Source: a virus
IMG/VR virus record: IMGVR_UViG_3300010885_050164
Span: 1-39,188 of that record
Length of the DNA: 39,188 nt
Direction: 5' to 3' (one strand)
Shown one piece after another: positions 1 to 39,188 of the stretch. Each line of letters starts with the position of its first letter. Position 1 is the first letter of the stretch. A model generated the notes under the pieces. The model searched no databases. It was given only the letters and a program-made list of their open reading frames with translations, and was not told the DNA's origin. A program made the position numbers and the translations under genes.

Positions 1-110
1 GGCAACGGTTTCCCAATAATATTTATAATATACGTTGAATTCTCATCTAGATTCCTCAGGGAAGTACTTTTCCCTGAGCCGGATTCTCCAATAATTAGCG
101 TGGCGCTCAT
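1..110 (-). CDS. 5' fragment of Sak4-like ATPase gene (duplicate copy)
   Basis: This is the second copy of the first 36 codons of the ATPase gene that is complete at 38528-39175. It starts at the ATG complementary to 108-110 and includes the Walker A motif GESGSGKS before running off the window edge. It exists only because of the terminal repeat and should not be counted as an extra gene. Confidence 0.9.
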   Translation of the reverse strand, partial: MSATLIIGESGSGKSTSLRNLDENSTYIINIIGKPL

Positions 111-123
111 ACATTTAAACTCA
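1..123. repeat. left copy of 123-bp terminal direct repeat
   Basis: Bases 1-123 are identical to bases 39066-39188. This means that the sequence closes into a circle, or that the DNA has a direct terminal repeat. The odd short length and the fact that it cuts through a gene fit an assembler overlap on a circular or circularly permuted genome better than a true packaging end. Confidence 0.95.
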
Positions 124-568
124 AAATAATGGAAGGCTTAGAATAATCTAAAACAAGGAACTGACCTATTCTTTGTTTGTCTTCTTCAGACCCATACGTA
201 TCAATATTTTGTAATATTTTATTGTTAACACGATACGTTGTACTTTGAACCACAGGGTTAAATTCTTTTCGCATCGTTGCAGCCACCGCTTCATATTCAT
301 TCTTATCTATCTTCCATAACGCAGGAGTCTTAATAACAGCCTTATATTTGCCGATATATTTCGTTTGTGAGCCTTCATGCGCCACCGAAAGTATGTTGCC
401 AGCCTCATCAAATTTGACGGCGTGCAGACCCTCTAAAATTCGTTTCTCAAGATGATCTTTAATACGCTTCAATTCAGCTATTTGTTTATTCACTTCATCC
501 AATCCCTCAAAATGTTTCTCCTTAGTGTCTTTTGCTGGATGCAATTCAAATCCACATACATTGTTCAT
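107..568 (-). CDS. hypothetical coiled-coil protein, first gene of leftward operon
   Basis: A 153-residue protein I do not recognise by name. The N-terminal third (about residues 15-50) is rich in E, K, L and I and looks like an alpha-helical coiled coil (DEVNKQIAELKRIKDHLEKR). The C-terminal half is predicted globular. The start is supported by an AAGGTG ribosome binding site seven bases upstream of the ATG. Its TGA overlaps the ATG of the Sak4-like ATPase in an ATGA junction, so the two are translationally coupled. It is the first gene after the leftward promoter at 616-644 and sits with recombination genes (ATPase, SSB, nuclease, helicase), so a role in DNA metabolism is likely by context only. 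Confidence 0.8.
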   Translation of the reverse strand: MNNVCGFELHPAKDTKEKHFEGLDEVNKQIAELKRIKDHLEKRILEGLHAVKFDEAGNILSVAHEGSQTKYIGKYKAVIKTPALWKIDKNEYEAVAATMRKEFNPVVQSTTYRVNNKILQNIDTYGSEEDKQRIGQFLVLDYSKPSIILSLNV

Positions 569-615
569 ATCTTCACCTTTTTAGTTTAGATACTTGGTCG
601 GCATGACCTAGACAC

Positions 616-644
616 ATAGTATCAAGACATATCTTGCATGTCAA
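616..644 (-). promoter_or_regulatory. leftward sigma70-type promoter of recombination operon
   Basis: On the minus strand a perfect -35 TTGACA (639-644) and a -10 TACTAT (616-621) are separated by exactly 17 bases. It lies 48 bases upstream of the first leftward gene. Its -35 overlaps the 20-bp palindrome at 637-656, so it should be controlled from that operator. Confidence 0.8.
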
Positions 645-656
645 CATCGTGACATG
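623..656. promoter_or_regulatory. paired palindromic operators between divergent early promoters
   Basis: Two adjacent palindromes are visible. CAAGACATATCTTG (623-636) has 5-bp arms, and CATGTCAACATCGTGACATG (637-656) has perfect 7-bp arms around six bases. They cover the spacer and -35 of the leftward promoter and the -35/spacer of the rightward one. The obvious candidate ligand is the Cro-like protein encoded immediately to the right. The arms differ, so either two proteins bind or one protein binds with two affinities. Confidence 0.65.
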
Positions 657-663
657 ATATAGT
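634..663 (+). promoter_or_regulatory. rightward early promoter
   Basis: TTGCAT (634-639) and TATAGT (658-663) are separated by 18 bases, a reasonable sigma70 promoter just upstream of the Cro-like gene. Its -35 abuts the -35 of the leftward promoter, so the two promoters are divergent and overlap on the same operator. Confidence 0.6.
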
Positions 664-688
664 TGTGTACCAACAAGGGGGTATAATA

Positions 689-886
689 ATGACATTAGAT
701 GATATTAAGAATTATTTTGGTCCGGCTTATCAGTTGCATAAAAAGACGGGAATGTCTCGTGCCTGCTATAAAAATTGGCAGACCAAGGGATATGTTCCTA
801 TATTGACTCAGATGAAGATACAGGAATTAACGGGAGGCGAGTTACGAGCTGATTATGCGCATGGAGAGGGTAGAAATGCTGAGTAA
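689..886 (+). CDS. Cro-like helix-turn-helix regulator
   Basis: A 65-residue protein resembling the small Cro regulators of P22/lambda-type phages. It has an N-terminal helix (LDDIKNYFG), a helix-turn-helix in which 'AYQLHKKTGMSRACYKNWQTKG' positions fit Cro (about residues 12-34), and a polar tail. A GTG at 665 is in frame, but the ATG at 689 is preferred because AAGGGGG lies eight bases upstream. It is the first gene of the rightward early operon, beside a double-palindrome operator. No CI-type repressor is encoded opposite it, where a lambdoid phage would have one. Likely role: turning down the early promoters. The family call is by pattern, not by search. Confidence 0.75.
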   Translation: MTLDDIKNYFGPAYQLHKKTGMSRACYKNWQTKGYVPILTQMKIQELTGGELRADYAHGEGRNAE

Positions 887-1175
887 AAGCGAGATAGAAC
901 GAATTTTAACGAAGAAAAAGAGGGAAATCATGGTAGATGAGGATATAGCAAAGCAGGCTCAAGAATGGAATCTAAAAGTATCGGGTCGGATGGTTGGCCT
1001 CGTTTATTACTATATGAAAAATGATTACAAAGAGAAGGAATCACTGGAAGTGTTGGAGCGCAATATAGGTATATCTAGAGAGTCAATTGTGCCAGCGTTG
1101 CGAGCACTGGAGTACCACGGCTATTTGTCGAGTAGCAAAGCGACGAAGCCTTATTTGTATCGGGTGGTTAAATGA
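876..1175 (+). CDS. winged-helix DNA-binding protein
   Basis: A 99-residue basic protein. The C-terminal part (about residues 40-99) reads as a winged helix: LEVLERNIGISRESIVPALRAL followed by EYHGYLSSSK and a short strand ending YLYRVVK. Such domains are common in phage replication initiators and transcription regulators. In-frame ATGs exist at 855, 861 and 876; I chose 876 because GAGAGGG lies five bases upstream. It overlaps the end of the Cro-like gene by 11 bases, and its TGA overlaps the next ATG, indicating translational coupling. It could be an early regulator or an origin-binding protein for the primase module downstream. Confidence 0.65.
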   Translation: MLSKSEIERILTKKKREIMVDEDIAKQAQEWNLKVSGRMVGLVYYYMKNDYKEKESLEVLERNIGISRESIVPALRALEYHGYLSSSKATKPYLYRVVK

Positions 1176-1369
1176 CTGAATCTGAGCTAAAAGAATTTGA
1201 AGAGTGGAAGCGGTCTAAAAATAAAACCGCATTTGAGGAAGCGTTTTTTCGTCTTGAGCAGACATTGGAGCATCCGGAAAGACGGCAGTTTAATACATTG
1301 ATGCCCAGTATGGCTTATCGGACGTTAGCTGAGGCTATTGTGGCGCTGAAGAAGGAGTTGATAGGATGA
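1172..1369 (+). CDS. small hypothetical early protein
   Basis: A 65-residue, mostly helical, charged protein (MTESELKEFEEWKRSKNK...). I see no recognisable domain. Its ATG overlaps the upstream TGA (ATGA), and its own TGA overlaps the next ATG, so it sits in a tightly coupled early operon. Typical of short-lived early phage proteins, but no function can be assigned. Confidence 0.65.
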   Translation: MTESELKEFEEWKRSKNKTAFEEAFFRLEQTLEHPERRQFNTLMPSMAYRTLAEAIVALKKELIG

Positions 1370-1542
1370 TTTTAACAAATCAAGATTTGGAATTAATATT
1401 GGAATGTCTCATGCGTTATACGGACAGTTTAGAAGGACTTGAGAATGTTGATGCGTATCTTTTAGAGCAAAAGATAAATAAGTTTCTGAATGGCCCTTAT
1501 ATTGAGCTTAAATCAATACATGGGGTTTGTGGCAATGACTAA
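1366..1542 (+). CDS. small hypothetical early protein (58 aa)
   Basis: A 58-residue open frame starting MILTNQDLELILECLMRY. It begins in an ATGA overlap with the previous gene and has an AGGA-type signal (TAGG) just upstream. It is helical and leucine-rich with no known motif. Its final codons overlap the start of the next small membrane protein, continuing the chain of coupled genes. Confidence 0.6.
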   Translation: MILTNQDLELILECLMRYTDSLEGLENVDAYLLEQKINKFLNGPYIELKSIHGVCGND

Positions 1543-1729
1543 AATTATAAAATTTCCGTTAACCCACAAAACAATTTTACACAACTACATCAAAGAAATT
1601 GATCATCAGATAGTTTTTATTGATAAGAAACGCTTACGGGATAAGCATATATTCTATGGATGGATAGGAGGTATGTTATTTAGTGCGTCCATTAATATTA
1701 TATTTAATATTATATTACGGTTCTTGTAA
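1535..1729 (+). CDS. small single-pass membrane protein
   Basis: A 64-residue protein starting MTKIIKFPLTHKTILHNYIK. Residues 1-45 are basic and helical; residues about 44-62 form one hydrophobic stretch (GWIGGMLFSASINIIFNIIL) fit for a transmembrane segment at the C terminus. The ATG at 1535 overlaps the upstream TAA; in-frame ATGs at 1490 and 1520 would overlap the upstream gene much further. Tail-anchored small membrane proteins in early operons can act on host envelope or superinfection, but nothing here proves a role. Confidence 0.5.
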   Translation: MTKIIKFPLTHKTILHNYIKEIDHQIVFIDKKRLRDKHIFYGWIGGMLFSASINIIFNIILRFL

Positions 1730-1747
1730 AACTTATTATTAATCAGT

Positions 1748-1850
1748 ACAGTGACCGACGGAGGCCAGAGTTGACGCTCTAGCCACGTCGTGTGCGTAGC
1801 ACAGTGACTATTTCAACCTATTTGGCGTAGGCGAAATATGTTTTTATATT
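1748..1850 (+). ncRNA. structured non-coding element ending in a terminator
   Basis: Three hairpins follow one another. The first (1756-1790) has stems CGACG/CGTCG, GGC/GCC and AGAG/CTCT around TTGACG. The second (1791-1803) is TGTGC-GTA-GCACA. The third (1819-1838) is TATTT..GC-GTAG-GC..AAATA and is followed by TGTTTTTATATT, like a Rho-independent terminator. ACAGTGAC occurs at 1748 and again at 1801. The stretch lacks a convincing reading frame. It could be a small RNA or a structured 3' end of the early transcript. I do not recognise a known RNA family. Confidence 0.5.
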
Positions 1851-1934
1851 ATCCAAGGTTGGTTTCAAACACAATAGATTTGTGTCGTCTTTTAATTAAG
1901 AGGGATTTTTATTATGCGAAAAATATTTATTTGA

Positions 1935-2036
1935 ATGTCCATTGAGCATGCCAGATACATGCCGCTGTCCTATCACAAGGCGCGAGTACGTCTTTGTGAG
2001 GATATGTGGCCTCGGATGTTTGGTGATAGAGTATAG
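1935..2036 (+). CDS. possible 33-aa ORF within the primase leader
   Basis: A six-codon frame (MRKIFI, start about 1914) with AGAGGG upstream ends in TGA directly before an ATG at 1935 that opens a 33-codon frame (MSIEHARYMPLSYHK...). The arrangement could be a leader peptide plus a tiny protein. The same bases also form alternative hairpins (1970-2029), so this may equally be a non-coding leader. No homolog is recognised. Confidence 0.25.
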   Translation: MSIEHARYMPLSYHKARVRLCEDMWPRMFGDRV

Positions 2037-2075
2037 GGTGCTACTGTTAGGATAGCCCCCGGATCATCGAGGGCT
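1970..2075 (+). promoter_or_regulatory. leader with mutually exclusive hairpins before primase gene
   Basis: CACAAGGCG (1974-1982) can pair with CGTCTTTGTG (1989-1998, one bulge), while CTATCAC (1970-1976) can instead pair with GTGATAG (2023-2029). The two helices share bases 1974-1976 and cannot both be complete. A further hairpin AGCCC...GGGCT (2054-2075) precedes the ribosome binding site at about 2093-2097. This looks like a translational or attenuation control region for the primase-helicase gene. Confidence 0.35.
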
Positions 2076-2103
2076 GGGATATAACTTATAACAAGGATTT
2101 CAC

Positions 2104-3912
2104 GTGAAGAGTGTAACAGATATAAATAGTTTAATGCAAAAAAATGGACCTAAATTCAATCAAAACAATCAAGGAGTGTGGGAATATAAAACAATAGATG
2201 GCGATACATATTGTTATACAGAGCGTAATTGGGATTATGCAGAAAATAGAAAGGTCGTTACTCCATGGACTTTTCAAAATGGCAAATGGGTAAAAAAGTT
2301 ATTTCCAGTTCATAACAGATTATTTAACCTTCATCTTCTTAAGCTTTTTCCTGAAAAACCAATTTTGATTGTTGAAGGTGAAAAAGCAGCAACCGCTGGA
2401 ATGTCATTATTCACAGATTTCAATGTTATGACATGGCTAGGTGGTACATCAGCTGTCAATAAAGTGGATTTCTCGCCTTTCGATAATCGTATTGTATATA
2501 TTTTACCCGATAACGATACCGTTGGTTATGAAGCCGCTGAGAAGATAAAAGATATATTGCTTCCTAATGTTTGCCGATTGTATTTGGTGAATATAGCATC
2601 ACTTGGAGTGAGACCAAAATGGGATTTAGCCGATTTAGATGAAGGGGAAGTGGATTTTATCGATGTTTATAATTTAGTAATTGGTTCTCCTCAGGTTATC
2701 TTTGACCCAGATGAACTAACTGCTTATGACTTCCCAGATGTTTCTAAAAAAGGAAATGTTTTAAATACTACTGATAATATAGATTTCCTTCTTAACCATT
2801 TCAAAATTAAATCCAGATATAATTTAATGACCAACTACCCGGAGTTCAATTTTCCTGGTAAAAGTTTCAGCAAAGCTAATGAAGGTGTATGTTTCTTCAC
2901 CGAAATATCAAACTTATGCGTAAAAAACTCAGTCCCTAAAACCGATCTAGAAAATCACATTTTAGTCATCTCTGACCGAAACAGATATCACCCAGCCATT
3001 GATTTTGTTGAAAGCCAACCTTGGGACGGCATTTCAAGGATAGACGAATTATTGAAAACGGTGGTGGCTGATAATCAAAAGTTGGCTGATAAATTAATTT
3101 ATCACTGGTTAATTGGGTGTATCGCCTGTTTATATGAAAAAAATGGCGTTTCACTCGAAGGGGCTCTTATTTTTCAAGGTAAACAGAAAATAGGTAAAAC
3201 TTACTGGTTCACCAAACTACTGCCAGAATCTTATAGATTCTTGGCTAAGAATGGCCAGATGCTAGATGCTAAGAATAAAGATGATGTGATTCGTGTAACG
3301 CAGTCATGGATGTGTGAACTAGCAGAATTTGAGGGAACTATCCGTAAATCAGATGTGGAAGCTCTTAAAGCTTTCATAACATTATCCTCAGATGATTATC
3401 GAATGCCATACGGCCGTCACAATAGAACCGTTCATAGACGAACCTCTTTCTTTGGCTCCGTAAACTCCGTTCAATACTTATCTGATGATACAGGGAATAG
3501 AAGATATTGGACTGTTGCCGCCAAAAGCATCAACTACAATCATAATATTGACATGCAACAAGTTTGGGCTGAATTAAAAATAAGATATGACTCTGGAGAC
3601 ACATACAGATTACCAGATGATATTCAGGATGAATTGAATAGAGAAAATGAATCATTTATTGCCGTTGATCCACTCGAAGAGTTAATTATAAAAAGTTTTC
3701 GATGGGAGGAGGAAACTAGATACCGAGTCATGTCGGCTTCAGAAGTAATGGAAATGATAGGATTTCAAACCACCGATTATAGCTCCCTTAAGATTGCAAA
3801 AAAATGCGGCGCCATACTTTCTAAGTTAACAGGCAAAAAATCTCGAAAAAGCAATGGCAAAATGGTATTTGATTTACCATCTAGCAAGAAAAACATACAG
3901 GAATGGGGTTAA
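2104..3912 (+). CDS. Toprim-VirE type primase-helicase
   Basis: A 602-residue replication protein. The N-terminal half holds a Toprim fold: ILIVEGEKAA (E91 region, residues 87-96) and YILPDNDTVG (D136, D138), the metal-binding signature of primases. The C-terminal half is a VirE/VapE-family P-loop ATPase: WDGISRIDELL lead-in, Walker A GKQKIGKT at 359-366, Walker B-like MCELAEFEG at 403-411, and the typical RTSFFGSVN...DDTGNRRYW segment. It should prime and unwind DNA at the origin. The start is GTG with AAGGA six bases upstream. It follows a structured leader and is directly followed by iterons, the usual layout of a self-contained phage replication module. Confidence 0.85.
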   Translation: MKSVTDINSLMQKNGPKFNQNNQGVWEYKTIDGDTYCYTERNWDYAENRKVVTPWTFQNGKWVKKLFPVHNRLFNLHLLKLFPEKPILIVEGEKAATAGMSLFTDFNVMTWLGGTSAVNKVDFSPFDNRIVYILPDNDTVGYEAAEKIKDILLPNVCRLYLVNIASLGVRPKWDLADLDEGEVDFIDVYNLVIGSPQVIFDPDELTAYDFPDVSKKGNVLNTTDNIDFLLNHFKIKSRYNLMTNYPEFNFPGKSFSKANEGVCFFTEISNLCVKNSVPKTDLENHILVISDRNRYHPAIDFVESQPWDGISRIDELLKTVVADNQKLADKLIYHWLIGCIACLYEKNGVSLEGALIFQGKQKIGKTYWFTKLLPESYRFLAKNGQMLDAKNKDDVIRVTQSWMCELAEFEGTIRKSDVEALKAFITLSSDDYRMPYGRHNRTVHRRTSFFGSVNSVQYLSDDTGNRRYWTVAAKSINYNHNIDMQQVWAELKIRYDSGDTYRLPDDIQDELNRENESFIAVDPLEELIIKSFRWEEETRYRVMSASEVMEMIGFQTTDYSSLKIAKKCGAILSKLTGKKSRKSNGKMVFDLPSSKKNIQEWG

Positions 3913-3944
3913 TCAGGGTAGATCAGGGTAGATGAGGGTAGTAT
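3905..3944 (+). repeat. 10-bp iterons with G-quadruplex spacing
   Basis: Three copies of AGGGTAGATC-like units start at 3915, 3925 and 3935 with an exact 10-bp period. With the GGGG at 3905-3908 (end of the primase gene) there are four G-runs separated by loops of exactly seven bases, which satisfies the usual quadruplex rule. A 10-bp period also places all copies on one DNA face. The position just after the primase-helicase stop suggests replication iterons. Confidence 0.75.
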
Positions 3945-4001
3945 GTAAAAACGTATTTTGAAATAAATAATCCAATGCTGGACTGGATAATATATAGGTA
4001 C

Positions 4002-4120
4002 AGGGTAGATAGGGTAGATCAGGGTAGTACTTTCTGTAGGAGAAGGACCTATGGTACATTATTTGAGCGATAGGTATAGGTTCTCTAGCAACTACCCCCC
4101 TGTACCCCCCTATCTACCCT
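4002..4120. repeat. inverted iteron arrays forming a long hairpin, candidate replication origin
   Basis: Three more AGGGTAG units (4002, 4011, 4021) face three inverted copies: ACTACCCCCC at 4091, TGTACCCCCC at 4101 and TATCTACCCT at 4111. The arms (about 30 bases each) can pair with a few mismatches. Inside the loop GAGAA and CCTAT (about 4041-4053) can pair with ATAGG and TTCTC (about 4074-4085), giving a second stem. Counting 3915-3944, nine iteron copies lie within 210 bp. Non-coding, directly after the primase-helicase gene: a strong candidate origin or initiator-binding site. A transcription terminator is a weaker alternative. Confidence 0.65.
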
Positions 4121-4156
4121 GTTATGCAACGTAACATAACAAAATGGACAATAATT

Positions 4157-4342
4157 ATGATGATTCGAATAAAAAATATAGTTTTTAACACCAACCACAT
4201 AAAGTCAGCTCGCTACGAAGTTATAGATGACATAACAAAACTATATGTCTGGGTAGACGAAGGACCGCCCTACACGGTAACTTGTGATGACGAAGAAGAA
4301 GCCGAAAACTTCCTAGGACGCCTACTCTATGAAAGACATTAA
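4157..4342 (+). CDS. small hypothetical protein
   Basis: A 61-residue protein, [20 protein letters not shown]..., with alternating strands and an acidic C-terminal helix ([15 protein letters not shown]). In-frame ATGs at 4124, 4157 and 4160 are possible. The first would start inside the inverted repeat with no ribosome binding site, so 4157 (GGA eight bases upstream) is preferred with low certainty. It overlaps the cold-shock gene by 14 bases. No known domain. Confidence 0.55.
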
Positions 4343-4646
4343 CCACCTCCAAAAAATACTCCTAGGGGAGTGCGAAAGCTATGAACAAGCGATATACTTG
4401 CTAGCGAAAGCTGCAGAAATTTATTTGAGAGAGAATGAGATGAGACACACCGGAACAGTGAAATGGTTTAACGATCAAAAAGGATTTGGATTCATAGAAG
4501 CAGGCGGCAACGATTACTTTGTACATTACAAATCTATAATGACCCCTGGCTTCAAAACGTTGAAAGAAAAACAGCGCGTTTTGTTCGATAGCGAACAAGG
4601 AACCAAGGGACCAACAGCTATAAATGTGGTCGTAGACGAGATTTGA
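4329..4646 (+). CDS. cold-shock domain protein with N-terminal extension
   Basis: Residues 39-105 are a CspA-type cold-shock domain: [19 protein letters not shown] holds RNP1 (KGFGFI) and YFVHY is RNP2. The family binds single-stranded RNA or DNA and melts RNA structure. The frame opens at 4329, overlapping the previous gene, giving a 38-residue helical N-terminal extension ([20 protein letters not shown]...). A second in-frame ATG at 4440 would yield a standard 68-residue Csp and has GAGAGAG nearby. Both forms may be made. As an early gene beside csrA on the facing strand it suggests phage interest in RNA control. Confidence 0.85.
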
Positions 4647-4678
4647 GGCACCCAGGAGGCGAGATAATATATTTTTAG

Positions 4679-4754
4679 TACCCATGGAGCGGGTATATTA
4701 ATTTAGAGCATCTTAGCGCGGTAAAAAGCGTGTCATTGTGGACTGGATGCTCTA
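4679..4754. terminator. hairpins between convergent csp and csrA operons, possible bidirectional terminator
   Basis: TACCC-ATGGAGC-GGGTA (4679-4695) is a hairpin with GGA in its loop. TAGAGCATC (4704-4712) and GATGCTCTA (4746-4754) are perfect 9-bp inverted arms, and the right arm includes the stop codon of the leftward gene. Convergent transcription meets here, so termination is the simplest role. The stretch also carries four GGA motifs (4655, 4686, 4740, 4745), of interest because csrA is next door. Confidence 0.5.
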
Positions 4755-4922
4755 CCCCATGTGATTTATCATCCACTCCATTTGCTTGATAATGACGTTT
4801 AAGTCCGGGTCGGATAAACGATAAGATTTTCTTTTACGTTGTATTTCGATGTGGTATTGTTTTGTGTCGAATGGCTTTGTGTATTTTAGTGAGGCAGGAT
4901 GACCGGCTCCGCTAGATATCAT
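4752..4922 (-). CDS. small hypothetical protein downstream of csrA
   Basis: A 56-residue basic protein starting MISSGAGHPASLKYTKPFDT and containing QYHIEIQRKRKSYRLSD. The frame is open as far as 5033 but would then overlap csrA by about 90 bases, so the internal ATG at 4922, 20 bases after the csrA stop, is more likely although no clear ribosome binding site is seen. Last gene of the leftward cluster. Function unknown. Confidence 0.45.
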   Translation of the reverse strand: MISSGAGHPASLKYTKPFDTKQYHIEIQRKRKSYRLSDPDLNVIIKQMEWMINHMG

Positions 4923-4941
4923 GCAGAGCCATTTTAAATGT

Positions 4942-5133
4942 TTAAGTTGCTGTGTTTTCCGCAACCAGCTGCTCCTTTTGAATTGCAGCGTATATTTCTT
5001 CCCGATGAATACTAATGTCGTCGGGAGCATCAATCCCTATTGTTACTTGATATTCACTTATTCTTACAACTCTTATCTTTATGTCATCACCAATAAAAAT
5101 TTGTTGTCCTCGTTTCCTAGTTAATAGTAGCAT
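4942..5133 (-). CDS. csrA: CsrA family RNA-binding translational regulator
   Basis: A 63-residue protein of normal CsrA length. It shows MLLLTRKRGQQIFIGDDIKI, then VTIGIDAPDDISIHREEIY, the full CsrA pattern. The residues that contact RNA in the family are present at their usual positions: L4, R6 and R44. CsrA dimers bind GGA motifs, often over ribosome binding sites, and block or stabilise messages. AGAGGA lies just upstream of the ATG. It is embedded in a cluster of small leftward phage genes, so it is a phage gene rather than flanking host DNA. It may redirect host carbon and virulence regulation or regulate phage messages. Identification is confident; targets are unknown. Confidence 0.92.
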   Translation of the reverse strand: MLLLTRKRGQQIFIGDDIKIRVVRISEYQVTIGIDAPDDISIHREEIYAAIQKEQLVAENTAT

Positions 5134-5152
5134 AGCTTCCTCTTTTTTGTTG

Positions 5153-5347
5153 TTATAATTCCGTTGATAATAAATTTATAATACGTTGCAGGTTATTGTT
5201 TAATATACGTAATTGGGATAAATCTACGCGAGTGTGATCGGCGTGGTCTCCGGGTTGGTTCTCGAATATCAGTTCGTAATAACCGGGGTCTAATGCTTCT
5301 AAATAGACATCAAAGTTTTCATTTAGTAGATCGATTAGGTCTAGCAT
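5153..5347 (-). CDS. small hypothetical protein upstream of csrA
   Basis: A 64-residue acidic protein, MLDLIDLLNENFDVYLEALD..., ending in a helical NNLQRIINLLSTEL. The frame opens earlier (5371), but AAAGGA sits nine bases before the ATG at 5347, so I chose that. It lies 19 bases upstream of csrA and close behind the next gene in the same leftward cluster. No domain is recognised. Confidence 0.55.
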   Translation of the reverse strand: MLDLIDLLNENFDVYLEALDPGYYELIFENQPGDHADHTRVDLSQLRILNNNLQRIINLLSTEL

Positions 5348-5348
5348 T

Positions 5349-5579
5349 TTACAGTTTCCTTTCCCAGTCAATTTTGTTTATATATTTTTTGTTGACAATA
5401 ATTATTCCATCAACTCCATTTGGTGATATAGGGAATTTATTTTTTACTTTATTCCCGGAAATGACTCCTATACGATGGGAAAAAAATATTGATCCATCCT
5501 GGTAATCATCTTTGACAGTGGTAAATACGACGTAGTCTCCGATATTAAAGTTAAAATAGTCATCTTGGTTTTTTAACAT
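5349..5579 (-). CDS. small hypothetical beta-rich protein
   Basis: A 76-residue protein, MLKNQDDYFNFNIGDYVVFTTVK..., with short strands and glycines (IGDYVVF, HRIGVISGNKV) suggesting an SH3-like barrel of the kind found in small phage proteins with a 'GD.V' start. An ATG at 5606 is in frame, but GGAGAG eight bases before 5579 supports the shorter form. The start overlaps the end of the upstream cysteine-rich gene. Function unknown. Confidence 0.55.
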   Translation of the reverse strand: MLKNQDDYFNFNIGDYVVFTTVKDDYQDGSIFFSHRIGVISGNKVKNKFPISPNGVDGIIIVNKKYINKIDWERKL

Positions 5580-5727
5580 TTTCAGGCTCTCCACAAAAAT
5601 ATCCATAACATACAGGCATTGGATGCCGTTCCAATTGCTTTTTCTCTTCTTCTGTCATCTTGCGACCGCATTCGTTTTTGCAGTTTGGGGATTGGCAAAA
5701 TGTTTTGTCTCGGAAACATATAGTCAT
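5560..5727 (-). CDS. small cysteine-rich protein
   Basis: A 55-residue protein, MTICFRDKTFCQSPNCKNEC..., with cysteines at 4, 11, 16, 20, 49 and 54 approximately; the spacing C-x6-C-x4-C-x3-C followed by C-x-G-Y-x-C suggests a zinc-binding knuckle. GGGGAGC lies eight bases upstream of this ATG; the longer frame to 5754 lacks a site. Small proteins with this MTICFRDKTFC-like opening recur in podophage accessory regions, to my recollection, but without known function. Confidence 0.55.
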   Translation of the reverse strand: MTICFRDKTFCQSPNCKNECGRKMTEEEKKQLERHPMPVCYGYFCGEPENVKKPR

Positions 5728-6329
5728 CTGTAAAGCTCCCCGCATTTGGTGCATTTATTCTGTGGTTGATAAATACAATAAACCATTCCATCACTTATAT
5801 GTTGACATCTATCAATATCAAGTTCAGATTGGTTTATTTGGATATCAGGATTGAAACCTTCTATTTTCCCTTCAAATGGAGGATAAAAATAATCAGATAT
5901 ATGTTGTTCTAATTCTTCGCATAACCTTTCTTTCCAATATTTTATTTGTGCCTCGATTAGAAATTGTTTAGTATAATAAAGTTCTTTCTCTTGTATTCGT
6001 AACCACTGACCATCAATAGAGATTTGATATGTTTCATAATATTCATTCGGTGTTTCTATTACTCTACCTTCTTTTATTTCTGTTACTAATCTGCAATATA
6101 TTTTGTCTCCAATTTTGTATTTTGGTTGAGGTTGGGACAATTCTGTTAATTTGGTAATTAATTCATCAATATTTTTGAATTGATATTCATGAAACATCCC
6201 ATCCTTATCATCGAATGAAAGAACAAAATATTTATCGGGATATCCATGCCTATAAGTAAGTCCATAATCTATAAAATTCAGTTTATCGGTTAATTTATGA
6301 GCCAATTTTAATTTATCATAATCAATCAT
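5724..6329 (-). CDS. hypothetical protein with C-terminal zinc ribbon
   Basis: About 201 residues, MIDYDKLKLAHKLTDKLNFI... . The middle is mixed alpha/beta; residues about 70-85 (KYKIGDKIYCRLVTEIKEGR) look like an SH3-type barrel. The C terminus, CQHISDG.VYC......CTKCGELYR, resembles a zinc ribbon. ATGs at 6335 and 6329 are both possible; AGGA is seven bases before 6329, which overlaps the upstream stop. AT-rich accessory gene of the leftward cluster. Function unknown. Confidence 0.65.
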   Translation of the reverse strand: MIDYDKLKLAHKLTDKLNFIDYGLTYRHGYPDKYFVLSFDDKDGMFHEYQFKNIDELITKLTELSQPQPKYKIGDKIYCRLVTEIKEGRVIETPNEYYETYQISIDGQWLRIQEKELYYTKQFLIEAQIKYWKERLCEELEQHISDYFYPPFEGKIEGFNPDIQINQSELDIDRCQHISDGMVYCIYQPQNKCTKCGELYR

Positions 6330-6507
6330 TTTCATATCCTATTGTTTTCTTCAATATATCGACATATTGTTCTTTAATTGAATCAATTAAATCGTAATAC
6401 GGTTGATTAAATTCATTATTACTTTTCCACATTAGTGGAAAACATATTGCTTCTAGTTTTCCTAATAATGTCAGCATGTCGTGTGTTAATTTTTTGTCAT
6501 TTATCAT
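6322..6507 (-). CDS. small hypothetical protein
   Basis: A 61-residue helical protein (MINDKKLTHDMLTLLGKLEA...) with a clear AGAGGA ribosome binding site upstream. Its TGA overlaps the start of the next gene. No recognisable domain; part of the leftward accessory operon driven from 6861-6889. Confidence 0.6.
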   Translation of the reverse strand: MINDKKLTHDMLTLLGKLEAICFPLMWKSNNEFNQPYYDLIDSIKEQYVDILKKTIGYEND

Positions 6508-6543
6508 TTTTTATTTCCTCTAGTTTATCCTATTGCATGATTT

Positions 6544-6705
6544 TTATTGCTTCTTCCTCAAAACATTAAACCCAATCGAACTCATATATTTTTTGCGATG
6601 CTTAAAGTTCTCAATTACGTTATCGTTTTCATCTATATATTTAATCTTTTTATTAGGCCATTTCTTATCAAGCCATTTGTATACTTCTGCGTCTATATTC
6701 ATCAT
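6544..6705 (-). CDS. small hypothetical protein (53 aa)
   Basis: A 53-codon frame, MMNIDAEVYKWLDKKWPNKK..., lysine- and asparagine-rich. It starts in an ATGA overlap with the upstream 40-codon gene and ends 37 bases before the next ribosome binding site. Composition and coupling argue that it is real; function unknown. Confidence 0.5.
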   Translation of the reverse strand: MMNIDAEVYKWLDKKWPNKKIKYIDENDNVIENFKHRKKYMSSIGFNVLRKKQ

Positions 6706-6824
6706 TCATAACTCCAATTATCACCGTCCAAATCCCATTTCTGTTCTGCAATATCTCGCTCTTCTTGTTCTATTTCATCTTCATCACCATACAGATGGTC
6801 ATATCTACCTTCGTCATAATTCAT
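6702..6824 (-). CDS. very small acidic protein, first gene of leftward accessory operon
   Basis: A 40-codon frame, MNYDEGRYDHLYGDEDEIEQ..., extremely acidic. A strong GAGGGGG ribosome binding site stands seven bases before the ATG, and a consensus promoter lies 37 bases further upstream. It is coupled to the next gene. Small acidic early phage proteins often mimic DNA or bind host proteins, but nothing specific can be claimed. Confidence 0.55.
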   Translation of the reverse strand: MNYDEGRYDHLYGDEDEIEQEERDIAEQKWDLDGDNWSYE

Positions 6825-6860
6825 ATCTACCCCCTCTAAGTTACGTACTTCAACATGATT

Positions 6861-6889
6861 AGTATACGATTGTGGCATGGCATAGTCAA
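6861..6889 (-). promoter_or_regulatory. leftward promoter of csrA/accessory cluster
   Basis: On the minus strand TTGACT (6884-6889) and TATACT (6861-6866) are separated by exactly 17 bases, a near-consensus sigma70 promoter. Downstream lie the leaderless-looking acidic gene and the whole cluster down to csrA. This suggests early, host-polymerase-dependent expression. Confidence 0.8.
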
Positions 6890-6922
6890 GACGTATTTTG
6901 ATTTATTTTTATTACATGAGAT

Positions 6923-6951
6923 TTGCTTAGGTGGCGACTGTGTTGTATGAT
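6923..6951 (+). promoter_or_regulatory. rightward promoter of late operon
   Basis: TTGCTT (6923-6928) and TATGAT (6946-6951) are separated by 17 bases. The predicted start falls inside the 12-bp palindrome at 6952-6963. It is divergent from the 6861-6889 promoter and is the only good promoter before the terminase genes. Confidence 0.6.
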
Positions 6952-6988
6952 TTTGTTAACAAACTTATCCACAGAATGTGGGGATAAA
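6952..6988. promoter_or_regulatory. palindromic operator and DnaA box pair
   Basis: TTTGTTAACAAA (6952-6963) is a perfect 12-bp palindrome at the expected transcription start. It is followed by TTATCCACA (6965-6973), a perfect DnaA box, and then by TGTGGGGATAA (6977-6987), nearly its inverted copy, so the pair can also fold into a hairpin. This may couple late transcription to the host initiator DnaA, or be part of a second origin. Confidence 0.5.
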
Positions 6989-7101
6989 TGAAATACGAAC
7001 CTTATATATATAGTATGGATGAAATGTCTAAGTTGCATGAGTATCTGTCGAGTGTTAGACTAAAGATAGAGCAGTTTAAACTTACTTTGGAGTTATCATG
7101 A
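6988..7101 (+). CDS. very small hypothetical protein (37 aa)
   Basis: A 37-codon frame, [20 protein letters not shown]..., with GGGGATAA upstream, ending in an ATGA overlap with the next gene. Helical and amphipathic. First gene of the late operon; function unknown. Confidence 0.45.
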
Positions 7102-7277
7102 GCGATGCACCTGTTAAAAACGAAGCCTATTGCATGCCGTCTGCGTATGCTGATGTTACGCGTGCCATGAATGCTGGATCAATGTATCCAAGCTGGAATG
7201 CTAAAGCTGACAAGCAAACTAAATATCCCCTCGAAAACATGAAGGGTGCAAAAGTTCGCAAGCAAGTAATGAAATAA
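7098..7277 (+). CDS. small hypothetical protein upstream of terminase
   Basis: A 59-residue protein, [20 protein letters not shown]..., soluble, with a basic C-terminal end ([11 protein letters not shown]). It starts by ATGA coupling and ends 27 bases before the small terminase. A virion or packaging role is possible from position only. Confidence 0.55.
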
Positions 7278-7303
7278 TCGTCTGACAATAAAGGTCTTTT
7301 ATC

Positions 7304-7669
7304 ATGCTTTTTGAAGACAAATATGAACCTTGGATGAATGAAGCGGCTATTGAAAAATTCAAAGATGGCAAGAGCATTACATCCGTTTGTTGCACGCTGG
7401 ATATTTCTCGCGACACTTATTACAGATGGAGGGATGATAAAGATCATCCTTTCTACCCTATTGCTCAGAAAGGAGAGCAATTATCCCAGCAATATTGGGA
7501 AGACCGAGGACAAGAAGGAATATTAGGCGGAATTGATAAGTTTGCCGGCAGCAGCTGGCAGTTTGTCATGAAGAACCGTTTTCGAGATAGCTATGCTGAC
7601 TCTAAACCTGCTGATGGCCAAAGTGCAGTGGAAATGCTGATTAACATGTTGGCCGAGAAAAGCAAGTAG
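7304..7669 (+). CDS. terS: terminase small subunit
   Basis: A 121-residue protein. Residues 12-45 (EAAIEKFKDGKSITSVCCTLDISRDTYYRW) form the helix-turn-helix DNA-recognition domain of small terminases, followed by a helical oligomerisation region ending GQSAVEMLINMLAEKSK. It recognises phage DNA and loads the large subunit. AAAGGTC is the upstream ribosome binding site. It ends in TAG, and the same frame stays open through 23 sense codons into the large-subunit gene. The HTH layout and the next gene make the call secure although exact family was not searched. Confidence 0.85.
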   Translation: MLFEDKYEPWMNEAAIEKFKDGKSITSVCCTLDISRDTYYRWRDDKDHPFYPIAQKGEQLSQQYWEDRGQEGILGGIDKFAGSSWQFVMKNRFRDSYADSKPADGQSAVEMLINMLAEKSK

Positions 7670-7738
7670 AATAAAGCCCGACAAGCCTCTGACTTAAAAC
7701 GCCATGCTCAAATCGTTCGGGCTACTTATGAGAGACGT

Positions 7739-9268
7739 ATGTCTGACCTTCTAAAACTCCAAGACTTCCAATTCTTCGCTGAGCACTTCTTTAAGATACG
7801 TACTAAAACCGGTCTTATAGCGCCTTTTGTAATGAATAGAGCGCAATTATATATCCATAACCGAATAGAAACGCAGCTGAAAGAAACGGGAAAGGTTCGG
7901 GCAATATGTCTAAAAGGCAGGCAACAAGGAGTTTCCACGCTAATTCAGGCACGCTACTTTCATAAGACCATCACCAATCGCGGTATTAAAACATTCATAT
8001 TGACTCATGAAGGTCAGGCCACAAAAAACTTATTTGAAATGACTAAGCGGTATTATGAGTACTTGCCTGCTGGACTTATACCGAAAGCCAATAGAGATAG
8101 TCAAAAAGAGTTAAAGTTTGAATCATTAGACTCAGGTTATGCCATTGGTACAGCCGGAGCAAAAGGAACTGGACGTAGCCAAACAGTTCAACTTCTGCAC
8201 GGAAGCGAGGTGTCTTTCTGGCCAAATGCAGCAGAGCATGCGCAGGGACTTATGCAGGCTGTTGGAGAGCAGTCCAATACCGAAATAATCCTTGAATCGA
8301 CAGCCAATGGGATAGGAAATTACTTCCATTCGGTTTGGGTCGCGGCTGAACAGGGCAAGTCAAACTTTCAGGCTATTTTTGTGCCTTGGTATTGGCAGCC
8401 AGAATATAAAGCATTTTACAATCAGCCTCAGGATGAGATACATCTGTCGGAGGAAGAACAGCAGCTAATGGATTTATACGCTGCGAACGGCATGACGCGC
8501 GAACATATTTACTGGCGACGATTTAAGATTGGTCAGTTTAGCCAAGACCATGAATTGGGCGTTAAATTATTTAATCAAGAGTATCCTTGTTGTGCAAACG
8601 ATGCATTCTTGAACCCTATTGATGACACATTTATCCAAAGCAATTATGTTATGGCGGCTCGCAAAGCTAAGATAGAAACACAGAAGACCACCCCACTAAT
8701 TATCGGCGTCGACCCTGCTATTGGCGATAACGATAGGTGCGCTATTATTAAGCGTAAAGGTCGTGTTGCTTATGACTTAGAGTTGTTGCGCAATTACAAC
8801 ACCATGGAACTTGCGGGAAAGCTAAAAACCATGATTGACCGCGAAAAGCCATCGAAAGTGTTTATTGACTGTATTGGTATTGGCGCGGGTGTTGTCGATA
8901 GATTACAAGAGATGGGATACGCCTGCGTGGTCGGTATTAATGTTGCTCGTACTGCTAATGACAAAGAGCGTTTTGGGAATTTGCGTGCTGAGTTATGGTC
9001 GGAAATGCGAGACTGGCTAATGGGTGAAATAGGGGTGCAAATACCTGATAGTGATGAATTGCATACTGATTTGTGCGGCCTTGGATATAAGCATCGCAGT
9101 AATGGACAGCTGTTGATTGAATCTAAAGACGACCTGAAGAAGCGTGGAATGCCATCCCCTGATTGTGCGGATGCATTGGCTATATCATTTGCATTTGGCA
9201 TGCATGCTGGCGACACTAACTTTGCGCCTAACTTTATGCCTGATATGCATCGTTCAATGTTTACTTAG
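7739..9268 (+). CDS. terL: terminase large subunit (packaging ATPase-nuclease)
   Basis: A 509-residue protein. The ATPase half carries a Walker A variant KGRQQGVST (59-67), a Walker B ending LLHGSEVSFW (E157), and ILESTANG (184-191, motif III). The nuclease half is RNase H-like, with IIGVDPAIGDND (D325) and VFIDCIGIG (D377), and a later acidic residue in SPDCADAL. It powers DNA packaging through the portal and cuts the concatemer, probably headful as in P22-type phages. The start ATG has GAGAGA just upstream. Full family length. Confidence 0.95.
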   Translation: MSDLLKLQDFQFFAEHFFKIRTKTGLIAPFVMNRAQLYIHNRIETQLKETGKVRAICLKGRQQGVSTLIQARYFHKTITNRGIKTFILTHEGQATKNLFEMTKRYYEYLPAGLIPKANRDSQKELKFESLDSGYAIGTAGAKGTGRSQTVQLLHGSEVSFWPNAAEHAQGLMQAVGEQSNTEIILESTANGIGNYFHSVWVAAEQGKSNFQAIFVPWYWQPEYKAFYNQPQDEIHLSEEEQQLMDLYAANGMTREHIYWRRFKIGQFSQDHELGVKLFNQEYPCCANDAFLNPIDDTFIQSNYVMAARKAKIETQKTTPLIIGVDPAIGDNDRCAIIKRKGRVAYDLELLRNYNTMELAGKLKTMIDREKPSKVFIDCIGIGAGVVDRLQEMGYACVVGINVARTANDKERFGNLRAELWSEMRDWLMGEIGVQIPDSDELHTDLCGLGYKHRSNGQLLIESKDDLKKRGMPSPDCADALAISFAFGMHAGDTNFAPNFMPDMHRSMFT

Positions 9269-9279
9269 AGGATAATATA

Positions 9280-9576
9280 ATGTGGATTGAGTATGATTTC
9301 TGTTTTAAAAATGAAATGGGCGGGAGGGAAATAGAAGAAAGAGGGATGATGAATTGTGATCATATATCATCCATAGAGATTGAGCGCCATGGTGGTGGCT
9401 ATGGAAAGGCTGTTGAGGTGTACTATCATAATCGTTATGAATCCAAAAACATATTTATATTAGATAATGAAGAATTATTATCCGTATTATGGAATGCCTT
9501 AATTGATGCATTGAAAGGCAAAGAAACAGTGTTTGCTGATGATTGTGGTTTCGTGCGCCCGCTCATGTCTATGTGA
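9280..9576 (+). CDS. hypothetical protein between terminase and portal
   Basis: A 98-residue protein with alternating charged strands (SIEIERHGGGYGKAVEVYYHNR) and an acidic middle helix (NEELLSVLWNALIDAL). TAGAGGATAATATA gives a good ribosome binding site. Its AT-rich codon use is unlike the flanking terminase and portal genes, so it may be a recently inserted accessory ('moron') gene. No known family recognised. Confidence 0.65.
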   Translation: MWIEYDFCFKNEMGGREIEERGMMNCDHISSIEIERHGGGYGKAVEVYYHNRYESKNIFILDNEELLSVLWNALIDALKGKETVFADDCGFVRPLMSM

Positions 9577-9610
9577 TACACTATTTGCATCATATTAGAT
9601 AGGACGACGT

Positions 9611-11674
9611 ATGGCACGCAAGAATCCTGAAATGGCTCAAGAGATACAAGAGTACATTGCTACATTTGACAATTATTGGAAAGATAACAAAAACACTTAT
9701 AATGAGTTTGTTCAGTTTGTCTTTGGCAATCAATGGCTAGACGAAGAAGCTCGAGTATTTGAAACTTATAAAAAAATACCGCTTACTTTTAACAAGCTAG
9801 CTCCTATGGCAAATCACCTACTGGGTGAGCAACGTCAAAATACACCCACACTAAACTGTGAGCCAGATGAATCAGTCCCCGAACAAACAGCAGAGGTTCG
9901 TACTGCTTTGGTCAAAGACATCACGCTAAATTCGGACACCAATGTCGTATTTCAAACTGCGTTTCAATCCTCCATTGTTGGTGGCTTCGGTGCATTCTAT
10001 GTTGACATAGATTATGAAAATGATTCAAGCTTCAATAAGGTTATCCGTATCAAAAAGATGGAAATCCCTACGCGTTGTTATTGGGATGTGAGCTCTATAT
10101 CTCCGTGCAAGACTGATGGTATGTATTGTGGGTTTCGCACGCGCATGTCGCGCAAGAAGTTCCGAGCCTTATATGGAAAAAAAGTAGAACAAGATATTCC
10201 TCCTAGTAACATTGAAGAAGGTAGTGTGTTCAATGATGACGAATCAGTAACGATTACGACGCATTGGAAGCGTATTTATGAGCGCGATAAACTTTACAAG
10301 CTTAGCAATGGTCGCGTGGTAAATAGGCAAGAGTTTAAGTTGTTGGAGCGCATCAATGTTGACGATCACGATATGTTATTGGATGGTGGTCAGCTCGTTA
10401 CGGTGGAAGATGAGAGAGATGCGCCAAAATATAAAGTTAAGAAAATGATGTATGCGGGGGACTATGAGTTGGAGTCTGAGGACTTTCCTAGTGAACAATT
10501 GCCGCTGGTGTTTGTTGATCAAAACTCATTTTTCAACAAAGAGGGCACACAAGTTTGTCGACCATTCTTTAAAGACACGAAAGACGCTCAAAGATATATC
10601 AATTATCTCGGTACTCAGTCTGCCTATTTGGTTAAAATTGGTCGGTACGACCAGTTTCTTATTGCCGCCGGGAATGCGCGCTCGAATGATACAGCACAAA
10701 TATGGCGTGACCCTTCCAACATTCAGGGTGGATTGAAGTTTGATGAAGTGCCATCAGGATTTATACCTCAGCAGTTGAAGCCACCAGAGCTATCTGTGTC
10801 ACTAACGCAGCAATACGAGCGCGCCGAGCGTGACATTCAAACATGTACCGGTATGTACAACACAATGATGGGCGACCAAGGTGCGGAAACGTCTAAAATT
10901 GCTATTGATGCACGCACTAAACGCGGTAATTATAACACTCATCTTCCTTTTGATAGCCTTAATCGCGCCATTGCTGTTTGCGGTCAGATTGTTAATGAAA
11001 TGATACCTAAAGTTTATGATACTGAACGGACATTGATGCTGAATATGAAAGAAAAAGGCATGACTGCTGTTCCAATAAACAAGCCTATGGATGAATACGG
11101 TTCGCAAATACAAAATGACATGACTGAGGGTCGATATACTATCCGATTGCAGCCTGGACCAAGCTGGGAAGGGCAGAAACAAGAGGCGCTCGACTCTATG
11201 CAGCTTATTTTGCAGGCTAATCCACAATTATTTAACCTTATGGCTGATTTGTATGTTGAAAATCTACCTCTTAGCAATAATTTAGAGCTAAGGAATCGAT
11301 TGAAGACGATTGTTCCGCCTGAAATCATTGAAGCCGGCAAGACTGGTGAGCCTGTTCCTCCGAAACCGCAGCCGCCAGACCCTATGATTATGATAAAGAT
11401 GCAAGAAGTTAAGATTAAACAGCAGGCATTAGAGCTCGAACAAGAAAAGTTGCAGATGGAAGCTCATGAGAAAGGGCAGGATATACAGATGAAGTGGGGC
11501 GAGATTGAGGCCAAGAAGCAGGCTGCCGCTGCTGAATTGCAGGAAATGGAGCTTAAATATCTGGCTGAAATGCATCGTACGGTATCGGACGAGCAAATAG
11601 CGCATGCAAATAATTTAGTTAAACTGTTAACGCACAAGCAAAAGGAAAAGACACATGAGTCTAAAGAACATTGA
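9611..11674 (+). CDS. P22-type portal protein
   Basis: A 687-residue protein of P22 gp1 length. Residues 1-500 show the P22-type portal pattern (FGNQWLDEEARVFETYKKIPLTFNKLAPMANHLLGEQRQNTP at about 38-80; NIEGGL-like segments later; IAIDARTKRGNYNTHLPFDSL). The last 120 residues form a long charged coiled coil (KIKQQALELEQEKLQMEAHE), like the P22 portal barrel that runs into the capsid. It is the dodecameric DNA channel. The C terminus overlaps the scaffold gene by 20 bases. Confidence 0.92.
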   Translation: MARKNPEMAQEIQEYIATFDNYWKDNKNTYNEFVQFVFGNQWLDEEARVFETYKKIPLTFNKLAPMANHLLGEQRQNTPTLNCEPDESVPEQTAEVRTALVKDITLNSDTNVVFQTAFQSSIVGGFGAFYVDIDYENDSSFNKVIRIKKMEIPTRCYWDVSSISPCKTDGMYCGFRTRMSRKKFRALYGKKVEQDIPPSNIEEGSVFNDDESVTITTHWKRIYERDKLYKLSNGRVVNRQEFKLLERINVDDHDMLLDGGQLVTVEDERDAPKYKVKKMMYAGDYELESEDFPSEQLPLVFVDQNSFFNKEGTQVCRPFFKDTKDAQRYINYLGTQSAYLVKIGRYDQFLIAAGNARSNDTAQIWRDPSNIQGGLKFDEVPSGFIPQQLKPPELSVSLTQQYERAERDIQTCTGMYNTMMGDQGAETSKIAIDARTKRGNYNTHLPFDSLNRAIAVCGQIVNEMIPKVYDTERTLMLNMKEKGMTAVPINKPMDEYGSQIQNDMTEGRYTIRLQPGPSWEGQKQEALDSMQLILQANPQLFNLMADLYVENLPLSNNLELRNRLKTIVPPEIIEAGKTGEPVPPKPQPPDPMIMIKMQEVKIKQQALELEQEKLQMEAHEKGQDIQMKWGEIEAKKQAAAAELQEMELKYLAEMHRTVSDEQIAHANNLVKLLTHKQKEKTHESKEH

Positions 11675-12476
11675 TGATATGTTGGTGGCTGATATGACCG
11701 GCTTGGTTCCAGAGCCTGTTCCATTGGTAAATGACGAGCCAGTGGATGTGCTTGATACCCCTGTGTATTTGGCGCCCAACTTAGAGGAATCAGAGCCAGA
11801 GGTAGTCAAGGAGGAGGCTGTCGTCGATGACTACGGCACAGAGGTAATCAAGCAAGAAAGAGTTTATACGGAATCTGAAGTGCAGGCAATGATTCGTGAG
11901 CGTGTAAGTCGCATGAAGCAGCCTTCATCAGAACCACAGCATCAGGCAGTGGCGCCACAAAATTTTGAATATGATGCTAATAATTCTGATTCATGGGAAG
12001 CGCAATTAGAAGCATTTAATGAATCTTGGTTTAATAAACGTCAGCAACGTGAAATGCAAGTTGAACAGCAAAGACGTGAAGAAGAAGCTAATGCTAATTT
12101 TGAGATGAAGTTTAATCAAGGCGCTGCTAAATATGCTGACTTCGAGCAAGTAGTATTAGGGAAGCCATTGACACCGCAAATGGTGACGGCAACTCGTGGG
12201 ATGGATAATCCGGCGGCTTTTATTTACGCGGCTGCTAAAACACAATCTGCGGAATTGGAAAGGATTTCTAAAATATACGATCCATTTGCGCAAGCCATTG
12301 AGTTAGGACGATTAGAAGAGCGTATGCGCAAAGCAAGACCATCAACAACACAAGCTCCTAGGCCTATTGACACGCCCAAAGGTGATGTGTCGGAGAAAGT
12401 TGAGCGCACTTGGTCAATTGATGATAAGTTGCGGCAGATTGAGAAACAGCAGCGGCAAGATAGATTGCGTAGATAA
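11655..12476 (+). CDS. scaffolding protein
   Basis: A 273-residue acidic-then-helical protein between portal and coat, the P22 scaffold (gp8) position. The N-terminal 75 residues are acidic and disordered (LVPEPVPLVNDEPVDVLD...), the middle is a long coiled coil (QQREMQVEQQRREEEANANF), and the C terminus is a short basic helix pair (WSIDDKLRQIEKQQRQDRLRR), matching the coat-binding end of P22 scaffold. It directs procapsid assembly. The assignment rests on position and architecture. Confidence 0.85.
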   Translation: MSLKNIDDMLVADMTGLVPEPVPLVNDEPVDVLDTPVYLAPNLEESEPEVVKEEAVVDDYGTEVIKQERVYTESEVQAMIRERVSRMKQPSSEPQHQAVAPQNFEYDANNSDSWEAQLEAFNESWFNKRQQREMQVEQQRREEEANANFEMKFNQGAAKYADFEQVVLGKPLTPQMVTATRGMDNPAAFIYAAAKTQSAELERISKIYDPFAQAIELGRLEERMRKARPSTTQAPRPIDTPKGDVSEKVERTWSIDDKLRQIEKQQRQDRLRR

Positions 12477-12482
12477 TTAATT

Positions 12483-12511
12483 CGAGCCCTTAGGTGGGCT
12501 CGTGTTCTTTT
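12483..12511 (+). terminator. terminator after scaffold gene, overlapping HNH stop codon
   Basis: CGAGCCC (12483-12489), loop TTAGGT, GGGCTCG (12496-12502), then TGTTCTTTT: a Rho-independent terminator for rightward transcription. The loop bases 12490-12492 are also the stop codon of the leftward HNH gene, so the two features are interleaved. Confidence 0.75.
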
Positions 12512-13044
12512 AGGTAATTAGTAGCTTTAATTAGTAGGGCCGATGAGTCTTTAAAGAAACCAAGCCCCGAATTACAATCTTGACAAAGAAGTTCACGAGC
12601 CCTCCCAGTAATATGGCAGTGATCAACAGCCAAAGACTTAACATCTTTTCCATTATTTGATTTCCTAATACTTTTTTCTCCACAAATAGCGCATAGACCT
12701 TTTTGTTTGTCCCACATGGCTTGATAATCTTCCATGCCGTTCATCCCTTTGAAGTTCACTCTAATATTTCTATCTCGCGCGCAAAGTTTGCAATTTATTT
12801 GCAAATACCTATCAACTTGACGCTGATAAGTCTCTTCCTCTCTTAGATACCCGTGAACTTTGCAAAACTTCACTATTCCTTCCGGAAAAGGGACGTCAGG
12901 AACATAATTGGGAGGACCTTCGTGATTTGATAAATCATAAGACTTTCTCATATTCCATCTATATCGATGCATGGTACAAATGACGCCATTAGCATGGTTT
13001 TTACAATTAGAAACTTGACAATATTTAAATCGATTAACAGGCAT
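12490..13044 (-). CDS. HNH homing-type endonuclease (endonuclease VII fold)
   Basis: A 184-residue protein. The N-terminal part has a zinc-finger-like CQVSNC..HANGVICTMHRYR segment. The C-terminal part is an endonuclease VII-type HNH domain: CAICGEKS, then VDHCHITGRARELLCQDCNSGLGFF. The frame is open to 13110, but GAGAGG six bases before the ATG at 13044 decides the start. It is on the strand opposite to the head genes and separates scaffold from coat. Such free-standing phage HNH enzymes spread by cutting relatives that lack them. Here it lies about 250 bp upstream of a group I intron in the coat gene, whose invasion it may drive. Confidence 0.88.
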   Translation of the reverse strand: MPVNRFKYCQVSNCKNHANGVICTMHRYRWNMRKSYDLSNHEGPPNYVPDVPFPEGIVKFCKVHGYLREEETYQRQVDRYLQINCKLCARDRNIRVNFKGMNGMEDYQAMWDKQKGLCAICGEKSIRKSNNGKDVKSLAVDHCHITGRARELLCQDCNSGLGFFKDSSALLIKATNYLKEHEPT

Positions 13045-13075
13045 AATACACCTCTCTAGTGTTCTCATTGAAAGG

Positions 13076-13131
13076 TCTTTAGCCAAACTGGTGAGATTCC
13101 AGTAATTCACGCTGCAGGCGCTAGGCTAAGA
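13076..13131. other. three-way-junction-like inverted repeats upstream of coat gene
   Basis: TCTTTAGCC (13076-13084) and GGCTAAGA (13124-13131) close a junction that holds ACTGG-TGAGATT-CCAGT (13087-13103) and CGC-TGCAG-GCG (13110-13120). It covers the promoter-proximal side of the HNH gene. The 5-bp stem and 7-base loop recall an anticodon arm, but the loop lacks T33, and no other tRNA arm fits. Role unknown. Confidence 0.35.
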
Positions 13132-13139
13132 CATAAATA

Positions 13140-13168
13140 TTGTAACATAAACAAACTAATGTCATAAT
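13140..13168 (+). promoter_or_regulatory. promoter for coat gene
   Basis: TTGTAA (13140-13145), 17 bases, CATAAT (13163-13168), with TG at 13160-13161 making an extended -10. It would restore transcription of the coat gene after the upstream terminator and HNH insertion. Below it, 13171-13260 contains short hairpins (TGACG...CGTCA; TCCC-TTTG-GGGA) and no gene. Confidence 0.5.
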
Positions 13169-13290
13169 AAAAATGACGTGTAATCCCCGTGCTTCCCGTC
13201 AGGCACAAAAAGGCGTGTACTTTATCTTCCGCCGGATAACAAAAACGGTCCCTTTGGGGAAATTATTTTTTATCTAATCGGAGAAATAAA

Positions 13291-13345
13291 GTGGCCAACG
13301 CATTCCAGACCACGCAGTATATACTCGATGAAGTGTTTGTTAGGT
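13291..13345 (+). CDS. major coat protein, exon 1
   Basis: GTG start with GGAGA six bases upstream. It encodes MANAFQTTQYILDEVFVR plus the first base of codon 19. The reading frame then stops within three codons inside the intron (TTA ATT TGA). Joining 13345 to 13605 restores a continuous frame ...EVFVR-Y-INYLNFAKVANR..., which fits the conserved N terminus of P22-type coat proteins (helix, then 'N.L.F.K.VNR'). Total spliced protein is 420 residues, near the 430 of P22 gp5. The P1 pairing of AGGT with GCCT puts the splice after T13345. Confidence 0.85.
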
Positions 13346-13604
13346 TAATTTGAGGCCTCTTTGCAAAGTAATTTGCAATCGATACCGGGTGAACTCAGGG
13401 AACATCTCAAGCAGACAATCCTGAGCCAAGCTACAGAAATGTAGAAGGTGCAACGACTATCCAGCAATGGAGTACACTCAAGTGAGTGGAAGCGCCCGGC
13501 CCCTAACCAGCGATGGAAGGGTGAAGATATAGTCTGTTCTCTTAAGCGATTAAGAGCTGCTGAAAGGCGGGCTTGGCAGTAACGAAGCCGGGTTGAACAA
13601 AAAG
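13346..13604 (+). ncRNA. group I self-splicing intron in coat gene
   Basis: A 259-nt intron. Exon end AGGT pairs with GCCT of the guide sequence, with the expected T-G wobble at the 5' splice site (P1). P2 is TTGCAAA-GTAA-TTTGCAA (13361-13378). AATCCTGAGCC is the conserved Q element and CTACA-GAAA-TGTAG is a P6-type hairpin. GCAACGACTATCC and GAAGATATAGTC are the R and S elements that form the guanosine-binding P7. CACTC-AAGT-GAGTG is an extra P7-region hairpin. CTCTTAA-GCGA-TTAAGAG is P9 with a GNRA loop. The intron ends in G (13604). It has no internal reading frame of its own. Confidence 0.92.
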
Positions 13605-14812
13605 ACATCAATTATCTTAATTTCGCAAAAGTGGCGAACAGAAATTTAGAAGCGGACTTCAAGACTCTAAAATACGCAACAGGTCAAACCATTAACTATC
13701 GTTTGGAAGAACGATTTTTGGGTGGTTATGGCGCTACTGCTGTTGACGAATCCGTGGTTCAAGTTGTTCGTCCTTTAACAATTGATACTCAGTTCCACTC
13801 AATGGTATCTTTTAATGGCATGGAATTAACATTCGATCGCGCTCGTGACCAGCCCTATTTAGACATGATGTTGTTGCCACGTGCTAAGAAACTGGCGAAC
13901 AACGTTGAATCGTTTATTTGCGCTCAGAACTTCCAGCCTGCTGTGTATCAAACTTATGGTACACCTGGTGTCCCGATTGATCAAAACACTGTATTCCAAA
14001 CAGATGCTTACATGACTGAGCTTGGTATTCCAGAAGATGGCAATCGTTACTTTGCTAATAGTCCTGCTATTTCCGCTACCTTGTCGAATGCGTTGTACAA
14101 CGTATTTAACATGACTGTTAACCGTGGCGCTTTGATGGATGGATTTATTGGTCACTTAGCTGGCTTTGATTTCTTTAAGACTAACTTCTTGAAGCGTCAG
14201 ATTGCTGGTGTCGGGCAAACGGGTTCTTCTGGTGTTACTGGTTTCAAGCTTGGCGGAACTGTAAAGGTTGGTCCTGTTAGTAGCGGAAACACTATTCAGT
14301 TGGAAAATCTTGTTGCCAGTTCTTTGGTATTTAAAGCTGGCGATAAAATTCAATTGGCGCAATCTGCTGGTGTGTTTATGGTTAATCCATTGGCTACATT
14401 GAGTCAGTCTGCTGGCTACGCCCCGCTATCTCAAACTGCGCAATTTGTAGTGTTAGAAGATACTGTTTCTAATAGCTCGGGTGAGGCAACCATTACAGTT
14501 AGCCCTAGCATTGTTGTTAGTGGTGCTCGGCAAAACATAAGTGGCGCTATTCCTCAAGGCGCGCAATTCTTGTTAGCTAACGATCATAATGAGTCTATTG
14601 CTTTCCACAATCAGTCATTAGTTTTTGCAGCTCCTCCAATCACTGAATTGAAAGGTGGTGTTGAGGCTGTTACCACTTATTCTGACTTGTACAAGATGGC
14701 TATGACTTATACTTTAGGTGCTGACATCCGTAACTACGTCCAGTTAGATCGATTGGATATTATTGCGGGCGTTGCAATTAACCCTGAGTTTGCGGTTATC
14801 GTAATGAGTTAA
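13605..14812 (+). CDS. major coat protein, exon 2 (P22 gp5-like)
   Basis: The bulk of the coat protein, about 400 residues. It contains the P22-type coat pattern: DESVVQVVRPLTIDTQFHS, LPRAKKLANNVESFICAQNF, the ANSPAISATLSNALYNVFN helix region, and FLKRQIAGVGQTGS. A beta-rich insertion (about residues 215-310 of the whole) corresponds to the I-domain of P22 coat. An in-frame GTG at 13631 could be misread as the start, but it has no ribosome binding site and would lose the conserved N-terminal helix. It forms the T=7 shell with the scaffold. Followed by a hairpin terminator at 14818. Confidence 0.92.
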
Positions 14813-14817
14813 TATGG

Positions 14818-14851
14818 TGCGCCCCTCTGCATATGTACGGGCGCATTGTCT
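14818..14851 (+). terminator. hairpin after coat gene, partial terminator
   Basis: TGCGCCC (14818-14824) pairs with GGGCGCA (14839-14845), loop of 14 bases, followed by TTGTCT. The weak T-run suggests attenuation, which would give more coat message than downstream neck message. Confidence 0.55.
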
Positions 14852-14863
14852 ATGAGGACAACA

Positions 14864-15100
14864 ATGCAAGTAGACGAACAGGTATTATACTTAGACAGGT
14901 GGGTGTCGAAAAAGCACTTTAGGGCTTTTGTATATAACTCAACCGGTCAAAAGATAGCAGAAAACTATCAAGAATTCAGCGATTTAATTGCCTCTGGCAT
15001 TTGGTTTGCAAAGAAAGAAGAAGTGCCTACTGATACCGATAATGTGGTCGATATCAAGCCTAAGCGAGGCCGCAAATGTCACAACCAACTCAAAGCGTAA
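14864..15100 (+). CDS. small conserved protein between coat and neck genes
   Basis: A 78-residue protein, MQVDEQVLYLDRWVSKKHFR..., ending KPKRGRKCHNQLKA. I recall that P22-like phages often carry a short protein here with a WV..K.FRAFVY opening and a basic KRGRK tail; the function is not known to me. A TTG at 14846 and an ATG at 14852 are in frame, but TGAGGA six bases before 14864 decides the start. It overlaps the next gene by 25 bases. Confidence 0.7.
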   Translation: MQVDEQVLYLDRWVSKKHFRAFVYNSTGQKIAENYQEFSDLIASGIWFAKKEEVPTDTDNVVDIKPKRGRKCHNQLKA

Positions 15101-15807
15101 GAGAATTCATACAAGATTCCTATCAAATCATTAGCGCATCGACTCCAACGGCGCCACTTTATGGAAGTGATTTGTCGCAAGGTATTGCAATATTAAACCG
15201 TTTGCTCGGTCAATATGCTGCAAATGGATTAATGCTGACAGTATCAAAGCAAGTTGATTTCTCTATTGGTATTGGACAGGGAGAGGTTACGTTTGGTGAG
15301 CCTGATTATACTCCTACACCTGATGTTACAGATGAAGGTAGATTAGTGAATCTATTAAATGCGTGGGTGACGTTAGAGAATGTAACGTATCCATTGATTG
15401 ATGAGTCGCGCACAGAGTTTTTTTCTAGTTATAAATATGCCACATTGCGTGGATTGCCTCGATATGTGATTGTAAAGCCCGAAACGAATTTGACGCGGGT
15501 GCAAGTTTTCCCCGCTCCTAGCCAAGAATATAATTTGTCAGTGTATGGCAAATTTCAGGTGTTTTCGTTTGATGCCAATATGAACATGAGTCAATTGCCT
15601 ACCTATTATCAAATGTTTTTGCAGTTTGCTTTGGCTAAGTATTTGGCGGTATTCAAGGGGCGTATGGCTGCTTGGACGCCAGAACTAGAGGCCATGTATC
15701 GAGATTTAGAAAAAGATATGGTAGCGGCAAGTAGTACAAATTTAGACCTAATAACGAATCAAGAATCATGGCTCAATGGAGCGTGGAGAGTACGCAGCGG
15801 TGTGTAG
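15076..15807 (+). CDS. head-tail adaptor, P22 gp4-like
   Basis: A 243-residue protein in the P22 gp4 position. The N-terminal half is helical (VREFIQDSYQIISASTPTAP; GIAILNRLLGQYAANGLML), with a central beta region (YPLIDESRTEFFSSYKYATLRGLPRY) and a C-terminal helix pair. P22 gp4 closes the portal and starts the tail neck. This one is longer than the 166 residues of P22 gp4, as in many distant relatives. It ends TAG, followed 33 bases later by a second in-frame TAG. Confidence 0.8.
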   Translation: MSQPTQSVREFIQDSYQIISASTPTAPLYGSDLSQGIAILNRLLGQYAANGLMLTVSKQVDFSIGIGQGEVTFGEPDYTPTPDVTDEGRLVNLLNAWVTLENVTYPLIDESRTEFFSSYKYATLRGLPRYVIVKPETNLTRVQVFPAPSQEYNLSVYGKFQVFSFDANMNMSQLPTYYQMFLQFALAKYLAVFKGRMAAWTPELEAMYRDLEKDMVAASSTNLDLITNQESWLNGAWRVRSGV

Positions 15808-15842
15808 ATGATGAACAAACCATTAACTAAAAAGGAACCCTA

Positions 15843-17504
15843 GTGGCTGTCAAAGAACTTCCATTATCATATAGCTATGATAAACAGCGATTCCCACAAT
15901 TTAGTCCTGCTGATATTGCCAATTGGTATGCTGTAGAAGCGCCAACTGGTAAGAAGCAAAAGGCGTTATATCCTGTCATGGGTCGGCGTCATGTCCAGCA
16001 AGGAAATCAACAGATATTAGACTTTGATATCCAGCCTAGGAAGCTATTTAAATCGATTAGTTATAGTTATGTGGTCGTTGGCTCTACTATTTATCGCATT
16101 GATGTTAATTTTAATGTCATTATTATTTCTGATGCTACGTTCACTCAATACAATGGTAATTTGAACTTTGCTTTTTTGCCAACTACTCAGATTGTGAACG
16201 TTGATACACCTTCCATTAATAACCAATATGTATTTTGTGCTTGGGTAGATGGCAATAATATGTTCATTTACAATGAAGCAACAAATGTGTTTGCTAAAGT
16301 TACTGACCAGCGTATGCAGCCTTTTCCATCTACTGTGGCGGCGTTTGGTAATAGATTTGTCATTGGCTCTACTAATTCTACGCAGTTTCAATTGACGCAG
16401 ATTAATTTGGGGCAGACGTTTACTCCAGCAACCGTATTTAGTTTTGGTATTGATCCTGATTACACCACAGTCTTTGCCCAAGAATCGGGATTGATACGTC
16501 AAATGGCAGTTTTGCATAACAATTTATATATATTTACAGATTACACGACAGGTATTTGGTCAAATACTCAAAGTACGGTATCGACTAGTATTGGTGGTAG
16601 CACGGTGACAGCATCATTTCCGTGGAAGAAGAATACATCGTACGACTTTGATTACGGTATTGCCGACCCTAATTCTCTCGATATTGATTTTGGGATGCTG
16701 GTTTGGCTGGCCCAGAATCGTAATGGTCTTGTTCAATTCATGTCTAGTAATGGTCAGTCTCCGCAGCCTATATCAACGCAAGCTATCAATGTGTTAATAC
16801 AAAAGATTGCTACTTTATCAGAGACTCAGAGTTTATTGAATCTTGATACGGTTGGTTTTTTGTATCAGTACGAAGATACAATATTTTACCGAGTGTCCAT
16901 TGGGCCTTACATTGATTATGCCACATTAGACAATATATCGTTGGCAGTTTGTCTTGAATATAATTTCAACACACAGACATGGGGTCGTTGCATTGAGCAA
17001 AATGGGCAACGAAATCGAATTGAAGATCACGTTTTTTTTGCTAACAAACATTTAGTCACTGCTATAAATCAAACTTTTGTTTTTGAGATGTCGGGTGTTT
17101 TTTATACTAACGAAGTTCAAAAGATAACCCAGACGACATCCACTATTGAAGAACACCCTTTCCGGTATGAAATGGTAACGCCAATTATAGCAAATACTGA
17201 TTACAGCGAATTTATAACGGATTATGTGCAAATAGATTTTGTTTGGGGCGATGGAGAGATAACCACATCGGTAATGGAAAACCCACATGTTGAGTTATAT
17301 TTTTCGGATGATGGCGGCATTAGCTTTACTTCCGTTGACAGCTTACAGTTTAGCAATCTGGGTATTTATTCTTGGCGCATGCGGTGGTATCAATGCGGCC
17401 CTTCTCGCAATAGAGTATATAAATTGATATGTGTCAGTAAATATCCAATTGTTATTCTCGGCGCCATCATGGATGTGCGACATGCCAGTGGAGGTGCTAA
17501 TTGA
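15843..17504 (+). CDS. packaged DNA stabilisation / tail hub protein, P22 gp10-like
   Basis: A 553-residue beta-rich protein, starting GTG with AAGGAA six bases upstream. The opening MAVKELPLSYSYDKQRFPQFSPADIANWYAVEA and the repeated short-strand, propeller-like body match P22 gp10-type tail hub proteins. It plugs packaged DNA below gp4 and anchors the fibres or needle. The TGA overlaps the TTG start of the next gene. Confidence 0.85.
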   Translation: MAVKELPLSYSYDKQRFPQFSPADIANWYAVEAPTGKKQKALYPVMGRRHVQQGNQQILDFDIQPRKLFKSISYSYVVVGSTIYRIDVNFNVIIISDATFTQYNGNLNFAFLPTTQIVNVDTPSINNQYVFCAWVDGNNMFIYNEATNVFAKVTDQRMQPFPSTVAAFGNRFVIGSTNSTQFQLTQINLGQTFTPATVFSFGIDPDYTTVFAQESGLIRQMAVLHNNLYIFTDYTTGIWSNTQSTVSTSIGGSTVTASFPWKKNTSYDFDYGIADPNSLDIDFGMLVWLAQNRNGLVQFMSSNGQSPQPISTQAINVLIQKIATLSETQSLLNLDTVGFLYQYEDTIFYRVSIGPYIDYATLDNISLAVCLEYNFNTQTWGRCIEQNGQRNRIEDHVFFANKHLVTAINQTFVFEMSGVFYTNEVQKITQTTSTIEEHPFRYEMVTPIIANTDYSEFITDYVQIDFVWGDGEITTSVMENPHVELYFSDDGGISFTSVDSLQFSNLGIYSWRMRWYQCGPSRNRVYKLICVSKYPIVILGAIMDVRHASGGAN

Positions 17505-17794
17505 CTTATTATTTATTGCGCATTGATGGTTGTCCATTGCAAGAAGACAAGCTTAGTTTTGCTTTGACAAGTTGGTTGGCAGTGCTGGCGAATACCATTA
17601 ATTCAACGGTAGATATGATTGAGTCTAATATGAATTTGTTGGTATTGTCGCCAATGACTCAGGCCGATATTACAGCTGCATTTACAGATGAGATGTTGAC
17701 AGATGGCACAATAATTTACGATAGTACAAATAATGTATATGTGGGCCAACAAAATGGGGCTCTTGTGAAATTTACTACTACATCCTATCCATAG
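17501..17794 (+). CDS. small virion-associated protein with TTG start
   Basis: A 97-residue protein. The TTG start (17501) overlaps the upstream TGA and has a strong GTGGAGGTG ribosome binding site four bases before it, so TTG is convincing. The sequence is neutral with repeated short helices (ALTSWLAVLANTINSTVDMI) and a C-terminal beta part (GTIIYDSTNNVYVGQQNGAL) that resembles tail-fibre or tail-assembly ends. Position suggests a neck, needle or ejection accessory. No certain family. Confidence 0.6.
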   Translation: MTYYLLRIDGCPLQEDKLSFALTSWLAVLANTINSTVDMIESNMNLLVLSPMTQADITAAFTDEMLTDGTIIYDSTNNVYVGQQNGALVKFTTTSYP

Positions 17795-17803
17795 GAGATT
17801 GAC

Positions 17804-18385
17804 ATGAGTTGGTTCTCTGAATTTTTTCATCCAGGCAACGCTTACAAAAATGCCGCTAACACATCGCAACAATATTATAATCAAGCCCAACAAGGATTGC
17901 AGCCATATAATCAAAATGGTCAGCAGGCTGGTGGCGATTTAATGTCGATGTTGCAACAATTGATGAATCCTGAGGAGTTGCAGAATAAATGGGCTTCTGG
18001 ATATGAAGAAAGTCCTTATGCTAAGCAATTACAAAATCAGGCGCAATCATCTGGTTTAGATGCGGCGAGTCAAATGGGCTTGATGGGTTCTAATGCAGCA
18101 TTAAGTAATATTGAAGGCCAAGGCGCTAATATTATGCAGGGTGATAGACAGAATTATATGAATGATTTGATGACTAAATTGCAGGCTGGCATGGGGTTGG
18201 GTGAAAATATTTATGGGCAAGGTGCAAGCGCTGCTGGTCAGATGGGGCAAAATGCTATGACACAGGGTAGTAATATGGCTAATCTTAAATTTAATCAAGA
18301 GAATGCTGGCCCCGCCATGCTTGGAAAGATGGGCTCTGGAGCATTGCAAATGTTAATGCAATATTTAACAGCCGGAATGGGTTAG
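17804..18385 (+). CDS. DNA ejection protein (small, P22 gp7-like)
   Basis: A 193-residue protein rich in G, Q, N, A and M, opening MSWFSEFFHPGNAYKNAANT, with amphipathic stretches (GDLMSMLQQLMNPEEL) and a C-terminal hydrophobic segment (GALQMLMQYLTAGMG). This composition and place match the small internal ejection proteins of P22-type phages, which cross the host envelope with the DNA. The frame ends in TAG at 18383-18385, yet continues in the same frame for 21 codons to a TGA at 18449, so the protein may be longer in some copies. The RBS AGGAG overlaps the previous stop. Confidence 0.75.
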   Translation: MSWFSEFFHPGNAYKNAANTSQQYYNQAQQGLQPYNQNGQQAGGDLMSMLQQLMNPEELQNKWASGYEESPYAKQLQNQAQSSGLDAASQMGLMGSNAALSNIEGQGANIMQGDRQNYMNDLMTKLQAGMGLGENIYGQGASAAGQMGQNAMTQGSNMANLKFNQENAGPAMLGKMGSGALQMLMQYLTAGMG

Positions 18386-18451
18386 GGCGGATTTGGTTGT
18401 GGTAGTTTTGCTCCTAAGGCACCTTCTGGTGTAACAAATAACTATTATTGA
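18386..18451 (+). other. in-frame extension after UAG of the ejection protein gene
   Basis: After TAG the frame stays open for 21 codons with a G/S/N/Y-rich product like the upstream protein (GGFGCGSFAPKAPS...), and ends in TGA. That TGA lies inside the TGAGGG ribosome binding site of the next gene, the usual tight stop-RBS layout of this operon. Either readthrough of UAG or a recent nonsense mutation. Confidence 0.5.
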
Positions 18452-18461
18452 GGGCATCATT

Positions 18462-19556
18462 ATGGCTTACGGGATACCTAATGTTGGTTTGCCAATGGAT
18501 TCGTTGGATAAAGGGTTTGCCAATATCAATGACCTATTCAATCGCCTTCGTGAGCATGCTTTAAAGCAGCAGCAAATGGTGAATGATGCTAAATATCGTG
18601 GCGAGTCGTTGAAGATTAGTCGTCAACAGCAAGAGAGGTTGGCTCAGTTGCTTGGGCCGCAGTTGCAAGAGTTGGCTGATAAGCATAAACGCTCGCAACC
18701 TGGATATAAAGCTCAGCAAGTATTGGAAACATTGAAGATGATGGGTGTTCCTTTTGCGGGTAGTCAGCAGTCCGGTCAAGGTGACGTTACGAATTTACGC
18801 GCTAACCCTGCAATTGGCAATGTTCCTATGAATATTAATGACCAAAATCAGATGCCTAATGACCCTAATACTGGGATATTGAATGGTGAGCATACGCCTA
18901 TGGATAATGGTGGTATGACGGAAGAGGAGTTGAATGCTCCTCCTGTTGAAGATAATGCTCCTCCCCCGCATCAGCTTGATTTAAATAATCCGGCGGTTCA
19001 AATGGCATTAGCCGCTAATGGTATTCATATTCCTATCTCGCAAGAAGCTCCTCAAGCAAAAGAAGCTCGAGAGATACGGACAAATGAAGCAAAGCTGAAT
19101 CAGAAAGAATCTTTCGAGAAGCAAAAAGAAGAAAGAAAAATTAAGATGGATTCAGAAAAAGACATTCCTCACTTGACTCAATCTTTAAAAGCAATTCAAC
19201 AGCTGAAGAAGATAGCTAATGAAAATCCAGATCTATTTGGTCATTATGTGGCTCCTGACTTATGGGCTAAGACAACAAAAAATAAAAATGCGGGTATATT
19301 TCAAAACCTGTTGGCTGACCAAGTGGCCGGATTGGAATCGAAGCTATCTTCAAAAGGTAATATTGTTGCTTTAAAGCTAGCGTCTCAACTGAAACCATCT
19401 TTTGCTGAGCAACAGCAAGTTGCTATTGGTAAATTAGATTCTATGGAAAACCAAATCAAAGATGCATTATCTAATTCCATGAAATTATCCCATGGCGAAA
19501 CGACGTCTTCTTCTTATGCTGAAAATGAAGATCCACTGGGTCTTTTTGGAGAATAA
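18462..19556 (+). CDS. DNA ejection protein (middle)
   Basis: A 364-residue protein. The N-terminal 100 residues are helical and Q/R-rich (LREHALKQQQMVNDAKYRGE; ISRQQQERLAQLLGPQLQEL), the middle is a low-complexity N/P/Q region, and the C-terminal 150 residues are long helices (EARE..KLNQKESFEKQKEERK; LLADQVAGLESKLSSKG). This resembles the larger internal proteins of P22-type ejection systems (gp20-like). GAGGG precedes the ATG. It ends two bases before the next ATG region. Confidence 0.7.
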   Translation: MAYGIPNVGLPMDSLDKGFANINDLFNRLREHALKQQQMVNDAKYRGESLKISRQQQERLAQLLGPQLQELADKHKRSQPGYKAQQVLETLKMMGVPFAGSQQSGQGDVTNLRANPAIGNVPMNINDQNQMPNDPNTGILNGEHTPMDNGGMTEEELNAPPVEDNAPPPHQLDLNNPAVQMALAANGIHIPISQEAPQAKEAREIRTNEAKLNQKESFEKQKEERKIKMDSEKDIPHLTQSLKAIQQLKKIANENPDLFGHYVAPDLWAKTTKNKNAGIFQNLLADQVAGLESKLSSKGNIVALKLASQLKPSFAEQQQVAIGKLDSMENQIKDALSNSMKLSHGETTSSSYAENEDPLGLFGE

Positions 19557-19557
19557 T

Positions 19558-20634
19558 ATGGCATCTTTAGAAGAAATAAGACTAAAGTATCCGCAATACA
19601 GTAATAGGAGTGACGAAGAGCTGGCCGATGCTCTCCACGCCAAATATTATTCTCATATTCCTAAAGAACAGTTTTACGAAAAAATAAATTTCAATCCAAC
19701 TCCAAAGCAAGAACCATTCATGGAGAAACCAGGATTATCAGGTATTGCATCCGACCTAATGGATAAAGGTCTCACAACTGCCATGGGAATTCCTGAAGCA
19801 ATCATGGGTGCTCCTAAAGAAGCTTATGGCGCATTAAAGCAAATAATTAATGATCCGAAAAGGGCAGCACAAAATGTCGGAGCTGGATTTGGTGAATTAG
19901 GACATGGAATATTAAGCGCCCCCGGAAATGTTCGAGATTATTTAGAAAAGAAAAAACTAATATCTTCAGATACACCATCTTTTAGAATTCCTGAAAGTAT
20001 TCTACCAAAAGAATATGACTATCCTTCGGCCCTGGGTAGACAAGGACATGAATCGGGAGATACATTGTTAACAGGACTTCCAGGTTCTATAGCGTCACTT
20101 CCATTATCAAATGCTTTATTTAAAGCTGTAGAATCCATACCTTTAACTAAAACTATTGCTGCTCGTCCATTAGTAAAAGCCGAAAATATGGTTAAAGAAA
20201 GCGGAATAAAGTCATTACCAATTTCTAAAGATATATTTAAAGATGCTTCGAATTACCTACCTAAAAATATATCCACTCAAAACCTAATAAAAGAAGCCAG
20301 TAAAGGCGATTACAGTAAACTATTTACATTGCAATCGGATTTGGGTAAGGCGGGAAGAGAGTTAAGAAAATCAGCGTCCGGGGCTGAAAGATTACATGGT
20401 ATAGAAGCTGAAAAACTAAGGCGCAACCTCTTAAATGAAATAAAAGAAAATTTGAGTAAATCAGGATTGGATGATGCTGCAAAAATGCTTACTAAAGGTC
20501 AAAACAAATATAGGCAACACCATAAAATAGACAAATATGTTTATAAGCCATTACAGAAAGCAGGAATTCCGGTAGGAATCATGTCGCTGCTAGGGTGGGG
20601 ATATAATAACTTAAATAAGAAGTCGCGTGATTGA
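19558..20634 (+). CDS. DNA ejection / internal virion protein (large)
   Basis: A 358-residue protein. The opening SLEEIRLKYPQYSNRSDEELADALHAKYYSHIP is a short motif repeatedly seen at the N terminus of phage internal virion proteins. The rest is helical with glycine-rich turns (GAGFGELGHGILSAPGN), matching an amphipathic pore-forming ejection protein (gp16-like role). The frame is open from 19492, but GGAG six bases before 19558 sets the start. Last gene before a new promoter at 20658. Confidence 0.7.
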   Translation: MASLEEIRLKYPQYSNRSDEELADALHAKYYSHIPKEQFYEKINFNPTPKQEPFMEKPGLSGIASDLMDKGLTTAMGIPEAIMGAPKEAYGALKQIINDPKRAAQNVGAGFGELGHGILSAPGNVRDYLEKKKLISSDTPSFRIPESILPKEYDYPSALGRQGHESGDTLLTGLPGSIASLPLSNALFKAVESIPLTKTIAARPLVKAENMVKESGIKSLPISKDIFKDASNYLPKNISTQNLIKEASKGDYSKLFTLQSDLGKAGRELRKSASGAERLHGIEAEKLRRNLLNEIKENLSKSGLDDAAKMLTKGQNKYRQHHKIDKYVYKPLQKAGIPVGIMSLLGWGYNNLNKKSRD

Positions 20635-20657
20635 TACTTTGAGTTCATTAAGAACAA

Positions 20658-20686
20658 TTGCCTATAGCGTGATCAAGGCGCATAAT
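20658..20686 (+). promoter_or_regulatory. promoter of the fibre gene block
   Basis: TTGCCT (20658-20663), 17 bases, CATAAT (20681-20686), in the 81-base gap between ejection and fibre genes. It would let the long fibre block be expressed separately from the head genes. Confidence 0.5.
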
Positions 20687-20715
20687 ATCAATCATAATAT
20701 AAGTTAGGGATAACC

Positions 20716-22842
20716 ATGTCATTTTCTTTATCGTTCAATCCGTTCTGGAGTTTTGTCGATTTGGTTGGTCAGCAACTGGATGATACGTATTATTTATTTA
20801 CTATTCAAAATGAATCTCCTTATGCTTTGCTGCCAATATATCAAGACCAAGATGGTACGACTCCATGGAGCGATCCAATCCAGTTTTTAGCAAGTGGTAC
20901 GTTACCTGTAAATATGTATTGGGACGACGATCAGGTTTATAGATTAGAAATAAGACATGGCAATACGCAAACCGATGACTCACCATTAATATGGTCTTTA
21001 GATAATTATATCCCCAATAATAATAGTTCAGCGGGTGGTATATCAAATAGCACAGAAAACCAAATAACTAATCCGCAATTTTCAGATGTTGATTTTGTAG
21101 TAGCGCAAGGTATGACGGTTACAACTAATGGCCCTGTAGAAATAGCGCCGGGTTGGTATGTAGTTACTACAGGTTCCGGGACATTAACCATTAATCAGAT
21201 ACAATTTATTGGTTCTGACCAAATTGGCGGCAATCCCGCATATGGTATAAGTATTCAAAATGTTGGTTTTACTTCAGTATCATTACAACAAAAGTTTAAT
21301 CATAATGGTGCGTTGTGGGCTGGTGGATTTGTTGGATCTTCCCTGACTGCAAAATCAGCATCTGGCTCTACTACCTTATCGGCGGCGTTAACTTATTCTG
21401 GTGGGTCATCGCCATTAACGACTTCAATCATTACATTGAATTTAAATAATGGTTGGCAGACGGCGACAAACGCCGTGGAATTGGTCGCATCAACTAATAC
21501 CAATACGCCAGACATAGCTTATACGACTTACTCATTAACATGGGCTGGTAATGTAACTGTAAGCATGACCAATATTCAATTAGTGGGGCAAGATGTAAAA
21601 AATGAATTATATCCTTACCAGCAAACCACCAACGAACAACAATTGAATGGGGAGTTTTGGTATTACAAGCCTAAATTGGAATTTAAGCCTATTAAGAGCT
21701 ATTTGACGGCATGGGATTTCCCATTAAATCCAGCTCAAGTAGGCGAATCAATAGGTGCAAATGCTAATTTGTCATATTATACCTGGGATCAAACCATTGT
21801 ATTCCAATCTACTGCCAGTAGAATAGCTACCAGCAGAAGCGCAAATGGATCTATTGTATTCACTGCTAGTGGTGGCGAAGTGCAAATGGCCATGATTCAA
21901 TACCTAAAATCACCTGTGGCTCGTGAAATATTTACCAATAACGCCAGCGTTAACGTTCGGTTGTCAGCAAGCAATACAATCGCAGGGACAGTATCAATAT
22001 GGTATACAGAGAATGCCAATCTTCCTGATATCAAACCAGGAATGAGTAATGCGGGCACATCATTGGTAACAACATTAGATGCCAATGGCCATCCTAGTGC
22101 CGTTGTATCTGGATGGGTTGAATGGCCAAGAAGCAGTCTAGGTAATGCGCAATTCTCAGCAACAACGACACAGGCGGATTCAAGATTTAATGGATGGGCA
22201 GCATTACCTGCGTCGACTACAAATGCTATTAAATATATGGCTATAGTGGTTGGGACAGCATCTATGGCTGATACACATACTATTTCATTCCAATCGGTAT
22301 CCTTGGTGCCTGGAGATATTCCCACTATTCCGGCGCCTCAGACGGTTGATGACGTTATTAGAGAATGCCAGTATTATTATGAAAAGTCATATGATAACGG
22401 AACTACACCGGGAGCATTTCCAAATGGTGTTGGTTCTATTCAAAAACCACAAACCGCTTTGATTGTTTCTGGTGGTAGCAGTCCGGGAACTTATCTGTAT
22501 CCTCAGGATTTCCAATTAAGTTTTAATTCAATAAAAATAAATACATCACCCATAGTAACTTTTTATTCCACCGAAACGGGGAACTACGGGAAAGTTAGAT
22601 CTGACGTTTATTATGACGGCTCTGTAGCAGCAGGAAGCGGTTCCGACAATGCTATTGTTGATGATGGGTCAGGCGGTTCGTTTTGGATAAGATCGGATAT
22701 TAGTAGTAAAGGCGTAAATTATATTCTTCAAAACGCAAATGCTTTAACACACGGCACCGGCACCACCACAACATTTCCTATTTCAGGATATATTAAATTT
22801 CAATACACGGTTGATTCACGATTAGGCGTTGTGACATTTTAG
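20716..22842 (+). CDS. tail fibre/appendage protein with N-terminal virion-binding domain
   Basis: A 708-residue beta-rich protein. The first 110 residues (SFSLSFNPFWSFVDLVGQQLDDTYYLFTIQNESPYALLPIYQDQDG...WDDDQVYRLEIR) resemble N-terminal head- or hub-binding domains of podovirus tailspikes and fibres. The rest consists of beta-sandwich modules (carbohydrate-binding-like: ITNPQFSDVDFVV...APGWYVVTTGSGT at about 120-160; a second similar domain at 400-540 ending HTISFQSVSLVPGDI). No enzyme motif is seen. It is likely the appendage base or main fibre. The TAG stop overlaps the RBS (TAGGAG) of the next gene. Confidence 0.75.
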   Translation: MSFSLSFNPFWSFVDLVGQQLDDTYYLFTIQNESPYALLPIYQDQDGTTPWSDPIQFLASGTLPVNMYWDDDQVYRLEIRHGNTQTDDSPLIWSLDNYIPNNNSSAGGISNSTENQITNPQFSDVDFVVAQGMTVTTNGPVEIAPGWYVVTTGSGTLTINQIQFIGSDQIGGNPAYGISIQNVGFTSVSLQQKFNHNGALWAGGFVGSSLTAKSASGSTTLSAALTYSGGSSPLTTSIITLNLNNGWQTATNAVELVASTNTNTPDIAYTTYSLTWAGNVTVSMTNIQLVGQDVKNELYPYQQTTNEQQLNGEFWYYKPKLEFKPIKSYLTAWDFPLNPAQVGESIGANANLSYYTWDQTIVFQSTASRIATSRSANGSIVFTASGGEVQMAMIQYLKSPVAREIFTNNASVNVRLSASNTIAGTVSIWYTENANLPDIKPGMSNAGTSLVTTLDANGHPSAVVSGWVEWPRSSLGNAQFSATTTQADSRFNGWAALPASTTNAIKYMAIVVGTASMADTHTISFQSVSLVPGDIPTIPAPQTVDDVIRECQYYYEKSYDNGTTPGAFPNGVGSIQKPQTALIVSGGSSPGTYLYPQDFQLSFNSIKINTSPIVTFYSTETGNYGKVRSDVYYDGSVAAGSGSDNAIVDDGSGGSFWIRSDISSKGVNYILQNANALTHGTGTTTTFPISGYIKFQYTVDSRLGVVTF

Positions 22843-22851
22843 GAGCACATC

Positions 22852-23187
22852 ATGGTTTTGAGATATACCAGTAATTTTGACAAAACAATCAGCTTTAGTG
22901 ATACCTGCGCTCAATTGACGCTTGTTGCAGATAGCGTTTTAACCTACACATTGCCTGGAGATAATACCACTCGTTACACAATATTATTTGGATACAATTC
23001 AAATTCTAATGTGTTTGTAGGGTTAAATGAGACAGCTGCGATACCTACTGATGACAGCATAACAACAACACAAAACATAGAATTTAAGCCAGATAGACGT
23101 TACGCTAGAGGGGGTGATGTGCTATCATTTATTACGCCAGACGATACAGTTTATATGGGAATTTCTGTTCGTAGCATACCCAACTGA
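22852..23187 (+). CDS. small beta-rich virion-associated protein
   Basis: A 111-residue protein, MVLRYTSNFDKTISFSDTCA..., with repeated strands (TRYTILFGYNSNSNVFVGLN) and a C-terminal FKPDRRYARGGDVLSFITPDDTVYMGISVR. It resembles small fibre-associated or decoration proteins, a compact beta barrel. The position between fibre genes and coupling by TAGGAG support a tail role; no name can be given. Confidence 0.6.
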   Translation: MVLRYTSNFDKTISFSDTCAQLTLVADSVLTYTLPGDNTTRYTILFGYNSNSNVFVGLNETAAIPTDDSITTTQNIEFKPDRRYARGGDVLSFITPDDTVYMGISVRSIPN

Positions 23188-23236
23188 TACACGCGGCATC
23201 TAATGATGCATAGTTTTATGTTACATAGGCGAGATT

Positions 23237-26200
23237 ATGAGCATAACTAATTTAGTACGAGATTATGGCGTTGAACCGTGTATCGTTAGAATGATTACTA
23301 CGGACAACTATGCAACTATTTCAGCCGAGGGGTATCTTCTTACCCAAATGCCAGCATTTGAACGAATTAATGGTGGGGCATTCCAATGGACTGATTCGGA
23401 CGTTATATTAGCAGATTACGATGGTGGCTGGGCTTTTTTTACTATTTCTCACGATTTTGATTCTTTGATTCCATTTAGTGGAATAGCTCCTACTCCTCAA
23501 CCAAGTTCTGTTTTAGTTACAGATGTTAATTCAAATGAATTATGGCAGGGGCCATTAACCGATGGTCAATTAATTGTTGGCGTTACCGGAGGAACCCCCG
23601 TAGCCAATGAATTAATAGCGGGCGATAACGTTACTATTGATATTGCGCCGGGGACTATTACTATTAATGCTACTGGTGGCGGTGGCAGCGGGGTTACATC
23701 CACTCAAGTGCAACGCAATTCGTTTAATTATGCTGCCGGTACCTATAGCGCTGGAAATTATACCGTCACATTGAGTCCTGCTGTTACTGTGTTAACAGAT
23801 GGGCTATTAGTAACAATGATTGCTGGCAGTACAAACGCTACAACCACTCCAACATTGCAATTAAATGCATTATCACCAAAACCTATAGTATCTTTTGGTG
23901 GTAGCCCGGCTATAGGGGATATTTTAGCTGATAGCGCTTATTTGCTGGTTTATAATGGAGACAATGATAATTTCCAATTATTAAATCCATCTTTAACGGC
24001 TGCGCAATCTTATTTAGTTCAAAAACAATATTATAATTTTGCGCCAGATATTGGTGTTGCTAATGCTTATGTAGCCAATCTTGTTTTGCCTCCTCTTGTG
24101 TCATTATCTGATGGTATTACGGTTTATTTGCAAATTGCTAACACGAATACAGGCGCATCTACTTTAGCCGTTAACGGTTCTAGTGCGGCACCAATTGTTT
24201 CATTAAATGGATCGGCATTAACCGGTGGAGAAATAGTTGCAGACAGCTTGCAAATGTTTATGTATTCATCGGCAGAGAACGCTTTTGTATTGATGACGCC
24301 TTATGTGGCGCCTTCTGTTGCGGGTGTGACTTCTATTACCGGTACGGCAAATCAAGTTATTGCATCATCATCGACTGGAAATGTAACATTATCATTGCCT
24401 CAAAACATTGCGACTACCAGTTCTCCAACATTTGATGCGCCTATTTTTACCGCTCCTGTTTTAGGTATTCCCACTAGCGGGAATTTGGTTAATTGCACAA
24501 ATTTATCAGTCCCAGATGGATTAAACGCCTCTGGAACTCCGGGTGCTACCACATTTTTACGGGGCGATGGAGTTTGGTCTATTCCCGCGGGGACGGGCGT
24601 AGCAAGCGTATCAGGTACTACAGATAGAATTACTTCTACGGGCGGCATTAATCCAGTTATAGATATTTCGTCATCTTATGTGGGGCAATCGTCAATAACA
24701 ACATTGGGTACCGTAACAGTAGGCACATGGAACGGCACAACGATAGATGTGAGTCATGGCGGCACGGGAGTAACATCGGTAACCACCAATCCCACAGCCA
24801 CGTCATGGGCAGGTTGGGATTCCAACGAAAATTTATTGGCTAATAATTTTCTTTACAATACTCAAACTTACAATACTGCTATAGGTAATTTATCTATATT
24901 AGTTTCGTCACCTTATTATACTATTTTGACAGGAAATACATCGCGTTATTTACTTTTTCCTGATAACACAACAATTCCTTTAGGTTTTAGTGTACGTATT
25001 TTTAACAATGGACTTGGCACGCACACATTATTTGCTAGCGATGATTCTATTATTTACAATTTATTGCCGGCTACTACTGTTGTTGTTACTAACATAAACA
25101 CATCTGTTTCTGCGGCCACATCATGGAGCGTAGTTGTAGAATCAGGACAAACCATTAATCTTGGTTTGCAAAACCAACTGGCTTATTATGCTAGCAATGG
25201 ACAAATACTTAGCGGTCTATCTACAGCGGCCAATAGTCTTCTTGTCACGGATTCTTCTGGAGCTCCTAGTTTAGGTACGGACATTCTTTCAGACATTACA
25301 ATCAATCAAGTTATTGCCGGCAAGGGTAATGGTGATGGTGTAACTAACACCGTTTTTGGGGCTGCTGCTGGCCCTGGTGTTAATTATACGATGGGGGGTT
25401 CTGTTTCATTAGGATTTACAGCGGGCGCTAATGCTACGTCATCCAATAATATAGGCGGTTTTGTAGCAATAGGGTTATACGCGGGTCTCCATGCTAATGA
25501 CTATGATGTTTTTATTGGCTCAGAAACCGCGCAAGAAGGTAGCGGTGGTTCAAACGTTGGCGTAGGCGCTCAGGCTTTGTATCGTGGCGGTAGTTCAGTT
25601 AGTGCTTGTACGGCTATTGGTACTTCATGTTTGCCAGAATTAATTACTGGTCAAGGCATTACGGCGCTTGGATCTCAATGCGCCCAAAGTGTCACATCAG
25701 GCAGTTATGGCATATTTATTGGGGCTCAATGCGCACAAAGTATTACATCAAGTAATTACGGCATATTTATTGGAGCTTTTACTGGAGCCACCAACCCATC
25801 TAATTGTGATAATGTTATTGCCATTGGAGCGGGAGCAATAGCCAACTCAGCATCTGGACCAAACGGGCCCGGAATTTCTTTTGGCGCAAGTGGTATTCCA
25901 GTTGGTTTTAATTCTGAAGGTTTGCCGTACGCTAATAATATTGATAATACCGCCGGTTATTGGCGGGTAACTGTGAATGGCACTAACTTTTTAATGCCTT
26001 TGATGCATGATGGTGTTTCTACAACTTCATCATGTTTTTTAACCGATTCAAATGGTACACCTTTTTTGTCCAACTCTATGCAGGATGGCCAACTTATAAT
26101 AGGTGCTACCGGAGCTAATCCCGCTCCAGGAAATATCGTTGGTGGTACCGGCATTAGTGTTACCAACACTGCCAATCAAATAACAATATCATCTACAAGT

Positions 26201-26530
26201 TCTGGTTTCCCGTATGTAACAATTTCTGGAACAATTCAGAATGCGGACGTTAATCATGGTTACATTCCAACCAATTCGGCACTGACCACTATTAATTTGC
26301 CTGCTGTTTGTGTTGCTGGCGACAAAATATCAATACGTGGTTATGGAACCGGCGGATGGGTGTTGCAAGCAAATACAGGACAAATCATAGCTTTTAATCA
26401 ATTATCATCGACTATTGGTGGCAGTTTTGCTAGCGCATACGAGCTTGATACGATTGATGTTGTTTGTTTGATTGACAATACATTTTGGACTGTTGAAGGT
26501 GCTGTATCCGCTGGTTTAATTGCAGCTTAA
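23237..26530 (+). CDS. large modular tail fibre protein (fibre array member 1)
   Basis: A 1097-residue protein. Residues 1-90 are an anchor module (MSITNLVRDYGVEPCIVRM...AFFTISHDFDSLIPFSG), related to the separate 162-residue protein at 33404. The middle has repeated beta modules (DGLLVTMIAGSTNATTTPTL; DGITVYLQIANTNTGASTL). From about residue 505 it shares a set of modules with the next four genes: GGTGV-AGWDSNENL leader, triple-strand stalk, LAYYASNG-LVTD, YadA-head-like G-A-IG repeats, YWRVTVNGTNFLMPL, and a C-terminal knob (NHGYIPTNSALTTINLP...GTGGWVLQANTGQ). It probably anchors the fibre set. Confidence 0.8.
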   Translation: MSITNLVRDYGVEPCIVRMITTDNYATISAEGYLLTQMPAFERINGGAFQWTDSDVILADYDGGWAFFTISHDFDSLIPFSGIAPTPQPSSVLVTDVNSNELWQGPLTDGQLIVGVTGGTPVANELIAGDNVTIDIAPGTITINATGGGGSGVTSTQVQRNSFNYAAGTYSAGNYTVTLSPAVTVLTDGLLVTMIAGSTNATTTPTLQLNALSPKPIVSFGGSPAIGDILADSAYLLVYNGDNDNFQLLNPSLTAAQSYLVQKQYYNFAPDIGVANAYVANLVLPPLVSLSDGITVYLQIANTNTGASTLAVNGSSAAPIVSLNGSALTGGEIVADSLQMFMYSSAENAFVLMTPYVAPSVAGVTSITGTANQVIASSSTGNVTLSLPQNIATTSSPTFDAPIFTAPVLGIPTSGNLVNCTNLSVPDGLNASGTPGATTFLRGDGVWSIPAGTGVASVSGTTDRITSTGGINPVIDISSSYVGQSSITTLGTVTVGTWNGTTIDVSHGGTGVTSVTTNPTATSWAGWDSNENLLANNFLYNTQTYNTAIGNLSILVSSPYYTILTGNTSRYLLFPDNTTIPLGFSVRIFNNGLGTHTLFASDDSIIYNLLPATTVVVTNINTSVSAATSWSVVVESGQTINLGLQNQLAYYASNGQILSGLSTAANSLLVTDSSGAPSLGTDILSDITINQVIAGKGNGDGVTNTVFGAAAGPGVNYTMGGSVSLGFTAGANATSSNNIGGFVAIGLYAGLHANDYDVFIGSETAQEGSGGSNVGVGAQALYRGGSSVSACTAIGTSCLPELITGQGITALGSQCAQSVTSGSYGIFIGAQCAQSITSSNYGIFIGAFTGATNPSNCDNVIAIGAGAIANSASGPNGPGISFGASGIPVGFNSEGLPYANNIDNTAGYWRVTVNGTNFLMPLMHDGVSTTSSCFLTDSNGTPFLSNSMQDGQLIIGATGANPAPGNIVGGTGISVTNTANQITISSTSSGFPYVTISGTIQNADVNHGYIPTNSALTTINLPAVCVAGDKISIRGYGTGGWVLQANTGQIIAFNQLSSTIGGSFASAYELDTIDVVCLIDNTFWTVEGAVSAGLIAA
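25676..25777 (+). repeat. 51-bp tandem duplication inside fibre gene
   Basis: Two adjacent 51-bp units (starting 25676 and 25727) encode QCAQSVTSGSYGIFIGA and QCAQSITSSNYGIFIGA. The paralogous gene at 26540 has only one copy of the unit, so this is a lineage-specific gain of one 17-residue beta-helix-like coil. Confidence 0.85.
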
Positions 26531-26539
26531 GGACTATTA

Positions 26540-28315
26540 ATGAGTACTAATAATTTATTAAATACAGGCGTAGTCCCTTTATATGTTAGCCAAGGGGGTA
26601 CGGGTCATAATGCCGTAGTAACATCACCTACAGCCACGTCATGGGCGGGCTGGGATGCTAATGAAAATTTATCAGCAAATAATTTTCTTTATAATTCTCA
26701 GACTCATAATACCGATACAGGCACTTTAGTTATAACGGTGAGCTCGCCTTATTATACTATTTTGACCGGAAATACATCTCGTTATTTGTTTTTACCGGAC
26801 AATACAACAATCCCTTTGGGATATAGTGTAAGAATTTTTAACGATAGCTCGGTTTATCATATTTTAGCTGCCAGTAACAATTCTGATGTATATACTTTAT
26901 TGCCCGGATTTACTGTTATTGCTACTAGTATTAATACGTCTGTTTCCACGGCTTCTTCATGGAATGTTGTTGTAGAGTCGGAACAAAATACTGTTCCAGG
27001 ATTGCAAAATCAATTAGCTTATTATGCTAGCAATGGTATAGAAATTAGTGGCCTTGTTACTGCAGCTAATAGTCTTTTGGTTACTGACTCGGCTGGAGCC
27101 CCTCGTTTAGGTACGGCAATTCTTTCAGATATCACTATTAATGGCATTACCGCGGGAAAAGGTAATGGTGATGGTGTAAGTACAACCGTTTTTGGCGCTT
27201 CCGCTGGCCCTGGTGTTGGTTATACGGCAACAGGTTATGTGTCCATAGGATTCCAATCCGCTGCTTTAGCAACATCAAATAACGGCGCTGGTAGTTTTAT
27301 AGCAATAGGAGCTTATGCAGGCCTCCATGCCAACGATTATGATATTTTTATTGGGTCACAAACGGCCCAAGAAAGTAGTGGTGGCTCAAATATTGGAATA
27401 GGGTATCAAGCTTTGTATCGTGGCGGAAGCTCCCTTAATGCTTGTCTTGCTTTTGGTAGTGCGACCTTATCAAGCTTAACGTCCGGCCAAAACGTTACTG
27501 CTGTTGGCCCTCAATGCGCACAAGACATTACAGCATGCAGCTATGGCATATTTATTGGATCATATGCTAGCGCCACCGACCCATCTAATTGTAATAATGT
27601 CATTGCCATCGGTTCAGGAGCAATAGCCAATTCACCAACAGGAACAAACGGAGCTGGTATTGCTTTTGGCGGTGTTAATTACCGCGTGGGATACAATTCT
27701 AACGGCTTGCCCTACGCAAACAACTCTGGAAATACCGCTGGTTATTGGCGAGTAACCGTTAACGGAACAAACTTTTTAATGCCCCTCATGCAAGATGGCG
27801 TCTTAACCCCTTCATCATGTTTTTTAACCGACGGAAACGGAACGCCAACACTAAGTAGTTCTTTAACTGATGGACAAATAATAATAGGCTCAACCGGCAA
27901 TGCCCCTGTCCCCGCAAATTTAACCGCGGGAGATAACATTACAATTACCAACACCAGCGGAAACGTCACCATATCGGGCACAACAGCAGGCATACAATGG
28001 ATAGGGGTATCATCAACGCTGCAAGCCGCGTTGCCCAACCATGGATACATCATCCAAAACTCATCAGCAACAACTATTGCGCTACCCGCTACAGCCGATT
28101 TAGGCAGCACCGTCAATGTTCAAGGATTAGGGGCTGGCGGGTGGTCTTTAGCCGCCAATACTGGACAGACAATACAGTTCGGAACATCAAGAACAACCAC
28201 AGCCGGTGCTTTAACCAGCACCAATCAATGGGATGCTTGCCAGGTCGTATGTGTTGTTGCCGACACAACATGGTCAATAAGCTATTCAACAACTAACGCT
28301 TTAAACGTAACTTAA
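26540..28315 (+). CDS. modular tail fibre protein (fibre array member 2)
   Basis: A 591-residue protein that parallels the C-terminal 590 residues of the preceding 1097-residue fibre almost module for module (TATSWAGWDANENL, SSPYYTILTGNTSRYL, NQLAYYASNG, GYWRVTVNGTNFLMPLM). It lacks the anchor domain and opens instead with a short leader, MSTNNLLNTGVVPLYVSQGG, shared with the next three genes. The C terminus is a knob-like domain (GAGGWSLAANTGQTIQFG). It ends nine bases after gene 1. Likely an alternative or additional receptor-binding fibre. Confidence 0.8.
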   Translation: MSTNNLLNTGVVPLYVSQGGTGHNAVVTSPTATSWAGWDANENLSANNFLYNSQTHNTDTGTLVITVSSPYYTILTGNTSRYLFLPDNTTIPLGYSVRIFNDSSVYHILAASNNSDVYTLLPGFTVIATSINTSVSTASSWNVVVESEQNTVPGLQNQLAYYASNGIEISGLVTAANSLLVTDSAGAPRLGTAILSDITINGITAGKGNGDGVSTTVFGASAGPGVGYTATGYVSIGFQSAALATSNNGAGSFIAIGAYAGLHANDYDIFIGSQTAQESSGGSNIGIGYQALYRGGSSLNACLAFGSATLSSLTSGQNVTAVGPQCAQDITACSYGIFIGSYASATDPSNCNNVIAIGSGAIANSPTGTNGAGIAFGGVNYRVGYNSNGLPYANNSGNTAGYWRVTVNGTNFLMPLMQDGVLTPSSCFLTDGNGTPTLSSSLTDGQIIIGSTGNAPVPANLTAGDNITITNTSGNVTISGTTAGIQWIGVSSTLQAALPNHGYIIQNSSATTIALPATADLGSTVNVQGLGAGGWSLAANTGQTIQFGTSRTTTAGALTSTNQWDACQVVCVVADTTWSISYSTTNALNVT

Positions 28316-28334
28316 CAACAAAAGAGGTGGTCTA

Positions 28335-30143
28335 ATGGCTACAAATAACGTTTTAAACACAGGCGTCACCCCCTTAGCTAAAACTCAAGGCGGTACGGGC
28401 GTAAACGCAGCCCCTACAACGGCAACAGCATCTAGTTTCGCCGCTTGGGATGCAAATATCAATTTGCCAGCAAACAGTTTTATTGCGGGATTTGCAACAA
28501 CTGTAACATCAGCAGGAACAACTACATTAACGGTTGCCGATGCCGAACAACAACATTTTACAGGCACATTAACTCAAACTGTAGTGTTGCCCGTTGTATC
28601 AACATTGACGCTTGGTCAATCATTTACAATCTACAATGCTTCCTCAGGCAGTGTAACTGTCCAATCATCCGGTGGAAATACAATTCAAATAATGACCGCT
28701 GGAACACAATTAATTGTTACTTGTGTCCTGACAACAGGAACGGACGCTTCCTCGTGGTCTCTTGTTTACAGTAACAATGCTGGTTCGACAGGAACTGTAA
28801 ATTCAAGTACAGCCAACAATTTAGCTTATTACGCAACGTCAGGAACAGCAGTATCAGGGCTAACCACTGCTAATAACGGTATATTAGTAACCGACGGCTC
28901 GGGGGTTCCAAGCATCGGAAACACTGTCGGTGCTGATTTGATAATCAATACTGTTACCGTGGGGGTGGGAGCTGGAGGCGGCATCGGAAACACCGTTGTT
29001 GGTGCTGACGCATTGTCAATTGGCACAGCAGCCGTATTAGGCGGTACTTTCGTCGGACAAAATGCCGGTAATTTAGTAACCACGGGCCAAAGCATGACCA
29101 TTATTGGTAACTATGCTTATGCTTCTGGCGCCGGAGCTAATTTTGAAACGGTTGTTGGTACAGGCGCTTTACCTTCTGGCGGTGGCGATAACACTGCTAT
29201 TGGTTTTTCAGCCTTAAATGCTTCGGTTGATGGCACTTTGATAGAAACAACTGCCGTAGGTTCTAGCGCTGGTCTTTATTTGGAAACAGGGGCGGACAAC
29301 GTCTTAGTAGGTTTCGGGACTGGAACGGGCGGACCTGGTTTTGCCAATCTAACAGATGGTACCGCAGTCGTTTTAATCGGTGTTAATGCTGGGGTTAATG
29401 CTTCAACTGCTACCGGTGTCATCGCAATTGGCGCGGGCGCACTTGGTTTGGTTGGCACGGGAAACACCTCCGGCGATGATAGCCCTGGTTTCTCCATTGG
29501 CTCTACTTCCCATCCTGTCGGCGTACGAGGCGACGGCTCGCTATATACCGGTGGCTCAGGAAAAGGCTTTTGGCGACCAAGCATTAACGGCGCTCAATAT
29601 TTTGTGCCTTTGTTTACGGATGCAACAATAGTTCCCTCCGCTAGCATGGTGACGGATTCTAACGGCTCCCCCGTTTTATCATCATCAATGACCGACGGTC
29701 AGGTTATGATTGGTCAAACCGGCGGAACGCCAGTGGCAGCAAACCTAACGCAAGGCGCAGGTATATCCATTACGAATGCCGCTGGCGGAGTAACCATAGC
29801 TGCTACAGGCGCGGTGGGAATGCCGTTTAATGCAATCAGCGGAACCACTCAAGCAGCAGCAGTTTTTAACGGCTACATCCCCACCAATGCCTCTCTAACA
29901 ACAATTGATTTGCCAGCTACAGCAGCAATAGGGAGCATCATAGCGGTTCAAGGTTTGGGGACAGGTGGGTGGACATTGGTCGCCAATAGTGGACAAACCA
30001 TAATGCTAGGTGAGGCAACAACATCAGCAGCTGGTAGCTTATCAAGCGTTGCTGCATCAGATTCTGTGTGGATTGTGTGCGTACAAGCAGATACGGTATG
30101 GAGCGTTTACGCTTCTGTTTCAACTGGGCTAACTGTGGCTTAA
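28335..30143 (+). CDS. modular tail fibre protein (fibre array member 3)
   Basis: A 602-residue protein with the same plan as its neighbours: MATNNVLNTGVTPLAKTQGG leader, AAWDANINLPANSF, a TTLTV-HFTGTLTQTVVLP-SGGNTIQ stalk, NLAYYATSGTAVSGLTT, YadA-head-like GNTVVGADALSIG repeats, GKGFWRPSINGAQYFVPL, and a C-terminal knob (GTGGWTLVANSGQTIMLG). Alanine/glycine-rich and higher in GC than early genes. AGAGGTGG is the ribosome binding site. More diverged from members 1 and 2 than those are from each other. Confidence 0.8.
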   Translation: MATNNVLNTGVTPLAKTQGGTGVNAAPTTATASSFAAWDANINLPANSFIAGFATTVTSAGTTTLTVADAEQQHFTGTLTQTVVLPVVSTLTLGQSFTIYNASSGSVTVQSSGGNTIQIMTAGTQLIVTCVLTTGTDASSWSLVYSNNAGSTGTVNSSTANNLAYYATSGTAVSGLTTANNGILVTDGSGVPSIGNTVGADLIINTVTVGVGAGGGIGNTVVGADALSIGTAAVLGGTFVGQNAGNLVTTGQSMTIIGNYAYASGAGANFETVVGTGALPSGGGDNTAIGFSALNASVDGTLIETTAVGSSAGLYLETGADNVLVGFGTGTGGPGFANLTDGTAVVLIGVNAGVNASTATGVIAIGAGALGLVGTGNTSGDDSPGFSIGSTSHPVGVRGDGSLYTGGSGKGFWRPSINGAQYFVPLFTDATIVPSASMVTDSNGSPVLSSSMTDGQVMIGQTGGTPVAANLTQGAGISITNAAGGVTIAATGAVGMPFNAISGTTQAAAVFNGYIPTNASLTTIDLPATAAIGSIIAVQGLGTGGWTLVANSGQTIMLGEATTSAAGSLSSVAASDSVWIVCVQADTVWSVYASVSTGLTVA

Positions 30144-30163
30144 TTAATTAACGAGGTGTTCAA

Positions 30164-30937
30164 GTGGCGACTAATAATAGTTTAAACATTAACTCAACAA
30201 CCCCCCTTATTTTAGGTTGGGGTGGTACTAACAACAGTTTAACCGCATCAAACGGAGGTATTGTTTATTCCGATGCTTCTAAAATGCAAATTCTGTCGGG
30301 AACAGCAACAGCCAATCAGATTTTATTGTCTGGTTCAAGTGCTGCACCGTCGTTTTCTACCGCAACTTATTTGTCTACATTAACAGCAAATGAGTTGGTT
30401 TATGCGTCATCGGCCAATACAATGGCGCAATTGGCTACTGCTAATAGCGCAACGTTGATTACTAGTGCGGCAGGCGTACCATCATTTACATCAAGTTTTA
30501 CTGATGGTCAGATTTTGATTGGTAGCACTGGCGCCTCTCCTGCTCCTGGCACAATTACTGCTGGCATCGGTATATCTGTTACAAATGGTGCTGGAAGCAT
30601 TACTATTGCTTCGGTTACGGGTGTTACATGGTCGTCTATTGCTGGGACCAGTCAAGCAGCAGTTGTAAACCATGGTTACTACGTATCCAATGCTAGTTTA
30701 ACGACAATTACGCTACCGGATACGGCTCCCGCTGGTTCTGTGATTCGTGTTGCAGGAACTGGTGTAGGCGGATGGGATATTGTTCCTGGCGTTGGGCAAA
30801 CAATACACGTTGGCTCCGTTCCTGGAACAGCCAGTGTTGCCTCTAGCAATCAATATGATTCTATTGAATTGCTTTGTACCGTTACGGATACAACTTGGGT
30901 AACATTGAGCTCACAAGGTAACTTTAATATTACCTAG
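30164..30937 (+). CDS. short modular tail fibre protein (fibre array member 4)
   Basis: A 257-residue protein starting GTG with GAGGTG ten bases upstream. It keeps the leader (MATNNSLNINSTTPLILGWG), the SSFTDGQILIGSTGASPAPG module and the C-terminal knob (GVGGWDIVPGVGQTIHVG), but lacks the YadA-head-like middle. It is either a short fibre or a deletion product that retained both functional ends. Followed by a strong terminator. Confidence 0.75.
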   Translation: MATNNSLNINSTTPLILGWGGTNNSLTASNGGIVYSDASKMQILSGTATANQILLSGSSAAPSFSTATYLSTLTANELVYASSANTMAQLATANSATLITSAAGVPSFTSSFTDGQILIGSTGASPAPGTITAGIGISVTNGAGSITIASVTGVTWSSIAGTSQAAVVNHGYYVSNASLTTITLPDTAPAGSVIRVAGTGVGGWDIVPGVGQTIHVGSVPGTASVASSNQYDSIELLCTVTDTTWVTLSSQGNFNIT

Positions 30938-30946
30938 TTTTAACCC

Positions 30947-30973
30947 CCCCCTCTACGGAGGGGGCCGAATTTT
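30947..30973 (+). terminator. Rho-independent terminator between fibre genes
   Basis: CCCCCTC-TACG-GAGGGGG (30947-30964) is a 7-bp G/C stem with a stable TACG tetraloop, followed after four bases by ATTTT. It splits the fibre array, so member 5 may be made at a lower level. Confidence 0.75.
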
Positions 30974-30984
30974 AAGGGGATATT

Positions 30985-32922
30985 GTGACTGTTAATAATG
31001 CCATTAATGCAAATAGTGTGACGCCTTTGCCTGCAACCAGTGGCGGGACGGGCGTTAATACACCAACCACAAGCCCCACATCTGGCGCGTACGTGGCGTG
31101 GGATGCTAACTCTAATTTATCAGCGAATAGTGTTGTCAATGGATACACATCCATAACCAGTGCAGCAGGTACTACGACATTAACAGTATCTAGTACTTAT
31201 CAGCAGGTGGTTACAGGCTCTACAACACAAACAATTGTAATGCCGGATGTTACTACGCTAATACAAGGTCAGTCTTGGAAAATAACCAACAATAGCACTG
31301 GATTGGTTACGGTTAATTCTTCTGGCGGGAATGCAATTATAACGTTAGCCACAGGTAATTCTGCTACTATAGTTTGTAGTTCTACTTCTGGTGCGACTGC
31401 TGCGTCGTGGACTTATAATTTAATTGCTCGAACGTTTTATGCTCAAAATCCTGGGATTACTATTACGGGGTATAATGTTAATGGTGTTATTGCATCATTG
31501 GATTCCGGAACCTTTATGATAAACAATGTTTATTATACTAATGTTTCATCGTTAACTGTTCTGTCTTCTGTTGCGCAAACCACTGTCACATCCGTAACAT
31601 TAGGTACATTGCAAGTTCTTGTTGACAATACAGGTACTTTTTTATCCGACATGATAGATAATTCATGTACATCATTTATTGCTTCTAGTTTAATTTTATA
31701 TTCTAACTCTTTAGGGGCATCAATCTCATCGACAGGGTTAACTACTTTTCAAATACCATTAGTTACGTCATTGTCATTTTTTTCTTTAACAGCAAACTCA
31801 TTAACCAGTGTTGACTTTAGCTCTTTATCTTCGACTTCTGGACAATTTGCCCTGTCATCTAGTGGATTAACATCTCTATCTCTATCAAATTTAGTAACCG
31901 TTTCGATCGGATTGCAATTAACATTATCGGGATTAACATCATTAAACCTATCTTCGTTGGTCAATGCTGGCGCTAACTTCAATATGGCATGCGCCTCATT
32001 AACTTCTTTATCATTGCCGAGTTTAACTACCGTTACATCAACAATAAATTTGAATTGTGCAAATGCAACATCAGTTAGTATTCCTTCTTTTACTGGAGGA
32101 AGCGGGGTTGGGATTTCCTTTAATTTTACAGCATTAACATCTTGGTCTTTTGATTCAATCACAGCAGCATCTTCATTAACATTAAATGGTGCCGCCGCAA
32201 CAAGTCTTAGCTTTTCATCATTAACTTCGGTGGCAAGTCTTGCGGGAACACTAACCGTTCTTTCTTCATTAAGCATTAATAGCCTACTTACTACTTCAGG
32301 AAATTTTTCTTTAATAGCTCCAGCAGCAACCAGTGTTAGTTTTTCTGGGTTGACCACTGTTAATGGATTTAATCCTTCATTTGCATCGGCGACATCTATA
32401 AATTTTTCATCATTAGCAACGTGCGGTACTGCGTTTACTCCAATCTTAACAGCCGTTACTGCTTATAGTTTTCCAGCATTGGCCACTGTGGGGAACGCCT
32501 TTGCTGTCCTTGGTCCTGCTGCAACTTCAGCAGATTTTTCATCATTAGCTACACTATCTAATAGTGCATCCACGCACAGTGTAAATTTTGCTTTACTAAC
32601 AAGTCTATCATTCCCTGCATTAATCACCGTTGTTTCTAGTGCGGCTTTTGTTATTACCGCACCAAATCTTGTAACATTTTCTTTCGGGTCTACTTTAAAA
32701 AGATTTGGAGGCAATTTAACAATGACCGGCATGAAACTAAACCAAACCTCCGTAGACGGAATACTAGTATCTCTAGCAGCATTAAACGGTACAGGAGGCA
32801 CAACAGCATATAGCAGTAAGACAATTAACTTAAGTGGCGGCACATCATCAGCACCAAGTGCTACTGGTTTGGCTGCTAAAACTACGCTACAAGCCCGAGG
32901 ATGTACGGTTACAACGAACTAA
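30985..32922 (+). CDS. tail fibre protein with leucine-rich-repeat-like domain (fibre array member 5)
   Basis: A 645-residue protein starting GTG after AAGGGGA. Residues 1-160 match the other array members (MTVNNAINANSVTPLPATSG leader; AYVAWDANSNLSANS; TTLTV-YQQVVTGSTTQTIVMP; SSGGNAI). From about residue 230 it changes to roughly 22-residue repeats of the type LTSLSLSSLTTV..., with regularly spaced L/F and S/T (about 15 repeats), like BspA-type leucine-rich repeats. The end (TGLAAKTTLQARGCTVTTN) recurs in LRR-type phage and bacterial surface proteins as far as I recall. A receptor-binding tip built from an LRR solenoid is inferred. Confidence 0.75.
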   Translation: MTVNNAINANSVTPLPATSGGTGVNTPTTSPTSGAYVAWDANSNLSANSVVNGYTSITSAAGTTTLTVSSTYQQVVTGSTTQTIVMPDVTTLIQGQSWKITNNSTGLVTVNSSGGNAIITLATGNSATIVCSSTSGATAASWTYNLIARTFYAQNPGITITGYNVNGVIASLDSGTFMINNVYYTNVSSLTVLSSVAQTTVTSVTLGTLQVLVDNTGTFLSDMIDNSCTSFIASSLILYSNSLGASISSTGLTTFQIPLVTSLSFFSLTANSLTSVDFSSLSSTSGQFALSSSGLTSLSLSNLVTVSIGLQLTLSGLTSLNLSSLVNAGANFNMACASLTSLSLPSLTTVTSTINLNCANATSVSIPSFTGGSGVGISFNFTALTSWSFDSITAASSLTLNGAAATSLSFSSLTSVASLAGTLTVLSSLSINSLLTTSGNFSLIAPAATSVSFSGLTTVNGFNPSFASATSINFSSLATCGTAFTPILTAVTAYSFPALATVGNAFAVLGPAATSADFSSLATLSNSASTHSVNFALLTSLSFPALITVVSSAAFVITAPNLVTFSFGSTLKRFGGNLTMTGMKLNQTSVDGILVSLAALNGTGGTTAYSSKTINLSGGTSSAPSATGLAAKTTLQARGCTVTTN

Positions 32923-32931
32923 GGAATAATC

Positions 32932-33054
32932 ATGGCTAAAGAAATGAAACAAAAAAAAGAAATTAAAAAACCAAAAAAAGTGAAACATGATGATTTAAAA
33001 CAAGACATGGCCATGTTAAAGTCTAAAGTTAAATCTAGTTGTATGAAAAAATAG
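32932..33054 (+). CDS. small lysine-rich protein (40 aa)
   Basis: A 40-codon frame, MAKEMKQKKEIKKPKKVKHD..., with about 16 lysines. AAGGAA lies upstream of the ATG. Very basic; possibly DNA- or RNA-binding, or a virion-internal protein. No family recognised. Confidence 0.6.
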   Translation: MAKEMKQKKEIKKPKKVKHDDLKQDMAMLKSKVKSSCMKK

Positions 33055-33062
33055 GATATATT

Positions 33063-33206
33063 ATGCCATTACAAAAAGGAGCAAAACCTGACAGCCCAGG
33101 ATTTAAAAAGAACATTAAAGCTGAAATAAAAGCCGGAAAACCTCAAAAACAGGCAGTCGCGATCGCTTATTCCGAATCAGGTGAAAAGAAAAGGAAGAAA
33201 AAATGA
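33063..33206 (+). CDS. small basic protein, DUF6496-like
   Basis: A 47-codon frame: MPLQKGAKPDSPGFKKNIKA... followed by AGKPQKQAVAIAYSESG and a KKRKKK tail. The pattern 'NI..EI.AGKP.KQAVAIA' is that of DUF6496, a small protein common in phages and with unknown function. Its TGA overlaps the next ATG. Confidence 0.7.
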   Translation: MPLQKGAKPDSPGFKKNIKAEIKAGKPQKQAVAIAYSESGEKKRKKK

Positions 33207-33403
33207 ATATAAAAGACAATTTCGGATATAAACCAGTTAAAGAATCATTTAATACTGATGGCAAAAAAGATTTGCCTATATACATGCAACGAAGTTCCTA
33301 CGGCCAATTTAATGAAATTATTCCTGCTGGACTAAAAGGCGTTAGAAATGGCGATAAAGCAGTTAAAAATAAATCCGACCTTACTCAACGTGGAGAAAAA
33401 TAA
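33203..33403 (+). CDS. small hypothetical protein
   Basis: A 66-residue basic protein, MNIKDNFGYKPVKESFNTDG..., coupled to its upstream neighbour (ATGA) and with its stop directly before the next ATG. No domain recognised. Context suggests a late, virion-related gene. Confidence 0.6.
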   Translation: MNIKDNFGYKPVKESFNTDGKKDLPIYMQRSSYGQFNEIIPAGLKGVRNGDKAVKNKSDLTQRGEK

Positions 33404-33892
33404 ATGTCAATTACAAGCGTCGTTCGTGACTGGGGCGTTGGCCCTTCAATTGTTCGCCTAACATCTACCGATACATTAGCAACTGTTTCTACTGCGGGAT
33501 ATTTGACTGCTCAGTTAGCCAACACAACAGCTTATAATAATGGTCCATTTGAATGGCAGTTTGGTGATATGGTTGCTGTTGCTGCTAGTGATGGTGATAG
33601 CATGTTTCGATTTAGTGGTAATGATTTTACATCTTTAATTCCACTGCCTTATGCTGGAGCTTCGTCCGCATTTACTATGAAATCAGTTGCTGGTGCTGCT
33701 GCTGCCGGTGGTGCTGCTGCCCAATCATTTACTGATGCGTTCTGCACTTCTGGAAGTGTGGTGATTGGTAATTGGAAAACACAAGCTAATGCCGCATCCG
33801 TTTTAAAAATAGTTCCAGGTAATGGCAGTTTTGTTGTAACAAGTTCCGCGGATGCTGGAGCAGGAACATTTAGCTATATCATAACTAAATAG
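33404..33892 (+). CDS. virion-associated protein paralogous to fibre anchor domain
   Basis: A 162-residue protein whose first 85 residues match the N-terminal anchor of the 1097-residue fibre (MSITSVVRDWGVGPSIVRLT; FRFSGNDFTSLIPLP against MSITNLVRDYGVEPCIVRMI and FDSLIPFSG). The C-terminal 50 residues are a small beta domain (SGSVVIGNWKTQANAASVLK). A free-standing copy of the anchor with its own tip: possibly a collar, decoration or alternative fibre cap. The TAG is backed by a TAA two codons later. Confidence 0.65.
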   Translation: MSITSVVRDWGVGPSIVRLTSTDTLATVSTAGYLTAQLANTTAYNNGPFEWQFGDMVAVAASDGDSMFRFSGNDFTSLIPLPYAGASSAFTMKSVAGAAAAGGAAAQSFTDAFCTSGSVVIGNWKTQANAASVLKIVPGNGSFVVTSSADAGAGTFSYIITK

Positions 33893-33900
33893 TTGAAATA

Positions 33901-33937
33901 AATAATGTTACCTGCATACTATGCTAGTAACATTATT
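33901..33937 (+). terminator. long hairpin between virion genes
   Basis: AATAATGTTAC (33901-33911) and GTAACATTATT (33927-33937) are perfect 11-bp inverted arms, and GCA/TGC can pair inside. TTAAT follows. It is AU-rich, so either a weak terminator or an mRNA 3'-protecting or processing structure. Confidence 0.5.
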
Positions 33938-33956
33938 TAATATAAGGATACTAAAG

Positions 33957-34202
33957 ATGTCAGTTTTAGATACTATTGCAGGCTGGAAAGAAAAAGCAGT
34001 AAAACTTGAAAAAGCCATCCAAGAAAGTTTGGCAAATCATAATTTTATTGCTGGTCAATTAGATGCTGCAAAAGCTATGATTCAAGAATTGGAAATGAAA
34101 TTTCCCCCTGTTGCTGAAGAAATGGAAGTTGCTTCGCAAGCAAAAGAGGAAGCAGCAACAGCAGTTGAAGTTGCGGCTGAAGTTATTGAAGCCGTGGTAT
34201 AG
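33957..34202 (+). CDS. small coiled-coil protein, possible spanin- or structural-type helper
   Basis: An 81-residue helical, alanine- and glutamate-rich protein (VLDTIAGWKEKAVKLEKAIQ...AAKAMIQELEMKF...EAATAVEVAAEVIEAVV). It is a single long coiled coil with no membrane segment. AAGGA nine bases before 33957 fixes the start; the frame is open from 33921. Function unknown. Confidence 0.6.
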   Translation: MSVLDTIAGWKEKAVKLEKAIQESLANHNFIAGQLDAAKAMIQELEMKFPPVAEEMEVASQAKEEAATAVEVAAEVIEAVV

Positions 34203-34208
34203 AGTTTT

Positions 34209-34264
34209 AAAATCCCAAGCTATGCAAATGCAGAAGGCCGCCGAGGGTGGCCACGCTGGGTTTT
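34209..34264 (+). terminator. terminator before lysis genes
   Basis: GGCCGCC-GAG-GGTGGCC (34236-34252) is the inner stem; AAAATCCCA..GC (34209-34220) can pair with GCTGGGTTTT (34255-34264) as an outer stem ending in a T-run. It would separate structural from lysis transcription, although no clear promoter is seen before the endolysin. Confidence 0.55.
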
Positions 34265-34307
34265 GTTATGTTATATTGTCATTCCCGGGTGTTTTGGTAT
34301 TCAATGG

Positions 34308-34859
34308 ATGAATGTCTTCAGCGATAAAATACAAAACCAACGATTTCAACATGCAGTATCTGTTGTTTTATTACACGAAGGCGGCTTTAGTGATGATAAA
34401 GAAGATAGAGGTGGTGATACTAATTTTGGTATCTCTCTTCGTTATCTCCGAGACATTAAGATTGATGTTGACGGTGACGGCGATATAGACGGACAAGACA
34501 TTAGACGATTAACCCGCAATAAAGCAATAAGCATATACAAAAAATATTGGTGGGATAAATACGGGTACAACAATATAAAAAACATAGATGTTGCTACAAA
34601 AATATTTGATATGAGCGTCAACATGGGCAGCAAACAATCGCATAAAATAGTTCAGCGCTCATTAAACACTTTAGGGTTCCTTATTCTTGTTGATGGCAAA
34701 TTTGGTATAAATACATTATCTGCCGTTAATCGATGTGATTCAAAAAAATTACTTAATATTATGCGTCATCAATGTGCGTCATTTTATTTTATTCTTATAA
34801 AAAAACACCCTGTTCTTGCTAAATTTAAAAATGGCTGGCTTAAGAGGGCTGCATTTTGA
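34308..34859 (+). CDS. endolysin, GH108-type muramidase with EF-hand-like loop
   Basis: A 183-residue enzyme. HEGGFSDDKEDRGGDTNFGIS (residues 23-43) is the GH108 / N-acetylmuramidase signature with E24 as catalytic acid. DVDGDGDIDGQD (53-64) fits a calcium-binding EF-hand loop, known from this family. A KAISIYKKYWW segment and a C-terminal peptidoglycan-binding-like half (VQRSLNTLGFLILVDGKFGI) follow. It should cut the murein glycan chain. The frame opens from a TTG at 34263, whose extra 15 residues would add a short hydrophobic stretch; ATG 34308 is the simpler choice but has a weak ribosome binding site. Confidence 0.88.
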   Translation: MNVFSDKIQNQRFQHAVSVVLLHEGGFSDDKEDRGGDTNFGISLRYLRDIKIDVDGDGDIDGQDIRRLTRNKAISIYKKYWWDKYGYNNIKNIDVATKIFDMSVNMGSKQSHKIVQRSLNTLGFLILVDGKFGINTLSAVNRCDSKKLLNIMRHQCASFYFILIKKHPVLAKFKNGWLKRAAF

Positions 34860-35218
34860 AACCAGAAATTATTGCTCAAATACAAGTCGCAGAATATGTG
34901 AAGCAATGTACTGATCTCCCGTTTATTCATATTGCTAATGAGCGAAGTACGTCGCCACAAGCAGGGGTCTTATTAAAGCGTATGGGCGTTTATAGGGGGG
35001 CATCCGATATATTCATCCCTAGAGCAAATAAAACTTGCCATGGGCTATTTATTGAGCTTAAAGTGGGAAAGAACAAACCATCTTCTGAACAACTTGATTT
35101 TATTAATAGAATGATAGAGGAGGGTTACGGAGGGTTTGTTGCTTATAGTTCGAATGAAGCTATTTTAATTATTCAAGCATTTTATGGGATAGATAATCAT
35201 GGCGAAACCACTATCTAG
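34856..35218 (+). CDS. VRR-NUC domain nuclease
   Basis: A 120-residue protein with TTG start overlapping the endolysin TGA and a GAGGG ribosome binding site. It carries the PD-(D/E)XK core of VRR-NUC nucleases: RMGVYRGASDIFIP (D51), GLFIELKVGKNKPSSEQ (E67, K69, Q79). The family includes phage Holliday-junction or branched-DNA nucleases. Its place between lysis genes rather than in the recombination operon is unusual. A debranching role at packaging is the likeliest inference. Confidence 0.88.
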   Translation: MKPEIIAQIQVAEYVKQCTDLPFIHIANERSTSPQAGVLLKRMGVYRGASDIFIPRANKTCHGLFIELKVGKNKPSSEQLDFINRMIEEGYGGFVAYSSNEAILIIQAFYGIDNHGETTI

Positions 35219-35642
35219 CAGACAAAAATGGGCTATAAGACTTATATCTACTGTAACCCCTCCTATCTTATTTTTAACATTAACTCCTGACTGGGCTATG
35301 TCGGCAATCGCGCAAGCTTACATATTTTCTTATGCTGGAAGTTGGGCCACTGGATTGGCGCAAGGAACCATGTCTTTATTTATGGCAATGGGTGGGTTTG
35401 CGGCATCGGATTTAACTATTGGCGCATGCTGTGATAAAGAAGAACAAATAGCTCCGGCGCCTATTGATGTAGAAATGACAGGATTGATTGATGACGATCT
35501 TGGCATTGCTGCGCAAGAAACAGGAAATACAATAGAGATTCAGGGGTATTATCATTATCCAAGATTGTTCGAGCATAGAAAGTTGCCAATTCGAGCGACA
35601 TTAGTGGCCGATGAGCCAAGTACGGATTATCATCCGCTCTAA
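35199..35642 (+). CDS. membrane protein, candidate holin
   Basis: A 147-residue protein. Residues about 12-75 are hydrophobic with two probable membrane spans (LISTVTPPILFLTLTP and IAQAYIFSYAGSWATGLAQG through FMAMGGFAASDL). The C-terminal 70 residues are soluble and acidic. It overlaps the nuclease gene and lies next to the endolysin, so a holin role is likely by context, although the long soluble tail is unusual. It meets the leftward helicase gene end to end, with a 4-base overlap. Confidence 0.55.
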   Translation: MAKPLSSRQKWAIRLISTVTPPILFLTLTPDWAMSAIAQAYIFSYAGSWATGLAQGTMSLFMAMGGFAASDLTIGACCDKEEQIAPAPIDVEMTGLIDDDLGIAAQETGNTIEIQGYYHYPRLFEHRKLPIRATLVADEPSTDYHPL

Positions 35643-37312
35643 AATATCTTTTTAATTAGTTCCCAGCGATTATAATTATTATTTTTGCATACAATTTTTG
35701 TTGGTGTTTTCAATCTATCCGATTGAATCATTTCTTTCATTTTTTCAGGATTAGACAGGCACATATAATATTCACTGGGTTTATCGACATGATGTCGTAC
35801 AAATTTTGCATAGAATATGTTTTTTGACTTTTCAGAATTAGTGAAATGATGCTCAAAAACTTTTTTTTCACCGCAGATGTAGGTAACGTTTATGATCGCA
35901 TGTCCCGTCGGAGTAGTCGTAATATAATATTTTGCATTATCAACACACAACTCTTTGGTTTCAGTTGCTAGTTTTAATTTAGCATTGGGGTCAACTAACT
36001 CAACTGTGCACCCTCGACAATAACGGGAAGTTGTATCGTTTTTGACTCCACACATTGAGCAATCTTTCCACAAGAAAAAATGTGTACACCGAGAACCGTT
36101 CCAAATACCACAGCAACGGCGGCTAGTGACCTTGTTATTAGTGGAACAGGTGTAGCAGGGGATGACATATTCGGCCTCATTATCAGGATTAGGGCGTATC
36201 GCCTCGTTAATAATAGGGTCGTCTATGTCACCGTGCCTGTCAAGGTTGCCAGCGTAATCTAGGACGGTACAAGAGGACTTTCCTGGATGAAGTCGGAGAC
36301 CTCGACCAACTCCTTGTGTATAGAGTACAAGACTTTCGGTAGGCCTGAGCCAAGCGACAACATCAAAATTAGGAACGTCAACACCTGTACACAGCACATT
36401 AACGTTAACAAGATATTTGATTTCGCCAGTTTTTGCTCTATCGAGAATGCTTCTTCTTTCATCATGCGGTGTATCCCCTGTAATTATAGCGGTTTGATGT
36501 GTAGGTAAACTATTGGCGCACTCAATACAATGCTGCTTTGTAGCCGCAAAAATGAAGGCGCCATTGTGTTTCGATTCTACTACTGTCTGTACTTCTTTCA
36601 TTATTTTACCGGTAAGACGAATGTCTTTATGTATCGACTTTTCCAAATCCTTATGCCTAAATTTACCAGTATTTTCGACATGACAATCACTGAAATCGAT
36701 GGCATCGACATGAGTTGTACCAAAATAGGGTTTTGTTAGGTATTTGTTCTCGATTAACCATGAGGTAGAGATGGAACATACCTGTTCTTTGAAGAATTGG
36801 TTCGGACCTACGATGGATTCTCCTTTTCCTCGATAGGGAGTACCGGTTAAACCTACTATTCTAAATTTCCGATTCTGGAATTGCGCTTGTTGTCCGTAAT
36901 GATTCAATATACGCATTAGCATAGTGTCAGAATCGTGATAGTTGATATTATGGCATTCGTCTATGATGATTAGATTAAATGGAATATCCGGGAGCTGCTT
37001 CACTATAGAATGAGGACTTGCGAATATTACGCATTGCGTTGTGTCCTTGTAGCCAAGGCCCGCGCAATAGATTCCTGGGTTTCCTCCTTGCAAGCGATAG
37101 GTTTCTGCGTTTTGCTGGATTAGGGTGCTGTTCATTGTTAGACATAATGCTCTGTATACCGAACGCTCCATGTCTAGGAGTAATTCCGACAGGATTAGGC
37201 TTTTACCGCTACCTACACTGGCGTTTACTAGTAACGGGTGGGTTACTTGCTTTAAGCGTTGGCGTAGGGTGGTTAGGCATTGTTTTTGGTAGGGGCGTAG
37301 GGTTTTAATCAT
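35639..37312 (-). CDS. SF2 DEAD/H-box helicase with zinc-binding insert
   Basis: A 557-residue ATP-dependent helicase. Motifs in order: LRPYQKQ (Q-motif region), Walker A VGSGKS (33-38), DECH (118-121), TGTP (156-159), VNVLCTGVDVPNFD (motif V region, about 304-317) and QGVGRGLR (333-340). Residues 386-435 hold a cysteine cluster (CYTCS..RRCCGIW...CSMCG....YCRGC), likely two zinc knuckles, followed by a 120-residue unique tail. Comparable phage helicases (UvsW- or RadD-like) act in recombination and replication restart. It is the last gene of the leftward recombination operon. Confidence 0.88.
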   Translation of the reverse strand: MIKTLRPYQKQCLTTLRQRLKQVTHPLLVNASVGSGKSLILSELLLDMERSVYRALCLTMNSTLIQQNAETYRLQGGNPGIYCAGLGYKDTTQCVIFASPHSIVKQLPDIPFNLIIIDECHNINYHDSDTMLMRILNHYGQQAQFQNRKFRIVGLTGTPYRGKGESIVGPNQFFKEQVCSISTSWLIENKYLTKPYFGTTHVDAIDFSDCHVENTGKFRHKDLEKSIHKDIRLTGKIMKEVQTVVESKHNGAFIFAATKQHCIECANSLPTHQTAIITGDTPHDERRSILDRAKTGEIKYLVNVNVLCTGVDVPNFDVVAWLRPTESLVLYTQGVGRGLRLHPGKSSCTVLDYAGNLDRHGDIDDPIINEAIRPNPDNEAEYVIPCYTCSTNNKVTSRRCCGIWNGSRCTHFFLWKDCSMCGVKNDTTSRYCRGCTVELVDPNAKLKLATETKELCVDNAKYYITTTPTGHAIINVTYICGEKKVFEHHFTNSEKSKNIFYAKFVRHHVDKPSEYYMCLSNPEKMKEMIQSDRLKTPTKIVCKNNNYNRWELIKKIF

Positions 37313-37356
37313 AAGGATGATTTATAAGAGCCCAATGAGTGATGTTTGGTTGATCT

Positions 37357-37986
37357 TCATCTTGCGTCATGACAAACCTTCCTAAAATCACACCCACGGC
37401 ACATATAAAACCCAGGATTATTATTTATCCTCATCGGCGCCTCATCCAGCGAAGTAATCCACGCAGTTTTCTCAAGAAGCCTCTCATAATACTGCGCATC
37501 GAAATATATCTTCTCATCATGCAGCTCCGACGTGTCTTTGTTTAATGCTAGTAGATATCCTTCCCCAAGAGACGCCATACCCATATAAGCCTGAAGTTGG
37601 GCGTAATATTGCCTATTCCATTCGTACAATCCTTTTTTTTGGAATATTCGAAAGCTGGAGTCTTTGGCCGTTTTGATTTCAAGTATCGCATTGCAAATAA
37701 TGCCATCGGGAGTTCCTTTAAATATAGGAAATCTCTTTTCGCACAATTCTGTTGTCATTGTAAATATTTTACATGACTCAAGTTTTTCTAAAATATAACG
37801 TTCTAATACTTTTCCAATATCGAACGTTCTAGCTCGTCGAGCATCCAATGTTTCACGTGAAACATTTTTATATCCATACCAAATAGCTCTATCACAAGAG
37901 CCACCAATGGAGCTCGCACCTATATAGCCACGCTCCTCCTGTGGCTTTACAGGCGCTGAGTTTAATATGTCAGTTAACTCAGCCAT
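37357..37986 (-). CDS. Cas4/RecB-like Fe-S exonuclease
   Basis: A 209-residue protein. PD-(D/E)XK nuclease core: GTPDGIICNAILEIKTAK (D94, E103, K105), with Q130 downstream. Four cysteines, C31 (GGSCDRAIWYG), C196, C199 and C205 (MCRGCDFRKVCHD), have the C...C-x2-C-x5-C spacing of the [4Fe-4S] cluster in Cas4 and AddB. There is no CRISPR array here. It most likely provides 5' or 3' resection for phage recombination beside SSB and Sak4. The start overlaps the SSB stop. Confidence 0.85.
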   Translation of the reverse strand: MAELTDILNSAPVKPQEERGYIGASSIGGSCDRAIWYGYKNVSRETLDARRARTFDIGKVLERYILEKLESCKIFTMTTELCEKRFPIFKGTPDGIICNAILEIKTAKDSSFRIFQKKGLYEWNRQYYAQLQAYMGMASLGEGYLLALNKDTSELHDEKIYFDAQYYERLLEKTAWITSLDEAPMRINNNPGFYMCRGCDFRKVCHDAR

Positions 37987-38528
37987 CAGAATGGAATATC
38001 CATATCCAAACCATCTTGGGGCTGAACCACACGAGACGCATTACGAGTAAGAGCGCTTTCTACAACAATAGTCTTTCCTGTTTCGGATTTAAATCCCGCC
38101 ACAGGCCAAACCTCCGATACCCAATTATAAGTTCTTCCTTTGTCATTAGGAGCCGTTTCTTGAATCTTAATTCCTGCATGTTTGTTAACAAAAACCTTCA
38201 AATTTTCATCTTCTGGTGGCCTCATAGTAGTTGGTTTTAAGTCAAACATGGTATATAAAAGCTTAAACATATTAAGAGCTTTATGGCGCTTTTTTGGATC
38301 AAGATCATAAACGTGCAATTTCTGAAATACATGCTGCATTTTAAAATCGCCATCCGTAATAATCCAATCAATCCTTAAATGCTTTTGGCCGTCAAACTCT
38401 TGATTCGTAAAACTATAAATCTTTGCTAATGCCATTGTGTTATCGGGAACCATAGAAAAGGTCTTTGAAAACGCATCTTCCGCTGTTCCTGTTAAAGGCC
38501 CTAGTTCACTTATCCAAAATTGTTCCAT
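37986..38528 (-). CDS. single-stranded DNA-binding protein (DUF669-like)
   Basis: A 180-residue protein with a beta-rich N-terminal domain (ALAKIYSFTNQEFDGQKHLRIDWIITDGDFK...VFQKLHVYD) like phage DUF669/SSB proteins, and a C terminus ending DMDIPF, almost the acidic DDDIPF tip by which bacterial SSB recruits partners. It should coat single strands and recruit the adjacent ATPase, nuclease and helicase. It overlaps its neighbours on both sides by single-base or 4-base junctions. Confidence 0.78.
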   Translation of the reverse strand: MEQFWISELGPLTGTAEDAFSKTFSMVPDNTMALAKIYSFTNQEFDGQKHLRIDWIITDGDFKMQHVFQKLHVYDLDPKKRHKALNMFKLLYTMFDLKPTTMRPPEDENLKVFVNKHAGIKIQETAPNDKGRTYNWVSEVWPVAGFKSETGKTIVVESALTRNASRVVQPQDGLDMDIPF

Positions 38529-39175
38529 TATTCATCCTCATTAAAATAATCATTCATTTTCTCAATAACCATCTGTAAATCGTTCTCAATAAACTTTTCG
38601 GAAAACATACCCATAGGACTTTTAGCCAAATAAATACCATCGTGCTGCGTCAAAAATCGATGCTCTCCATCCACAACAACACTATGCAAAACAGTAGTAA
38701 ACATGCCTTCAAGCGTTATCTTGTCGTCCAACATCTTGCCAATGGTTTTGCATTTCATGCGCCCGTTTTGGTCCTGGTCACTGTGAGACAATACAAAACA
38801 ATATAAGTCAGGTCGCGTTTCCGTTAATGCCTTAATAACATCCCATGCGTGCTTGCCAATATCTGTGAAGCGGTCATATCCGCGCTCACTAGACCTCCGC
38901 ATAAACTCATTGGCAAGCAAATACTGGAAATCATCGATTACCAGCGCCTTTATATCATCTCGCTTCCCATCAACACCTTCGATACACCGCAATATCTTCA
39001 AGTAATCATCGCAAGAGAAATAATTCTTGCGCTCCAAATTAAATCTATTTTTGAACCCCCGGAACGGCAACGGTTTCCCAATAATATTTATAATATACGT
39101 TGAATTCTCATCTAGATTCCTCAGGGAAGTACTTTTCCCTGAGCCGGATTCTCCAATAATTAGCGTGGCGCTCAT
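38528..39175 (-). CDS. Sak4-like RecA-family recombination ATPase
   Basis: A 215-residue P-loop ATPase starting MSATLIIGESGSGKSTSLRN: Walker A at 8-15, Walker B IKALVIDDFQ (D81, D82), then a conserved FVLSHSDQDQNGRMKCKTIG sensor region. The small size and lack of extra domains match Sak4-type single-strand annealing/RecA-core proteins of phages. It probably anneals SSB-coated DNA. The start ATG overlaps the TGA of the gene at 107-568 through the circular join, and its stop overlaps the SSB start. Confidence 0.82.
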   Translation of the reverse strand: MSATLIIGESGSGKSTSLRNLDENSTYIINIIGKPLPFRGFKNRFNLERKNYFSCDDYLKILRCIEGVDGKRDDIKALVIDDFQYLLANEFMRRSSERGYDRFTDIGKHAWDVIKALTETRPDLYCFVLSHSDQDQNGRMKCKTIGKMLDDKITLEGMFTTVLHSVVVDGEHRFLTQHDGIYLAKSPMGMFSEKFIENDLQMVIEKMNDYFNEDE

Positions 39176-39188
39176 ACATTTAAACTCA
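39066..39188. repeat. right copy of 123-bp terminal direct repeat
   Basis: Exact match to bases 1-123. It covers the first 110 bases of the ATPase gene and the end of the coiled-coil gene, showing that the leftward operon is continuous in the real molecule. Confidence 0.95.

Follow-up and report, generated by a model that had tools for sequence, protein, structure and literature searches.

In the viral DNA analysed here (the window, 39,188 nt), a group I intron interrupts codon 19 of the P22-type coat protein gene, and its sequence and fold leave us nearly certain that it splices. This confidence covers the intron and its splicing; the route by which the intron lineage moves is judged separately below.

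Results

Joining two exons yields a complete P22-type coat protein

The coat gene and its surroundings in the window are organized as follows.

11655-12476, + strand: scaffolding protein gene (phrog_8865, E 1e-14; genomic context)
12490-13110, - strand: Endonuclease VII-family gene (PF02945, E 1e-18) in the gap between scaffold and coat genes, antisense to the coat gene and directly upstream of it
13280-13283, + strand: ribosome-binding site GGAG, read from the sequence, 7 nt 5' of the GTG start
13291-13345, + strand: coat exon 1, 18 codons plus the first base of codon 19, ending in AGGU; colinear with 69 intronless relatives, with signs of purifying selection
13346-13604, + strand: group I intron without an open reading frame, td-like, subgroup IA2, 259 nt, with a terminal G; placed by RF00028, the restored frame and ten aligned introns
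13605-14812, + strand: coat exon 2, from the second base of codon 19 to the stop; profile matches lie on its 13631-14812 part

The sequence-only reading of this DNA had claimed that a GTG with a good ribosome-binding site opens a frame that dies in the intron, and that removal of 13346-13604 restores a P22-type coat protein. Both claims agree with our results. Unspliced, the frame from GTG 13291 reads VANAFQTTQYILDEVFVRLI and reaches a stop 8 nt into the intron. When 13345 is joined to 13605, the frame stays open for 420 codons, and the resulting 420-residue protein aligns end to end with its intronless relatives. The junction then reads ...EVFVR-Y-INYLNFAKVANR and is colinear with relatives such as that of locus L002. 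The proposed borders were right almost to the base, fixed as they are by the restored frame and the ten aligned introns. The 13631-14812 part matches PF11651 P22_CoatProtein (E 3e-16) and phrog_283 (E 4e-36); these matches, with scaffold, portal and terminase genes upstream, place the protein among the P22-type coats.

To obtain relatives, IMG/VR was scanned with the spliced coat protein as query, giving 80 loci. An uninterrupted coat is present in 69 of them, running from residue 1-3 to at least residue 415 with 61-85% identity to the spliced coat. These proteins open like MANxFQTTQYILDEVFIR[YF]INYLNF, at the equivalent of 13291. The earlier reading had predicted that gene callers would open the coat at GTG 13631, which becomes codon 28 after splicing, and so lose the N terminus. 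The residues encoded before 13631 are indeed present in the intronless relatives. A start at the equivalent of 13631, the outcome that reading had named as speaking against it, was found in none of these IMG/VR loci by alignment.

The nearest intronless relative, L002, begins MANAFQTTQYILDEVFIRYINYLNF and is 85% identical over residues 1-420. Over the 18 codons of exon 1, 11 codons differ from L002 synonymously and one nonsynonymously; this excess shows that exon 1 is under purifying selection and is still maintained as protein. No other line of evidence available to us speaks as strongly for removal of the intron in nature. Among annotated phage isolates, only coats with less than 28% identity to that of the window were found. 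Assignment of a host from genome collections was abandoned: the sole match, a short contig in an alphaproteobacterial MAG, is too weak. Elsewhere in the window, the late region at 23237-32922 holds four large open reading frames (1097, 591, 602 and 645 aa) that have no PHROG match at E 0.001.

The intron has a td-like fold

A covariance-model search, proposed earlier as a check on the group I claim, matched Rfam RF00028 on the + strand at 13337-13556, scoring 78.1 bits against a gathering score of 50 (E 2.4e-18), and no other Rfam family exceeded its threshold in the window. The subgroup IA2 structure was then drawn by hand on ten aligned coat introns, giving 62 pairs in 13 helices. Its main elements in the window, all on the + strand, are these.

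13342-13358: P1, exon AGGU (13342-13345) with the internal guide GCCU (13355-13358) and a U.G pair at the 5' splice site
13361-13378: P2, 13361-13367 with 13372-13378; compensatory change in six of seven pairs
13385-13499: P3, 13385-13391 with 13493-13499; 100% paired in the ten introns, three compensated pairs
13394-13425: P4/P5, with P4 formed by 13394-13399 and 13420-13425; 100% paired and present in the minimum free energy (MFE) fold
13455-13534: P7, the guanosine site, GACTAT (13455-13460) with ATAGTC (13529-13534), pseudoknotted with P3
13539-13556: P9 hairpin with a GCGA (GNRA) loop; compensatory change in five of seven pairs
13557-13595: P9.1 and P9.2 hairpins; P9.2 covaries across the introns

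Across the ten introns, 98.4% of the 615 pair cells are formed, a share that is favoured by the structure having been drawn on one of these sequences. Changes on both sides, which are not favoured in this way, occur in 32 of the 62 pairs. None of 500 shuffles reached these values, and sliding the helix partners destroys the signal. P3, P4, P6 and P7, the pseudoknotted core, are 97-100% paired and P8 is 95.7% paired; P7 has only one varying cell. The P7.1 and P7.2 hairpins, which follow the 5' strand of P7 and precede the 3' strand of P3, both covary and are 100% paired. The MFE fold of the window's intron recovers P1 to P9.2 minus the P7 pseudoknot (z -2.3). The exon-end U, in its U.G pair with the guide, and the intron-end G are found in 10 of 10 coat introns. 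Every element listed in the sequence-only reading was found: the T-G wobble in P1, P2, P6, P7 (GACTAT/ATAGTC), the GNRA-capped P9 and the terminal G. P1 of the window's intron has just four contiguous pairs, and a search for P10 in this intron found no such pairing.

With 259 nt and nine in-frame stops, the intron contains no reading frame and so encodes no homing endonuclease. For the nine introns of established phase, translation of exon 1 always meets a stop ahead of the core, 3-35 nt past the 5' splice site. A profile HMM of the coat introns (nhmmer) matched all three introns of T4, which from their map positions we take to be td (E 4e-15), nrdB (9e-10) and nrdD (8e-19). By these matches and the P7.1 and P7.2 hairpins, the window's intron is a td-like subgroup IA2 intron homologous to those of T4.

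Related introns occupy other sites of the coat gene

When the 80 records were searched with RF00028, five further ones proved to carry an intron, always at or near the start of the coat gene. A scan for the intron lineage itself added sites E, F and G, and a broader scan added site H. The sites are listed with their exon end and guide.

Site A: codon 19, phase 1 (window, L064), AGGU/GCCU
Site B: after codon 24 (L059), GAAU/GUUC
Site C: codon 28, phase 2 (L054/L055), AGGU/GCCU
Site D: after MSFSG, just 5' of the equivalent of codon 3 (L039), AGGU/GCCU
Site E: codon 7, phase 2 (L131), AGGU/GCCU
Site F: after about codon 44 (L123), AGGU/GCCU
Site G: in more distant P22-type coats (L105/L149, L120), AGCU/GGCU
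Site H: in a more distant P22-type coat (L247), AGGU/GCCU

Removal of the intron restores the conserved coat protein at sites A-G. Within the window's own coat clade, related introns thus occupy six positions (A-F), all in the first ~45 codons. AGGU with a GCCU guide is the only target shared by six of the eight sites in P22-type coats (A, C, D, E, F and H), and the guide changes along with the exon, as the pairs AGGU/GCCU, GAAU/GUUC and AGCU/GGCU show. If sites were placed uniformly along the gene, six sites of one clade would fall within about the first 135 nt with p ~2e-6. AGGT itself is spread over the coat gene, with 16% of its occurrences in the first 135 nt (69 intronless coats); given this spread, the clustering of the clade's five AGGU sites has p ~1e-4. 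The coat introns are 69-84% identical to one another and therefore are not recent copies. In the literature searched, which covered few subscription journals, we found no report of introns at multiple sites of one coat gene. At L059, an int-alpA RNA (RF02996, 51.7 bits) lies at 865-932 on the - strand, just upstream of the intron-bearing coat gene.

A tree was built from 86 td-like introns. Eight coat introns from seven sites form one clade (support 99/90), which also contains a T7-like capsid intron; branching inside the clade is not resolved. On this tree the ten P22-coat introns require two label changes compared with 9.6 in shuffled labels, and 0 of 500 shuffles was as low. The clade and the label changes indicate that the introns follow the gene, not the site. 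Together with the five further sites in sister phages, this suggests that the lineage has changed position inside the coat gene. The T7-like intron (L153/L143) lies near the C-terminal end of its capsid gene, and its position inside the P22-coat clade may reflect a jump between capsid families.

An Endonuclease VII-family gene lies next to some coat genes

As in the window, an Endonuclease VII-family gene is found directly upstream of the coat gene in L064 and L131. About 13 of 70 relatives, some with an intron and some without, have such a gene in the slot between scaffold and coat genes. Among coat loci, 3 of 7 with an intron and 10 of 63 without one have it (Fisher p 0.11), and since this association is not significant, we rejected the idea that the gene is an obligate partner of the intron. 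Its product is a candidate homing endonuclease that might serve the intron in trans.

Capsid genes often carry introns of two lineages

The earlier reading had regarded a group I intron as unusual in such a highly expressed virion gene, on the supposition that splicing would then limit capsid yield. That capsid introns are unusual is not supported: published cases exist, in LittleE and in crAss-like phages, and capsid genes are common hosts in our tallies. Of the 86 td-like introns, 53 are in major capsid genes, which belong to seven PHROG families (283, 1328, 371, 267, 1357, 334 and 544), genes being labelled by cluster representative; the remainder lie in polymerase, tail sheath, terminase and other or unassigned genes. 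These tallies comprise contigs recognised as viral, a set that may be enriched in capsid genes and whose related members do not count as independent cases. Phage contigs also contain another group I lineage, distinct from the first (pattern AAGGTTCAGAGACTA; L263-L382), with many capsid matches and 14 in psbA. Endonuclease VII-type proteins lie in or next to its introns in about a quarter of loci. As this lineage is often found in capsid families too, we discarded the idea that a preference for capsid genes is peculiar to td-like introns. In L087, L090, L126 and L144, a single SU10-type major capsid gene carries several td-like introns, some a few hundred nt apart. By these tallies of two lineages, and contrary to the earlier expectation, introns are common in the major capsid genes of uncultivated phages.

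Discussion

We propose a model for how the intron is removed. The ribozyme would fold within the late coat mRNA, where its guide GCCU would pair with AGGU at the end of exon 1. P7 would bind an external guanosine with which the ribozyme makes the cut, and the exons would be joined at U13345/A13605 to encode the 420-residue coat protein. From the conserved structure we infer that splicing takes place in the cell as guanosine-initiated self-splicing. Ribosomes that start before splicing would halt at the stop 8 nt into the intron, before P3, and this early halt may leave the ribozyme core free to fold. Stops early in an intron have been discussed as aiding ribozyme folding (review, PMC3984707).

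It could be argued that the element is degenerate and does not splice, that the coat starts at GTG 13631, where gene callers would begin the frame, and that exon 1 is a relic. We think there is hardly any chance of this, as the N-terminal residues occur in all 69 intronless full-length relatives, changes in exon 1 are 11 synonymous to 1 nonsynonymous, every helix is intact, and copies at other sites retain the same structure.

How the lineage reached its several sites is less certain. We considered reverse splicing into coat mRNA followed by recombination, recombination initiated by an outside endonuclease, and ordinary recombination between phages. The likeliest route would be ectopic insertion at short guide-complementary sites, either by reverse splicing and recombination or by endonuclease-initiated recombination, after which the intron could spread from phage to phage by ordinary recombination. 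In its specific form, that an ORF-less td-like lineage repeatedly transposes within the 5' end of one gene family by RNA reverse splicing at AGGU and then genome recombination, we hold this idea only tentatively. Insertions with an unfitting P1 would be lost, so the common AGGU reflects in part such filtering and does not prove reverse splicing. Collaborative homing, in which the Endonuclease VII-family protein cuts intronless coat genes and the intron is carried along, seems to us about equally tentative. It draws on the gene directly upstream in the window, L064 and L131, and on relatives of this gene that are located inside or beside group I introns elsewhere in phages. However, the gene's distribution (3 of 7 against 10 of 63 loci, p 0.11) does not favour it, and a sequence-specific nuclease alone does not explain six different sites. 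It is also conceivable that related introns came to each coat site separately, out of other phage genes and without ever moving inside the coat gene, since td-like introns are widespread across many phage genes. We find this rather improbable, given that the ten P22-coat introns need two label changes on the tree where shuffled labels need 9.6 (none of 500 shuffles as low) and that eight of them fall in the 99/90 clade with one T7-like capsid intron.

Taken alone, the window's intron adds a further example to a familiar class, and it matters mostly for annotation, where gene callers will truncate such coat proteins. The six positions, each with a guide fitting its own site, offer a compact system of small related introns, and the multi-site pattern allows tests of a long-standing question, namely how group I introns arrive at new sites. 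If repeated transposition is true, a phage protein gene would provide evidence from nature that group I introns transpose by reverse splicing.

Several known systems invite comparison. The td, nrdB and nrdD (sunY) introns of T4, group I IA2, share with the window's intron a homologous core, P7.1/P7.2 and P9.1/P9.2, whereas the window's intron has no reading frame and lies in a coat gene rather than in a gene of nucleotide metabolism. In mycobacteriophage LittleE, the major capsid gene carries a group I intron that is spliced, as demonstrated by RT-PCR and N-terminal sequencing, and the authors presume that splicing is very efficient (PMC3706429). LittleE and the window both have major capsid genes split by a group I intron, with splicing in the window deduced from sequence; however, the LittleE intron is 820 bp long, has an endonuclease frame and lies at one site in another capsid family (PMC3706429). 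A zeta-group crAss-like phage has several group I introns, recognised by their endonuclease domains, in a single major capsid gene, whereas the coat introns described here are ORF-less and lie at different sites in different phages (PMC7886860). Last, spread by reverse splicing has been proposed for rDNA group I introns (PMC1299323; reviewed in PMC3984707). Like the coat introns, these are related introns at different sites of one gene with short guide complementarity, but here the gene is a protein-coding gene of a phage.
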